Part shown: positions 1 to 64,000 of the stretch, piece after piece | Layout: each line of letters opens with the position of its first letter | Position numbering within the stretch: position 1 is the first letter of the stretch | From: Pararhodobacter sp. | GTDB taxonomy: Bacteria > Pseudomonadota > Alphaproteobacteria > Rhodobacterales > Rhodobacteraceae | DNA: 64,000 bases | NCBI GenBank assembly: GCA_020832545.1 | Contig: JAFIEK010000009.1 | Coordinates: forward strand, 1-64,000 | Direction of reading: 5' to 3' | The notes under the pieces: model-generated | Database searches by the model: none | Told to the model about the DNA's origin: nothing | The model's input: only the letters and a program-made list of their open reading frames with translations | Program-made: the position numbers and the translations under genes

Positions 1-95
1 ATTCCCCGGGCGCGCGGGGTGGTGATGACGCGTACTGGTATTGCGCCGCGGTTGGCGATCAGGTTGGTGTGGAACTTTGGCGGCGCTCCTGGGCG

Positions 96-155
96 GGGCG
101 GGGGCCGGGGGGCCGGCCCCCCGGACCCCCCGGCGTATTTCTGGCAAGATGAAAG
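96..155. repeat. Dispersed extragenic repeat, copy 1 (GC-rich hairpin plus CGTATTTCTGGCAAGATGAAAGGGC tail)
   Basis: GGGGCCGGGGGGCCGGCCCCCCGG...CCCCCCGGCGTATTTCTGGCAAGATGAAAGGGC; shares its tail with the copy near 6223-6290; lies just beyond the mccB stop. Confidence 0.6.
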
Positions 156-174
156 GGCGCGGGCCGCGTCATGG

Positions 175-1779
175 TCACATCCGGAAGACGCCGAAGCGGG
201 TCTCTTCAATGGGGGCGTTGAGCGCGGCGCGCAGCGACAGGGCGAGAACTTCGCGAGTGCGCCTGGGATCGATGATGCCGTCATCCCATAGCCGCGCCGA
301 AGCGTAGAGCGGGTGTGATTGGCGCTCGAACATCTCCAGCGTGGGGCGTTTGAACTCGGCCTCGTCGGCGGCGCTCCATTCACCGCCGCCGCGCTCGATC
401 CCGTCGCGTTTGACACTGGCCAGAACGCCCGCCGCCTGTTCGCCGCCCATGACTGAAATGCGGCTGCTGGGCCATGTCCAGAGAAAGCGCGGCTGGTAGG
501 CGCGCCCGGCCATGCCATAATTGCCCGCCCCAAAGCTGCCACCCACCAGCAAGGTTATCTTGGGCACCGAAGTGGTGGCCACCGCCGTGACCAGCTTGGC
601 CCCGTGGCGCGCGATGCCTTCGTTTTCATACCTGCGCCCGACCATGAAGCCGGTGATGTTTTGCAAAAACACCAGCGGGATACGGCGCTGACTGCACAGC
701 TCGATGAAATGTGCGCCCTTCACGGCGGCCTCGGAAAACAGCACACCGTTATTGGCCACGATCCCCACCGGGCAGCCCATGACATGGGCAAACCCGGTCA
801 CCAGCGTTTCACCGAAGCGTTGTTTGAACTCATCAAAGCGCGAACCATCAACCACCCGGGCGATCACTTCGCGGATATCATAGGGGGTGCGCAGATCGGC
901 AGGCACGGCACCGAGGATCTCATCGGGGTCATAGGCCGGGTCCTCTGAGGTTTGCCACTGCACCGTCTGCGGCTTGCCCCGGTTCAGATGGCTGACCGCG
1001 CGCCGCGCCAGCGCCAGCGCATGTGCGTCATCTTCGGCCAGATAATCGGCCACGCCGGACAGACGGGTATGCACATCGCCGCCGCCCAGTTCCTCGACAC
1101 TGACGATCTCGCCGGTCGCGGCCTTCACCAGTGGCGGCCCGGCCAGAAAGATGGTGCCTTGATTGCGCACGATGATCGTCACATCCGACATGGCGGGTAC
1201 ATAGGCCCCACCCGCCGTGCACGAGCCCATGACCACAGCGATCTGCGGAATGCCCTTCGCGCTCATCTGCGCCTGATTGTAGAAGATGCGGCCGAAATGG
1301 TCACGGTCGGGGAACACCTCATCCTGCTGAGGCAGGTTGGCGCCGCCACTATCCACCAGATAGACGCAGGGCAGATGGTTCTCGGCGGCGATTTCCTGCG
1401 CGCGCAGGTGTTTTTTCACCGTCATCGGAAAATAGGTGCCGCCCTTCACGGTGGCATCATTGCACACCACCATCACCTCCTGGCCGTGCACCAGGCCGAT
1501 TCCCGCGATCACGCCCGCGCCGGGGGCGGCACCGTCATACATGTCATGCGCCGCTGTCGCGCCGATCTCCAGAAATGGCGAGCCCGGGTCCAGCAGGTTG
1601 GCCACCCGTTCGCGCGGCGGCATCTTGCCGCGCGATAGATGCCGGGCGCGGGCCTTCTCGCCCCCACCTTCAGCGGCACGCGCGGCGGCCTCGGTGACTT
1701 GTGCAAGCGCCGCCAGATGCGCGTCGCGGTTGGCGCGGAAGGCCTCGGAGCCGGTCAGGACGCTGGAGATCAGTTTCAT
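175..1779 (-). CDS. mccB: Methylcrotonoyl-CoA carboxylase beta subunit (acyl-CoA carboxylase carboxyltransferase)
   Basis: 534 aa; full-length carboxyltransferase with [15 protein letters not shown] and [16 protein letters not shown]; neighbour of ivd. Confidence 0.9.
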
Positions 1780-1813
1780 AGGGGTAATCCTTTTCGCAGC
1801 GGCCCCGCAGGCC

Positions 1814-2305
1814 CTAGCCTTCAGCCAGATATGAGCGCAGTGTCAGCGTCTGTTCGCCGGTCAAGCGCAGCAGGCAGCCGATATAGGCGCCCGAGGCCCC
1901 GGTGCCGCCCCACCATTGCAGTTCTTCGTAGCGGCAGGTGGCATCGCGAAAGGCGATCCAGGCGCGCTGCATGTCGCGCAGCGCGTCCATGTCCGAGGGG
2001 CGTGGCGGCAGGCCTTCGATCGGCGCCTCGGCGTCGATCTCTTGTGCGCGCGCGCGCAACTCGCCATAGGCCGCGTTCAGTTGCCCGTCCCAGTATTCGC
2101 GCTCGGCATCCTGGCAACCTGCCATGCCCGGGGTGGAATAGCCGCCCACGGTCTCTTCCATACAGGCATTCGCGGCCACGCCCACGCAATCGCGCCAGCC
2201 CCCTTGTTCAAGGCAAGTCTCCACCGCCTGCGGCGAAAACTTCAGGCCCTCGGCTGCCGCCGGAAAAGCGAATGCCACAAGCCCCAATGCCAACAAAACG
2301 CGCAT
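1814..2305 (-). CDS. LprI-family (DUF1311-like) secreted protein
   Basis: 163 aa with signal peptide; Cys-containing [17 protein letters not shown]...[15 protein letters not shown] pattern. Confidence 0.7.
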
Positions 2306-2309
2306 CCGG

Positions 2310-3473
2310 TCACCCCATCGCCGCCATCAGCTCGCGCCCCACCAGCATACGCCGGATCTCGCTGGTGCCCGCGCCGATTTCCATCAGCTTGGCATCGCGG
2401 AACAGGCGGCTGACGGGGCTGTCATTCATGAAACCCGCCCCGCCCATCGCCTGCACCGCCTGATGCGCCTGTTTCATCGCCTCTTCCGAGGCATAGAGCA
2501 CGCAGGCGGCGGCATCCTGACGTGTCACCGTCCCGCGGTCGCAGGCGCGCGCAACCTCATAGATATAGGCGCGCGCGGAATTCATGGCCGTGTACATATC
2601 GGCGATCTTGCCCTGCATCAGCTGGAAACTGCCAATCGGCTGGCCGAACTGCTTGCGCTCGACCATGTAGGGCATCACCTCATCCAGACAGGCGGCCATG
2701 ATGCCGGTGCCGATGCCCGACAACACCACACGCTCATAATCAAGGCCGGACATCAGCACGCGCACCCCGCGCCCCTCTTCGCCCAGCACATTCTCGAACG
2801 GTACCTCGACATCCTGAAACACCAGCTCAGCTGTGTTGGAGCCGCGCATCCCCAGCTTGTCGAAATGCGGCGAGGTGGAGAAACCGGCCATGCTTTTCTC
2901 AATCAGAAAAGCCGTGATGCCCTTTGAGCCCGCATCCGGGTCGGTCTTGGCATAGACCACCAGAACATCGGCGTCCGGCCCATTGGTGATCCAGTATTTG
3001 GTACCGTTGAGCACATAACGGTCATTCTTCTTCTCGGCACGTAGCTTCATGCCGACCACATCAGACCCTGCCCCCGCCTCTGACATGGCCAGAGCGCCGA
3101 CATGCTCGCCGGACACCAGCTTTGGCAGATACTGCTCTTTCTGCGCCGGATTGCCATTGAGCCGGATCTGGTTGACGCAGAGGTTGGAATGCGCGCCGTA
3201 GGACAGACTGACCGAGGCCGAAGCACGCGCGATTTCTTCAACCGCAATGGTATGCGCCAGATAGCCCATGGCGGTGCCGCCGAATTCTTCCTCAACGGTC
3301 ATGCCCAGAAGGCCCAGATCACCCATTTCGCGCCACAGCTCGGGCGGAAAGTTGTTTGTGCGGTCAATCTCGGCGGCCAAGGGTTTGACCCGCTCTTGCG
3401 CCCAGCGGTGCACCATGTCGCGCAGCGCGTTGATATCTTCACCCAGATCGAAACGCATGGAAGCGGTGAACAT
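2310..3473 (-). CDS. ivd: Isovaleryl-CoA dehydrogenase
   Basis: 387 aa acyl-CoA dehydrogenase with [21 protein letters not shown] and [10 protein letters not shown]; adjacent to mccB. Confidence 0.88.
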
Positions 3474-3484
3474 CGGGCCCTCCT

Positions 3485-3518
3485 CCGGTAATTGAACACC
3501 CGTTCAAATAGCTACCGG
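3485..3518. promoter_or_regulatory. Candidate operator upstream of ivd (TTGAAC-ACCC-GTTCAA inside CCGGTA...TACCGG)
   Basis: Perfect inverted repeat 3492-3507; outer inverted repeat CCGGTA 3485-3490 / TACCGG 3513-3518; -35-like TTGACG on minus strand at 3532-3537. Confidence 0.5.
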
Positions 3519-3559
3519 CGTAGCTGAGTCGCGTCAAATGAAAAACGCACAGACGCTCA

Positions 3560-4924
3560 TCAACCGCGCGGGCTGACGTCCAGCCAGATACCGTCGCGCG
3601 CGCGCACGGTCAGAAAGGCCACCGGCACCGGTTCCTGCCCCGCCACCGGTGCGAAGGTGAAGCGTTGCGCCAGCATGGCCAGCAAGAGCGGCCCTTCGAT
3701 CATGGCGAACCCCGCCCCTGAGCAGGCGCGCGGGCCCGATGAGAACGGAATGAACCCGTCACGTGCCGCCGCCTTGCCCTCAGGCGTTTGCCAGCGGGCG
3801 GGGCAAAAGGCGTCAGGGTCGGACCACAGGTTTTCATGCCGCCCCAGATGCCAGGGGCTGACCACAATCTGCGCGCCGGGTTTCACATCGCGCTTGCGAA
3901 AACACTCGGGCCGGGCTGCCTGACGCACCAGCATCGGCAGGGGCGGATAGAGCCTGAGCGCCTCGCGGAACACATCTCGCGCCAACCGCAAGCGACTGAC
4001 CGCGCCGAATTGGGGGCTGTCACCCAGCACCACATTTGCTTCGGCCGCCAGCCGCGCCTGCAACTCCGGGTCCAGTGCGATCAGATAGAGCGTCCAGGCC
4101 AGAGCCGAGGCGCTGGTTTCATGCCCGGCCAGAAAAAAGGTGGCGACCTGATCAACCATCTCGCCGGTGTTGAACCGCTCGCCGGTCTGCGGATCGGCGG
4201 TGGTCATGATCTTGGTGGCCAGATCATCAGGCGCGGTGCCGGCGCCGATCTCGGCAGCGCGGCGCTCGGTCATGGTGGTGATCAGCGCACGGATGCGGCG
4301 GGCGTGTTTCAGCGTAGACCGGCGGTGGAACCGGGGAAACCAGCGCGGCAAGGGCAGGAACCCGGCGAGGTTCAGCAGGGGTTGCGTGCCCTGATGGGCA
4401 CGGAACGCATGAAAGACGGCGCTGGCCTCGCCATCGCCGATCGGCACTGAAAAGAGCGCGCGAAAGATCACATCGGCGGCGGCATGGCTCATCCGTTCTT
4501 CCACCTCGACGCGCCCGCCCTCCCCCAGCCGCGTGACGGCGGCACGGGCTGCGGCCAGCATGGCAGGAAAACTGTCACGCAAGCGCCCGCCCTCGAACGC
4601 CGGGTCGATGATGCGGCGCTGGCGCTCCCAATCGGCGCCGTTGCTGACAAAGAGCGAATTGCCCATTACCGGCTCCAGCCCGGCGCGCATGCGTTCAGAT
4701 TTGGGGAAATCCTGCGGGCGCTCATTCAGCACCAGCTTCCAAAGGGGCGGTTCATTGACCAGATAAGAGGTAAAGAACGGCGTGCGGAACTCTGCCATCT
4801 TGGCGCGGTATAGGCGTGCCGGATGGGCCGAGAGAATGTCTTGCCGGAAAAGCTTGATATACCCCCAGACCGACACCTTTTCGGCGCGCGCGGTTGGCTT
4901 TGGCGGCAAGATGCGCCCGCTCAT
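3560..4924 (-). CDS. Cytochrome P450
   Basis: 454 aa; I-helix AGHETSASALAWTLYL, ExxR (EALR), heme motif FSSGPRACSGAGFA. Confidence 0.92.
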   Translation of the reverse strand: MSGRILPPKPTARAEKVSVWGYIKLFRQDILSAHPARLYRAKMAEFRTPFFTSYLVNEPPLWKLVLNERPQDFPKSERMRAGLEPVMGNSLFVSNGADWERQRRIIDPAFEGGRLRDSFPAMLAAARAAVTRLGEGGRVEVEERMSHAAADVIFRALFSVPIGDGEASAVFHAFRAHQGTQPLLNLAGFLPLPRWFPRFHRRSTLKHARRIRALITTMTERRAAEIGAGTAPDDLATKIMTTADPQTGERFNTGEMVDQVATFFLAGHETSASALAWTLYLIALDPELQARLAAEANVVLGDSPQFGAVSRLRLARDVFREALRLYPPLPMLVRQAARPECFRKRDVKPGAQIVVSPWHLGRHENLWSDPDAFCPARWQTPEGKAAARDGFIPFSSGPRACSGAGFAMIEGPLLLAMLAQRFTFAPVAGQEPVPVAFLTVRARDGIWLDVSPRG

Positions 4925-6138
4925 GGCGCGCTGACCGAGGTATGGGGCGACAGCGGGCGGACATCGCGGCTGGGCGAGGGCTTACGCGCGGCAAAACGGG
5001 TGCCAAGGGTGCGCGGGCCCGCAGTGATCTGGAAATAGTCATAATCGAGCGGGTTGTCGAAGGCTGACAGATACTGAACATGCAACTGGAAGAACCGCCA
5101 ACGCAGCCGCGCCAGTGTTTCAGGTTTCAGGCTCTTGCTGAACGCAGCCGAGATGACCAGCGGCCAGCGCTTGCCCGGTGGCGCCACCCCCGTGACCGCC
5201 ACAGCATCCGACAGGCCGAAACACGCGCCATCGCCCGGTGCCGACACATCGAGCCAGAACAGGTCATCGCGCGTGGCCAGATACCGCAGATCAGCGCGCA
5301 GGCGATGGGCTTTGGGCAGGAAGCTCTGCATCGGGATCGCCTGACCCAGCGTCAGAAGCGCCAGCGGCGGCGCGTCCGGCGCAAGACCGGCCCGCAGTAC
5401 ATCCGCCGTCACCGACACCGACAGCGCCGCGCCCGAGGAATGGCCGACGATCAGCACTTCATCCCAGTCCTCGGTCAGGGCGGTGCGCACGCTGGCGGTG
5501 AAGGCGGCGATCCGGTCTTCCAACTCTGGCGGGTTGGCACCGTAATGGCGCGCGGTATGGGCAAAATCATAGAGCAGATAATAGGCGTAAAGCCGACTGT
5601 CGAAGCGTTGTGCCACGCTTAGAAACGCATAGCCCACCGCCAGCCCCGCAAGAAATGCCAGCACCCCGCTGCCTGTCAGCCATGCCACCAGCCAGCCTGC
5701 GCCCCAGCCCAGCAAGACTGCCAGAAGCGCCTGCACCACCAGCATCGATACCGGATAAAGGCCCGACAACATCGGCCCCGGCCTGAGCCGGATCATCGCC
5801 ACCAGCGCGCCGGTTCTGCCAAATACCCACAAAGTGCGCAGCATCAGCCAATAGGCCGCAAGCACACTGCTGCGCATGCTCTCCTGTACCAGATCCGCCC
5901 ACACCAGCACCGTTACCTGCGCATGTGTTTGCGCATCATTGATCCGGGTGTCGACGCACCAGCCATACCCCGCCTCACCTGAGAGCGGCGCAAGCGAGAG
6001 CGTATAGCCCGAGATATCGGCCTGCTTCATGCCCTCACTGCGATAAAGCTCGCGGTAGCGGCGTGGCGGAAACGGGTCAAAGCCGGGGACATAGAACACC
6101 CGCCGCCGCCGTACCTGCCCTGCCTGTTCCGATGTCAT
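4921..6138 (-). CDS. Membrane-associated alpha/beta-hydrolase-like protein
   Basis: 405 aa; hydrophobic segments and nucleophile elbow VGHSSGAA; overlaps P450 start by ATGA. Confidence 0.6.
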   Translation of the reverse strand: MTSEQAGQVRRRRVFYVPGFDPFPPRRYRELYRSEGMKQADISGYTLSLAPLSGEAGYGWCVDTRINDAQTHAQVTVLVWADLVQESMRSSVLAAYWLMLRTLWVFGRTGALVAMIRLRPGPMLSGLYPVSMLVVQALLAVLLGWGAGWLVAWLTGSGVLAFLAGLAVGYAFLSVAQRFDSRLYAYYLLYDFAHTARHYGANPPELEDRIAAFTASVRTALTEDWDEVLIVGHSSGAALSVSVTADVLRAGLAPDAPPLALLTLGQAIPMQSFLPKAHRLRADLRYLATRDDLFWLDVSAPGDGACFGLSDAVAVTGVAPPGKRWPLVISAAFSKSLKPETLARLRWRFFQLHVQYLSAFDNPLDYDYFQITAGPRTLGTRFAARKPSPSRDVRPLSPHTSVSAP

Positions 6139-6222
6139 CGCCTGTCATCCATGTTTGCCATGAGCTTAAGGCGGATGCTGGCGCAAGTGAACACCCCGCG
6201 ATCTGGCACTGGCGACGAAGAA

Positions 6223-6290
6223 GGGGGCTTTGCCCCCTCTGGCCTGTGGCCATTCACCCCCAGCGTATTTTCGGCAAGATGACAGGGCAG
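6223..6290. repeat. Dispersed extragenic repeat, copy 2
   Basis: GGGGGCTTTGCCCCCTCTGGCCTGTGGCCATTCACCCCCAGCGTATTTTCGGCAAGATGACAGGGC; downstream of ccdA stop. Confidence 0.7.
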
Positions 6291-6298
6291 CCGCCCGC

Positions 6299-7051
6299 TT
6301 AACCCAGACGCTCGAATATCGGGAAGGCTTCCAGCAGCCAGAACGAGAAGGTGGCCATGGCACCGGTGATCAGCGCCAGCCCCACGAGTACCAGAAGCAC
6401 GCCCATGGCCTTTTCGATCACGCCCAGCCATGGCCGCATCCGTTTCATCAGCGCCATCGAGCGGGTGATGAACATCGCCGCCAGAATGAAGGGCAAGCCC
6501 AGCCCCAGCGCATAGACCGCCATCAGCCCTGTGCCGCGTGCGACGGTGTCCTCGGTCGCGGCGAGTGTGATGATCATCCCCAGGATCGGGCCGATGCACG
6601 GTGTCCAGCCAAAGGCAAAGGCCAGCCCCAGCACATAGGCCCCGAAAGCCGAGCCGCCCTTGTCGCCCGCATCGATCCGCGCCTCGCGCATCAGGAGGGG
6701 AATGCGAAACAGACCCAGGAAATGCAGACCAAAGACGATCACCACCACCCCGGCGATCTGGGCGAACAACTCGCGGTATTCAAGAAACAGCCGCCCGAGG
6801 CTGGAGGCCGTGAAGCCGAGAAACAGGAAGACCGTGCTCAGCCCCATGACAAAGAACACCGCAGGCAGCGTGGCGCTGCGCGTGCCCTGCCCTTCCGTGG
6901 TCAGTTCGCGCATGGAAATGCCGGACATATAGGCCAGATAGGGCGGCACGATCGGCAGCACACAGGGGCTGAGAAACGACAGCACGCCTGCCAGCAGCGC
7001 CACACTGAGCGCAGGCATCAGTGCTGCATCAAAAAGATCTATCCCGAACAT
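6299..7051 (-). CDS. ccdA: Cytochrome c biogenesis protein CcdA
   Basis: 250 aa multi-TM protein; LAGVLSFLSPCVLPIVPPYLAYMSG and FALGWTPCIGPIL-like motif. Confidence 0.9.
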   Translation of the reverse strand: MFGIDLFDAALMPALSVALLAGVLSFLSPCVLPIVPPYLAYMSGISMRELTTEGQGTRSATLPAVFFVMGLSTVFLFLGFTASSLGRLFLEYRELFAQIAGVVVIVFGLHFLGLFRIPLLMREARIDAGDKGGSAFGAYVLGLAFAFGWTPCIGPILGMIITLAATEDTVARGTGLMAVYALGLGLPFILAAMFITRSMALMKRMRPWLGVIEKAMGVLLVLVGLALITGAMATFSFWLLEAFPIFERLG

Positions 7052-7171
7052 GCCTGCGCTCCGACTGTTTCTATCCTGTTAGTCGCAAAGGGAGCAAAGG
7101 TCACGCGGGCGCATTGTCACAACCACGAGACCGCTGGCATATCCGGGCGGGCGCAGGGAGCTGAGAGTGAC

Positions 7172-7195
7172 AAGGCCCCGCCGAAGCGGGGCCTT
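7172..7195 (-). terminator. Hairpin downstream of rne
   Basis: AAGGCCCCGC-TTCG-GCGGGGCCTT on minus strand; no clear U-tract. Confidence 0.55.
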
Positions 7196-7208
7196 GAGAG
7201 TGACGACC

Positions 7209-10200
7209 TCAGCGTGCCGACGACCACCAGCCGCGCCGACGGGGTTTGTCAGATGCGGGTTCGGGCGCGGTTTCGGGCACGGCTTCTGTGGCAGCGTCGT
7301 CGGGCGCGTCAGTGCCGCCCGTGGATTCAGCAGGTTCGGGGTTGGGCTGAACCGCCGGCTCGGCCTCTGTGGCCACCTCGGCCACCGGCTCTGCGGGTGC
7401 CTCTGCCGGGGCCGGGGTCTCAGCCTCGGCGGCAGGCGGCGCTGCTACGGTTTCTACAGCCGCCGATTCCACAGAGGTCGCTGCAAGTGCCGGTTCCGGG
7501 GCCATGGCTTGTATCACCGCGTCTGCGGCGATCTCGGCGGCAGGTTCGGGCACGGCGTCCGAAACGGGCTCTGGCTCAGCGACAGGCTCGGCTTCAGCAA
7601 CAGGAGCGTCCGCGACAGGTGTTTCGGCACCCGGGGCTTCAGCAACGGGCGCCTTGCGGGTGCGCCGACGTTTGGGCGCGGGCTTGGCAGCCTCCTCGGC
7701 TGCGGGCGCGCTCTCAGTGGCTGGCGCAGCCTCGGTGGCTGGCGCGACTGCTGCTGCCTCGGCGGTGTCTGCGGCCTTGACGGGCTTGCGGCGGGTCCGG
7801 CGCTTGCGCACGGGCTTGGCCTCATCGTCGGTCGTTTCAGCCGAAGCCTCTGCGGTCGCGCCAGCGGCCGCCTCGGGCACCGCAGCCGCGTCAGGCGTTT
7901 CAACCTCAGCCGCCTTGCCCTGATCTGTGACCTGATCTGCGGCGTGATCTGTGGCCTGATCGTCAGCCTCCGCGTCTGATCCGGGGCCACCCTCGGCCCC
8001 GCCACGACGCCGACGCCGACGGCGACGGCGCTTGCGCCCGCCACCCTCACCATCGCTATCGCTCGATCCGGTATCGCCGCTCTCACCAATGACCCTTGCC
8101 TCTGCGGCAACTTCGGCCACAACCTCAGCCTCGGCCTCTTCCTGATTTTCCGCATCGAACATCGCGTCGTCGATATCAGACATGGTCTGCGCATCGAACG
8201 AAATCACGGCCGCAGGTGGCGGTGCGACGATCCGGGTCGCCGTCTTGAACTTTTCAATCGAATAGTCAGGGCTGATCAGCGTGGGATCCGCCTCGATCCG
8301 GATGGCCATACCATACCGCAGCTCAATCTGTGCCAGATGCTCGCGCTTGGCATTGAACAGGTAGTTCACAATCCCCACGGGCGCCTTGAGCAACACCTCG
8401 CGGGTACGGTTGCGCGTGCCCTCTTCTTCCAAAGCGCGCAGAATGGCCAGCGCGATGGAATTGTCCGAACGGATCAACCCGGTGCCGTGGCAATGCGGGC
8501 AGGGTTGGGTGGTGGCCTCCAGCATACCGGGGCGCAGACGCTGGCGCGACATCTCCAACAGGCCAAAGCCCGAAATGCGGCCGATCTGGATGCGGGCACG
8601 GTCGTTTTTCAGCTTTTCCTTCAGCCGTTTCTCAACGGCGGCGTTGTTCTTGCGCTCTTCCATGTCGATGAAATCGATCACGATCAGCCCGGCAAGATCA
8701 CGCAACCGCAACTGGCGTGCAATCTCTTCCGCCGCCTCAAGGTTGGTCTTGAGCGCGGTATCCTCGATCGATCCCTCGCGGGTGGATTTGCCCGAGTTGA
8801 TGTCGATCGCCACCAGCGCCTCGGTGATACCGATCACGATATAACCACCTGATTTCAGTTGCACCGTGGGGTTGAACATGGCCCCCAGATAGCTTTCCAC
8901 CTGAAAGCGCGCGAAAAGCGGCAGCTGGTCGGTGTATTGCTTCACGTTGCGGGCATGGGACGGCATGATCATTTTCATGAAGTCCTTGGCCACACGGTAG
9001 CCACCCTCGCCTTCGACCAGAACCTCATCAATCTCGCGCGAATAGAGATCGCGGATCGAGCGTTTGATCAGATTGCCCTCTTCATAGATCGGCGCAGGCG
9101 CGATGGATTTCAGGGTCAGTTCGCGGATCTGCTCCCACAGACGCGAGAGATATTCATAGTCGCGCCGGATCTCTGCCTTGGTGCGGTTGGCACCGGCAGT
9201 GCGGATGATCAGGCCAGCACCCTCGGGCACCACGATCTCCTGCGCGATTTCCTTGAGCTTCTTGCGGTCAGCGGCCACGGTGATCTTGCGGCTGATGCCA
9301 CCACCGCGCGCAGTGTTGGGCATGAGCACGCAGTAGCGACCGGCCAGCGACAGATAGGTGGTCAGCGCCGCGCCCTTGTTGCCGCGCTCTTCCTTGACCA
9401 CCTGCACCAGCAGGATCTGGCGAACTTTGACCACTTCCTGAATCTTGTAGCGGCGGGTACGAGGACGGCGCGCGGGGCGCAACTCGTCCGAGACATCCTC
9501 ATCGGCGATGGATTCGATCTGGTCATCCAACTCGGCCGCATGGTCGGCGGCGCGGTAAGGCTCGGCCTCGTCGGACTCGTCGCCATTTTGCGATGCGCCG
9601 TTTTGCGCATCATCGCTGCTATTGTCGCCAGTTGCATCAGACTTGGCCGCGCCACGCCCGCGTCCGCGCCGACGCCCGCGCGGGGCGGGCGCGGTTTCTT
9701 TGGTTTCAGCAGTTTCAACACTGCCGTTATCCTCGCCCAGATCGACGATATCCATACCGCCGATCTCACGGGTGGTGACGGCATCAGGGCTGTCAACCGG
9801 CGCGGCGATCGAGATGGGAGGGGTGTTTGACCCCGAGGTCTCGGGGGCTTCGCTGGCCCCGGCCTGTCCGATATCGTCTGGCTGCGTAGCATTGCCAGAC
9901 TGCGCGGCGTTCTCAGCCTGCGCAGTATCGTCGGCCTGCGTGGTGTCCTTACCGCTGTCGGCACCGTCTTTGCGGGTATCGCCGCGCCCGCGACCGCGCC
10001 GTCCGCCACCGCGCCCTGAATCTTCTTCCTGGGCCTGGGCAAAGACGCGCTCTTCTTCCAGCAGCGCTTTGCGATCGGCGACCGGGATCTGATAGTAATC
10101 AGGATGGATTTCGGCAAAAGCCAGAAAACCGTGCCGGTTTCCGCCATAATCGACAAACGCCGCCTGCAGCGAGGGTTCGACCCGCGTTACCTTGGCGAGG

Positions 10201-10328
10201 TAGATATTGCCCGCAAGCTGGCGCTTGTGGATGGTCTCGAAATCGAACTCCTCGACCTTGTTTCCGTCGACCACAACAACACGCGTTTCCTCTGCGTGGG
10301 TGGCATCAATAAGTAGTTTCTTTCCCAT
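7209..10328 (-). CDS. rne: Ribonuclease E/G family, RNase E
   Basis: 1039 aa; MGKKLLIDATHAEETRVVVVDGNKVEEFDFE, S1 region, CPHCHGTG zinc link, low-complexity Arg/Ala/Glu/Pro-rich C-terminus. Confidence 0.93.
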   Translation of the reverse strand: MGKKLLIDATHAEETRVVVVDGNKVEEFDFETIHKRQLAGNIYLAKVTRVEPSLQAAFVDYGGNRHGFLAFAEIHPDYYQIPVADRKALLEEERVFAQAQEEDSGRGGGRRGRGRGDTRKDGADSGKDTTQADDTAQAENAAQSGNATQPDDIGQAGASEAPETSGSNTPPISIAAPVDSPDAVTTREIGGMDIVDLGEDNGSVETAETKETAPAPRGRRRGRGRGAAKSDATGDNSSDDAQNGASQNGDESDEAEPYRAADHAAELDDQIESIADEDVSDELRPARRPRTRRYKIQEVVKVRQILLVQVVKEERGNKGAALTTYLSLAGRYCVLMPNTARGGGISRKITVAADRKKLKEIAQEIVVPEGAGLIIRTAGANRTKAEIRRDYEYLSRLWEQIRELTLKSIAPAPIYEEGNLIKRSIRDLYSREIDEVLVEGEGGYRVAKDFMKMIMPSHARNVKQYTDQLPLFARFQVESYLGAMFNPTVQLKSGGYIVIGITEALVAIDINSGKSTREGSIEDTALKTNLEAAEEIARQLRLRDLAGLIVIDFIDMEERKNNAAVEKRLKEKLKNDRARIQIGRISGFGLLEMSRQRLRPGMLEATTQPCPHCHGTGLIRSDNSIALAILRALEEEGTRNRTREVLLKAPVGIVNYLFNAKREHLAQIELRYGMAIRIEADPTLISPDYSIEKFKTATRIVAPPPAAVISFDAQTMSDIDDAMFDAENQEEAEAEVVAEVAAEARVIGESGDTGSSDSDGEGGGRKRRRRRRRRRGGAEGGPGSDAEADDQATDHAADQVTDQGKAAEVETPDAAAVPEAAAGATAEASAETTDDEAKPVRKRRTRRKPVKAADTAEAAAVAPATEAAPATESAPAAEEAAKPAPKRRRTRKAPVAEAPGAETPVADAPVAEAEPVAEPEPVSDAVPEPAAEIAADAVIQAMAPEPALAATSVESAAVETVAAPPAAEAETPAPAEAPAEPVAEVATEAEPAVQPNPEPAESTGGTDAPDDAATEAVPETAPEPASDKPRRRGWWSSAR

Positions 10329-10686
10329 AATGTCTCGCTAAACCCGCAGGGCGGCCGCAGCCGGGCCGAGGGCCCGGGCGGTCGCATGGCAGGATATATG
10401 TTGATTGCTTGGCCAAGGCGCGCGTCCGACAGGCCGGGGCGCAGCCGTGCCCCGGTCAGCGCCCGCAAGGGCGCCGTTGTTTCATGTCGATGTGATGCGC
10501 AGCCTGGCATCGCGGTTGTTGCTCCGATGCCCGGGGGCACCCGTTCCAGGCCTGGCTGGCCCAAGGGCTGTCACCAGGCTATTTTAAATGGCCCGAAGCC
10601 GGGCCTATCCCGCCCGGCACCCGGCCTAAGGGGGTGTGGGCTGTGAATTCTTCGCGGCGCGCACAAGGGCGGCAACCGTCCTGCAA

Positions 10687-10716
10687 AGCATAGGGGGTAT
10701 GGTGCATCCACTGCAA
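10687..10716 (-). promoter_or_regulatory. Candidate sigma70 promoter for rne (TTGCAG-N18-TATGCT)
   Basis: Minus strand TTGCAG (10711-10716), 18-nt spacer, TATGCT (10687-10692); implies a leader of about 350 nt. Confidence 0.4.
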
Positions 10717-10868
10717 TGGGAAAAATGCGCCGCCGGGGCGGGGGCTGCCTTCCGGCCGGGCGCAGAAGCGGGTTGTGCTGACCCCCGATCAACAAACCCG
10801 CCCTACCCTTTTGTTTTCAGTCACATTTCCTGATCAATAGGCCTGTGCACAATTGTGCGCCATATGCG

Positions 10869-12242
10869 TTAGATGTATTCACCCCGGCTAAGCCCGTATT
10901 TCGCCATTTTCTCGTTCAGAGTGCGGCGCGGCAGGCAAAGCTCTTCCATCACCGCCGCGATCGACCCCTTGTGACGGCGCATGGTGTTGTCGATCAGCGT
11001 GCGCTCGAACGCCTCGACATAATCCTTGAGCGGCTTGCCCTCCGTCGTCAGTGCGCCGCCGGCAGATTCGTTGTCAGCCATGACCAGCGACACCACCGAC
11101 CCCGCGCTTCGCCGGTTCTGCAAGACCGCCTGTTCGGCGATGGAAATGAGCTGGCGGACATTGCCCGGCCAGGGTGCCTGCAACAGATGCGCGGCATCCT
11201 GCGCGGACAGATCGGGCGCGGGGCAGCCGTATTCCTCGGCGAAATCGGTGGCATAGGAGTTGAAGAGCGCCAGAATATCCTCGCCGCGCATCCGCAGGGG
11301 CGGCAGGGTGATCTGCATGGCGGCCAGCCGGAAAAAGAGATCCGGGCGCAGCGCATCTTCCAGCGTGCGGCCCAAAGCATGCTGATTGCAGATCGCCACG
11401 ATCCGGGTGGCGGCGGGGCTGCCCTGTTCGTTGATGAAGGCCAGCAGACGGCCCTGAAGGACCGGGCTGAGCGCCTCGATATCCTCAATGCACAAGGTGC
11501 CGCCGCGCACCTCTTCGACCAGCGGCAGCCCCCCGCCCTCAACCGGGCCGAAAAGCCGTGCGGCCAGTCGCTCATCCTCTTCGCCGATGCAAGAAACCGA
11601 AATGAAACGCTTGCCCGCGCGTGGCCCCACGGCGTGCAATGCGTGGGCCACCAGCGTCTTGCCGGTGCCGGTTTCGCCATCGACCAGAACATGACCATCA
11701 GCCTGACCGTAATCGAGGATATCCTCGCGCAGGCGCACCATTTCGGGCGAATTGCCGACCAGACGGCGCATCAGGGTCTTGCCGTCCGCCAGTTCATGGC
11801 GCAGCGCGCGATTTTCCAGCGCCAGCGCGCGCGCCTTGACTGCATTGCGGGCCAGTTCGGTCATCCGTTCCGGATCAAACGGTTTTTCCAGAAAATCATA
11901 GGCTCCCAGCCGCATCGCCTCGACCGCCATGGGCACATCGCCATGACCGGTGATCAGGATCACCGGCAACGTCGAGTCCATCCCCATCAGCCGCTTCAGA
12001 AGCACCATGCCATCCATGCCCGGCATGCGGATATCGGTGATCACGGCACCCGGAAAATCAGGACCCAGCATGCGCAACGCCTCTTCGGCGCTGGCAAAGG
12101 TATCGGGCTGAAACCCCGAAAGCGACAACCACTGGCTGATCGACTGCCGCATATCCTGCTCATCGTCGATAACCACGATCCGCGCGGCGTGGCGTGTGGG
12201 TTCGCTTTCGCTCATGATTGACTCGGCTTCTGCGTTGTTCAT
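10869..12242 (-). CDS. dctD: DctD-like NtrC-family response regulator (receiver + AAA+ + Fis-type HTH)
   Basis: Receiver domain IVVIDDEQDMRQSI...VITDIRMPGMDG; Walker A GETGTGKT; PWPGNVRQL; adjacent to dctB; start could be 12242 or 12215. Confidence 0.8.
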   Translation of the reverse strand: MNNAEAESIMSESEPTRHAARIVVIDDEQDMRQSISQWLSLSGFQPDTFASAEEALRMLGPDFPGAVITDIRMPGMDGMVLLKRLMGMDSTLPVILITGHGDVPMAVEAMRLGAYDFLEKPFDPERMTELARNAVKARALALENRALRHELADGKTLMRRLVGNSPEMVRLREDILDYGQADGHVLVDGETGTGKTLVAHALHAVGPRAGKRFISVSCIGEEDERLAARLFGPVEGGGLPLVEEVRGGTLCIEDIEALSPVLQGRLLAFINEQGSPAATRIVAICNQHALGRTLEDALRPDLFFRLAAMQITLPPLRMRGEDILALFNSYATDFAEEYGCPAPDLSAQDAAHLLQAPWPGNVRQLISIAEQAVLQNRRSAGSVVSLVMADNESAGGALTTEGKPLKDYVEAFERTLIDNTMRRHKGSIAAVMEELCLPRRTLNEKMAKYGLSRGEYI

Positions 12243-12294
12243 CACTTTACTTTCGTTTCTGGTATTTTCAAATAGCGCTCGCTCAGGCCGTCTC

Positions 12295-14154
12295 TCAGGC
12301 CGCCGCGCCTTCGGCATCGGCCCAGAGCGGCAACACAATCTCAAACGCCGCCCCTCCTTCGGTCATGTTCTGCGCGGTCAGCCGCCCGCCATGGTCGGCG
12401 ATAATCCCGGATGAGATCGCCAGCCCCAGGCCAACCCCCTCGCCCGCCCGCTTCGAGGTGTAGAACGGCTCGAATATCTGGTCGATATCAACTATCCCGC
12501 CGCCATTGTCGCGCACTGTCAGGATGACGGTTTCGCCCTGCGACAGGATCAGGCTGATCTGCGGCGCGTTTACCGTGGCGGTGGCATCGACAGCGTTTCG
12601 CATCAGGTTGATGATCACCTGTTCCAGCCGCAGCCGGTCGCCCATAACCATCACCGGCACATTGGGCAAGGTGCGCTGCACCAGAACCCGGCGCTCGCGC
12701 AGGCGTGGCTCCATCATCGACAGTGCTTCGGCGACACAATCGCGCAGATCAAGGGGGGCAAAGGCATCGCCACCCTTGCGCGCGTAGGATTTCAACTGCC
12801 GGGTGATCGCGCCCATCCGGTCAATCAGGTCATCAAGACGCTGAAACGACACCAGCGCCTCTTCGGCGCGGCGACGGTTCAGCAGCAGCCGCGCACCCGC
12901 CAGATAAGTTTTCATCGCCGCCAGCGGCTGGTTCAGCTCATGGCTCACAGCCGCCGACATCTCGCCCAGAACGGCCAGTTTGGACGATTGCGCCAGCGTC
13001 TGTTCGGCCACAGTCAGGTCCTCCTGCGCTTTTTGCCGCGCCGCAATCTCACGTTGCAAACGCAGGTTGAGCTTGCGAAGTTCCACAGATTCCTGCTCGA
13101 ACGCCGCTGATTGTGACCAGGCACGGCGCGAAAACACGTAAAACAGCAATGCCAGAAGCAGCGCATAGCCCATGATGACAATGGCCAGAACACCGTTCAC
13201 CTGCTCGCGCACGCCATCAAAACGGGTGTAGGAAATCAGCTTCCAGCCCCGGTGACGCACCCGTGTCTCCGAACGCAGAACACCCACATTCGACACAAAG
13301 GTATCCGGCCCCCGCCCTGCCCAGTCAGCGGTGGCGCGCAGCGCGCGCAGGATGGCCGAGGGCGCATCGCGCAGCGCCAGTGCCTCTTCCTCGGTGCGCC
13401 CGCGCCAGCGCGGCTCGGTCGACAGGATGATCTGCCCCTCGCTGTCGGTCAGCGCAACGGCATCGGCAAAACCGGCCCAGGCGCGCTCAAACTTGGCCAG
13501 ATCCACCTCAACCGTGACTACCCCCAACAGCAACCCGCCCATACGCAGCGCCCGCGCAAAACCAAAGCCATAGCCGCCGCTGTCTCGCTCATGCACGGCA
13601 AAGATGGTGTCATTTGTCCGCCGCGCCTCGACAAAATAGGGCTCGGTAGAGCGGGTTACGCCCAGCCGGTTGCGGTCTGTTGCGCCGACCACTCGGCCCT
13701 GTGTGTCCAGCAGTTCGATCGAGGCTGCACCGACCTCGTTCTGAACATCCATCAGCACCTGCGAGATGGAGACATAGTTGGAGCTTTGCAACGCCTCGCG
13801 CAGCGCCGGATCGCGGGCCAGCAAGATCGGCACCACCTGCGTGCGCTGCAACTCAGATTCGATATTGCCGGAATAGAGCACCAACCGCAGTTCGGCCCGG
13901 TTGCGGGTATCGACGGTGAAGTTCTCGGTCAGCCAATCGTTAAGCACCCAGACCGAAGCCGCAGCCGCCAGCACCAGAAACCCGACAAAGAGCTTGCCCC
14001 AGATCGGCATGCCGCTGCGCAACCCGGGCTGCACGTCCGGATCCGCGCGCTTGCGCTGGCCACCGGCCGCTGGCGCCGGGCCAGAACGTGCTGGGCCAGA
14101 GCGGGCCGGGTCAGCGGCCGCTGGGCGCGGATTGGAGGTGAGATCGGTGCTCAT
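12295..14154 (-). CDS. dctB: DctB-like sensor histidine kinase
   Basis: Periplasmic sensor region, H-box AAVSHELNQPLAAMKTYL, N box NLMRNAVDA, G box GVGLGLAIS. Confidence 0.82.
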   Translation of the reverse strand: MSTDLTSNPRPAAADPARSGPARSGPAPAAGGQRKRADPDVQPGLRSGMPIWGKLFVGFLVLAAAASVWVLNDWLTENFTVDTRNRAELRLVLYSGNIESELQRTQVVPILLARDPALREALQSSNYVSISQVLMDVQNEVGAASIELLDTQGRVVGATDRNRLGVTRSTEPYFVEARRTNDTIFAVHERDSGGYGFGFARALRMGGLLLGVVTVEVDLAKFERAWAGFADAVALTDSEGQIILSTEPRWRGRTEEEALALRDAPSAILRALRATADWAGRGPDTFVSNVGVLRSETRVRHRGWKLISYTRFDGVREQVNGVLAIVIMGYALLLALLFYVFSRRAWSQSAAFEQESVELRKLNLRLQREIAARQKAQEDLTVAEQTLAQSSKLAVLGEMSAAVSHELNQPLAAMKTYLAGARLLLNRRRAEEALVSFQRLDDLIDRMGAITRQLKSYARKGGDAFAPLDLRDCVAEALSMMEPRLRERRVLVQRTLPNVPVMVMGDRLRLEQVIINLMRNAVDATATVNAPQISLILSQGETVILTVRDNGGGIVDIDQIFEPFYTSKRAGEGVGLGLAISSGIIADHGGRLTAQNMTEGGAAFEIVLPLWADAEGAAA

Positions 14155-14211
14155 GCGCCCAATCTACGCCTGCGCGTGTTCCGGCTCAAGCGGCGCGGCA
14201 ACGGCGTGTGA

Positions 14212-14880
14212 TCACGTCAGCGCCATGGCGCTCATCAATCCGCTGAACAATGCCCGGCCATCGGTGCCGCCATGCACCGGCGAAATCGCCCGCTCAGGGT
14301 GCGGCATCATACCCAGAACCCGGCGATTGGCCGACAGGATACCGGCAATGTCATCCACCGAACCGTTGGGCGTCTGCGCATAACGAAAGGCCACACGCCC
14401 TTCGGCCTGCAGGCGCGCCAGGGTCTCGGGATCGGCCTGATAGTTGCCGTCATGATGGGCAACCGGAATGGTGATAGATTGATCCGGCGCATACTCGCGG
14501 GTGAAAGCACTGTCGGTCGTTGCAACCTTTAGCGTCACGGGCTTGCAGATGAACTTCAGCCCGGCGTTGCGCATCAGGGCACCGGGCAACAGACCGGTCT
14601 CAAGCAGAACCTGAAAGCCGTTGCAGATACCCAGCACATAGCCCCCACGCCCTGCAAATTCGACCACCGCACGGGCGATGGGCGAGCGCGCGGCGATGGC
14701 ACCGCAGCGCAGATAATCGCCAAACGAAAAGCCGCCGGGAAGGCCCACGACGTCAGTACCCTCGGGCAGTTCGGCGTCTTTGTGCCAGACGCGGGTGACC
14801 TGTGCGCCCGCTGCCGCAAAAGCGACAGCCAGATCGCGGTCACAGTTAGACCCGGGAAAGGTGATGACAGCCGCTTTCAT
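14212..14880 (-). CDS. purQ: Phosphoribosylformylglycinamidine synthase subunit PurQ
   Basis: 222 aa; [21 protein letters not shown], catalytic [10 protein letters not shown]. Confidence 0.95.
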
Positions 14881-14973
14881 GCGTGCCTCCTGCCTGAATG
14901 CCTGCGCGTTCCATAGCGCGGGCGCGCGCGCCTGTGAAGCCGCAATGCAGCAAAAAGCGCGCGCGCCACGGGC

Positions 14974-16026
14974 TCAGAGCGCCTGCCAGAGCTGAAACGC
15001 CAGCCCCAGTGCAAAAGCCCCGCCCAGCGACAGCGCCACATAAAGCACAAAGACCCGCGGTTTGACCAAGGCCCAGACCGCGATCGCCGCCGGTATCGAG
15101 GTCACGCCGCCCGCCACCAGAAACGCCATCCCCGCCCCCGGTGCCATGCCCTGCGCGATCAGCCCGCCAACCAGCGGCAAGGCTGCATAGCCATTAAGAT
15201 AGGCCGGAACCCCCACCAGCGTGGCCGTCAGGATTGGGGCCAGCCCCTCGCCGCCCAGCACGGCTGTCACGGCCTCGGCAGGAATATAGCGCAGCATCAG
15301 GCTTTCCAGGATGAAAGCCAGTACCAGCCATTGCAGCAGGAAGACCGCGATCGTGGCCGCGTCGGTGCGAAATTTGGCAAGCCGCGCCCCGTCCTGCCAG
15401 AACCGCCAGACCACAGGTTTGGGCGCGCGGACCTTCGCACCGCCGCAACCACCGTTCCCGATGCCCTCACGCAGTGGCTCAGCCAACCCACCTGCCCGAA
15501 TGGTCAGATGCACCACCCATCCACCCAAAAGCCCCAGCGCAATGGCGGCAAGTGTCTTGGCCACGGCAAACTCCAGCCCCAGCACGCCCGCCGTCAACAA
15601 GAACATCGACGGGTCCATGATGGGCGAGGCCAGCCAGAAGGCCATGACCGGCGCCAGCGGCACACCCACCGCCAGAAGTGCCGCAATCAACGGGATCACC
15701 CCGCACGAGCAAAACGGCGACAACGCCCCCGCCAATGCGCCAAACAGGATCATCGCGGCAGGGGCGCCTGTAAAGGCGCGCGCGATCAGCGCATCGGCCC
15801 CCGTGGCCCCGGCCCAGCCCGCGAACAGGATCGACAGCAACAAGAACGGCGCAATCGACCCCAGCGCTGTTACCGCAAAGGTCGCTGAGCGCCCGGCCTG
15901 CGCAGGTTCAACCAGCGCGACCACCGCCAGTACCAGCACCGATGCCAGCCAGACCCTGCCCCGCCGCCAGATGCCGGCGAGCATCGCGCCCCGTTGTGGC
16001 GTCTGTATCGAAGAAAGTTCCGCCAT
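14974..16026 (-). CDS. Permease of the ArsP / SO_0444-type (DUF318) family
   Basis: Multi-TM protein with SPFCSCGVIPLIAALLAVGVPLAPVMAFWLASPIMDPSMF; adjacent to arsR-type gene. Confidence 0.75.
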   Translation of the reverse strand: MAELSSIQTPQRGAMLAGIWRRGRVWLASVLVLAVVALVEPAQAGRSATFAVTALGSIAPFLLLSILFAGWAGATGADALIARAFTGAPAAMILFGALAGALSPFCSCGVIPLIAALLAVGVPLAPVMAFWLASPIMDPSMFLLTAGVLGLEFAVAKTLAAIALGLLGGWVVHLTIRAGGLAEPLREGIGNGGCGGAKVRAPKPVVWRFWQDGARLAKFRTDAATIAVFLLQWLVLAFILESLMLRYIPAEAVTAVLGGEGLAPILTATLVGVPAYLNGYAALPLVGGLIAQGMAPGAGMAFLVAGGVTSIPAAIAVWALVKPRVFVLYVALSLGGAFALGLAFQLWQAL

Positions 16027-16028
16027 GT

Positions 16029-16047
16029 CTATATCTCCGGTTTTATA
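16029..16047. promoter_or_regulatory. Shared motif copy upstream of permease (CTATATCTCCGGTTTTATA)
   Basis: 17/19 identical to the motif at 16422-16440. Confidence 0.5.
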
Positions 16048-16069
16048 GTTTCTTCTTCCCAAAAAAAAC

Positions 16070-16408
16070 TCAGCCCGCGCTGGCCCCGCTCTGCTCAGCC
16101 GTGACGCAGACACCCACGCAGCATTCTTCGCTCAGGAAACCGATCATACGCCTCATAGCGGCATAATCAGCGCGATTGAGCACCTCGCGCCCGCGCTTTT
16201 CCTGAACCACCAACCCTGCGCCCACCAGCGCATTCAGATGGTGCGCCAAGGTCGAGGGCGCCAGCCCCAGATGCGCGCCGATGTCACCTACAATCAACCC
16301 CTCCTCCCCCGCCCGCACCAGTAAGCGAAAGATCGAAAGGCGGGCGTCATGCCCCAGCGCCGCAAGCGCTGCCACTGTGGCCGGGAACTGAGGGTCACTC
16401 TGGGTCAT
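16070..16408 (-). CDS. ArsR-family winged-helix regulator
   Basis: 112 aa; HTH IGAHLGLAPSTLAHHLNALVGAGLV; C-terminal ECCVGVC cysteine cluster. Confidence 0.85.
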   Translation of the reverse strand: MTQSDPQFPATVAALAALGHDARLSIFRLLVRAGEEGLIVGDIGAHLGLAPSTLAHHLNALVGAGLVVQEKRGREVLNRADYAAMRRMIGFLSEECCVGVCVTAEQSGASAG

Positions 16409-16421
16409 GACACAAACATAA

Positions 16422-16440
16422 CTATATTTCCGGTTTTGTA
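16422..16440. promoter_or_regulatory. Shared motif copy upstream of arsR-type gene (CTATATTTCCGGTTTTGTA)
   Basis: 17/19 identical to the motif at 16029-16047. Confidence 0.5.
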
Positions 16441-16455
16441 AATGCGTTTATCTGA

Positions 16456-17115
16456 TCAGACTGGTTCAGCCTCCCGCGCCCGCATCATCGCCTGAAAGGC
16501 CGGGCGCGCCTGACACCGGGCCATCCAGTCCCGGACCATGTCGAACGGGGCCAGCGCAGGCGCATGGCCCTGAGCGTAGCGCAGACACTCCGCCAGCGCG
16601 ATATCGGCAGTGGTGAAGCGCCCACCGACCAGCCACTCATGTCCCGTCAGATGCGCATCGATGCGCGCCAGCGGCCGGGCCAGTGCCTCGGTTGATGCGG
16701 CCATCCTGGCTTTGCCCGCGTCGGTTGTGGCCTCTCCGCGCATATGGGTGAACAGCAGATCCAGCGCCGGGGCTTCCACCCCGGTTCCCGCAAGGAACGC
16801 CCATTGCAGCGCCTCACCTTCCTCGGACAGATCGCGCGGCCCCAGATCGCCGCCATATCTGCGCCCCAGATACAGCGTCATCGCCAGCGACTCGGTCAGG
16901 ACCAGCCCGCCATCGACCAGCGCCGGTATCTGACCCAGCGGATTAACCTTCAGAAAGGCCGGTGAGGCAGTGTTGAACGGTGCTTGCGCTGATGCAGGAT
17001 CGGGCAGCCGATAGGCCTGAATTACTGGCTCATGCGTAAAATCAACGCCGGCTTCTGTCAGCAGCCACCAGGGCCGCGATGCACGCGAACGCAGACATCC
17101 ATAAAGCGTAATCAT
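16456..17115 (-). CDS. Glutathione S-transferase family protein
   Basis: 219 aa; N-terminal thioredoxin-like RASRPWWLLTEAGV, VNPLGQIPALVDGGLVLTESLAMTLYL. Confidence 0.88.
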   Translation of the reverse strand: MITLYGCLRSRASRPWWLLTEAGVDFTHEPVIQAYRLPDPASAQAPFNTASPAFLKVNPLGQIPALVDGGLVLTESLAMTLYLGRRYGGDLGPRDLSEEGEALQWAFLAGTGVEAPALDLLFTHMRGEATTDAGKARMAASTEALARPLARIDAHLTGHEWLVGGRFTTADIALAECLRYAQGHAPALAPFDMVRDWMARCQARPAFQAMMRAREAEPV

Positions 17116-17228
17116 AAGGGGCCTCCCTTTCCGGTTCCGGCTTCGGTTCCGGTCAGGCTAGCCCAGCCACAACAAGCAGCAAGCGCAAACTTGCGTTGCA
17201 CATACAGGCGAAACCGAATCAAGGAAAA

Positions 17229-17303
17229 TGGTGGGCGATAACGGATTTGAACCGCTGACATCTTCGATGTGAACGAAGCGCTCTACCGCTGAGCTAATCG
17301 CCC
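17229..17303 (-). tRNA. tRNA-Val(CAC)
   Basis: Minus strand GGGCGATTAGCTCAGCGGTAGAGCGCTTCGTTCACATCGAAGATGTCAGCGGTTCAAATCCGTTATCGCCCACCA; complete cloverleaf with encoded CCA. Confidence 0.95.
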
Positions 17304-17395
17304 CACGCGGCGTTCTTTAGCGCCCTGCGTGGGGCGGCGCAAGAGGGGACGATACATTTTCGGGCAAGCCCTGCGCACCCCTGTCAGATGTGAAA

Positions 17396-17419
17396 AGACC
17401 CGCCATCGCTGGCGGGTCT
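17396..17419 (-). terminator. Intrinsic terminator of lon
   Basis: AGACCCGCCA-GCGA-TGGCGGGTCT followed by TTTC. Confidence 0.75.
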
Positions 17420-17442
17420 GTCACAAAGACACTGTGTCGCTA

Positions 17443-19851
<2,409 letters not shown>

Positions 19852-19910
19852 CCTACCTCAACTCTTCCTTGCGGGCTGCATGCCGTAGAGCGTGCCCCGG
19901 ACACGCCTAT

Positions 19911-19939
19911 ATCTGGGGCATACCGGTCCTGAATTCAAC
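19911..19939 (-). promoter_or_regulatory. Candidate sigma32 (RpoH) promoter of lon
   Basis: Minus strand GTTGAAT-N14-CCCCAGAT. Confidence 0.5.
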
Positions 19940-20024
19940 TCTCCGCAGGCATCGGTATGTTTCCGGTCTGTGGCAAATCTTTGACCTGACGGGGGGATTT
20001 TCTCGGCACAGGCACCCATGGTTA

Positions 20025-21161
20025 TCAATCCGTCAACAAAGCGGCAGCCAGTCCCGTGCGACGCCAACGGTGCAGCAGGTCGGCCCCGCAAGCCGCCGAA
20101 CCCGTCAGACCGAAGGGGTGCGGGCCAATGTCGGTGACACCCAGCGCGCCCAGTGCGGCGGTGCCGTCACCGCCAAAAACATGGCCCGCACTGAACACCG
20201 CCAGTTCGTCAATCAGCCCGGCCTGCATCAGACTGGCGGCCAGCCCGCCGCCGCCCTCGCAAAACAGCCGGGTGATGCCGCGCGCGCCCAGACGGCGCAG
20301 CGCGTCGGCCATGTCCAGCCGTCCCATGGCGTCCAGCCCGCAAGGGATCAGTTCGGCACCTGCGCGCTCCCAGTCGCGCCGCGCGCCACCCGGGGCTTTC
20401 GGGCCATGCAGCATCCACACCGGGGCCGCGCCTGCGCTGCGCCCCAACCGACCGCTGGCCGCAACCCCCAACCGGCTGTCGGCCACCAGCCGCACCGGCT
20501 GATGCGCCACACCCAGGTCACGCACCCGAAGATCGGGGTCATCGGCGCGCGCGGTGCCCGCGCCGACGATCACCGCGTCATGGCTGGCCCGCATCTGATG
20601 CACCCGCCGCCGCGCCTGAGAGCCAGTGATCCAGCGGCTCGCGCCCGAGGCCGTGGCGATCCGCCCGTCCAGCGTCAGTGCCAGCTTCAGCGTCACCATG
20701 GGCCGCCCGTGGCGGATGCGCATCAGGAAACCGGCATTGGCCAGCGCCGCCGCCTCGGCCTCTACCCCTTCCTCCACCGCAACACCGGCGGCGCGCAACA
20801 TCGCATGGCCCTTTCCGGCCACGCGCGGGTCAGGGTCGGTCACTGCGGTGACAACCCGCACCACCCCTGCCGCGATCAGCGCATTGGCGCAGGGCGGCGT
20901 CTTGCCGGTGTGGGCGCAGGGCTCCAGGCTGACATAGGCTGTGGCGCCGCGCGCCGCCGCACCGGCCCGAGCCAGCGCGCAGACCTCGGCATGTGGCCGT
21001 CCGCCGGGCTGCGTCCAGCCGCGCCCGACAATCACGCCCGCGCGCACGATCACACAGCCCACCGCCGGGTTAGGCCAGACCCGGCCCTGCCCGCGCCGCC
21101 CCAGATCGATGGCCAGACGCATGAACCGGCTGTCGGCTCCTGTGCTCATCGCGGCCGTCAC
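20025..21161 (-). CDS. ribD: Bifunctional diaminohydroxyphosphoribosylaminopyrimidine deaminase / reductase RibD
   Basis: HAEVCALARAG...SLEPCAHTGKTPPC deaminase motif; C-terminal reductase domain. Confidence 0.93.
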   Translation of the reverse strand: MTAAMSTGADSRFMRLAIDLGRRGQGRVWPNPAVGCVIVRAGVIVGRGWTQPGGRPHAEVCALARAGAAARGATAYVSLEPCAHTGKTPPCANALIAAGVVRVVTAVTDPDPRVAGKGHAMLRAAGVAVEEGVEAEAAALANAGFLMRIRHGRPMVTLKLALTLDGRIATASGASRWITGSQARRRVHQMRASHDAVIVGAGTARADDPDLRVRDLGVAHQPVRLVADSRLGVAASGRLGRSAGAAPVWMLHGPKAPGGARRDWERAGAELIPCGLDAMGRLDMADALRRLGARGITRLFCEGGGGLAASLMQAGLIDELAVFSAGHVFGGDGTAALGALGVTDIGPHPFGLTGSAACGADLLHRWRRTGLAAALLTD

Positions 21162-21240
21162 CCTTTCATGTGGTTATACTAAATCCCCGGAACGCGGTCC
21201 GTGTGTGTGAAAGGGGGCGCGCACAGCCCCCCCGCCCGCA

Positions 21241-21708
21241 TCACTCTTCAGTGGGGCCCTGGGGCCGCAGCTCTGATACGAACTTATCGAAATCATCGGC
21301 GGCCTGGAAGTTCTTGTAAACGCTGGCAAAACGCACGTAACCCACGGTATCGATCCGCGCCAGAGTCTCCATCACGATCTCGCCGATGGTGCGCGACGGG
21401 ATATCGGTCTCGCCCATCGACTCCAGCCGCCGGACAATACCTGACAGCATCTGGTCAATCCGCTCTGGCTCGATCGGGCGCTTCTGCATCGCAATGCGCA
21501 CCGAACGCTCCAATTTGTCGCGATCAAACGGTTCGCGCCGACCTGAGGATTTCACCACAACCAGATCGCGCAACTGCACTCGCTCATAGGTGGTAAAGCG
21601 CCCACCACAGGCCGGACAGAAGCGGCGACGACGAATGGCGACATGGTCCTCGGCGGGCCGGGAATCCTTGACCTGGGTATCGACATTTCCGCAAAACGGA
21701 CAGCGCAT
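21241..21708 (-). CDS. nrdR: Transcriptional repressor NrdR
   Basis: 155 aa; [43 protein letters not shown]. Confidence 0.96.
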
Positions 21709-21843
21709 GACCTCTCCCTCGGGGTGGCGACCGGGTTTTCCACAGGGACTATAGGGTCACCGCCACAGATTGGGTAGGGGAAAAAACTGCCCCCCAGATC
21801 AAGCGCCCGGGCTGTTGCCCGGCAGACTCACCTGCGGCACAGG

Positions 21844-22272
21844 TCAGTTGACAACCACCACCCGCATGTTCGCCGTGCCCTCTTCCTGCGTCATGGCAAA
21901 GAGCACGCGCGCGTTGTCCGGGTGCAGCCGCACGCAGCCAGCGCTTGCCGGGCGGCCCAGGCGGCTGATCTGATCGGTGCCGTGGATCGCGTAGTGGCCG
22001 CTATAGAAAATGGAATAGGGCATGGGTGCATTGTTGTAACGGCTGGAGCGGTGGTTGCGTGACAGCCATTGCGCGGTCCAGTTGCCCGTGGGCGTGATTC
22101 TTCCCGCGCGTGCCGTAGAGACGGGCCATTCGTACAACAACTGGCCATCGCGGTAGACATGCATGGTCTGCGTACTGATCGACACGCGCGCCACAATCCT
22201 GTCGGCCAGCGCCGCGCCGGGCATCGCCGCAAGCGCGAGGGCGGCCAACAGGGCCGGAACAAACAGCCTCAT
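21844..22272 (-). CDS. L,D-transpeptidase (YkuD family)
   Basis: Signal peptide; SIFYSGHYAIHGTDQISRLGRPASAGCVRLHPDNA. Confidence 0.9.
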   Translation of the reverse strand: MRLFVPALLAALALAAMPGAALADRIVARVSISTQTMHVYRDGQLLYEWPVSTARAGRITPTGNWTAQWLSRNHRSSRYNNAPMPYSIFYSGHYAIHGTDQISRLGRPASAGCVRLHPDNARVLFAMTQEEGTANMRVVVVN

Positions 22273-22530
22273 CCGAACCCCCGAACAGACGAACCGACAA
22301 TGAATTCAACCGCCGGAAACCCGCTCGGCAGCAACCCGCCAATGTTGCGCAACCGCCTGTCAACGAGTCAAGAAAATTGCGCCGCCCGGCCTGAGCACGC
22401 AAGGGCAATGTGAACCGGTCATTGACGCAACGTCAACGCTGGGCGATCATCACCTCATATGCAGGCGCCGCCTGCGCGGTGGCGCCCCTCGCCGGATCAG
22501 CCCGGCGATCACCTACGGGAGGGGACAGGC

Positions 22531-24471
22531 ATGCGGTGCATCACGGTTCTGGGGCCTTCGCAATCAGGAAAATCTACCCTCGTCCGGCAACTGGCAGGGC
22601 TGGACGGGGGGCAGGTCGCCAGCGAAACGCTTGATCCGCTGACGCTGACGGAATTCACCTATCTCGGCGAGCCGTGGTGCGCGCTCGACACTCCCGGCGG
22701 GGCTGAATACGCGGTGCTGGCGCAAGGTGCGCTGATGGCATCGGATGCGGCGGTGCTGGTGGTCCCGCCAGACCCTGACACGGCGATGCTCTGCGCGCCC
22801 TGGCTGCGGGTGATCGAGGCCTCGGGCACGCCCTGCCTGATGTTCATCAACCGTATGGACGCGGCCAGCGCGCGGGTGCGCGACATCGCGGCCGAATTGC
22901 AGGCCTATACCAACCACACCATCGTGTTGCGTCAGATCCCGATCCGCGAGAATGACACGGTGGTCGGCGCGGTCGATCTGATCTCGGAACGCGCGTGGCG
23001 CTACCGCGACGGGCAGCAATCGGCGCTGGTGGAGCTGCCCTCCGGCCCGGTGGCCGAGCGCGAGGCCGAGGCCCGGGCGGCCCTGCTCGAACACATGTCC
23101 GAATATGACGATACGCTGCTGGAGGAACTGGTCGAAGACCGCACCCCTGCCACCGGCGCGCTCTATACGATCGCCAGCCAAGAATTGCAGGACAACGTGC
23201 TGATACCGGCCTTTCTGGGGGCCGCCGAACGCGCGAATGGTGTCACCCGGCTGATGAAGGCTCTGCGCCATGAAACTCCGGGGTGCGAGGCGCTGCGCCA
23301 GCGTCTCTACGGTGAAACCGGAACAGAGCCGCAGGCGGTGGCCTTTCAGGCGCAGATCCGCAAGCATCTGGGCAAGGTGGTGGCGCTGCGCGCGCTGGCC
23401 CCGGGGCTGGCCCCCGGCGGCACGCTGGGCGGGGCCAATCTGGGCGGGCTGCACCGGATCGGTGGTGGCAGCCTGTCCACGCTTGACCCCGGCGCGGTGG
23501 CGCTGGCGGTGAAATCGGACCAGTTGTGCGCGGGACGCCCGGCCAGCCACGCCGCGCTTACGCCCTGCCCCGGCTGGGCCGGGCGTCAGCCACCGATGCT
23601 GGCGAGGGTGCTGATCGCGGGATCGGACCGCGACGAGGTGCGCCTGTCCGCCGCGTTGACCCGGCTGGCCGAGACCGACCCGTTTCTGGCCCTCCAGACC
23701 GAAGAGGAAACCGGCCAGCCAGTCCTTCTGGTGCAGGGCCCGCAGCACCTGCGCCGGGTGCTGGGCGCGCTGAGCGGGGATTTCGGCATCAGCGTCGACA
23801 CCCGTGCGCCACAGGTCAGCTGGCGCGAGACCATCGCCAGCCGCGCGGATGTCAAATACCGCCACCGCAAGCAATCGGGCGGCGCCGGGCAGTTCGCCGA
23901 TGTCTCGCTCATCATCGCGCCGCAGCCGCGCGGCACGGGCTTTGCCTTTGACGAGGTGGTCAAGGGCGGGGCGGTGCCACGCAACTACATCCCTGCCGTG
24001 GAAGAAGGGGCGCGCGAAGCCATGGCACGCGGCCCGCTGGGCTTTCGCGTGGAAGATGTCGCCGTCACGCTGACCGACGGCAAGCACCATGCGGTGGACA
24101 GCTCCGATCACGCCTTCCGCACCGCCGCGCGAATGGGCGCGCGCGAGGGGCTGGCCCAGGGCCGCCCGCTGTTGCTGCAAGGCATTGACCGGGTGGATAT
24201 CCATGTGCCCTCGGTGGCCTCGGGCGCGCTGGTCTCGCTGGTGTCCAGCCTCAAGGGGCAGGTGCTGGGCTTCGACCGCGACCCGGGCTTTCGCGGCTGG
24301 GACCTGTTTCGCGCCACCCTGCCCACGGCCGCGCGCGACGATCTCTTATCGGCATTGGCCGGCACCACACAGGGCACCGCCTGGGCCGAAGCGCGGTTCG
24401 ATCATTTCGAAGAGGTCTACGGCAAGGAGGCCGAGGCAATCAGCCAGGCCCGCCTTGCCACCACCAACTGA
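22531..24471 (+). CDS. Elongation factor G-like translational GTPase paralogue
   Basis: P-loop GPSQSGKST, DTPG, NRMD in place of NKxD, EF-G domains IV/V (KYRHRKQSGGAGQFADVSL). Confidence 0.85.
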   Translation: MRCITVLGPSQSGKSTLVRQLAGLDGGQVASETLDPLTLTEFTYLGEPWCALDTPGGAEYAVLAQGALMASDAAVLVVPPDPDTAMLCAPWLRVIEASGTPCLMFINRMDAASARVRDIAAELQAYTNHTIVLRQIPIRENDTVVGAVDLISERAWRYRDGQQSALVELPSGPVAEREAEARAALLEHMSEYDDTLLEELVEDRTPATGALYTIASQELQDNVLIPAFLGAAERANGVTRLMKALRHETPGCEALRQRLYGETGTEPQAVAFQAQIRKHLGKVVALRALAPGLAPGGTLGGANLGGLHRIGGGSLSTLDPGAVALAVKSDQLCAGRPASHAALTPCPGWAGRQPPMLARVLIAGSDRDEVRLSAALTRLAETDPFLALQTEEETGQPVLLVQGPQHLRRVLGALSGDFGISVDTRAPQVSWRETIASRADVKYRHRKQSGGAGQFADVSLIIAPQPRGTGFAFDEVVKGGAVPRNYIPAVEEGAREAMARGPLGFRVEDVAVTLTDGKHHAVDSSDHAFRTAARMGAREGLAQGRPLLLQGIDRVDIHVPSVASGALVSLVSSLKGQVLGFDRDPGFRGWDLFRATLPTAARDDLLSALAGTTQGTAWAEARFDHFEEVYGKEAEAISQARLATTN

Positions 24472-24540
24472 CAGGGACCCCTGACTGCCCCGGGCCGACA
24501 ACCTCCACCTGATCGCCCCTGATTTTCACCCCTTCATCTA

Positions 24541-24604
24541 CTCGGAAATGTCCTCGGGGGGTGAATTCGGCGCAGCCGACGAGGGGGGCAGACAGCCCCC
24601 CTTC
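24541..24604. repeat. Dispersed extragenic repeat, copy 3 (inverted orientation)
   Basis: CTCGGAAATGTCCTCGGGGGGTGAATTCGGCG...GAGGGGGGCAGACAGCCCCCC; downstream of the EF-G-like gene. Confidence 0.6.
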
Positions 24605-24686
24605 CTGCGCAGCCAGTGCAACCGCTTGCCCCGGCGCGCGCTTGTCCTTACACAGGCACAAAACCGACCAGCCAGAGAGGGGCCCG

Positions 24687-26546
24687 ATGGCCAGGAAGAA
24701 AAGCGCGCAGAATTTTTTCGTCTGGATACTCATGGCGCTCCTGGTGGTGGGGCTTGCCGGGTTTGGTATCGACGGCTTCCTCGGCCAGACTGTGCGTTCC
24801 ATCGGGCAGGTGGGCGGGCGCGACATTTCCACCAACAGTTATGCCCGCGCGCTTCAGCAGGAAATCCGCGCCATCGAGCAGCAGTTCGGCCAGGCCATGC
24901 CCTTTAGTCAGGTGCAGGCAATGGGCCTTGATTCGCAGGTGCGTGCCCAACTGGTAACCCGGGCCGCACTGGAATCAGAGGCCGAGCGTATCGGCATTTC
25001 GGTTGGCGATGAAACCGTGCAGCGCACCATCACCGAGATACCTGCATTTCGTGGTCCCGGCGGCGGCTTTGACCGCGACACCTATCGCTTCACGCTGCAA
25101 AACGCAGGCCAGACCCCGTCTGAATTCGAAGCAGAGATCCGCCGCGATGCCGCCCGCAGCATCTTGCAGACTGCCACCGCAGCCGGGATCGACACGCCAC
25201 AGATCCTGCGCGAAGCGCTTCTAGATCACTTCGCCGCCCGTCACAGTTTCGCACTGTTCACGCTGGGCGAAGAGGCGCTGGATGCCCCGGTCGCAACCCC
25301 TGATGAAAGCACGATCGAGGCTTATTATACCGAGAACCTGGAGCGCTTCACCGCCCCTGAGATCCGCGCCATTACCTATGCCTGGCTGACCCCGGCCATG
25401 GTTCTGGATACGATCGAGGTGGATGAGGACGCGCTGCGCCAGCTCTACGAAAGCCGCCTGTCAGACTATGTGCAACCTGAGCGGCGTCTGGTCGAACGGC
25501 TGGTGTTCCCTGACAGTGACACCGCAGCCGCAGCCGTGGCGCGCATCGAAGCGGGTGACGCCGAATTCGAGGACATCGTGACCGAGCGCGGCCTGTCGCT
25601 CGATGACACCGATATGGGCGATGTCACACGCTCAGCACTGGGTGCGGCAGGTGAGGCGGTCTTTGCCCTGACCGAGCCGGGCAGCGTCACCGGCCCGCAC
25701 ACCACCTCAGTCGGTCCGGCAATCTTTCGCATGAACGCCATTCTCAGCGCGCAGGAAGTGCCGCTGGAAGAGGTTGAGGACGAATTGCGCGCCGAACTGG
25801 CCAGCGACCGTGCGCGGCGCATGATCGCCGATGATTTTGACCTGTATGAGGATCTTCTCGCCGGGGGCGCCTCGATCGAGGATCTGGCCACCGAGACCGC
25901 GATGGAACTGGGCCAGATCGACTGGGCAGTGGGCTCCAGCGATGGGATCGCCGCCTATTCCGAGTTCCGCGCCGCTGCCGAAGACGCCGCTGAGGGCGAT
26001 TTCCCCGAGGTGCACGGGCTGGCCGATGGCGGTATCTTTGCCCTGCGGCTGGACGGCATCACCGCCCCCGCCCCGCGCCCGCTGGCCGAAGTCCGCACGC
26101 AGGCCGCCGAGGGTGCGCGCGCCCGCGCTGTCGAAACGGCGCTGCTGGAGCTTGCACAGTCGCTGAGCGCGGAACTGGCCACCAGCGGGCCTGACGCTTT
26201 CGCCGAGGCGCAGGAGCTGCCTTTCGACAGCTTTGAGCAGATCACCCGGACCGACACCCTGCCCGGCCTGCCCTCGGATCTGCTTGAGGCTGTGTTCGAC
26301 ACCGACCCCGGCACGCCGGTCGTGCGGGTGGCCGACGAGAACGCCTTTCTCGTTGTCGTGACCGACCGTCAGGCCCCGGACCCCGACGACGCCCAGACCC
26401 TGCGTCTGGTCGAAGCGATCGACGAGCAGATCGGCGGCGCGCTGGCGCAGGATGTATTTGGCTATTTCGCCCGCGCACTTGAGCGCGAGGCCGGGATCTC
26501 GTTCAACGAAGCCGCGATTCAGGCGGTCCACGCCAACTTCAACTAA
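24687..26546 (+). CDS. PpiD-like membrane-anchored peptidyl-prolyl cis-trans isomerase (SurA_N-type)
   Basis: N-terminal TM FFVWILMALLVVGLAGFGIDGFLG then SurA-N-like and parvulin-like region. Confidence 0.82.
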   Translation: MARKKSAQNFFVWILMALLVVGLAGFGIDGFLGQTVRSIGQVGGRDISTNSYARALQQEIRAIEQQFGQAMPFSQVQAMGLDSQVRAQLVTRAALESEAERIGISVGDETVQRTITEIPAFRGPGGGFDRDTYRFTLQNAGQTPSEFEAEIRRDAARSILQTATAAGIDTPQILREALLDHFAARHSFALFTLGEEALDAPVATPDESTIEAYYTENLERFTAPEIRAITYAWLTPAMVLDTIEVDEDALRQLYESRLSDYVQPERRLVERLVFPDSDTAAAAVARIEAGDAEFEDIVTERGLSLDDTDMGDVTRSALGAAGEAVFALTEPGSVTGPHTTSVGPAIFRMNAILSAQEVPLEEVEDELRAELASDRARRMIADDFDLYEDLLAGGASIEDLATETAMELGQIDWAVGSSDGIAAYSEFRAAAEDAAEGDFPEVHGLADGGIFALRLDGITAPAPRPLAEVRTQAAEGARARAVETALLELAQSLSAELATSGPDAFAEAQELPFDSFEQITRTDTLPGLPSDLLEAVFDTDPGTPVVRVADENAFLVVVTDRQAPDPDDAQTLRLVEAIDEQIGGALAQDVFGYFARALEREAGISFNEAAIQAVHANFN

Positions 26547-26565
26547 CCGCAAGGCCCAACCGCCC

Positions 26566-28086
26566 GTGTCCGAAGCTGCCCCGCTCCTCCCCGCTTTCTC
26601 CGAGTTCGAGGCCCGATGGGCACGCGGCGAGAATGGCCTTGTGCATGCCCGTCTGGCGGCCGATCTGGACACCCCGGTGTCCCTGATGCTGAAACTGGCA
26701 GGCAACCGGCGTGACAGTTTCATGCTGGAATCGGTCACCGGCGGCGAAGTGCGCGGTCGCTATTCCGTCGTCGGGATGAAGCCGGACCTGATCTGGCAAT
26801 GCCGGGGCGGGGCCAGCCGGATCAACCGGCAAGCGCGCTTTGATGCCGAGGCCTTCACCGCAACCGATGGCCACCCGCTGGACACGCTGCGCGGGCTTCT
26901 GGCCGAAAGCCGCATCGACATGCCCGCCGATCTGCCCGCCATCGCGGCGGGGCTGTTCGGTTATCTGGGCTACGACATGATCCGGCTGGTGGAACACCTG
27001 CCAGATGACAGGCCAGACCCGCTGGACCTGCCCGATGCGGTGCTGATGCGCCCCTCGGTGGTGGCGGTGCTCGATGGCGTGAAGGGCGAGGTGACGGTGG
27101 TGGCGCCCGCCTGGTATGACCCGGGCCTGTCGGCGCGCGCCGCCTATGCGCAGGCGGCCGAGCGGGTGATGGATGCGCTGCGTGACCTTGAACGCGAAGC
27201 GCCGGGCATGGGCCGCGCCCTTGGCCGGACGGCGCGGGTTGGCGAGGCACGCTCGAACATCGCCAAGGCGGATTATCTGGCTGCGGTCGAAAAGGCCAAG
27301 GACTATATCCGCGCGGGCGACATCTTTCAGGTGGTCCCCAGCCAACGCTGGGCGCAGGATTTTCCGCTGCCGCCCTTCGCGCTCTACCGCTCGCTGCGCC
27401 GCACCAACCCCTCACCCTTCATGTTTTATTTCGATCTGGGCGGCTTTCACATCGTCGGCGCCTCACCCGAAATTCTGGTGCGGCTGCGCGATGGCGAGGT
27501 CACGATCCGCCCCATCGCCGGCACCCGCCCGCGCGGCGCGACGCCAGAAGAAGACCGGGCGCTTGAGGCCGATCTTCTGGCCGATACCAAAGAACTGGCC
27601 GAGCATCTGATGCTCCTGGACCTTGGCCGCAACGATGTGGGCCGGGTGGCAAAAATCGGCACGGTCCGGCCCACCGAGGAGTTCATCATCGAGCGCTACA
27701 GCCATGTGATGCATATCGTCTCGAATGTGGTGGGCGAACTGAATGATGGCGAAGACGCACTTTCGGCGCTACTGGCGGGGCTGCCCGCAGGCACGGTCTC
27801 GGGCGCGCCCAAGGTGCGGGCGATGCAGATCATCGATGAACTGGAGCCGGAAAAGCGCGGCGTCTACGGCGGCGGGATCGGTTATTTCTCAGCGAATGGC
27901 GAGATGGATATGTGCATCGCACTGCGCACTGCGGTGATCAAGGACGAGGTCCTCTATATTCAGGCCGGGGGCGGCGTGGTCTATGACAGCGACCCCGAGG
28001 CCGAATGGCAGGAAACTGTCAGCAAATCGCGCGCGCTGCGCCGTGCAGCCGAGGATGCCGGGCTGTTCGTGCGCGGCAACGGCTGA
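26566..28086 (+). CDS. trpE: Anthranilate synthase component I
   Basis: GTG start; chorismate-binding motifs GDIFQVVPSQRW, PEILVRLRDGEVTIRPIAGTRPRG, YGGGIGYFSANGEMD. Confidence 0.95.
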   Translation: MSEAAPLLPAFSEFEARWARGENGLVHARLAADLDTPVSLMLKLAGNRRDSFMLESVTGGEVRGRYSVVGMKPDLIWQCRGGASRINRQARFDAEAFTATDGHPLDTLRGLLAESRIDMPADLPAIAAGLFGYLGYDMIRLVEHLPDDRPDPLDLPDAVLMRPSVVAVLDGVKGEVTVVAPAWYDPGLSARAAYAQAAERVMDALRDLEREAPGMGRALGRTARVGEARSNIAKADYLAAVEKAKDYIRAGDIFQVVPSQRWAQDFPLPPFALYRSLRRTNPSPFMFYFDLGGFHIVGASPEILVRLRDGEVTIRPIAGTRPRGATPEEDRALEADLLADTKELAEHLMLLDLGRNDVGRVAKIGTVRPTEEFIIERYSHVMHIVSNVVGELNDGEDALSALLAGLPAGTVSGAPKVRAMQIIDELEPEKRGVYGGGIGYFSANGEMDMCIALRTAVIKDEVLYIQAGGGVVYDSDPEAEWQETVSKSRALRRAAEDAGLFVRGNG

Positions 28087-28109
28087 ACCGCGCCGAACGG
28101 GGGGACAGG

Positions 28110-28889
28110 ATGAAAATCGCCACCTTCAACATCAACGGCGTGAAAGCCCGCACCGATGTGCTGGCCCGATGGCTGGATGAAAGCGCACCTGATCTGGCAG
28201 TTTTGCAGGAAATCAAGTCGGTCGATGAGAATTTTCCGCGCGCGCTGATCGAGGATCGCGGCTATCACCTTGAAACACATGGGCAAAAGGGTTTCAACGG
28301 GGTGGCAATCCTGTCAAAGGCCCCGCTGAGCGATGTGGTGCGCGGACTGCCGGGTGACGATGAAGACCCCCAGGCGCGCTGGATCGAAGCCACGGTCGAG
28401 GGCGCGGGCGGGTTGCGGATCTGCGACCTCTACCTGCCCAACGGCAACCCCGCGCCGGGACCGAAATTCGAGTACAAACTGGCCTGGATGGAACGCCTGC
28501 AGGCGCGCGCGAAAGCCCTGATGAAAGCCGAAAAGCCACTGGTGCTGGCCGGGGACTACAACGTCATCCCCCAACCCGCAGATGCAGCGCGCCCCGAGGC
28601 CTGGACGCAGGACGCCCTCTTCCGCCCCGAAACCCGCGCCGCCTTCCGTCGCCTGCTGGCGCTGGGGTTCTCCGACGCGCTGCGCCTGCGCCGCCCCGAA
28701 CCCGGCATCTATACCTTCTGGGACTATCAGGCCGGAGCATGGCCGCGCAATGACGGCATCCGCATCGACCACCTGCTGCTCTCACCCCAGGCCGCCGACC
28801 GGCTACGCGATGCCTGGGTCGAAACCGCGCCGCGCGACTGGGAAAAACCCTCGGATCACACGCCGGTCTGGATCGACCTCGATCTGTAA
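28110..28889 (+). CDS. xthA: Exodeoxyribonuclease III
   Basis: MKIATFNINGVKAR...LQEIKSVDENFP...GDYNVIP...RIDHLLLS...SDHTPV. Confidence 0.93.
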   Translation: MKIATFNINGVKARTDVLARWLDESAPDLAVLQEIKSVDENFPRALIEDRGYHLETHGQKGFNGVAILSKAPLSDVVRGLPGDDEDPQARWIEATVEGAGGLRICDLYLPNGNPAPGPKFEYKLAWMERLQARAKALMKAEKPLVLAGDYNVIPQPADAARPEAWTQDALFRPETRAAFRRLLALGFSDALRLRRPEPGIYTFWDYQAGAWPRNDGIRIDHLLLSPQAADRLRDAWVETAPRDWEKPSDHTPVWIDLDL

Positions 28890-28986
28890 ACAGGGGCCGG
28901 GGCCGCTCCCGCCCGTCTTCGCGCATGGGCTTGTCAGCCCAGACACTCATCCCGTTTGGCCGGGCCGCGCGGCTGCGCCACGCGGC

Positions 28987-29135
28987 GCAGGGGGCTTTGC
29001 CCCCTCTGGGCCTCTTGGCCCATTCACCCCCAGGATACTTTCAGACACAAAATGAGACAAACAGAAGATACCATTTTGTGTCTGGAAATATCCCGGGGGA
29101 GTCGCCCGGCACGGGCGGCGGGGGCAGCGCCCCCT
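28987..29135. repeat. Inverted pair of the dispersed extragenic repeat (REPIN-like composite)
   Basis: GGGGGCTTTGCCCCC (28990-29004)...CTTTCAGACACAAAATG...CATTTTGTGTCTGGAAA...GGGGGCAGCGCCCCC (29120-29134); between convergent genes. Confidence 0.7.
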
Positions 29136-29186
29136 CACGCCGCGCAGCGGCAAAGCAAACAGGCGTCTGCGCAGCAGGCATTCCGG

Positions 29187-30491
29187 TCAGTCCGGGAGGG
29201 CACCGGCGTCGCGCAGGGCCTGCGCAAAGGCACGGGTATCCACCGCCAGATGCGCGCTCGACATGTCCAGATGTGGCGGTTGGGCAGCGTAGAACTGGCT
29301 GTCCACCGCCAGAAGCCGCCATTCCCCGTCACGCTGGTGCATGATAGGTGAGCCGCTGTCGCCACGGGTCGTATCGCAGTCATGGATCAGCGAGCCGTCG
29401 CGATACGCTGTCAGAACGCGGCACTCCAGATGCCCCGACAGCCATGCCCCCGTATCCCAGCTATAGCCCGCCTGACTGACCACAAACTGCCCGTCCGTGA
29501 TGGTCTGAAGGTCATCCTTATCCAGCAGCATCGGCCGCACGAAGCCCAGTTCCAGCCCAAGGTCGCGGTCGAGTGTCATGAGCGCCCAATCGTCGCCATT
29601 GCCGCCATGCGGCGGGGCATCCTGCGGCGAATAATCGGGCGCAATCACATAACCACCGATCCCGGCGCGCCCCTGTTCGCTGTCGCCCCATGCCCCGGCG
29701 CGGAACTGCAGCGCCTTGACCGTGGCTCCGCCTGCGCCGATCAGACAATGGGCTGCCGTCGCCACCAGTCGCGGGCCGATCAGCACGCCGGTGCAGCTGC
29801 CATCGGCGGTCTGCACCAGCCCCACTGCGCGCCATGGCATGGCGCTGACATCGACAAGCACCCGCTCATCGCGCCCAAAGAAGTGGTCGCGGGCCTCGGC
29901 CGGGCGCGCGCGGCCCACGCAATCGGCGGTGTCGGTATTTGCGCGGCACAGCCCCGTTCCGGTCTCTGGTTCGTCGCAGACCCCGTTGAAAGCGTGTTCG
30001 CAATCATTCGTACGGTTGCGCAGGAAGGCCATTGCCCGGCAATCATTGGTATCGCTGCCCGAGGCGCAGAGGCCCGTGCCAATCCCCGGCTCATCACATT
30101 CGCCGTCATTGGCCCAGCGACAGGAATTGTCACCGCCGATCGCCATCGCCCGGCAGTCTGAGGCGTCGGTGCCATCCGGGCACGCCCCGGTGCCGCCAAA
30201 GCGGGCATCGTCGCATTCCAGATCATGTGCCCAGCGGCAACTGTCATCGCCTAACCGGGCACGCAGTTGCGCAGGCACGCCGGCCCAGAGGCGCTGATGC
30301 GCCGACGCCTCGGCCCGGCAATCATTGGTATCGGTGCCGGACGGACAGGCCCCGGTGCCACCGAAACGCGCCTCGTCGCACTCACCATCATTGGCCCAGC
30401 GGCAGGAATTGTCCTGCGCCATCGCGGGCATCGGTGCCAGAAGGGCGGCGAGAAGTGCAAACGCCAGAACGAAGATGACAGGCTTCGGCAT
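29187..30491 (-). CDS. Secreted trypsin-like serine protease with N-terminal Cys-rich tandem modules
   Basis: Signal peptide; four C-x-WA-x-G-x-CDE...GTG-x-C...DT-x-DC modules; triad motifs VATAAHC, DDWALMTLD, TRGDSGSPI. Confidence 0.85.
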   Translation of the reverse strand: MPKPVIFVLAFALLAALLAPMPAMAQDNSCRWANDGECDEARFGGTGACPSGTDTNDCRAEASAHQRLWAGVPAQLRARLGDDSCRWAHDLECDDARFGGTGACPDGTDASDCRAMAIGGDNSCRWANDGECDEPGIGTGLCASGSDTNDCRAMAFLRNRTNDCEHAFNGVCDEPETGTGLCRANTDTADCVGRARPAEARDHFFGRDERVLVDVSAMPWRAVGLVQTADGSCTGVLIGPRLVATAAHCLIGAGGATVKALQFRAGAWGDSEQGRAGIGGYVIAPDYSPQDAPPHGGNGDDWALMTLDRDLGLELGFVRPMLLDKDDLQTITDGQFVVSQAGYSWDTGAWLSGHLECRVLTAYRDGSLIHDCDTTRGDSGSPIMHQRDGEWRLLAVDSQFYAAQPPHLDMSSAHLAVDTRAFAQALRDAGALPD

Positions 30492-30513
30492 CCCTGCCTC
30501 CTGTTGCCGCCGG

Positions 30514-30544
30514 ACCGGCCCCCGGCGTTGCGCCGGGGGCCGGT
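30514..30544 (-). other. Strong intergenic hairpin between the PPC-like gene and the protease gene
   Basis: ACCGGCCCCCGGCG-TTG-CGCCGGGGGCCGGT perfect 14-bp stem. Confidence 0.75.
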
Positions 30545-30557
30545 GGGTATCAGCGTC

Positions 30558-32348
30558 TCAATGCTCGCGGTCCATAACCCAAAGCGGATTGGCGATGGTG
30601 GCGCCCAGTGTCGCCACGCCGCCATTGCCGCCATATGTGCCGGCAAAGACCGCGTAATCGCCGGGCTGCGGATTGGGGATCATCACGCCGGGGTGCAGCC
30701 CTTCAAAATCGTCGTTGCAATGGATCTGCCCGTCAGGATCGACGACCAGCAGCGTGCCATCGGCCTCGGACACCATATAGACCATCAGTTGCGGCAAGCC
30801 CGCCTCGGCATCGATCACCAAATCCGGGCGTTCGGGCACGATGAAGCCTGCGCATTCGGACCCCAGGCCAAAGGCCTCGAACGAGCTGGGCAGGACATCA
30901 AAGATCACCCGCGGGTCCACCCGTGTCTGCGGTCCAAAGCTGACCCGCCCGACCGCCGGTTCCGCCGCGGGATCAAGCTGGCTGGACCCTGCACTTGCCT
31001 GCGCGCCATCCCAGTTGGGCTGACCGAGTGCGGTATAGAGGTTGAACTCCCCGCTTGCGCCGCGTGAATAGGCGCCGACAAAGACATGGTAATCGCCCGC
31101 AGCTGCGTTGTGAAACTCCACCGCCGGGTTCAGGCCAAAGGTGTCATCATTGCACAACCACTGGCCATCAGGCCCGCGCACCGCCATGACCAGATCGGTC
31201 TGCGACATGGCATAGAAACTCAGCATCGGCTGCGCCTCGTCCACAGACAACACCAGATCGGCGGCATCGATGCCGGTGTAGCCCGGGCAGTAATTGCCGA
31301 TCGGCAGCATTTCGAACGGATCGTTTGCCACGATCGGCCCCGAGGTCAGAAGCATCCCGCCCTCTGCGCCACTCACATCCAGCGTCGAATAGCCCCCGCG
31401 CGGTTCGGCGGACAGATCAAGCGTGGCATCGGTGAAGGCCGGTGCACCCTGCGAGGCGAAAAGGTCATAGCTGGCCCGACCGCCCTGCGAGAAGCCGCCC
31501 ACGAATATCTGGTAATCCCCGGCCTGGGCGTTATTGAAGCTGACCGCCGGATTGAGGCCAAAGCTGTCATCATTGCACAACACGGTGCCATCGGGGCCGC
31601 GCACTGCAATTGTCAGATCACGCTCGGACATGGCAAAGATGCTGAGCATACGCTCGGACGAATCCAGCGTCAGCACCGCGTCGGCGGCATCAAACCGGCC
31701 ATAACCCGGGCAATACTCGGTGTTGAGCGCATTCATCGATACGTCTGCGTGCAGCTGGCCGCCCATCACCAGGTCCTGGCGCCCGGTCTCGGCGGTGGCG
31801 GTGAAGACATGGGTGCCTTCGCGCGGCGCCCCCAGGGCATCGACATCAAGGCCAAACAGCTCCAGCGCCGAGATGGGCCGGTCGCTGGCGAACAGCCGCG
31901 CGTCGATCCGGCTACCCTCTTCGCCGCCCAGCCAGACCAGATACCGGCCCGTCTGAACCCCGGCAAGCTGGGTCGCGGCCAGCCCATCATCGCCAACCAA
32001 TGCGCAGCGATACAGCCCGTCCGGCGTGCCCAAAACCATGCTGACCAACCCGTCCCCCGCAGCGGTGAACGACAGGGTTTCAAGCTGTTCAATCACCTCA
32101 AACGCCACCCCTGCCCCTTCGGCCACGACATGGCCCTGACAGCCGCGCACATAGGACGCTGCGGGCTCGACCGCCGGGCCAAAGGCCTGCACGCCCACGC
32201 GCATCGGAACATAGTAATCGCTGGAAGGCGCCAGCTCGATGGCGAATCCCGCAGCGTCATCTGCAAGCGCAGCCGTGGTGCCCAGTGAAAGGCCCATCGC
32301 AGCCAGGGCGGTGGAAAGCAACAGCGTTGAACGGGAAGCACGCGGCAT
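30558..32348 (-). CDS. Secreted PPC-like (pre-peptidase C-terminal-like) repeat protein
   Basis: Signal peptide MPRASRSTLLLSTALAAMGLSLGTTAALA; four degenerate repeats with C-x-GY and (L/H)CNDD motifs ending in GDY-x-(I/V)FVG. Confidence 0.6.
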   Translation of the reverse strand: MPRASRSTLLLSTALAAMGLSLGTTAALADDAAGFAIELAPSSDYYVPMRVGVQAFGPAVEPAASYVRGCQGHVVAEGAGVAFEVIEQLETLSFTAAGDGLVSMVLGTPDGLYRCALVGDDGLAATQLAGVQTGRYLVWLGGEEGSRIDARLFASDRPISALELFGLDVDALGAPREGTHVFTATAETGRQDLVMGGQLHADVSMNALNTEYCPGYGRFDAADAVLTLDSSERMLSIFAMSERDLTIAVRGPDGTVLCNDDSFGLNPAVSFNNAQAGDYQIFVGGFSQGGRASYDLFASQGAPAFTDATLDLSAEPRGGYSTLDVSGAEGGMLLTSGPIVANDPFEMLPIGNYCPGYTGIDAADLVLSVDEAQPMLSFYAMSQTDLVMAVRGPDGQWLCNDDTFGLNPAVEFHNAAAGDYHVFVGAYSRGASGEFNLYTALGQPNWDGAQASAGSSQLDPAAEPAVGRVSFGPQTRVDPRVIFDVLPSSFEAFGLGSECAGFIVPERPDLVIDAEAGLPQLMVYMVSEADGTLLVVDPDGQIHCNDDFEGLHPGVMIPNPQPGDYAVFAGTYGGNGGVATLGATIANPLWVMDREH

Positions 32349-32628
32349 CGGCTGATCCTTCAAAAAACGAATGAAAAGCGCCGCACCCGGGGGTCGACGC
32401 CCCAAAAGACTGCCCGTTTGCCTCGCTTGCGTCAACCGCCCGTTTGCCACACTTGCGCAATGGGTCTGGCAGGTGCGGGCGTTCATGCGAAGTCCCCGCG
32501 CTGGCACCGTGATGGCACCGGGCAGGCCTCTGGCCCCGCAATCGGGCAAATCCGGCGCTGGCGGGCGGTTGGCGCTTGATGTAGAGACGTGACCGAACAC
32601 TCACCTGCAGAACGAAGATGGACCCGAC

Positions 32629-34347
32629 ATGGCGCGCATCCTGATCACCTCGGCCCTGCCCTATATCAACGGCATCAAGCATCTGGGAAATCTGGTGGGC
32701 TCGCAGCTTCCCGCCGACCTTTACGCCCGGTACATGCGCGCACGCGGCCACGAGGTGATGTTCATCTGCGCCACTGATGAGCACGGCACGCCCGCCGAAA
32801 TCGCCGCCGCCAAGGCGGGCAAGCCGGTGGACGAATATTGCGCCGAGATGCACGCGGTGCAGACGGAACTGGCGCGCGGTTTCGCGCTGTCGTTCGACCA
32901 TTACGGCCGCTCGTCCAGCCAGCGCAACCATGTGCTGACGCAGCATATGGCGCGCAAACTGGGCGAGGCCGGGCTGATTTCTGAGATCACCGAGGAGCAG
33001 GTCTATTCGGTGGCTGACGGCCGCTTTCTGCCGGACCGATATATCGAGGGCACCTGCCCGAACTGCGGCTATGAGCGCGCGCGCGGTGATCAGTGCGAGA
33101 ACTGCACCAAGCAGCTTGAACCTACCGACCTGATCAACCCGCGCTCGGCCATCTCTGGCTCGACCGATCTGGAAGTGCGCGAGACGCGGCATCTGTTCCT
33201 GCGCCAGTCCACCCTGCGCGAGACGCTGGACAAATGGATCGACAGCCAGAAGGGTTGGCCGGTACTGACGACATCCATCGCAAAGAAATGGCTGCATGAT
33301 GGCGACGGCTTGCAGGACCGGGGCATCACCCGTGATCTGGACTGGGGTGTGCCCGCGCAGTTTGACGGCGCACCCTGGAGCGGGATGGACGGCAAGGTGT
33401 TCTACGTCTGGTTCGATGCCCCCATCGAATATATAGCCGCCACCGCCGAATGGGCCGATGCGCAGGGCCTCGATGACAGTGCATGGGAGCGCTGGTGGCG
33501 CACTGACAAAGGCGCCGATGACGTGCGCTATGTCGAATTCATGGGCAAGGACAATGTGCCCTTCCACACCCTCAGCTTCCCGGCCACGCTGATCGGATCT
33601 GGCGAGCCGTGGAAGTTGGTGGATTACATCAAATCGTTCAACTACCTGAATTATGACGGCGGCCAGTTTTCAACCTCGCAAGGCCGGGGCGTGTTCATGG
33701 ATCAGGCGCTTGACCTCTTGCCCGCCGACTACTGGCGCTGGTGGCTGCTCAGCCATGCGCCGGAAAGCAGCGACAGTGAATTCACATGGGAGAATTTTCA
33801 GGCCGGTGTGAACAAGGATCTGGCTGATGTGCTGGGTAATCTGGTCAGCCGGGTGACCAAGTTCTGCCGCTCGAAATTCGGCGAGGTTGTGCCTGAGGGC
33901 GGGGAGTTCGGGCCGCAGGAGGCCGCGCTGATCGCGGCACTGACCACCCGTATCCGCGCCTATGAAGGCCATATGCAGGCGATGGAGGTGCGCAAATCGG
34001 CCACCGAGCTGCGCGCGATCTGGGTGTTGGGAAATGAGTACCTGCAAGAGGCCGCACCCTGGTCGGTTTTCAAGACCGACTCCGCGCAGGCCGCAGCCCA
34101 GATCCGGCTGGCGCTGAACCTGATCCGGCTTTACGCCGTTCTGTCGCAGCCCTTCATCCCTGACGCGAGCGCCCGGATGATGGCGGCGCTGAACTGCGAT
34201 GACTGGTCCTGGCCCTCGGATGTCGCTGCGGCGCTGGCGCACATGCCCACGGGCCATGCCTTCAGTGTGCCCGAAGTGTTGTTCGCCAAGATCACCGACG
34301 AACAGCGCGAAGACTGGGCCTCGCGGTTTGCAGGGGCGCGCGACTGA
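32629..34347 (+). CDS. metG: Methionyl-tRNA synthetase
   Basis: [25 protein letters not shown]; zinc site [25 protein letters not shown] (KMSKS-equivalent). Confidence 0.95.
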
Positions 34348-34348
34348 A

Positions 34349-34389
34349 CCCGGCGCGGGGCGGGACAACCGGCGCAGCCCCGCGCCGGG
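34349..34389 (+). other. 13-bp inverted repeat downstream of metG (terminator-like, no U-tract)
   Basis: CCCGGCGCGGGGC...GCCCCGCGCCGGG. Confidence 0.6.
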
Positions 34390-34424
34390 ATTGAACTTGC
34401 GCGCACATATGTTTCAATGCGCTC

Positions 34425-36077
34425 ATGCAGCTTTCGTTCGAACACCGCTCTCTGCTTGCCCCGCTGGCACCCTTCGCGCTGATTGTCGCGGCACTGGGCT
34501 TTACCATTGCGCTGACCCCGTCGCTGATCCCGCGCACCGGCGGGTTGCAAGGCGTGCTGGCCGGGGCCGCCTTTGTCACGCTCTATGCGCTGGCGGCGGG
34601 GGTTACAGGCATATGGCGCTGGCTGGGATTGCCTGTCTGGAACCCGCGATGGCTGATCTGGGCAACCAAGGCCGTGGCGCTGGCAATCATGGCTTATGGT
34701 CTGGCGCAGGTCACCGAATGGCAGAACGCGGTGAATGCCGTGGCTGGCATGGCCCCGGTGGAAACCGCGCGCCCGTTCATCATCGCTGGCTTCGCGCTGG
34801 CCGTCATTTTGCCCGCGCTGGCGCTGGGGCGTCTTGTACGGCTTCTGGTGGTGAGTGCGGCGAACCGTCTGGCGCGTTTTCTGCCGGTGCGGCTGGCACT
34901 GGGGGGCGCACTGGTCCTGACGGCGGTGCTGTTCTGGACGGTGGGCAACGGGGTGCTGGGTTCGGCCATTCTGCGCGCCCTTGATTCGGCCGCGCAACAG
35001 GTTGATGCACTGATCCTCGATGAACAGCCGCGACCCGTCGCCGATGTCCACTCAGGCAGCGCCGGATCGCTGCTGGACTGGACCAATCTGGGGGCCGCTG
35101 GGCGCGCGCGCGTATCGTCCTATCCCACGACAGCCGAGATTGCCGAACTGGCCGGGCCGGATGGCCCGCCGGTGCAGACACCAGTGCGGGTCTATGTGGG
35201 GCTGAACTCGGCCGAGACGCCGGAGGAACGCGCCGAGCTGGCGCTGGCTGAACTGATCCGGACCGATGCCTTCTCGCGCAAGATCCTCATCATCGGCACA
35301 CCGACCGGCACCGGCTGGATTCATCCGGCGAGCCTGTCGGTGATGGAGTTTTTCTGGCGCGGTGATGTTGCCTCGGTGGCGGTGCAGTATTCTTACCTGC
35401 CAAGCTGGCTGACCCTGCTGATCGAGCCCGAATATGGCGCGGAATCGGCGCGCGCGCTGTTTCGCGTGATCCATGACCACTGGCGCAGCCTGCCTGAAGA
35501 CACGCGCCCGAGGCTTTACCTTTACGGCCTGAGCCTGGGCGCGCGCAATTCCGAATTGTCGGCCGATGTCTGGGATATCCTGTCGGCCCCCTATGACGGC
35601 GCCTTTTGGGTGGGTCCGACCTTCACCAATCCGTTGTGGCAGGAATTCACCGCCCGCCGCAACCCTGACAGCCCCGCATGGCGCCCCGTAGTGGGCAGCG
35701 GCAGTCTGGTGCGTTTTGCCTCGCAACAGGGTATCCCCGATCATGGCAATGCACCCTGGGGGCCGGTGCGCATTCTGTATCTGCAATACCCCTCGGACGC
35801 GATTACCTTTTTCTATCCCGAAAGCCTGTATCGCCCGCCCGATTGGCTGTCGCCGCGTGCGCCCGATGTCTCGCCAGCTTTCCGCTGGGTGCCGGTGGTC
35901 ACGTTCTTGCAACTGCTGGCCGATCTGGTGGCGGCCTTCGGCACGCCGATCGGGGTGGGCCATGCCTATGCTGCGCGTGATTTCATCAACGGCTGGTATG
36001 CACTCAGCGAACCGCCCGGCTGGGATGCCGACCGGCTGGAGGCCCTGCGCGCCTGGTATGTCGCACGCGGGCGCTAA
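34425..36077 (+). CDS. Membrane alpha/beta-hydrolase family protein (Abhydrolase_9-like, N-terminal TM domain)
   Basis: 550 aa; N-terminal TMs; RPRLYLYGLSLGARNSE, VGPTFTNPLWQEFTARRNPDSPAWRP. Confidence 0.8.
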   Translation: MQLSFEHRSLLAPLAPFALIVAALGFTIALTPSLIPRTGGLQGVLAGAAFVTLYALAAGVTGIWRWLGLPVWNPRWLIWATKAVALAIMAYGLAQVTEWQNAVNAVAGMAPVETARPFIIAGFALAVILPALALGRLVRLLVVSAANRLARFLPVRLALGGALVLTAVLFWTVGNGVLGSAILRALDSAAQQVDALILDEQPRPVADVHSGSAGSLLDWTNLGAAGRARVSSYPTTAEIAELAGPDGPPVQTPVRVYVGLNSAETPEERAELALAELIRTDAFSRKILIIGTPTGTGWIHPASLSVMEFFWRGDVASVAVQYSYLPSWLTLLIEPEYGAESARALFRVIHDHWRSLPEDTRPRLYLYGLSLGARNSELSADVWDILSAPYDGAFWVGPTFTNPLWQEFTARRNPDSPAWRPVVGSGSLVRFASQQGIPDHGNAPWGPVRILYLQYPSDAITFFYPESLYRPPDWLSPRAPDVSPAFRWVPVVTFLQLLADLVAAFGTPIGVGHAYAARDFINGWYALSEPPGWDADRLEALRAWYVARGR

Positions 36078-36146
36078 GCCGCCACAACGCGAAAAACCGC
36101 CCGCCCCCCGGCTTGCAAATGGCAGGAATGACGATAGATTTAACAT

Positions 36147-36404
36147 ATGTTTACGATAGAACACGATTTTGACGCCACCGTGATCACCCTTGTCGACGAG
36201 GGGTCGGAGCATCTTCAGGAAGATGTGACGATCAATTCGTTCGAGGATTGCGTGACGGTTGAGCAATTTGACCCCCAGGCGGACAGGGTGATGAAGGTCA
36301 CCTTTTCCATGAACCAGTTGCGCGAATTGCGTGCGGCGCTGAACCTGCCTGAGGGGATTTACCGCCTCAGCGGCGGGCCGTTCCCGGGCAAACCGTCCAG
36401 CTGA
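36147..36404 (+). CDS. Small acidic conserved hypothetical protein
   Basis: 85 aa ORF with plausible coding composition in the intergenic gap; overlaps the 3' end of the convergent DUF167 gene. Confidence 0.6.
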   Translation: MFTIEHDFDATVITLVDEGSEHLQEDVTINSFEDCVTVEQFDPQADRVMKVTFSMNQLRELRAALNLPEGIYRLSGGPFPGKPSS

Positions 36405-36652
36405 AACAGCTTGTCGCGCGCCGCCGCGCCGCGCAACAGGGTCAGGCGCGTGGGGGCAACCCCCAGCGCCCGCGCCAGTATTGCACGCACCGCCGCGTTG
36501 GCGCGCCCGTCCTCGGGCGGATCGGTGACGTGAATGCGGATGGGATTACCCGGCTCAAGCGCATTGCGGCGCGCGCGCGGCGTGGCGCGGACCGCAATGC
36601 GCGCGCCCGGGACGGCGAGCGCTGAAAGGTCCGGCAACCCCTTGCGCGTCAT
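36359..36652 (-). CDS. DUF167/YggU family protein
   Basis: 97 aa; RVTPRARRNAL...VTDPPEDGRANAAVRAILARALGVA. Confidence 0.85.
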   Translation of the reverse strand: MTRKGLPDLSALAVPGARIAVRATPRARRNALEPGNPIRIHVTDPPEDGRANAAVRAILARALGVAPTRLTLLRGAAARDKLFQLDGLPGNGPPLRR

Positions 36653-36655
36653 GGC

Positions 36656-37606
36656 CTACTGGCCGAGCGCGCGGACCATCATCGCACGATCGACATTGCC
36701 GCCGGTCGCCACCGCGATGACCGCATCGCCTGTCTGTGGCAGGAACAACGCCGCCGCCAGCGCCACCGCGCCGCCCGGCTCCAACACCAGTTTCAGCCGG
36801 TCATGGGCCAGTGCCATGGCTTTCAGCGCCTGCTCCTCGCTGACAACCGCACCGGGGCCGCACAGCCGCCGGAGGATCGGCCAGGTCAGGTCACCCGGCT
36901 GCGGGGTGATGATTGCATCGCAGATCGAGCCTGACAGGCTGGCATTGCGCTGCACGGTGCCGCTGGCGAGCGAACGCGCGACATCGTCAAACCCCTCGGG
37001 CTCGGCGGGTCGCACACGCAGGCCCGGCGCGCGGGCCTCCAGCGCCAGCGCGATGCCCGAGGTCAGGCCGCCGCCGCCGCAGCAGACCAGGACATCGGCC
37101 TCGTGCACCCCTTCGTCCGCCGCCTGTTCGGCGATCTCCAGACCGCAGGTGCCCTGCCCGGCGATCACCTCGGGCATGTCAAAAGGCTTGATCAGTGTCA
37201 GACCGCGCTCAGCGGCAAGGCGTGCGCCCAGCGCATCCCGGTCTTCGGTCGCGCGGTCATAGAGCACCACCTCGGCCCCCAGATCACGGGTGTTGGCAAT
37301 CTTGATAGCCGGGGCATCGCTGGGCATGATGATCACCGCACTGATCCCCTTGATCCGCGCTGCAAGCGCCACCCCCTGCGCGTGATTGCCCGATGAGAAC
37401 GCGATCACGCCTGCCGGTTCCAGAGCCGAGACCGCATTCCATGCCCCGCGAAACTTGAACGAGCCGGTATGTTGCAGGCATTCGGCCTTGACCAGCACCC
37501 GCCGCCCGGCGAGATCATCAAGAAACGGCGACGACAGCATCGGCGTGCGCCGCGCATGCCCCTTGAGCCGCGCGGCAGCGGCATCGATCATGGTGATGTC
37601 GGTCAT
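36656..37606 (-). CDS. PLP-dependent threonine/serine dehydratase family protein
   Basis: KAECLQHTGSFKFRGAWNA lysine motif, SSGNHAQGVALAA, CCGGGGLTSG. Confidence 0.9.
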   Translation of the reverse strand: MTDITMIDAAAARLKGHARRTPMLSSPFLDDLAGRRVLVKAECLQHTGSFKFRGAWNAVSALEPAGVIAFSSGNHAQGVALAARIKGISAVIIMPSDAPAIKIANTRDLGAEVVLYDRATEDRDALGARLAAERGLTLIKPFDMPEVIAGQGTCGLEIAEQAADEGVHEADVLVCCGGGGLTSGIALALEARAPGLRVRPAEPEGFDDVARSLASGTVQRNASLSGSICDAIITPQPGDLTWPILRRLCGPGAVVSEEQALKAMALAHDRLKLVLEPGGAVALAAALFLPQTGDAVIAVATGGNVDRAMMVRALGQ

Positions 37607-38424
37607 ATCAGCAGCCCCAGAAAACGGTTGATCGCGCGCAGCGCCTCGGGCTCGTCCAGAAACGGAATATGGCCACGGTCCGGCACCTCTTCGTAGATCA
37701 TGGCCGGGCAGCGGCTGGCCATCTCATCAGCGGTGGTCTGGGTCAGGAGGTCGGAATTGGCCCCCCGGATCAGTGCAAGCGGCCGGGCGCAGGCGGCATC
37801 GAACAAGGGCCACAGATCACCGTTTTGCGCCTTCATGCCGTCCAGAAATGCCGTGCGCAAGGCCGGATCATAGTTGATGTCCAGCCCCTGATCGGTCTCG
37901 ATGAAATGTTTGCGCGCTTCTTCCATCCAGCGGCTGGGGGGGACATCCGCAAAGCCCTCGGCGGTATGTTCCAACGCCACGGCGGCGGCGGCATGGGTGC
38001 GCGCGGCGGGGCGGCGGCCTAAGTAGTCCTGAATGCGCTCCAGCGCCAGTGGCTCCAATACCGGGCCCACATCATTGAGGATCACGCCGCGCAGCCGGTC
38101 CGGCGCGGTGGCCGACAGGAAAAGCGCGATCATCCCGCCGCGTGACGTGCCCAGTATTGCCGCACTTTCAAGGTGCAGATGGTCCAGAAGCGCCAGCGCA
38201 TCGGCGGCTTCCTGCGGCACGGTATAGCTGTCTGCCCCCGTCCAGTCCGAACGCCCGCGCCCGCGATAATCCATTCGAATCAGTCGCAAGGGGGGCAGAT
38301 GCGGGGCGAGATAGTCAAAATCGGTGCTGTTGCGCGTCAGGCCCGCAAGGCACAGAAGCGGGATGCCGTGACCCTCGTCGGTATAGAAAAGCGATGCGCC
38401 GTCAGCGGCGGTGAAATGCGGCAT
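37603..38424 (-). CDS. Alpha/beta-hydrolase
   Basis: LLCLAGLTRNSTDFDYLA, DYRGRGRSDW, GTSRGGMIAL. Confidence 0.88.
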   Translation of the reverse strand: MPHFTAADGASLFYTDEGHGIPLLCLAGLTRNSTDFDYLAPHLPPLRLIRMDYRGRGRSDWTGADSYTVPQEAADALALLDHLHLESAAILGTSRGGMIALFLSATAPDRLRGVILNDVGPVLEPLALERIQDYLGRRPAARTHAAAAVALEHTAEGFADVPPSRWMEEARKHFIETDQGLDINYDPALRTAFLDGMKAQNGDLWPLFDAACARPLALIRGANSDLLTQTTADEMASRCPAMIYEEVPDRGHIPFLDEPEALRAINRFLGLLI

Positions 38425-38547
38425 GGTCGGGCCTTTCTGCAGCGTCGGCGCAATAGATCACGGCTGCCGTGCGCGGGCAATGGGGGCACGAGGCGTGCTG
38501 CGCAAGCGCAGGCGTATTCTCAGACCGCGACAAAAGGGAGGTTTGAA

Positions 38548-39582
38548 ATGAATTCAGCATTGGTTAGAAAGGCTGCAGCCCGGTTCGGGTTACAGGCAAG
38601 GGCGGGGGACCGGGTGCAGCTTGGCGTAATCGGATGCGGGAAATGGGGCCGCAATCATGCCCATACGCTGGCGCAGCTGTCGGTGCTTGGCGGCGTCGCC
38701 GATCTGATCCCCGAGCGACGCGCGGCGCTGGCAAGCGAGTTGGGCTGCCGCGCCCTGACCACCGAAGCGATGCTGGCTGACCCTTCGATCACTGCGGTAG
38801 TGATTGCCCTGCCCCCGGCCCGTCAGGCCGAGGTGGCGCTCAGAGCGCTGGCGGCAAACAAGCATCTGCTGGTGGAAAAGCCGATGGCGCTGGATGCAGC
38901 CGAGGCCCGGCTGATCGCCGATCGTGCCCAGAGCGCGGGACGAGTGGCGATGACCGGGCATCTGCTGTTGTTCCACTCCGCCTATCGCGCGCTGGCCGCG
39001 CTGGTGGCCGAACAGGCGCTGGGGGATTTGCGATACATCCGCTGTGTGCGTGCCGGTCAGGGACGGTTTTATCCGGGTACGGATGTGGTCTGGGATCTGA
39101 TGCCGCATGACCTGTCGCTGGTGCGCGATCTGATGGGCGCGCTGCCCGAGGGGGGGCAGATGCAGACCATGTCAGTTGTCTCTGACCTTGCCGATGTGGC
39201 CAGCCTGCAAACCGCCTATCCGGGCGGGCCGATGGTGGAGTGCTTTGTCTCGCGCGTGGCCCCGGTGCGCGAACGGCGGATGCTGGTGCAGGGCAACCGC
39301 GCCAGCGTCCTGTGGGACGAGAACGAGGACTGGCCGCGCCGCCTGTGTCTGAGCACCAATCCCACCAAGGGCGCCCCGCCACCCGAGCCAAGCTACCTGC
39401 CACTTGAACCCGTTCAGCCGCTGTCCGGGCAACTGGCCCATTTCATCGATGCGATCCGCGGAGGCGCAATGGCGCGCGGCACGGCGCATGGCGGCCATGA
39501 GGTGCTGCGCTTCATTCATGATCTGCACCCCGATGCCGAAGCGCCCGGCACTGCAAGCCCGCTGGCCGTGGCCTGGCCATGA
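38548..39582 (+). CDS. Gfo/Idh/MocA-family oxidoreductase, GnnA-like
   Basis: VQLGVIGCGKWGRNHAHTLAQL Rossmann motif; LLVEKPMALDAAEA; followed by DegT aminotransferase and LpxA-like genes. Confidence 0.85.
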   Translation: MNSALVRKAAARFGLQARAGDRVQLGVIGCGKWGRNHAHTLAQLSVLGGVADLIPERRAALASELGCRALTTEAMLADPSITAVVIALPPARQAEVALRALAANKHLLVEKPMALDAAEARLIADRAQSAGRVAMTGHLLLFHSAYRALAALVAEQALGDLRYIRCVRAGQGRFYPGTDVVWDLMPHDLSLVRDLMGALPEGGQMQTMSVVSDLADVASLQTAYPGGPMVECFVSRVAPVRERRMLVQGNRASVLWDENEDWPRRLCLSTNPTKGAPPPEPSYLPLEPVQPLSGQLAHFIDAIRGGAMARGTAHGGHEVLRFIHDLHPDAEAPGTASPLAVAWP

Positions 39583-40703
39583 CCGTCAACATGATCGATC
39601 TGGCGCGCCAGGAGGCGGCGATGGGCGATGCCCTGCGCGCGGCAATCGCGCAGGTGCTTGACCACAAGGGGTTCATCAATGGCCCCGAGGTGCGCGCTCT
39701 GGAAGCGGCGCTGGCGCTTCGGCTGGGGCCCGGCTGGCAAGCGATCGGCTGCGCCAATGGCACCGACGCGCTGCATCTGATGCTGCGCGCCGCCGGGATC
39801 GGCCCCGGCGACGGGGTCGCGCTTCCCGCGCTGACCTTCGTCGCAACAGCCGAGGCCGTGCGGCTGACAGGCGCCGTGCCGGTCTTTGTCGATACCGACG
39901 CCGCGAGCGGCACGCTCTGCCCCGACAGTCTGGTGCAGGCACTGGAGGCCGCTGCCGGGGGCGCGCTGCCGCGCCTGCGCGCAGTGCTGCCGGTTGATCT
40001 GTTCGCGCTGCCCGCCGACCATGAGCGGATCGGTGTGCTGGCGCAGGACCACGGTCTGGTGCATCTGGTCGATGCCGCGCATTCCTACGGCGGCATGAGT
40101 GCTGATGGCCCCTGCGGCACACAGGGGCTGGCCTCTGCCACCAGCTTTTACCCCTCAAAGGCGCTGGGGTGCTATGGCGACGGCGGCGCGGTCTTTACCG
40201 CCGATACCGCCCTTGCCACGCGCATCCGGGGCGTGGCCAATCACGGTGCTCTTCCCGGCGAAGGCGAGCATAGCCTGATCGGCACCAATTCGCGGCTGGA
40301 CACCCTTCAGGCCGCTGTCCTGCTGACCAAGCTGACGCATTTCGACACCGAAATCGCCGCCCGACGCCGGATCGCCGCGCGTTATCTCACTGAACTTGCA
40401 GATTGCTGCGCTCTGCCGCCCGTTGCCCCCGGCGCCACCCCGGTCTGGAGCTATTTCACCATCCGCCACGAACGGCGCGATGAGCTGGCCGCACATTTGG
40501 CCGCGCGGGACATCCGCTCGGTCGCGTATTACCGCCAGCCGATCCACCGCCAGCCCGCCTATTCGGGTGACGCCTGCGTTCCCGGTGGCCTGCCCGGCAC
40601 CGAGAGCTTTGCCCGGACGCTGTTGTGCCTGCCGATGCATCCCTATCTGCATGATCACGAGGTTGACGCGGTGATCGCGGCGGTGCGCGCCTTTGTCTGC
40701 TGA
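39579..40703 (+). CDS. DegT/DnrJ/EryC1/StrS aminotransferase, GnnB-like
   Basis: [21 protein letters not shown]; active-site Lys in [20 protein letters not shown]. Confidence 0.88.
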
Positions 40704-40770
40704 AAGATTGCAACGAACGGCGCGTGCAGATATTCAGACCCTCAACCGAACCCGGAATGGACATCCCAGT

Positions 40771-41607
40771 TTGTCGCACACCGTCACAGCCTTCCCTGAC
40801 GCCCGGGTTGACCCGCTTGCCGTCATCGCGCCCGGTGCGGTCATCGGCGCAGGGGTCGAGGTGGGGCCGTTTTGTCGCATCGGCCCGCATGTGGTGCTGG
40901 AAGAGAACGTTGTGCTGCACTCGCATGTGGTGATCGAGGGCGACACTCGCATCGGCGCGGGCACAAGCGTGCATCCGTTCACCGTACTGGGCGGCCCGCC
41001 GCAGCATCTGCGCTATCAGGGCGAGCGCACGCAGCTGGAGATCGGCGCAGGTTGCGATATCCGCGAGCAGGTTTCGGTCCATCGCGGGACCGCGCATGGC
41101 GGCGGCGTCACCCGGATCGGCGCCGGCGTGATGCTGATGGCGCAGACCCATGTCGGCCATGATTGCATTTTGGGTGATCATGTCATTCTGGCGGGCAATG
41201 CCACACTGGCCGGGCATGTCAGCATCGGCGATCACGCGATCATCGGTGGTGTCAGCGGCATTCATCAGTTCGTGCGGATCGGTGCGCGCGCCTTTGTCGG
41301 CGGCTGCGCGGCTGTGCCGATGGATATCATTCCCTTCGCCTCGGCATTCGGCAACCACGCACGCCTGCGCGGGCTGAATATCGTCGGCCTCAAGCGGGCA
41401 GGCTTCAGCCGTGAAACCATCCAGTCGATGCGCGGGGCCTATCACGCGTTGTTTTTGGCTGAGGGGCAGCCGTTTCGCGCGCGTATTGACATGGTTGCCG
41501 CCCGGTATGCTGACTGCCCCGAGGTGGGCGCGATCATCGCGTTCCTACGCGCTGACGCCAACCGACCCATCCTGCCCGCCGCGCGCCATCTGCCTGAGGT
41601 TGACTAA
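40771..41607 (+). CDS. LpxA-like acyl-ACP--UDP-sugar O/N-acyltransferase
   Basis: Left-handed beta-helix hexapeptides; [70 protein letters not shown] start proposed. Confidence 0.82.
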
Positions 41608-41610
41608 AAC

Positions 41611-42228
41611 TCAGCGCAGCGGCAAACCGCCCTCGCGTACCAGAAAATCGACAATCGCATCGATCCCGTCGCCGTGGCGCAACCGCGCCATCACGTAGGG
41701 CCGTGCCCCGCGCGCGTGTGCCGTGTCACTTTCCAGCAGTGCCAGATCAACGCCGACATGCGGCGCAAGGTCAGTCTTGTTGACCACCAGCAGATCCGAT
41801 TTCACCACCCCCGGCCCGCGCTTGCGCGGAATGTCCTGCCCGGCGGCGGTGTCGATCACATAGAGTGTCAGGTCGGCCAGTTCGGGCGAAAAGGTCGCGG
41901 CCAGATTGTCGCCGCCGGATTCGATTAATATGAGGTCGAGATCAGGAAAGGCGCTGCGCAATTCGGCCACGGCGGCGAGGTTGATCGAGGCATCCTCGCG
42001 GATCGCAGTATGCGGGCAGCCGCCGGTCTCAACCCCGCGGATGCGGTCCGCAGGCAAGACCTGCGCGCGCATCAGATACTCGGCATCCTCGCGGGTGTAG
42101 ATGTCATTGGTGATCACCGCCATCGAGCAGCGATGCGCAAGGGCGCGGGCCAGATGCTCGGTCAGCGTGGTCTTGCCCACGCCCACCGGGCCGCCGATGC
42201 CCACGCGCAGGGGTCCGGTATTTGTCAT
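41611..42228 (-). CDS. ureG: Urease accessory protein UreG
   Basis: [38 protein letters not shown]. Confidence 0.96.
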
Positions 42229-42857
42229 GTTCGAAACAGCCTTACGTCCTTGGTTTCATGGCGGATCGCCGCCAGATCGGCGGCAAGGGTGCTGCCGGCC
42301 AGTGCATCCAGCGTGCTGCGCGCAGTGCGGGTGGCGATGTCAGCAATAATCGGCGCAAGCCGCGCCAGCACGCCCTGCCCCGCCGTCTGGCCCAGCGGCA
42401 CATGCCGCACGGCGATGGTGACAAGATTGGCGGTGAAGCCTTGAACGAACAGCGCAACCACCTGTTCAGGGGGCAGACCAAGGGGCGCAGCGGCCTCACC
42501 CACAGCCACTGGCAGCGCGCGCGCAGGCAGGTTGCGCCCGCTCACCGCAGCGACCGTGCGGGCGAATGCCGCGCCCTGTTCCAGCGTTTCCTGCAACCGC
42601 TCGGCCCCCGGCTGAAGGGCGCGGGCCGTGGCGTCGAGCGCGTCAAGGTCTGCACCCGGGTTCAGCGCCTGCACCAGCAACACCGCATCCTGCCAGCCCG
42701 CGCCATAGCGCAGCACATCGGCCAACCACAGCTCCAACGAAGGGGCATCGGTGACAACGCCATCATGAATCACCTGCTCCAACCCGTGGGAATAGGCGAA
42801 CGCCCCGGTCGGAAAGCCGGGTGACAGCCATTGCGTGAGGGTCAGAAGCGGGGTCAT
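42225..42857 (-). CDS. ureF: Urease accessory protein UreF
   Basis: [21 protein letters not shown]. Confidence 0.93.
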
Positions 42858-43349
42858 TCAGGGGTGAGCGTGTTTGTGGTCATGACCATGATCATGCCCC
42901 ATCGTGCGGCCATGGCCATAGGCCCCGCCCTCGGGCGTGAAGGGGGCGGTTGCCGGTGCGACCTGCGCGCCTAAGCGACGCAGCATGCTTTCCAGCACAT
43001 GATCGGCGCGGATCACCAGATGGTCATCACCGATCTGACAGGGCGTGTGGCGGTTGCCGATATGCCAGGCCAGCCGCGCCAGATCCCCGCGCACCACCAG
43101 AACCGCCTCGGCCGCGGCGCGCACGGCTATGGTGCGCCCGTCATCCAGCGCGAAAGCGTCGCCATCACCCAGGCTGACGGTTTCCGGCAGATCGACCAGA
43201 AAGCTCTCGCCCCCTTGAGCGCGCAACCGTTTGCGGCGCAGAAAGCGGCTTTCATAGTCCAGCAGCACAGTATCGGCGGCCACTGACCAGCTTCCCGCCG
43301 GGTGGATGGCGATGGCGGTGGCCGTGGCAGTTGTGGTGGTGGTGCTCAT
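42858..43349 (-). CDS. ureE: Urease accessory protein UreE
   Basis: LAWHIGNRHTPCQI; His-rich C-terminus HGHDHKHAHP. Confidence 0.92.
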   Translation of the reverse strand: MSTTTTTATATAIAIHPAGSWSVAADTVLLDYESRFLRRKRLRAQGGESFLVDLPETVSLGDGDAFALDDGRTIAVRAAAEAVLVVRGDLARLAWHIGNRHTPCQIGDDHLVIRADHVLESMLRRLGAQVAPATAPFTPEGGAYGHGRTMGHDHGHDHKHAHP

Positions 43350-43370
43350 GCGAGGGCTCCTTTCAGGCAC

Positions 43371-43413
43371 AAAAACAAAAGCCCGCCCGGCAGCCAGATG
43401 CTGCCGGACGGGC
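43371..43413 (-). terminator. Intrinsic terminator after the DUF1127 gene, before ureE
   Basis: GGCCCGTCCGGCAGC-ATCTG-GCTGCCGGGCGGGC then TTTTGTTTTT on minus strand. Confidence 0.85.
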
Positions 43414-43436
43414 CAGAAAAATGCCGGGCGTGGAGT

Positions 43437-43658
43437 TCAGCAGCCCAGACGGTCGCGGAACACGTAATGCACGATCCGGTCGCGCGAGATGCCGCGTTCC
43501 TCCAGCTGTGCATCGCTCAGCGAATTGAGATATTCGATTTCGACAGTGCGCGAGCGGGCTTCGAGGTAAGCGTTGAAACCTTGCCCGATGTTGGCAAACA
43601 GGCGATCGATCTGTGCACGCAGATCGGGGCCGATCTCGGATTTGGATACATATGCCAT
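43437..43658 (-). CDS. DUF1127-type small protein
   Basis: MAYVSKSEIG...LNSLSDAQLEERGISRDRIVHYVFRDRLGC; LSDxxLxxxGI(S/T)RxxI pattern. Confidence 0.75.
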   Translation of the reverse strand: MAYVSKSEIGPDLRAQIDRLFANIGQGFNAYLEARSRTVEIEYLNSLSDAQLEERGISRDRIVHYVFRDRLGC

Positions 43659-43839
43659 TGGAAACCCTTTCCTTTGAAGGTTTCCTCCCATGCCTACCAA
43701 TATAGGGCACTGATGCTGACTTAACTACCCGCAATGCCGCAACGCAGCATTGCGCAAGGGACATGGCTTTGGTGCCCATCGAGCAGGCAGAAAAAGCGGC
43801 ATCTGCGGTGTATTTTATCGCAACTCGCACGAAACCCCC

Positions 43840-45582
43840 TCAATACAGGAAATACCGCTGCGCCAAGGGCAGTTCACTGGCCGGTTCGCAGGTCAGCAAC
43901 ACACCGTCGGCGCGCACCTCATAGGTTTCCGGGTCCACCTCGATCTGCGGTGTGGCGCTGTTGTGCACCATATCGGCCTTGGTGATTCCCCGGCAGCCTT
44001 CTACCGCCAGCGTGTCGCGCGCCAGCCCCAGCTGCGCGCCCACGCCATCGGCCTGCGCACTTGCACTGACGAATGTCACCGCAGAGCGTTCAACCGCCCG
44101 GCCCATCGCGCCGAACATGGGCCGCGAATAGACCGGCTGCGGCGTGGGGATCGAGGCGTTGGGGTCACCCATCTGCGCCAGCACGATGGAGCCGCCCATA
44201 AGCACCATCTCGGGCTTGGCACCAAAGAAGGCAGGCGACCACAGCACCAGATCGGCGCGCTTGCCCTCTGCGATTGAGCCGATATGGCGCGAAATGCCAT
44301 GCACGATGGCCGGGTTGATGGTGTATTTGGCGATGTAGCGTTTGACGCGGGCGTTGTCGTTGTCGCCCTGCTCTTCCGGCAGCCGCCCGCGCTGCACCTT
44401 CATCTTATGCGCGGTCTGCCATGTGCGGGTGATCACCTCGCCCACCCGCCCCATCGCCTGACTGTCCGAGGCCATGACCGAGAACGCGCCCATGTCGTGC
44501 AGAATATCCTCGGCAGCGATGGTTTCCCGCCGGATGCGCGATTCGGCAAAGGCCACATCCTCGGGCACCTTGCGATCAAGGTGGTGGCAGACCATCAGCA
44601 TATCGAGGTGCTCTTCGATGGTGTTGACCGTGTAGGGCATGGTGGGGTTGGTCGACGATGGCAGGATGTTCTGGCTCGATACCACCTTGATGATATCAGG
44701 CGCATGGCCGCCACCCGCGCCCTCGGTGTGAAAGGCGTGGATCGTGCGGCCCTTGATCGCGGCCAGCGTGTTCTCCACAAAGCCGGATTCATTCAGCGTG
44801 TCAGTATGGATCATCACCTGAATATCCATCGCCTCGGCGACGCTCAGGCAGCAGTCGATGGCGGCAGGTGTGGTGCCCCAATCCTCATGCAGCTTCAGCG
44901 CGGCGGCACCGGCGCGCACCTGTTCCTCAAGTGCAGCGGGCAGGCTGGCGTTGCCCTTGCCCGCGAAGGCAAGGTTCATCGGCAGGCTGTCAGTCGCCTG
45001 AAGCATACGCGCAATATGCCACGGACCCGGCGTGCAGGTGGTGGCCAGCGTGCCATGCGCGGGGCCGGTGCCGCCGCCCAGCATGGTGGTCAGGCCCGAA
45101 TGCAGCGCATCCTCGATCTGCTGGGGGCAGATGAAATGGATATGCGCATCGAACCCGCCTGCAGTCAGGATTTTCCCCTCGCCCGCAATGATCTCGGTGC
45201 CGGGGCCGATGATGACATCGACACCCGGTTGGGTATCGGGGTTGCCTGCCTTGCCGATCTTCGCAATCCGCCCGTCACGCAGGCCGACATCGGCCTTGTA
45301 GATGCCGGAGTGATCGACAATCAGCGCATTGGTGATGACCGTGTCCATGGCCCCCTCGGCGCGGGTGATCTGGCTCTGGCCCATGCCATCACGGATCACC
45401 TTGCCGCCGCCGAACTTGACCTCCTCGCCATAGCGCGGTGCATTGCCACCGATGCCCGCGCGCTCAGTGATCAGATCGCGTTCAACCTCGATGATCAGAT
45501 CGGTGTCGCCCAGCCGCAGCCGGTCGCCCGTGGTGGGGCCATACATATCGGCATAGGCAGCGCGGGTGATGGTGTAGGGCAT
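43840..45582 (-). CDS. ureC: Urease alpha subunit
   Basis: [51 protein letters not shown] active-site region. Confidence 0.97.
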
Positions 45583-45612
45583 GGATAGGTTCCTTATGCT
45601 ACCGGGCGCAGA

Positions 45613-45918
45613 TCACAGATCCCCCATGACCTGCGCGTTGAACCCATAGACCCGCCGCGCGCCGCCCAGCGGTACCAGCGAGACCTCACGCTTCTGGCCC
45701 GGCTCGAACCGCACGGCGGTACCGGCGGGGATATCAAGGCGCTGGCCACGCGCGGCCTCGCGGTCAAACTCCAGCCCGGGGTTGGATTCGGCGAAATGGT
45801 AATGCGAGCCCACCTGCACCGGGCGGTCACCGGTATTGGCGACCATCAGCACCGTGACCGGCGCGCCCGCGTTGAGGATGTGTTCGCCCGCAGCAGGCAG
45901 GAGTTCACCGGGAATCAT
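45613..45918 (-). CDS. ureB: Urease beta subunit
   Basis: [11 protein letters not shown]...[28 protein letters not shown]. Confidence 0.96.
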
Positions 45919-45922
45919 CGGC

Positions 45923-46465
45923 TTACACAAAGGCCAGCGCGACGCCCGCCAGCGCCACACCCGCCCCCATCACCCGCGCGGCCCGCAAACCAAACCCGCC
46001 CAGCCCGATACCCGCCAGATGCAACCCGCCGGTGGCCAGCACAAAGCCCGCCGCATAGGCCCCGCTGCCCGGCCCTTCCAACCCATGCGCCACGCCATGC
46101 GCCGCGCCAAAGACCGCCAGCGCCAGCGCCGCCACCCACAAGGGGGCCTTGAACGCGATGCCCGCCGCCGCGCCAATAATGATGACCGAGGCCAGGATCG
46201 TGTGTTCGGTCAGCGCGAAATCCACCCCCTGCGCACCCAACAGGCCGCCTACCAGCATCGCCGCCATAAAGGTCAGCGGGTAGACATAGAGCGCCCGCCC
46301 GCCGCTGATCACCGCCCAAAGGCCCACCGCCAGCATGGCCAACAAATGATCAGCACCCAACAGCGGGTGCAGAATCCCATGGACAAAGCCATCCTCAGGC
46401 CCATGACCGGGATGGGCCATCAAGGGCGAAGGCAACAACAAAAGAAGGGGGAGCAAGCGGCGCAT
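45923..46465 (-). CDS. HupE/UreJ family protein (nickel-related membrane protein)
   Basis: [19 protein letters not shown]; multi-TM; inside the urease cluster. Confidence 0.9.
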
Positions 46466-46474
46466 GGCAATACC

Positions 46475-46773
<299 letters not shown>

Positions 46774-46777
<4 letters not shown>

Positions 46778-47595
46778 GCGGCAACCTCCTGCATTTGCCA
46801 GACACGCGGCAGCGGCGCGCGGCGCAACACGGCAAGCAGCCGCGCGATCTGGCGGCGCAGCGGCCAGCCGTCACCGGCCATGAGCCGCACCACCAGCTTG
46901 CCATCAAAGGCCGAGGCACCGCCCTGCACCCCCGGCTCGTTCAACGCGGCGCGCGCAGGGGCCAGCGCGCCTTCGCTGCCCTGCCCCACCAGCACCAGAC
47001 TGGCGATCGCGCGCGCGCCGTCCAGCACCGCCGCCCCCGCGCCCAGCCGCTCATCATCCAGCAACAACGGCTCCAGAAACACCGGGCGGCTTTTGCGCAG
47101 TATCTGGCGGGTGTCGCGGAAATGGGTGCGGGTGACGGTTTCGCCCATCGCGGCACGGCCCAGAATCACAGCCTCAAGCGACAGGCAACTGGCACCCATG
47201 CCCAGCGAAATGGTGCTGCGCCGTTCCGCCGCACTGCCATCAAACAGGATGGTTTCCTGCGGCAGCCAGTCCAGATGCCCGCCCGCGCCGACCTCGAAGC
47301 GCAGATCGATCCGCGCAACCCCCTCGTTGGCGCGATAGATCCGCTCAGCCGTCTGGGTGGTGGCAACCGCGCGCACCCCGTCGCTCAGATCAAGCCCGTA
47401 GCGCAGCTTGTCGCCGCCGGTCAGCCCGCCCGCAGTATTGAGAAACACCACCTCCGGCCCCGGCAGGATGATCGCCTTGGCCGCCCCCTGCTGGCGCAGG
47501 TCGCGCAGCTTTGCCTTGCCGGAACGCAGGCCAAACCCCACAAAGGCATCTCCCCGGGTGCGCTGATGTCCGGTGGTGATCGCGGCGGCATGCAT
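46774..47595 (-). CDS. ureD: Urease accessory protein UreD
   Basis: [27 protein letters not shown]; start at [11 protein letters not shown]. Confidence 0.93.
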
Positions 47596-47605
47596 GCGGC
47601 TCTCC

Positions 47606-47622
47606 TTTGTGCCAAGCACAAA
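47606..47622. promoter_or_regulatory. Perfect palindrome immediately upstream of ureD
   Basis: TTTGTGC-CAA-GCACAAA. Confidence 0.45.
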
Positions 47623-47886
47623 CGGGTGCGCGATGCGGCTGCAATGCATTTCCGGCGACACGCGGCCCCGGGCCTCCGCCTGCATTAAAATTGAGCAAAA
47701 TCACAACTGCCGCGCCCGATTCACGGGCGAATGCCGAAAATTCCAGCGCACCCGCCTCACGCAGCCTGCCAACAGAAGTGGCAAGGCAAGTCTGCGGTTG
47801 GGCAGCCCCGGTGAACGAAGGGGCGGCAGGTTAACACAGCCCGGGGCTTGTAACGGGGCGCCCCGGCCAACGCTGCGTCGACCGGG

Positions 47887-48129
47887 TCAGCCCCAGATCA
47901 ACCAAAGCGCCATGACCGGCCCCGCGCCCGAGAGCGTCCAGAACACGTCTGACGGCTCTATCGTGCCGGTGCCACGGCCATTCAGGGCTTCCTTGCCCAG
48001 CCCGGCCAGAGCCGCAGCCAGAACGCCCCACAGGCCCCAGGAAGGTACGGCCATAAGCAGGGCCGAAAGTGCCACCAATGTGGCGACAGCGGACCCGGCA
48101 AAGTGGTGCAGAATGCGGTCAGTTCTCAT
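47887..48129 (-). CDS. Small YfiM/DUF2279-like membrane protein
   Basis: 80 aa; HHFAGSAVATLVALS...LAGLGKEALNGRGTGTIEPSDVFWTLSGA. Confidence 0.55.
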   Translation of the reverse strand: MRTDRILHHFAGSAVATLVALSALLMAVPSWGLWGVLAAALAGLGKEALNGRGTGTIEPSDVFWTLSGAGPVMALWLIWG

Positions 48130-48425
48130 GGGGTCACTCCGTGCAGATATTCTCGGTGCGATGCATCCGATTTTCCCCGCAACCAGTCGATTCGTTGCAG
48201 GCAGGAGCGGATACCGGGCAACTCCTGTCTCTGCTCGAAAATAGGCATTGCGTGTAACGACCATGTGTCGTGCTGCACCTCTTCTCGAAATAAGCTGGTG
48301 GCCTGTACCCATCGGCAAGACAACAATAATGAATCTTGTGATCAGCGCAGAACACGAAAAACCGCGTGCTGCAGTTTCCAGATTCCACGAAAATCTGTGT
48401 GAATTCAATGTCATTTCAGAGAAAT

Positions 48426-48502
48426 TGGCGCACCCAAGAGGATTCGAACCTCTGACCTCTGCCTTCGGAGGGCAGCGCTCTATCCAGCTGAGCTATGGGT
48501 GC
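48426..48502 (-). tRNA. tRNA-Arg(CCG)
   Basis: Minus strand GCACCCATAGCTCAGCTGGATAGAGCGCTGCCCTCCGAAGGCAGAGGTCAGAGGTTCGAATCCTCTTGGGTGCGCCA. Confidence 0.95.
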
Positions 48503-48562
48503 GTCTTGCGCCAAGTCTATACCTGCCGACGCGCGGTGCCGCAACGACGAATTTGGGGCCGG

Positions 48563-49804
48563 TCAGGCAAAGAGTTCGTGACAAAACTCCAGCCCCGCGA
48601 CCAGCGCATCCACCTCGGCCTCGGTGTTATACATCGCAAATGACGCTCGGCACGAGGCGTTGAGGCCCAGATGATCCATCAGCGGCGCGGCGCAATGCTG
48701 GCCCGCGCGCACGGCCACGCCTTTCTTGTCCAGCACCGTAGAGATGTCATGCGCATGCGCGCCTGAGGACATGGTGAACGAAAAGATCGCCCCCTTGCCC
48801 GGTGCATCGCCCTGAAGTTGCAGCCAGTTCAGGCCTTTCAGCCGTTCATGCGCGTAAGCCCCCAGCCGCCGCTCATGGGCTGCGATATTCTCCATCCCCA
48901 GCGCCATCAGGTATTCCAGCGCCACGCCCATGCCGATCTGCTGCACAATTCCGGGCGTTCCGGCTTCGAATTTATGGGGCGGGTCATTGTAGGTGACAGT
49001 GTCGCGCGTAACCTCGCGGATCATGTCGCCGCCGCCGATGAACGGCCGCATCTCGGCCTGGCGTTCGCGCCGGATATAGATCGCGCCCGAGCCCGAGGGG
49101 CCGTAAAGCTTGTGCCCGGTGATCGCGTAGAAATCGACCCCCAGCGCCTGCATATCGACCGGCATATGCACCGCCGCCTGGCTGCCATCGGCCAGCACCG
49201 GCACGCCGCGCGCATGCGCGCCCTCGGTAACGGTGCGGATATCCACAACCGTGCCCAGCACATTCGACATATGCGTCAGCGCCACCAGCTTCGTGCGCTC
49301 GGTGATCGCATCCAGCACGGCCTGCGGATCAAGAGAGCCGTCGGGCGCGGTCTCTACCCAGACCAGTTTCACGCCCTGGCGTTCGCGCAGGAAATGCCAG
49401 GGCACGATATTGGCGTGATGCTCCATGACCGACAGCACGATCTCATCGCCCGCTTGCATGCGCGGCGCGGCCCAGCCGTAGGAGACCAGGTTGATCCCCT
49501 CGGTCGTGCCCGAGGTGAAAAGAATCTCATCCTCATGAGCGGCGTTCAAAAACCGCTGCACGGTGGCGCGCACGGCCTCATACTTGTCAGTGGCGAGGTT
49601 GGACAGGTAGTGCAGGCCACGGTGAACATTGGCGTATTCATGACTATAGGCGCGCGAGACAGCATCGATCACCACCTGTGGCTTCTGCGCCGAGGCACCG
49701 TTGTCCAGATAGACCAGCGGTTTGCCGTTGACCTGCCGCGACAGGATCGGAAAATCGCCGCGGACAGCATCGACATCAAACATCGCCCATCTCCGGCAGC
49801 TCAA
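48563..49804 (-). CDS. sufS: Cysteine desulfurase SufS
   Basis: [67 protein letters not shown]. Confidence 0.93.
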
Positions 49805-50351
49805 AGCCCAGAAAGATCAGCACGAACGACATGATGAACGCCGCCACAAACAGCGTGCCCAGCGTGCCCAGAAGCACCGTGAAGCGCGACTGGAAACCGT
49901 GCAGCGTGCAGACAAAGCCACTGAGCATCCAGAAAAACAGCGCCACCGCCGCCACCATGATCAACCCGCCCAGCGGCGGGATCGCCACCATGACGACAAG
50001 CTGGATCAACTGTATCCCGGTCATCAGAAGTTGCAGCCATGCGACAAGTAACAGCGCATCCTCAAACCGCCCGTGCCCGCCGAACATGCGCCCGACAGTG
50101 GTGGCCAGAATGACGGCGGCAATGTTCATGCCGCCCTGCACCAGCGTGGCCACGAAGGGGCTGGGCAGATCACCCGCGCGCCCGGACATGACCGGCAGCA
50201 AATAGGCCAGCACCACACCCAGCGTGACGGCAAAACCCATTATGAGCCAGCGTGCGGCCACCGGGGGGTTGAGGCCCAGAACAGCGGCTGCGCCCTTTTC
50301 GGGCTCGGTTATCGACAGGCGCACCAGCGCTTTGACATCAATGACATTCAT
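49776..50351 (-). CDS. Yip1-domain-like membrane protein
   Basis: 191 aa, several TMs; suf operon position. Confidence 0.65.
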   Translation of the reverse strand: MNVIDVKALVRLSITEPEKGAAAVLGLNPPVAARWLIMGFAVTLGVVLAYLLPVMSGRAGDLPSPFVATLVQGGMNIAAVILATTVGRMFGGHGRFEDALLLVAWLQLLMTGIQLIQLVVMVAIPPLGGLIMVAAVALFFWMLSGFVCTLHGFQSRFTVLLGTLGTLFVAAFIMSFVLIFLGFELPEMGDV

Positions 50352-50360
50352 GTCGAACCC

Positions 50361-50858
50361 TTACGCCTCTGCTCTGTCCGCTTCAAGCGCCGCGCCAAGG
50401 CCCGCGACCAGGATCACCAGAAAAGCCGCGATTACCGCCAGCCCTGACACCAGCGCAAGAATCCCCGGCCCCACCAGCGCCACCAGCGCCCCCTGCATCA
50501 GCACCAGCGGGCTGACCGCCAGAAGCGCCCAGAACAGCGCCAACCGCGCCGCGAACGGGTCGGTGCCGCGACGGATCAGCCGCAGCACCAGTCCCAGTAG
50601 CGCACCAATCCCATAAAAGAAAAGCGGCGCCACGAACAGCCAGCCAAACAGCGCGCCCGCCATCAGCGCCTGAAGCGGCACCTCGTCCGACAAATGGGCC
50701 TGCCGCGCCAGCCGTGGCCATTGCGCCACGAAGATCAGCGCACAGGCGATCGTCAGATAGATCAGCGCTGACCCCTCGCGCCTGGAATGGGCGAGGCGCT
50801 CGCGCAGCACCACGCGGGGCGCGCGGTAGCTGCGCAGGATATCGCCGCTCAGGGCCAT
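50361..50858 (-). CDS. Yip1-like/hypothetical membrane protein
   Basis: 165 aa multi-TM; between sufD and sufS. Confidence 0.6.
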   Translation of the reverse strand: MALSGDILRSYRAPRVVLRERLAHSRREGSALIYLTIACALIFVAQWPRLARQAHLSDEVPLQALMAGALFGWLFVAPLFFYGIGALLGLVLRLIRRGTDPFAARLALFWALLAVSPLVLMQGALVALVGPGILALVSGLAVIAAFLVILVAGLGAALEADRAEA

Positions 50859-50879
50859 CGCACTCTCCGTCCGCGCCGG

Positions 50880-52199
50880 TTACGCTTTGTGCCGGTTGAC
50901 CCAGCCTGCCAGCCGAACGCGAATTTCCTCGGCCAGTTCCTCGCTGGCGATCTCGTCCACCGCCTCGGCAAGGAAGGCCAGAACCAGCAAGCCTTGCGCC
51001 TCGGCCTCGGGCATGCCGCGTGAGCGCAGGTAGAACAGCTGATCAGGGTCCAGCTCGCCGGATGTGGACCCGTGCGAGCATTTCACGTCATCGGCGTAGA
51101 TCTCCAGCTCTGGCTTGGCCAGAAACTGGCTGTTGTCGCCAAGCAGCAGCGCTTGGCTGATCTGATAGCCATCGGTCAGCTGGGCAATCTGTTTCACCAG
51201 AATCTTGCCCTGAAACACGCTCACCGCCCCGTTGTGCAGCACCTTCTTGAACACCTGACGGCTTTCGCAATCGGGTGCGGCATGGGTTATGAACACCGTG
51301 TCATCGTGATGAAACGCCCCGTCACCCATCGCCGCCCCGGCGACATGGGCCGAACCGCCCTTGCCGTTGAGCCAGATCACCGCCTCGTTGCGCAAAACCG
51401 CGCCGTTGGCGGACATGGTGAAAGACTTGAACACGCTTTTCTCGCCCAGCCGGGCAAACAGATGGGTGATGCCGCTGCGCTCATGGTCGCGGCCCTGCGC
51501 ACGCACATGGTGCAGCGTAGCACCGTCGGCGATGCAGGCCTCCAGATCGATGCTGAATCGCGCCGCCACCGGGCCATTTTCCAGAAGCGTCATCTCGGCG
51601 CCGGGCTCCAGCCGGATGACGTGGTGCAGAACTGCGTCGGCTGTCTCAGACTTGCGGCGGTAGACGATTGAGACGGGTTTCGACGGCTTGCCGGTCACCC
51701 GGATCAGCACGCCATCACTGGCCAATGCGGTGTTGCGCACCGCCATCGGGCGCGCGACGGGGGACTGCCCCTCAGTCTCGATTGCGCCGTAAAGGTCCTG
51801 CGCCCAATGGATATCGCGCTGCCCGGCGTCGGCCAGCCGCGAGATTTCGATCCCCTCAAGCGCCAGAACATCCGAGGCCTGCGCATCGAACACGCCATCG
51901 ACAAAAACCAGTTTCAGCCGGTCGATACCGTCAAAAACGGCGCTCTCGTCGGTGATCTGAAACACCTTGGCGGGCGTGACTGTCGCCCCGGACAGCCGCG
52001 CCGGGTCGGTATAGCGCCAGTATTCGTCCCGCTTTTCAGGCAGGCCCATGGCCTTGAGGCGCAAAAGGGCATTTTCACGCGCACGCCTCAGCCAGCCGCT
52101 GCTTGCGGGCAGTTCCAGCCCCGCAAGCTGCGCCTCGGTCGCGGCCAGTTTCGCCTGAAACCGCGCCGCGCGCGTCCCTGCTCTGGCCTGCGCGCTCAT
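50880..52199 (-). CDS. sufD: Fe-S cluster assembly protein SufD
   Basis: DVKCSHGSTSGELDPDQLFYLRSRGMPEAEAQGLLVLAF. Confidence 0.95.
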   Translation of the reverse strand: MSAQARAGTRAARFQAKLAATEAQLAGLELPASSGWLRRARENALLRLKAMGLPEKRDEYWRYTDPARLSGATVTPAKVFQITDESAVFDGIDRLKLVFVDGVFDAQASDVLALEGIEISRLADAGQRDIHWAQDLYGAIETEGQSPVARPMAVRNTALASDGVLIRVTGKPSKPVSIVYRRKSETADAVLHHVIRLEPGAEMTLLENGPVAARFSIDLEACIADGATLHHVRAQGRDHERSGITHLFARLGEKSVFKSFTMSANGAVLRNEAVIWLNGKGGSAHVAGAAMGDGAFHHDDTVFITHAAPDCESRQVFKKVLHNGAVSVFQGKILVKQIAQLTDGYQISQALLLGDNSQFLAKPELEIYADDVKCSHGSTSGELDPDQLFYLRSRGMPEAEAQGLLVLAFLAEAVDEIASEELAEEIRVRLAGWVNRHKA

Positions 52200-52963
52200 G
52201 CCTGCACCTCGGCCAGGATATCGGCATAGCCGTTCTGCTCAACCTCCAGCGCCAGTTCCGGCCCGCCGGATTTGATGATGCGGCCCTCGGACATGATGTG
52301 CACGACATCGGGTTTGATATGGTCCAGCAGGCGCTGGTAATGGGTGATGACCAGAAAGCCGCGCCCGGTGCTGCGCAGCGCATTCACGCCATCGGCCACC
52401 AGCTTCATCGCATCGACATCAAGGCCCGAGTCGGTTTCATCGAGGATGCACATCCGCGGCTCCAGCATGGCCATCTGAAGGATCTCGTTGCGCTTTTTCT
52501 CACCGCCCGAGAAGCCCACATTGACCGGACGCTTCAGCATCTCGGCGTCGATCTTCAGATCTTTGGCCTTGGCGCGGATTGCCTTGAGGAAATCGCCCGA
52601 GGACATTTCATCTTCGCCACGCGCCTTGCGCTGCGCGTTCACGGCGGTGCGCAGGAAGGTCATGTTGCCCACGCCCGGAATTTCGACCGGATACTGAAAC
52701 GCCAGAAACATGCCCGCCGCCGCGCGCTCTTCGGGTTCCATGTCCAGCAATTCCGCGCCTTCCAGCTTCGCCGAGCCGTCGGTGACCTCATAGCCCTCGC
52801 GCCCTGCCAGCACATAGGCCAGCGTCGATTTGCCCGAGCCGTTGGGGCCCATGATCGCATGCACCTTGCCCGCTTCCACGGTCAGGTCCACACCCTTGAG
52901 GATCGCTTTGTCCTCTTCTTCCAGCTTGACGTGCAGGTTCTTGATTTCCAGCATATTCTTCAT
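52196..52963 (-). CDS. sufC: Fe-S cluster assembly ATPase SufC
   Basis: GPNGSGKSTL; FSGGEKKRNEILQMAMLEPRMCILDETDSGLD. Confidence 0.97.
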   Translation of the reverse strand: MKNMLEIKNLHVKLEEEDKAILKGVDLTVEAGKVHAIMGPNGSGKSTLAYVLAGREGYEVTDGSAKLEGAELLDMEPEERAAAGMFLAFQYPVEIPGVGNMTFLRTAVNAQRKARGEDEMSSGDFLKAIRAKAKDLKIDAEMLKRPVNVGFSGGEKKRNEILQMAMLEPRMCILDETDSGLDVDAMKLVADGVNALRSTGRGFLVITHYQRLLDHIKPDVVHIMSEGRIIKSGGPELALEVEQNGYADILAEVQA

Positions 52964-52978
52964 TCCCGTAAACTGCGC

Positions 52979-53173
52979 TCAGGGGCGCATGATCAATTTC
53001 GCCGATATATGGCTGATGATGGTGGCCGCGACGGCTGCAAATGCCGCCATGACGCGCCCGCCGGGTGACCAGATCGGATAGGTGAGCGACATCATCACCA
53101 CCACACCGATCGCCACCAGAAGCACATAGCGCGGGCGCGGTTCGGCGGCGCTCAGAAGCCATTTCCAGTTCAT
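52979..53173 (-). CDS. Small membrane protein in suf operon
   Basis: 64 aa, two hydrophobic segments, tight spacing to sufC. Confidence 0.55.
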   Translation of the reverse strand: MNWKWLLSAAEPRPRYVLLVAIGVVVMMSLTYPIWSPGGRVMAAFAAVAATIISHISAKLIMRP

Positions 53174-53234
53174 CCGCGCACCCCCACGCCCGCCAGGCTC
53201 AACACTCTCTGGTCCAACATTTCTCTGACACCCG

Positions 53235-53432
53235 TCATTTTTGCTGACGCGTCATCAGCCAGGCTGTCACAACCCAGTACACACCTGAGGCGATCAGGAT
53301 TGTCGCCGCCCGCGTGGTCAGTTCGACACTCCGCCCCAGCATGGCGTCAAGGCCAAAGGCGATCACCACAAAGACCAGCGCAAAAAACACCGCCCGGCGC
53401 CAAGTCAGGGCAAGGGCCGCAGTCATGCTCAT
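53235..53432 (-). CDS. Small membrane protein in suf operon
   Basis: 65 aa; two TMs; start overlaps sufB stop (53429-53432). Confidence 0.6.
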
Positions 53433-54961
53433 CCAACCGACCCTTCCAGCGAGATGGCGACAAGTGCCTGCGCTTCCATGGCAAACTCCATCGGCAGCGC
53501 CTGCAACACCTCACGGCAGAAGCCGTTGACCACCAGCGCCACGGCCTCTTCCTCATCCATGCCGCGCGAGCGGCAATAGAACAGCTGATCGTCGTCAACC
53601 TTCGAGGTCGTGGCCTCATGCTCGACACGGCTGGAAGAGTTCTTCACCTCGATATACGGCACCGTATGCGCGCCGCACTGGTCGCCGATCAAGAGGCTGT
53701 CGCACTGGGTGTAGTTGCGGCTGTCGGTGGCCTTGGGGTGCATGCTGACCAGCCCGCGATAGGTATTCTGGGCATGGCCTGCGCTGATCCCCTTGGAGAC
53801 AATGCGCGAGCGTGAATTCTTGCCCAGATGGATCATCTTGGTGCCGGTATCGGCCTGCTGCCAGTTGTTGGTGATGGCGATGGAATAGAACTCGCCCGAG
53901 GTTTCCTCGCCGCGCAGGATGCACGAGGGGTATTTCCAGGTGATCGCCGAGCCGGTTTCGACCTGCGTCCACATCACCTTGGCACGAGCCTCGCGGCAAT
54001 CGGCACGTTTGGTGACAAAGTTGTAGATGCCGCCCTTGCCGTCCTCATCGCCCGGATACCAGTTCTGCACGGTCGAATACTTGACCTCGGCATCCTCCAG
54101 CACCACGATTTCCACCACCGCCGCATGCAGCTGGGCAATATCGCGCTTGGGGGCAGTGCAGCCCTCAAGGTAACTTACATAAGCACCTTTTTCGGCAATA
54201 ATAAGCGTGCGCTCGAACTGACCCGTATTTTCGGCATTGATGCGGAAATAGGTGCTCAGCTCCATCGGGCAGCGAGTCCCTTCGGGCACATAGACGAACG
54301 AGCCATCCGAGAACACGGCGCTGTTCAGCGTGGCGAAATAGTTGTCGCTGACCGGAACGACCGAGCCGAGGTATTTCTTCACCAGTTCCGGGTGCTCGCG
54401 GATCGCTTCCGAGATCGAGCAGAAGATCACCCCCGCCTTGGCCAGTTCATCCTTGAAGGTGGTGCCCAGACTGACGGAATCAAACACCGCATCCACAGCG
54501 ACACGACGCTCAGGGTCCTGCTCGCCGTCGGCACCTTCGACCCCGGCCAGAACCATCTGTTCCTTCAGCGGAATGCCCAGCTTCTTGTAGGTGGCCAGCA
54601 GCTTGGGGTCCACGTCATCAAGCGATTTCGGCTTCTCAATCATGCTTGTGGGGCGAGCGTAGTAATACTGGTCCTGATAGTCGATCTCGGGGATGTTCAG
54701 CATCGCCCAGTCAGGGCTTTCCATTGACTGCCAGCGCCGGAACGCGCCCAGACGCCATTCCAGCATCCATTCCGGTTCGCCGTTCTTCTCCGAGATCAGG
54801 CGGACGATATCTTCGTTCAGGCCCTTGGGCGCGAACTCCATCTCGATATCGGTTTCCCAGCCGTGTTTGTACTTGCCAGCCATGGACTGCACGGTTTCGA
54901 CCGTTTCGCGGTCCACGCCTTCGCGGATATCCATCGTGTTGTCCAAAGCAACCATGTTCAT
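53429..54961 (-). CDS. sufB: Fe-S cluster assembly protein SufB
   Basis: [48 protein letters not shown]. Confidence 0.97.
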
Positions 54962-55010
54962 CTTCCCGTTTAATTCCGTTTCGTTGCGGGGGTTGCCCGC
55001 CTTTCAACTC

Positions 55011-56057
55011 TCATTTCAGCCGGGCGCGCGCCCGTTTCCACGCTGCCGTATAGACCCCGGCAAAGCGCAAGGCATCCTCGCGCGTTATCCCCGGGCCGAT
55101 CGACACCCGCAGCGCCGACCCCGCCGCCACTGCATCCAGACCCATGGCGCGCAGCACGCCGCTGGCCGCCACCTTGCCCGACGAACAGGCCGATCCGGCC
55201 GAAACCGCAAAGCCCGCAAGGTCCATTGACATCACCTGCGTCTCACCCTTCCAGCCGGGCGTGACAAGGCACAACGTGTTGGGCAGACGAGGCTGGCCCT
55301 TGCCGATTGACATAATCCCTGCGCAATCGGCTTCCAGTGCTTGTTCCAGACAATTTCGGATCTCGGCAACCGCGTCCCAGACACCATCGGCAAGATCGCG
55401 CGCAGCCGCCTCGGCAGCCGCACCGAAGCCGGCAATGCCGATCACATTCTCGGTGCCGGCACGCCGCCCCATCTCTTGCCCGCCGCCACGAATCTGCGCG
55501 CTCACATCCAGCCCCTGACGCAGCGCCAGCGCGCCCACGCCACGCGGCCCGCCCAGCTTGTGCGCCGACACCAGCCCCATCGTGCAACCCAGCCAGTTGA
55601 AGGCCACGGGCAGCTTGCCGAAACCCTGCGTCAGGTCTGACACCGCCAACCCCTCGGGCAAGTCCTGCACCACGCCGGTTTCCGAATTGGCCAGTTGCAG
55701 CGCGGTTTGCGCGGGGTTTGCCACCGTCACGCGGCCCTGCGTATCAACTGGCAGATCGGCCGCGCACCACGCTGACACCGCGTCATGCTCGATGGCCGCA
55801 CAGTGCAACCCGCGCCCGGCACAGGCCAGCGCCGCAGCCTCGGTCGCGCCCGAGGTAAAGACGATATCCGCCCCCTCAGCGCCCAAAGCCGCCGCAACCT
55901 GCGCGCGCGCACGCTCGATCAGCGCGCGCACTGCCCGGCCCTCGGCATGGATGGAACTGGCGTTGCCGGTGACATCCATGGCCGCAATCATCGCCGCGCG
56001 TGCCTCAGGCCGCAGCGGGGCCGAGGCGTTCCAGTCCAGATACGCCCTCGCGTTCAT
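55011..56057 (-). CDS. Cysteine desulfurase, IscS/NifS-like
   Basis: AYLDWNASAPLRPEARAAMI; VSAHKLGGPRGVGAL; GSACSSGKVAASGVLRAMG. Confidence 0.92.
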   Translation of the reverse strand: MNARAYLDWNASAPLRPEARAAMIAAMDVTGNASSIHAEGRAVRALIERARAQVAAALGAEGADIVFTSGATEAAALACAGRGLHCAAIEHDAVSAWCAADLPVDTQGRVTVANPAQTALQLANSETGVVQDLPEGLAVSDLTQGFGKLPVAFNWLGCTMGLVSAHKLGGPRGVGALALRQGLDVSAQIRGGGQEMGRRAGTENVIGIAGFGAAAEAAARDLADGVWDAVAEIRNCLEQALEADCAGIMSIGKGQPRLPNTLCLVTPGWKGETQVMSMDLAGFAVSAGSACSSGKVAASGVLRAMGLDAVAAGSALRVSIGPGITREDALRFAGVYTAAWKRARARLK

Positions 56058-56518
56058 CCGGCCACCCGAAACAACCCCGGCACCGCCGGGCAAGGCTTCA
56101 GCCCGTTTCCGGCGACATCGGCCAGCGTGGTCTGGTGCAGGAAAACGTAGACCTGCGCTGACAGGCTTTCCCACAACCGGTTGGTCATGGATTGCGCCTG
56201 ACTGCCTGATATCGCGCCCGAGGCCCCTGCCCCCATTTCCATGGCTGACACGCTTTCCTCGACCGCCTCAAGCACTTCGGAGATGCGGATATCGGCGGCG
56301 GCACGGGCCAGCCGGTAGCCACCCCCGGGCCCGCGCACCGATTCGACCAGCCCGGCGCGGCGCAGCTTGACGAACAGCTGCTCCAGATAGGCAAGCGACA
56401 CGCCCTGACGCTTGGCAATCTCTGCCAACGAGACATGCCGTCCGTCCTGCCCTTTGAGGATAAGCGCCAGATCGACCATCGCCACCATCGCATAGCGGCC
56501 TTTTGTCGAAAGTTTCAT
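56054..56518 (-). CDS. iscR: Rrf2-family regulator, IscR-like
   Basis: MKLSTKGRYAMVAMVDLAL...VSLAYLEQLFVKLRRAGLVESVRGPGGGYRLAR. Confidence 0.9.
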   Translation of the reverse strand: MKLSTKGRYAMVAMVDLALILKGQDGRHVSLAEIAKRQGVSLAYLEQLFVKLRRAGLVESVRGPGGGYRLARAAADIRISEVLEAVEESVSAMEMGAGASGAISGSQAQSMTNRLWESLSAQVYVFLHQTTLADVAGNGLKPCPAVPGLFRVAG

Positions 56519-56642
56519 GACCAACCCCGCCTTTTAAGGCACATAAAGAGAAGAAGCACACCAAACACATTGACGCGCGACCGGGTGTTGCTTAACTGCT
56601 ATCCCGCGCCCGCCGGCTCCGCCTCGGTCTCCGATGCGGTAA

Positions 56643-56680
56643 TTTAGAAACGTTCTAGGTTATCCGACTTCTTGAGTCAA
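56643..56680 (-). promoter_or_regulatory. Candidate iscR-suf promoter with palindromic operator over the -10
   Basis: Minus strand TTGACT (56675-56680)-N17-TAGAAC (56652-56657); TAGAA-N3-TTCTA palindrome 56645-56657. Confidence 0.55.
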
Positions 56681-56729
56681 CCATTCCGCCGGATATCCTG
56701 ACTGACGCCGATTCTGCAAAGGTTGCCCG

Positions 56730-57389
56730 ATGCCCGAAGTGATTTTTCCTGGACCCGAAGGCCGACTGGAAGGTCGCTACCATCCCCAGCCCAACCGCGA
56801 TGCCCCCATTGCCATCGTCCTTCATCCGCACCCGCAGTTCGGCGGGACGATGAACAACAAGGTGGTCTACAACCTGCATTACGCCTTCCATGCGCTGGGA
56901 TTTTCAGTGCTGCGGTTCAATTTCCGCGGGGTCGGGCGCAGTCAGGGTGAATACAGCGGCGGTGATGGCGAACTGGCCGATGCCGCAGCGGCACTTGATT
57001 ACCTGCAGGCCATGAACCAGAACGCGCGCCACTGCTGGGTCGCGGGGTTCAGCTTTGGCGCCTGGATCGGCATGCAGTTGCTGATGCGCCGCCCCGATAT
57101 CACCGGCTTCATCTCGGTCGCCCCGGATGCTGCGCGCTATGACTTCAGCTTCCTTGCGCCCTGCCCGGCCTCAGGGCTGGTGATCAACGGCACCGGCGAC
57201 CGCATTGCGCCGCCGCGTGACACCCATACGCTGGTCAACAAGCTGCATGAGCAGAAGGGCATCACCATCACCCATACCGAGATCGAGGGGGCTGATCACT
57301 TCTTCCGCGACGAAGAGGCCCATATGAACCCGATGATCACCCATGTGAGCGACTATGTCCGCCGCCGCCTGACCGAGGTCACTCGCTGA
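56730..57389 (+). CDS. Alpha/beta-hydrolase (COG2945-like)
   Basis: LHPHPQFGGTMNNKVVYNLHYAFHALGFSVLRFNFRGVGRSQGEY; AGFSFGAWIG. Confidence 0.9.
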   Translation: MPEVIFPGPEGRLEGRYHPQPNRDAPIAIVLHPHPQFGGTMNNKVVYNLHYAFHALGFSVLRFNFRGVGRSQGEYSGGDGELADAAAALDYLQAMNQNARHCWVAGFSFGAWIGMQLLMRRPDITGFISVAPDAARYDFSFLAPCPASGLVINGTGDRIAPPRDTHTLVNKLHEQKGITITHTEIEGADHFFRDEEAHMNPMITHVSDYVRRRLTEVTR

Positions 57390-57625
57390 CATCATTGCGG
57401 GTGTCATCTGTTGGCAGGGCCGCGCGGGGGTCATTGCCAGCAGCCCCGGCCACCGCGCCGGAAATACCTCGGTCTTGTCAACAATCCAGCCCAACTTCGC
57501 CCGCATTATGCCCGTATTGGCAACGATGACGGTTCTCGTGGCGCAATCCCGGTTTTTCCGCCGGGCCGCTGCGAGAACAGTAAACCGTTTCGCCATAGAG
57601 TGCGTAGCATTGCCGGAGTTGCCTG

Positions 57626-60088
57626 ATGAGAACCATGCGCCCCATGACCGTTGACAACACCAAAGACACTCGCGGCGGCTGGATGGCCACGCCCTCTGAC
57701 AGCGACAGCGCGCAGATAACCGCCTGCACGCTGCGCACCGGAATTCTGAAGCATCTGGAATATTCGCAGGCCAAGGATCTGGATCATGCCAGTCTCTTTG
57801 ACATGCGCATGGCGCTGACCCTGGCGATCCGCGACCAGGTGATCGAACCCTGGTTTCGCGCCACCCGTGCAGCCTATGCCGCGCGCTCAAAGCGGGTTTA
57901 TTACCTGTCGATGGAGTTTCTGATAGGCCGCCTGCTGGAAGATGCGATCCTCAATCTGGGTCTTGGCGATGCCGCGCAGGAAGCGGTTGCAGGGCTTGGC
58001 CATGATTTCCGCGCAGTGCTGGATGACGAGCCCGACGCCGCGCTTGGCAATGGCGGGCTGGGGCGGCTGGCGGCCTGCTTTCTTGACAGCCTGTCCACCC
58101 TTGGCTGCCCCGCCTATGGCTATGGCATCCGCTATGAACACGGGCTGTTCCGGCAGGGCTTTCAGGACGGCCAGCAGATCGAAGAGGCCGAGGACTGGCT
58201 GCGCCAGCGCCATGGCTGGGAGTTTGAGCGGCCCGAGGCCGCCTTTCGCATCGGTTTTGGCGGTGAGGTCAGCGAGCAGGGCAAAACCGCCCTCTGGACC
58301 CCGTCCGACGCGGTGATCGCCAAGGCCCATGACACGCCGATCATCGGCTGGCAGGGCAAGTGGGCCAACACGCTGCGCCTGTGGGGGGCCGAGCCGATCC
58401 GCGCTTTTGACCTGACGGCCTTCAACAGCGGCGACTATGCCGGGGCGGCAGCACAGGAAGGGCTGGCGCGCACCATCAGCCGGGTGCTTTACCCCGACGA
58501 CACCACCGAGCAAGGCAAGGAGCTGCGCCTCAAGCAGGAGTTTTTCTTCACCGCCGCCTCATTGCGCGACATCCTGCGCCGGTTCCTCAGCGAGGAAGCT
58601 GATTTGCGACAGCTGCCCACGCGCGTGGCAATTCAGATGAATGACACCCACCCGGCCATCGCCGGGCCGGAACTGGTGCGCCTGCTCCTTGACGAACATG
58701 GTCTGGATTTCGACACGGCGGTGGACACCGCGCGCGGCTGCCTGGCCTATACCAACCACACCCTCCTGCCCGAGGCGCTGGAACGCTGGCCCGAAACGCT
58801 GATGGCCCGCGTGCTGCCGCGCCACATGCAGCTGATCGAACGCATCGACGACCAGCACGCCCGCCAGAACCCCACGCGCCGCGCCACGGTGCTGGAGGAT
58901 GGCGCGGTAAAGATGGGCGAACTGTCCTTCATCATGGCACACCGCGTGAACGGGGTCTCGGCGCTGCATACCGATCTGGTGAAATCGACCGTCTTCGCCG
59001 ATCTGCACCGCCTGCACCCTGAGCGGATTGTGAACCAGACAAATGGCGTAACCCCGCGCCGCTGGCTCAAGGGCGCGAACCCGGCGCTGGCCGCACTGAT
59101 CACCGACACAATCGGCACCGGATGGGAAGATGATCTCGAACGCCTGAGCGAGCTGGAACCGGCCATCACCCAGCCGGACTTCTGCGCTGCCCTCGCTGCG
59201 GTCAAGGATGCCAACAAGGCGCGGCTGGCCGACTGGCTGGGCAAGACCACCGGCCAGACCATCGACCCGGGCGCGATGTTTGACACGCAGATCAAGCGCT
59301 TTCATGAATACAAGCGCCAGCATCTGAACATTCTGGAAACCATCGCCCTGTGGCAAGAGATGCGCGCCGATCCGGGCGGAAACTGGGCACCCCGGGTCAA
59401 GATCTACGGCGGCAAGGCCGCGCCGGGATATGTCATGGCAAAAGAGATCATTCACCTGATCAACGCCGTCGGCTCGGTGATCAATGCCGATCCGCGCACA
59501 CGTGACCGGCTGCGCGTGGTCTATCCGGCAAATTACAACGTCAGCATGGCCGAAAAACTGATCCCGGCGACCGATCTGTCAGAACAGATTTCGACGGCGG
59601 GTAAGGAAGCCTCGGGCACCGGCAACATGAAGTTCGCGCTGAACGGCGCGCTGACCATCGGCACGCTGGACGGTGCGAATGTGGAGATCCGCGCGCTTGT
59701 GGGGGCAGAGAACTTCTTCCTCTTCGGCATGGATGCGGGCGAGGTGGTGGCGCGGCGCACAGCGCCCGACCACGCCGCACAGGCCATCGCCGCCAGCCCG
59801 CGCCTGCAAGCGGCGCTTGAGATGGTCGAATCGGGCGCCTTTTCAGGCGGGAACCGTGACACGTTCGCCGCGCTCTGCGCCAATCTGCGCGGGCATGACT
59901 ATTTCACCGTCTGCGCCGATTTCGACAGCTACTGGGACGCGCAGCGCGAGGTTGACAGCGTCTGGGCAGACCGTGAGCGCTGGACGACAATGGCCGCGCA
60001 CAACATCGCACGCTCGGGCTGGTTCAGCGCCGACCGGACGATCAAGGGCTATATGTCAGAGGTCTGGCAGATTGATCCGATGATCTGA
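57626..60088 (+). CDS. glgP: Glycogen/starch/alpha-glucan phosphorylase
   Basis: YYLSMEFLIGRLLEDAILNLG; EASGTGNMKFALNGALTIGTLDGANVEI; start could be 57647. Confidence 0.95.
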   Translation: MRTMRPMTVDNTKDTRGGWMATPSDSDSAQITACTLRTGILKHLEYSQAKDLDHASLFDMRMALTLAIRDQVIEPWFRATRAAYAARSKRVYYLSMEFLIGRLLEDAILNLGLGDAAQEAVAGLGHDFRAVLDDEPDAALGNGGLGRLAACFLDSLSTLGCPAYGYGIRYEHGLFRQGFQDGQQIEEAEDWLRQRHGWEFERPEAAFRIGFGGEVSEQGKTALWTPSDAVIAKAHDTPIIGWQGKWANTLRLWGAEPIRAFDLTAFNSGDYAGAAAQEGLARTISRVLYPDDTTEQGKELRLKQEFFFTAASLRDILRRFLSEEADLRQLPTRVAIQMNDTHPAIAGPELVRLLLDEHGLDFDTAVDTARGCLAYTNHTLLPEALERWPETLMARVLPRHMQLIERIDDQHARQNPTRRATVLEDGAVKMGELSFIMAHRVNGVSALHTDLVKSTVFADLHRLHPERIVNQTNGVTPRRWLKGANPALAALITDTIGTGWEDDLERLSELEPAITQPDFCAALAAVKDANKARLADWLGKTTGQTIDPGAMFDTQIKRFHEYKRQHLNILETIALWQEMRADPGGNWAPRVKIYGGKAAPGYVMAKEIIHLINAVGSVINADPRTRDRLRVVYPANYNVSMAEKLIPATDLSEQISTAGKEASGTGNMKFALNGALTIGTLDGANVEIRALVGAENFFLFGMDAGEVVARRTAPDHAAQAIAASPRLQAALEMVESGAFSGGNRDTFAALCANLRGHDYFTVCADFDSYWDAQREVDSVWADRERWTTMAAHNIARSGWFSADRTIKGYMSEVWQIDPMI

Positions 60089-60106
60089 CCGCACCTTTCC
60101 AAAAGG

Positions 60107-60138
60107 CCCCGGCGCGCCAGGAGACGAACGCGCCGGGG
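60107..60138. terminator. Hairpin between convergent glgP and preA
   Basis: CCCCGGCGCG...CGCGCCGGGG perfect 10-bp stem. Confidence 0.5.
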
Positions 60139-60182
60139 GCATGAGCCCCGAAGTGCCGGGGCCCATGCAGGGGGAGGGACGG

Positions 60183-61487
60183 TTACTCGGCAGCCTTGGC
60201 CATCGGGTTGTTGGGGTGCGTTGTCCAGTTGCCGTATTCAGCCGGCACCACCTCGCCCGTGCGCTCATCCAGCGCACCCGGGGCCACCCGCTCCATGGTG
60301 ATGCAGTTTTCCACCGGGCAGACGTTGACACAAAGGTTGCAGGCCACGCATTCATCATCCTTGACGGTGAACACGCGATCAGTCGACATGGCGATGGCCT
60401 GATGCGACGTATCCTCGCAGGCCGCAAAGCAGCGCCCGCAACTGATGCACAGGTCCTGATCAATCCGTGCCTTGGTGATGTAGTTCAGGTTCAGATACTG
60501 CCAGTCGGTGACATTGGGCACCGCGCGGCGCACCACCTGATCAGTTGCAGTAAAACCCTTCTCGTCCATCCACAGCGACAGCCCGGCGGTCAGTTCCTTG
60601 ATGATGCCAAAACCATAGGTCATCGCCGCCGTGCAGACCTGCACATTGCCCGCCCCCAGCGCCATGAACTCGGCGGCATCGCGCCATGTCGTGATCCCGC
60701 CGATGCCAGAGATCGGCAGGTCCGCCGTTTCCGGGTTGCGGGCGATTTCAGCGACCATGTTCAGCGCAATGGGTTTCACCGCCGGGCCGCAATAGCCGCC
60801 ATGAGTGCCCTTGCCATCGATCATCGGCTCGGGGCTGAAATCATCAAGATTGACCGAGGTGATCGAGTTGATCGTGTTGATCAGGCTCACCGCATCGGCC
60901 CCGCCCTTGAGCGCGGCCTCAGCCGGTTTGCGGATATCGGCGATATTGGGCGTCAGCTTGACGATGCAGGGCATGCGCGAGTGCTGCTTTACCCAGCGGG
61001 TCACCATTTCAATGTATTCCGGCACCTGCCCCACGGCCGAGCCCATGCCGCGCTCGGCCATGCCATGCGGGCAGCCGAAATTCAGCTCCACCCCGTCGGC
61101 CTCGGTGTCCTCGACATGTTTCAGGATCGCCTTCCAGCTTTCCTCATCGCAGGGCACCATCAGGCTGACGACCATCGCACGGTCTTTCCAGGCGCGTTTC
61201 ACCTGCTTGATCTCGCGCAGATTGATCTCAAGCGGGCGGTCGGTGATCAACTCGATATTGTTGAGCCCCAGTAACCGCCGGTCCGCGCCCCAGATCGCGC
61301 CGTAGCGCGGGCCGTTGACATTGACCACCGGCGGCCCCTCGGAGCCAAGGGTTTTCCAGACCACCCCGCCCCAGCCCGCCTTGAAGGCGCGCACGACGTT
61401 GTATTCCTTGTCGGTCGGCGGGGCCGAGGCCAGCCAGAACGGGTTGGGCGATCTGATGCCGGCGAAAGTGCTTGCAAGATTGGCCAT
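60183..61487 (-). CDS. preA: NAD-dependent dihydropyrimidine dehydrogenase subunit PreA
   Basis: FAGIRSPNPFWLASAPPTDKEYNVVRAF; C-terminal 2x[4Fe-4S] CISCGRCFAAC / CVACNLCVNVCPV. Confidence 0.93.
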   Translation of the reverse strand: MANLASTFAGIRSPNPFWLASAPPTDKEYNVVRAFKAGWGGVVWKTLGSEGPPVVNVNGPRYGAIWGADRRLLGLNNIELITDRPLEINLREIKQVKRAWKDRAMVVSLMVPCDEESWKAILKHVEDTEADGVELNFGCPHGMAERGMGSAVGQVPEYIEMVTRWVKQHSRMPCIVKLTPNIADIRKPAEAALKGGADAVSLINTINSITSVNLDDFSPEPMIDGKGTHGGYCGPAVKPIALNMVAEIARNPETADLPISGIGGITTWRDAAEFMALGAGNVQVCTAAMTYGFGIIKELTAGLSLWMDEKGFTATDQVVRRAVPNVTDWQYLNLNYITKARIDQDLCISCGRCFAACEDTSHQAIAMSTDRVFTVKDDECVACNLCVNVCPVENCITMERVAPGALDERTGEVVPAEYGNWTTHPNNPMAKAAE

Positions 61488-61508
61488 GGTTGTTGCCCTC
61501 GTATTTCT

Positions 61509-61877
61509 TCAGCGGTTAAGGCAGTCGGACGCAGTCGCGCCTTGCGGCAACCGTCGTGCGGTCCGAATGTGCCCGTCATTGTCAAACAATTCTAACGCCC
61601 CCGAGGCGCTTATGAAGAAGCCGTCACCGAAATCACTTTCTGGGTCGATAAAGCGGTTTGAAGCAATGACGCGCATTGAAACACGTCCAGACGATCCATC
61701 AAAGTACAACGTCTCGGCCACAACGTTCGTAGGTCCTTGGCGTACAAGATGGATGGCCGCCCGATATGAACCTTCCTGATCACACCACGTGCCAATGCTA
61801 CTTGCTTCAGCAGGTTGCTCTCCGAACGCAAGGAAAATGGCGAATACCGCGATGACCGCAATGAACCTTTTCCTCAT
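61509..61877 (-). CDS. Small secreted hypothetical protein
   Basis: 122 aa with signal peptide MRKRFIAVIAVFAIFLAFGEQPAEA; start overlaps preT stop by ATGA. Confidence 0.65.
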   Translation of the reverse strand: MRKRFIAVIAVFAIFLAFGEQPAEASSIGTWCDQEGSYRAAIHLVRQGPTNVVAETLYFDGSSGRVSMRVIASNRFIDPESDFGDGFFISASGALELFDNDGHIRTARRLPQGATASDCLNR

Positions 61878-63217
61878 GTGTTCTCCCCAGTCAGCGCAGT
61901 GTGGATGTCTTCAGCCGCGTCGCGGCCCTGGGCGGTGGCGGTGACCGTCAGGTCCTCGCCGCCCGCTGCGCAATCGCCGCCCGCCCAGACGCCGGGCAGG
62001 CTGGTGCGCCCCTCCGCGCTGACCGCGATCTTGCCGCCCTCCAGCGCCAGTGCCTCGGGCACGCCTTCCAGCCGCTGGCCGATAGCCTTGAACAGCTGGT
62101 CCGCGCGCAGGCGGAAGGTTTCGCCGGTGGGTTCCAGCCCGGTTGGCCCGCTACGGGTATATCCAAACTCCACCTCGCGCACCGCGCCATTACCATGCAC
62201 ACTCAGTGGCATGGCGTTGGTGATGATCTTCACGCCCTCTTTCTGCGCATGATCCAACTCATAGTCTGAGGCCCCCATTGCGCCCCGGTCGCGCCGGTAA
62301 ACCATGCTCACATGCTCGGCCCCCAGAAGGCGCGACTGCACGGCGGCATCAACAGCTGTCATCCCGCCGCCGATCACCACCACATGGCGGCCGATGGGCA
62401 GGGTGGACAGATCGGTTGTCTGGCGCAGCTCGGCGATGAAATCGACCGCATTGCGCACGCCGTCCCGGTCCTCACCGGGCGCGCGCAGGGCATTGACCCC
62501 GGCCAGCCCCATGCCCAGAAACACCGCGTCATAATCCTTGCGCAGTTCTTCCAGTGTGATCTCGCCGCCCAGTGACTTGCCGGTTTCAATTCGGATACCT
62601 CCGATACCCAAGAGCCAGTCAACCTCAGCCTGCGCGATGCCACCGGCGGCTTTGTAGGCGGCGATGCCATATTCGTTCAGCCCGCCGGGTTTGGGCCTTG
62701 CATCGAACACCACTACCTCATGGCCCCTTAAAGCCAACCGGTGCGCACAGGCCAGCCCCGCGGGCCCCGCGCCCACCACCGCGACCTGCTTGCCAGTTGG
62801 CGCGGCGCGGGTGAAGGGATGATCGTTGCGCTCCATCAACGCGTCGGTGGCGTAGCGTTGCAGGCGACCGATCTCGACCGGCTGCCCCTCGGCGATTTCG
62901 CGCACGCAGGCGCCTTCGCACAGCGTTTCCGTGGGGCAGACGCGGGCGCACATCGCGCCCATGATGTTCTGATCAAAGATGGTGCGCGCGGCGGCTTCGG
63001 GCTGGCCAGCCTGGATCTGGCGGATGAACAGCGGGATATCGATGGCCGTGGGACAGGCGGTGATGCAAGGCGCGTCATAGCAGAAATAGCAGCGGTCAGC
63101 TGCGACGCGCGCTTCGTGGTCATCAAAACACGGGTAAAGATCGCCGAAATTGCTGGCAAGCTGGTCAGTGTCTAGACGCGCAGGCACAATGCCATCGGTC
63201 TGCGGGCAGTTGGTCAC
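61874..63217 (-). CDS. preT: NAD-dependent dihydropyrimidine dehydrogenase subunit PreT
   Basis: ADRCYFCYDAPCITACPTAIDIPLFIRQI; VVGAGPAGLACAHRLALRG; VVIGGGMTAVDAAVQSRLLGA. Confidence 0.93.
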   Translation of the reverse strand: MTNCPQTDGIVPARLDTDQLASNFGDLYPCFDDHEARVAADRCYFCYDAPCITACPTAIDIPLFIRQIQAGQPEAAARTIFDQNIMGAMCARVCPTETLCEGACVREIAEGQPVEIGRLQRYATDALMERNDHPFTRAAPTGKQVAVVGAGPAGLACAHRLALRGHEVVVFDARPKPGGLNEYGIAAYKAAGGIAQAEVDWLLGIGGIRIETGKSLGGEITLEELRKDYDAVFLGMGLAGVNALRAPGEDRDGVRNAVDFIAELRQTTDLSTLPIGRHVVVIGGGMTAVDAAVQSRLLGAEHVSMVYRRDRGAMGASDYELDHAQKEGVKIITNAMPLSVHGNGAVREVEFGYTRSGPTGLEPTGETFRLRADQLFKAIGQRLEGVPEALALEGGKIAVSAEGRTSLPGVWAGGDCAAGGEDLTVTATAQGRDAAEDIHTALTGENT

Positions 63218-63271
63218 GGGCTACCTCCGGGCGTTGGGTTGCTGGTGTTCTTGTTTTGCCCAAGCTTGCCA

Positions 63272-63293
63272 CAGTTGGTATTTTTATCAACTG
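63272..63293. promoter_or_regulatory. Candidate operator upstream of preT
   Basis: CAGTTG-GTATTTTTAT-CAACTG inverted repeat in AT-rich promoter region. Confidence 0.45.
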
Positions 63294-63370
63294 GTAAAAT
63301 ATATGCAGGCGCGGATTTAGCGGGTCGCAGCCGCTGAATGCCGCTTTTCTGCACATTTCCGCCCGGAAAA

Positions 63371-63396
63371 ACAAAAAAAGGGGGCATGAGCCCCCC
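63371..63396 (-). terminator. Intrinsic terminator of eno
   Basis: GGGGGGCTCATGCCCCC followed by TTTTTTTG on minus strand. Confidence 0.85.
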
Positions 63397-63419
63397 TTCT
63401 TCCCTCCCGTTGCGACAGT

Positions 63420-64000
<581 letters not shown>

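Follow-up and report, generated by a model that had tools for sequence, protein, structure and literature searches.

A widely conserved DctD-like response regulator of Rhodobacterales that lacks the GAFTGA loop and probably controls genes by a route other than sigma54

The window, i.e. the whole stretch of 64,000 nucleotides of Pararhodobacter sp. that was analysed, encodes a DctD-like response regulator in which Pfam recognises a receiver, a Sigma54_activat AAA+ domain, an AAA lid and a Fis-type HTH. This is the architecture of NtrC-family sigma54 activators (bEBPs), and in PspF and NtrC1 the loops L1 and L2 are the parts which reach sigma54 and promoter DNA. The GAFTGA-bearing L1 loop is missing here, which raises the question whether such a protein can activate sigma54 polymerase at all and how it acts otherwise. 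The original prediction from the DNA of the window was that this DctB/DctD pair may work at sigma70 promoters, or only bind DNA, rather than as a classical sigma54 activator. Our analysis indicates that the protein probably controls genes by a route other than sigma54, together with the housekeeping RNA polymerase. The parts of the gene are as follows.

10869..12242, minus strand: GAFTGA-less DctD-like response regulator (REC-AAA+-Fis HTH), 457 aa, ATG at 12242
11838..12182, minus strand: receiver domain with the phospho-acceptor D70 (12033-12035); D70, T98 and K120 do not vary among 60 orthologues
11655..11678, minus strand: intact Walker A GETGTGKT (K in 60/60, T in 59/60; orthologue alignment)
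11499..11555, minus strand: site of the lost L1/GAFTGA loop (LFGPVEGGGLPLVEEVRGG; alignment)
11475..11495, minus strand: altered Walker B LCIEDIE, E-D replacing D-E (alignment)
11385..11447, minus strand: shortened L2/pre-sensor I segment, leading to sensor I (N286; alignment)
11325..11348, minus strand: arginine fingers, both kept (RPDLFFRL; alignment)
11148..11171, minus strand: sensor II WPGNVRQL, kept (alignment)
10872..11036, minus strand: Fis-type HTH with the recognition region LPRRTLNEKMAKYGL, the part under strongest constraint

Losses and conserved residues in the AAA+ domain

The motifs were compared in an alignment of 60 orthologues against 17 GAFTGA-bearing DctD proteins. The stretch across L1 comprises 17-21 aa in the orthologues versus 26 aa in every canonical DctD, and GAFTGA occurs in none of about 75 aligned orthologues, the most divergent included. 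Furthermore, the L2/pre-sensor I segment is cut to 15-16 aa in the 60 orthologues compared to 25 aa in the canonical proteins, a second loss that the earlier reader had overlooked. The first acidic position of Walker B is E in 60/60 orthologues and the second is D in 56/60 and G in 4/60, whereas canonical proteins read D-E. In contrast, the Walker A lysine, both arginine fingers, the sensor II arginine and D70 are kept in 60/60 and the sensor I asparagine in 58/60. The strings from which the original prediction had started (RLAARLFGPVEGGGLPLVEEV, LCIEDIEAL and GETGTGKT) are all present in the translation, and its observations of a missing loop, an intact Walker A and an altered Walker B were all confirmed. 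Its proposed check on the Rhodobacterales orthologues showed that they have the deletion in common.

As read from the alignment, the pattern is selective: the sigma54 contact was removed, the residues of the nucleotide pocket and the subunit interface were kept, and the hydrolysis chemistry was altered. Compared with the group I sigma54 bEBPs of the NtrC family, the protein possesses Walker A, arginine fingers and sensor II but lacks GAFTGA, a full L2, the D-E of Walker B and the co-occurrence with sigma54; it represents a conserved NtrC-family architecture without GAFTGA. Within the genus, dN/dS amounts to 0.16 for the AAA+ domain, 0.14 for the receiver and 0.05 for the HTH, values that place the AAA+ domain under purifying selection. 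The loop loss is not due to chance, to a sequencing error or to the decay of a pseudogene, because all orthologues of the same family are alike and because of the AAA+ dN/dS value.

The AlphaFold2 model of the regulator reached a pLDDT of 84.9 and a pTM of 0.54, the latter making the domain placement unsure. The PDB entries nearest to this model are those of Brucella NtrX with ATP/ADP, and the receiver matches that of S. meliloti DctD (1qkk) with a Foldseek TM of 0.92.

Two deviating orthologues should be mentioned. The early-branching L071 (G033:C2:276-1598) shows GERGAGRS at Walker A and KN at Walker B and has lost the arginine fingers, which means that ATP binding is not universal across the wider clade; it retains REC, HTH and kinase, and its genome has sigma54. 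L226 and L233 (G255:C1:1372297-1373618) are one orthologue in two reading frames, due to a frameshift or an assembly error.

Occurrence in the order, operon and partner kinase

Among 246 near-complete genomes sampled across the order, 243 contain an orthologue (called at E <= 1e-95), covering 99/101 genera. The lowest-scoring orthologues of this sample were fetched and are also devoid of GAFTGA, and the same losses occur in every core orthologue of a 60-genome set of relatives. Sigma54 was counted in the same 246-genome draw, as judged from the listed handles. A profile search did not find its DNA-binding domain in 184 of the 246 genomes, 8 further genomes gave weak matches (E 5e-5 to 9e-4), and rpoN was convincing in 54. 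The second domain, PF04963, is also missing in 20 orthologue-bearing genomes, including two Ruegeria and one Paracoccus. The three genomes lacking the orthologue (G182, G213 and G299) all have a strong rpoN, and G182 and G299 possess a GAFTGA-intact DctD. Since the orthologue is retained in so many sigma54-free genomes, sigma54 activation is excluded as the function of the family. Hence, the statement that the protein is not a classical sigma54 activator held, based on the loss of both sigma54-side loops and on at least 184 genomes without sigma54.

The public label of the orthologue is accordingly wrong when it reads "sigma-54-dependent", as in the NCBI-style annotation of the orthologue in Paracoccus ferrooxidans ('sigma-54-dependent Fis family transcriptional regulator'). 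The AAA+ domain still scores 78.6 bits against Sigma54_activat despite the losses, which accounts for the automatic annotation. A gene present in nearly all sampled genomes of an ecologically important order has thus been misread in its role, since it is annotated as sigma54-dependent and most of the genomes are without sigma54.

The orthologue stands directly after dctB and purQ in 31/31 core named loci examined, followed by rne and ccdA in most of them. In the window, the neighbourhood comprises:

14212..14880, minus strand: purQ, conserved neighbour upstream
14161..14189, minus strand: sigma70-type dctB promoter TTGAGC-N17-TAGATT, ATG 6 nt downstream
12295..14154, minus strand: partner kinase, DctB-like (double Cache, HisKA, HATPase; domain search)
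7209..10328, minus strand: rne (RNase E), usual neighbour downstream

A counterpart of the dctB promoter was found in 31/33 loci versus 1.9 expected from shuffles. The family promoter reads TTGAG-N17-TANNNT, and in nearly all loci the dctB ATG follows 6-7 nt past the -10 box, so that the dctB mRNA would be near-leaderless; it is probably leaderless across the family. This promoter tells how dctBD is expressed and not which targets it regulates. Several candidate operators and targets were rejected. The perfect palindrome GCACAATTGTGC at 10847-10858, just past the dctD stop of the window, does not qualify as an operator, since relatives have no such palindrome there and commonly show terminator-like hairpins instead. 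Regulation of rne is unsupported, as the dctD-rne intervals have no motif in common. Likewise, dctPQM drops out as a target in the host, whose genome is without such a DctP.

The names DctB and DctD should not be read as a function. In the DctB-like sensor, E and E stand in place of the ligand-site residues R and K that DctB carries in S. meliloti and V. cholerae; by itself this is a weak point, since most dctP-adjacent kinases have also lost them. A DctP of the dctPQM type is absent from the host genome (best match 31%; a DctP probe served only to locate real sequences) and likewise from several other orthologue-bearing genomes. Moreover, the DctD operator TGTGCG-N6-CGCACA does not occur in the host genome. 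Taken together, these points weaken the functional reading of the name in the original prediction, and sensing of C4-dicarboxylates by the kinase is doubtful. The host genome encodes 29 DctP-family binding proteins, none of the dctPQM type.

Descent and loop-less relatives

In a tree of 71 proteins, the orthologues form a clade inside the DctD group and apart from NtrC, NtrX and LuxO-like proteins (97/92, 100/99), with a weak placement within the DctD group (84/33). By descent, the regulator therefore belongs to the DctD subfamily. DctD of S. meliloti has GAFTGA, a full L2 and a D-E Walker B and needs sigma54. The window protein shares the receiver, the domain order and the type of partner kinase with it; however, GAFTGA, L2 and Walker B are all changed, and most genomes with the orthologue are without sigma54. 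On the tree, loops were lost in several branches that stand apart from each other. AU tests rejected a single origin of four loop-less groups (p 0.007) as well as of the orthologue clade and a dctP-adjacent clade (p 0.024). The groups were named after the motifs had been seen and some branches are long, which makes this evidence of repeated loss good but not final.

Among known systems, NtrC of R. capsulatus lacks GAFTGA, works with sigma70 and depends on ATP binding rather than hydrolysis according to Bowman and Kranz (1998) as cited in PMC10274813; NtrC of Caulobacter also lacks GAFTGA (PMC10274813). The R. capsulatus protein resembles the window protein as a response regulator of the NtrC family that has no L1/GAFTGA loop, and the host's own NtrC (L005) shows a similar double loop loss, in which L2 is short, and its Walker B is altered. 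However, the R. capsulatus protein belongs to the NtrC and not to the DctD subfamily, so that the loop loss is most simply explained as a separate event; its partner is NtrB and its field is nitrogen control. The comparison drawn in the original prediction is therefore useful as a mechanism but fails as orthology, given that the host has its own NtrC and the loop was lost more than once. NtrX of Brucella abortus (5m7n/o/p) is the closest full-length structure, has no intact GAFTGA and binds ATP/ADP, yet it differs by a D-E Walker B, a full-length L2 and another HTH and partner kinase. VpsR, HupR, TyrR and DhaR are bEBP-type regulators with lost or altered GAFTGA and sigma70 partners (PMC3162934; VpsR, PMC10274813), although they belong to unrelated subfamilies with other signals and hosts. 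Hence, regulators of such kind are already known, and the window protein seems to be a core member that has not yet been characterised. Our literature search, with subscription papers mostly outside its coverage, found no study of the orthologue.

A second DctD group in Ruegeria and relatives, often encoded beside dctP, no longer has Walker A, L1 or L2 (L176, L177, L178, L182, L184, L185, L188-L190, L192, L195 and L198). It is similar to the window protein in order, DctD subfamily, L1/L2 loss and many sigma54-free hosts, but differs in the loss of Walker A, the retained D-E Walker B and, by the AU test, a separate origin. Sigma54 was undetected in the Ruegeria carrying this degenerate DctD. 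Most dctP loci that were read contain one or two TGTGCG-N6-CGCACA palindromes upstream of dctP, with paired sites 32-33 bp apart; these are probable operators. A simple pattern search did not find a sigma54 promoter upstream of Ruegeria-type dctP. The locus L179, from a genome with rpoN and a GAFTGA-intact DctD, has similar sites near dctP plus a candidate sigma54 promoter.

For R. pomeroyi, SPO2626-2628 correspond to dctMPQ (PMC10130141) and SPO2630 is annotated as C4-dicarboxylate TRAP regulator (PMC10041152). Mutation of SPO2630 abolished about 97% of growth on fumarate, likewise that of SPO2626 and SPO2628 (PMC10130141). SPO2630 is probably the dctP-adjacent paralogue, an assignment made by gene order only, and a polar effect of the transposon insertion is possible. 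If the match is right, positive regulation in a sigma54-less lineage is exerted by a DctD that has neither GAFTGA nor Walker A.

A further DctB/DctD-type clade carries GAFPGA (or GAFAGA) and comprises L002 (G000:C53), L074, L128, L134, L137, L138, L187, L200-L203, L205, L207 and L208. The host's second DctB/DctD-type pair belongs to it and adjoins a TAXI-type binding protein. The S. meliloti pSymB region L208 was dropped as DctD control, as it encodes a GAFPGA paralogue. A preference for Thr/Ser-to-Pro changes among defective motifs has been described (PMC3162934).

Proposed mode of action and its alternatives

We propose a core regulator of the order that acts as phosphorylated ATP-binding oligomer together with sigma70-type polymerase, mainly as activator and independent of sigma54; we assign this reading a probability of roughly 0.6. 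Its ancestor would have been a GAFTGA-bearing DctD-type protein whose sigma54 partnership has since been lost. The DctB-like kinase would phosphorylate D70, the receiver would then permit the AAA+ domains to form a ring or dimer that bound ATP stabilises, and the kept Walker A, arginine fingers and sensor II would serve this assembly. Given the loss of L1 and L2 and the change in Walker B, hydrolysis-driven loop movement would be needed little or not at all. The oligomer would position the Fis-type HTH on its operators and act on the housekeeping sigma70-type polymerase. We infer that ATP is bound without having to be hydrolysed and that the polymerase is contacted and activated, and likewise infer the operators and targets; action at sigma70 promoters is plausible by analogy with R. 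capsulatus NtrC, for which sigma70 activation was demonstrated, with Caulobacter NtrC and with the degenerate Ruegeria paralogue and its presumed R. pomeroyi counterpart. Some observations speak against this model: repression alone would fit most data, the phenotype comes from a paralogue identified by gene order with conceivable polarity, the L071 branch is without a nucleotide site, and the host has one rpoN.

The protein could alternatively repress transcription or bind DNA in a purely structural role, with an AAA+ domain that provides phosphorylation-controlled oligomerisation without polymerase contact. The strongest constraint on the HTH, the altered polymerase-side loops and hydrolysis chemistry, the early branch that keeps REC and HTH without a nucleotide site and the fact that Caulobacter NtrC both represses and activates (PMC10274813) would all agree with it. 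However, Walker A, both arginine fingers and sensor II are the same throughout the 60 core orthologues, which goes beyond the needs of a plain dimeriser, and the presumed R. pomeroyi paralogue acts as positive regulator; we consider this reading unlikely. Similarly, the invariant Walker A, arginine fingers and phosphorylation site make it less likely that the protein only binds DNA. Still less probable is a C4-dicarboxylate regulator acting on dct transport genes of the host: the tree position inside the DctD group and the matches of receiver and sensor to S. meliloti DctD and to DctB structures are set against the missing dctPQM-type DctP, the lost sensor R and K and an operator that is missing in the host, yet stands beside dctP in species with another DctD.

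Activation of sigma54 polymerase where rpoN exists, via a non-GAFTGA surface or by mixing with an intact bEBP, is conceivable in the host, which has one rpoN and an intact GSFTGA bEBP; moreover, HTH mutants of Caulobacter NtrC, without GAFTGA, raised sigma54-dependent transcripts (PMC12421884). But the loop losses are identical in sigma54-bearing and sigma54-free genomes, and the gene is kept in 243/246 genomes, at least 184 of them without sigma54, which leaves little probability for such a residual link. The lost motifs and the G255 orthologue split in two frames could also indicate a decaying relic with no regulatory role; this reading was rejected on the dN/dS values and the 243/246 occurrence, and the single copy in nearly all genomes, the fixed synteny with the kinase, the strong purifying selection and the conserved operon promoter make it hardly credible.

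Extending the proposed sigma70-type activator to an order-wide core regulon, in which a sigma54 remodelling ATPase came to activate the housekeeping polymerase by binding ATP and without remodelling, as one of several DctD-type conversions in a group whose genomes mostly lack sigma54, is more tentative, and we rate it slightly below even odds. The orthologue and the degenerate paralogues offer a natural series on the rewiring of an enhancer-binding ATPase to the housekeeping polymerase, with loops lost at an intact ATPase site, an altered Walker B, and in some cases the loss of the entire nucleotide site. The question can be tested directly in sigma54-free hosts that are amenable to genetics, such as Ruegeria.

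Two further groups were observed. L193, L194, L196 and L197 form an NtrC-like group with a broken Walker A (GEPGTERE), an altered Walker B and no L1. The regulators L072, L073, L204, L229 and L230 lack GAFTGA, have intact Walker A and B (HTH IGRRTLNEKIVKLG), and are possibly active ATPases without sigma54 contact.
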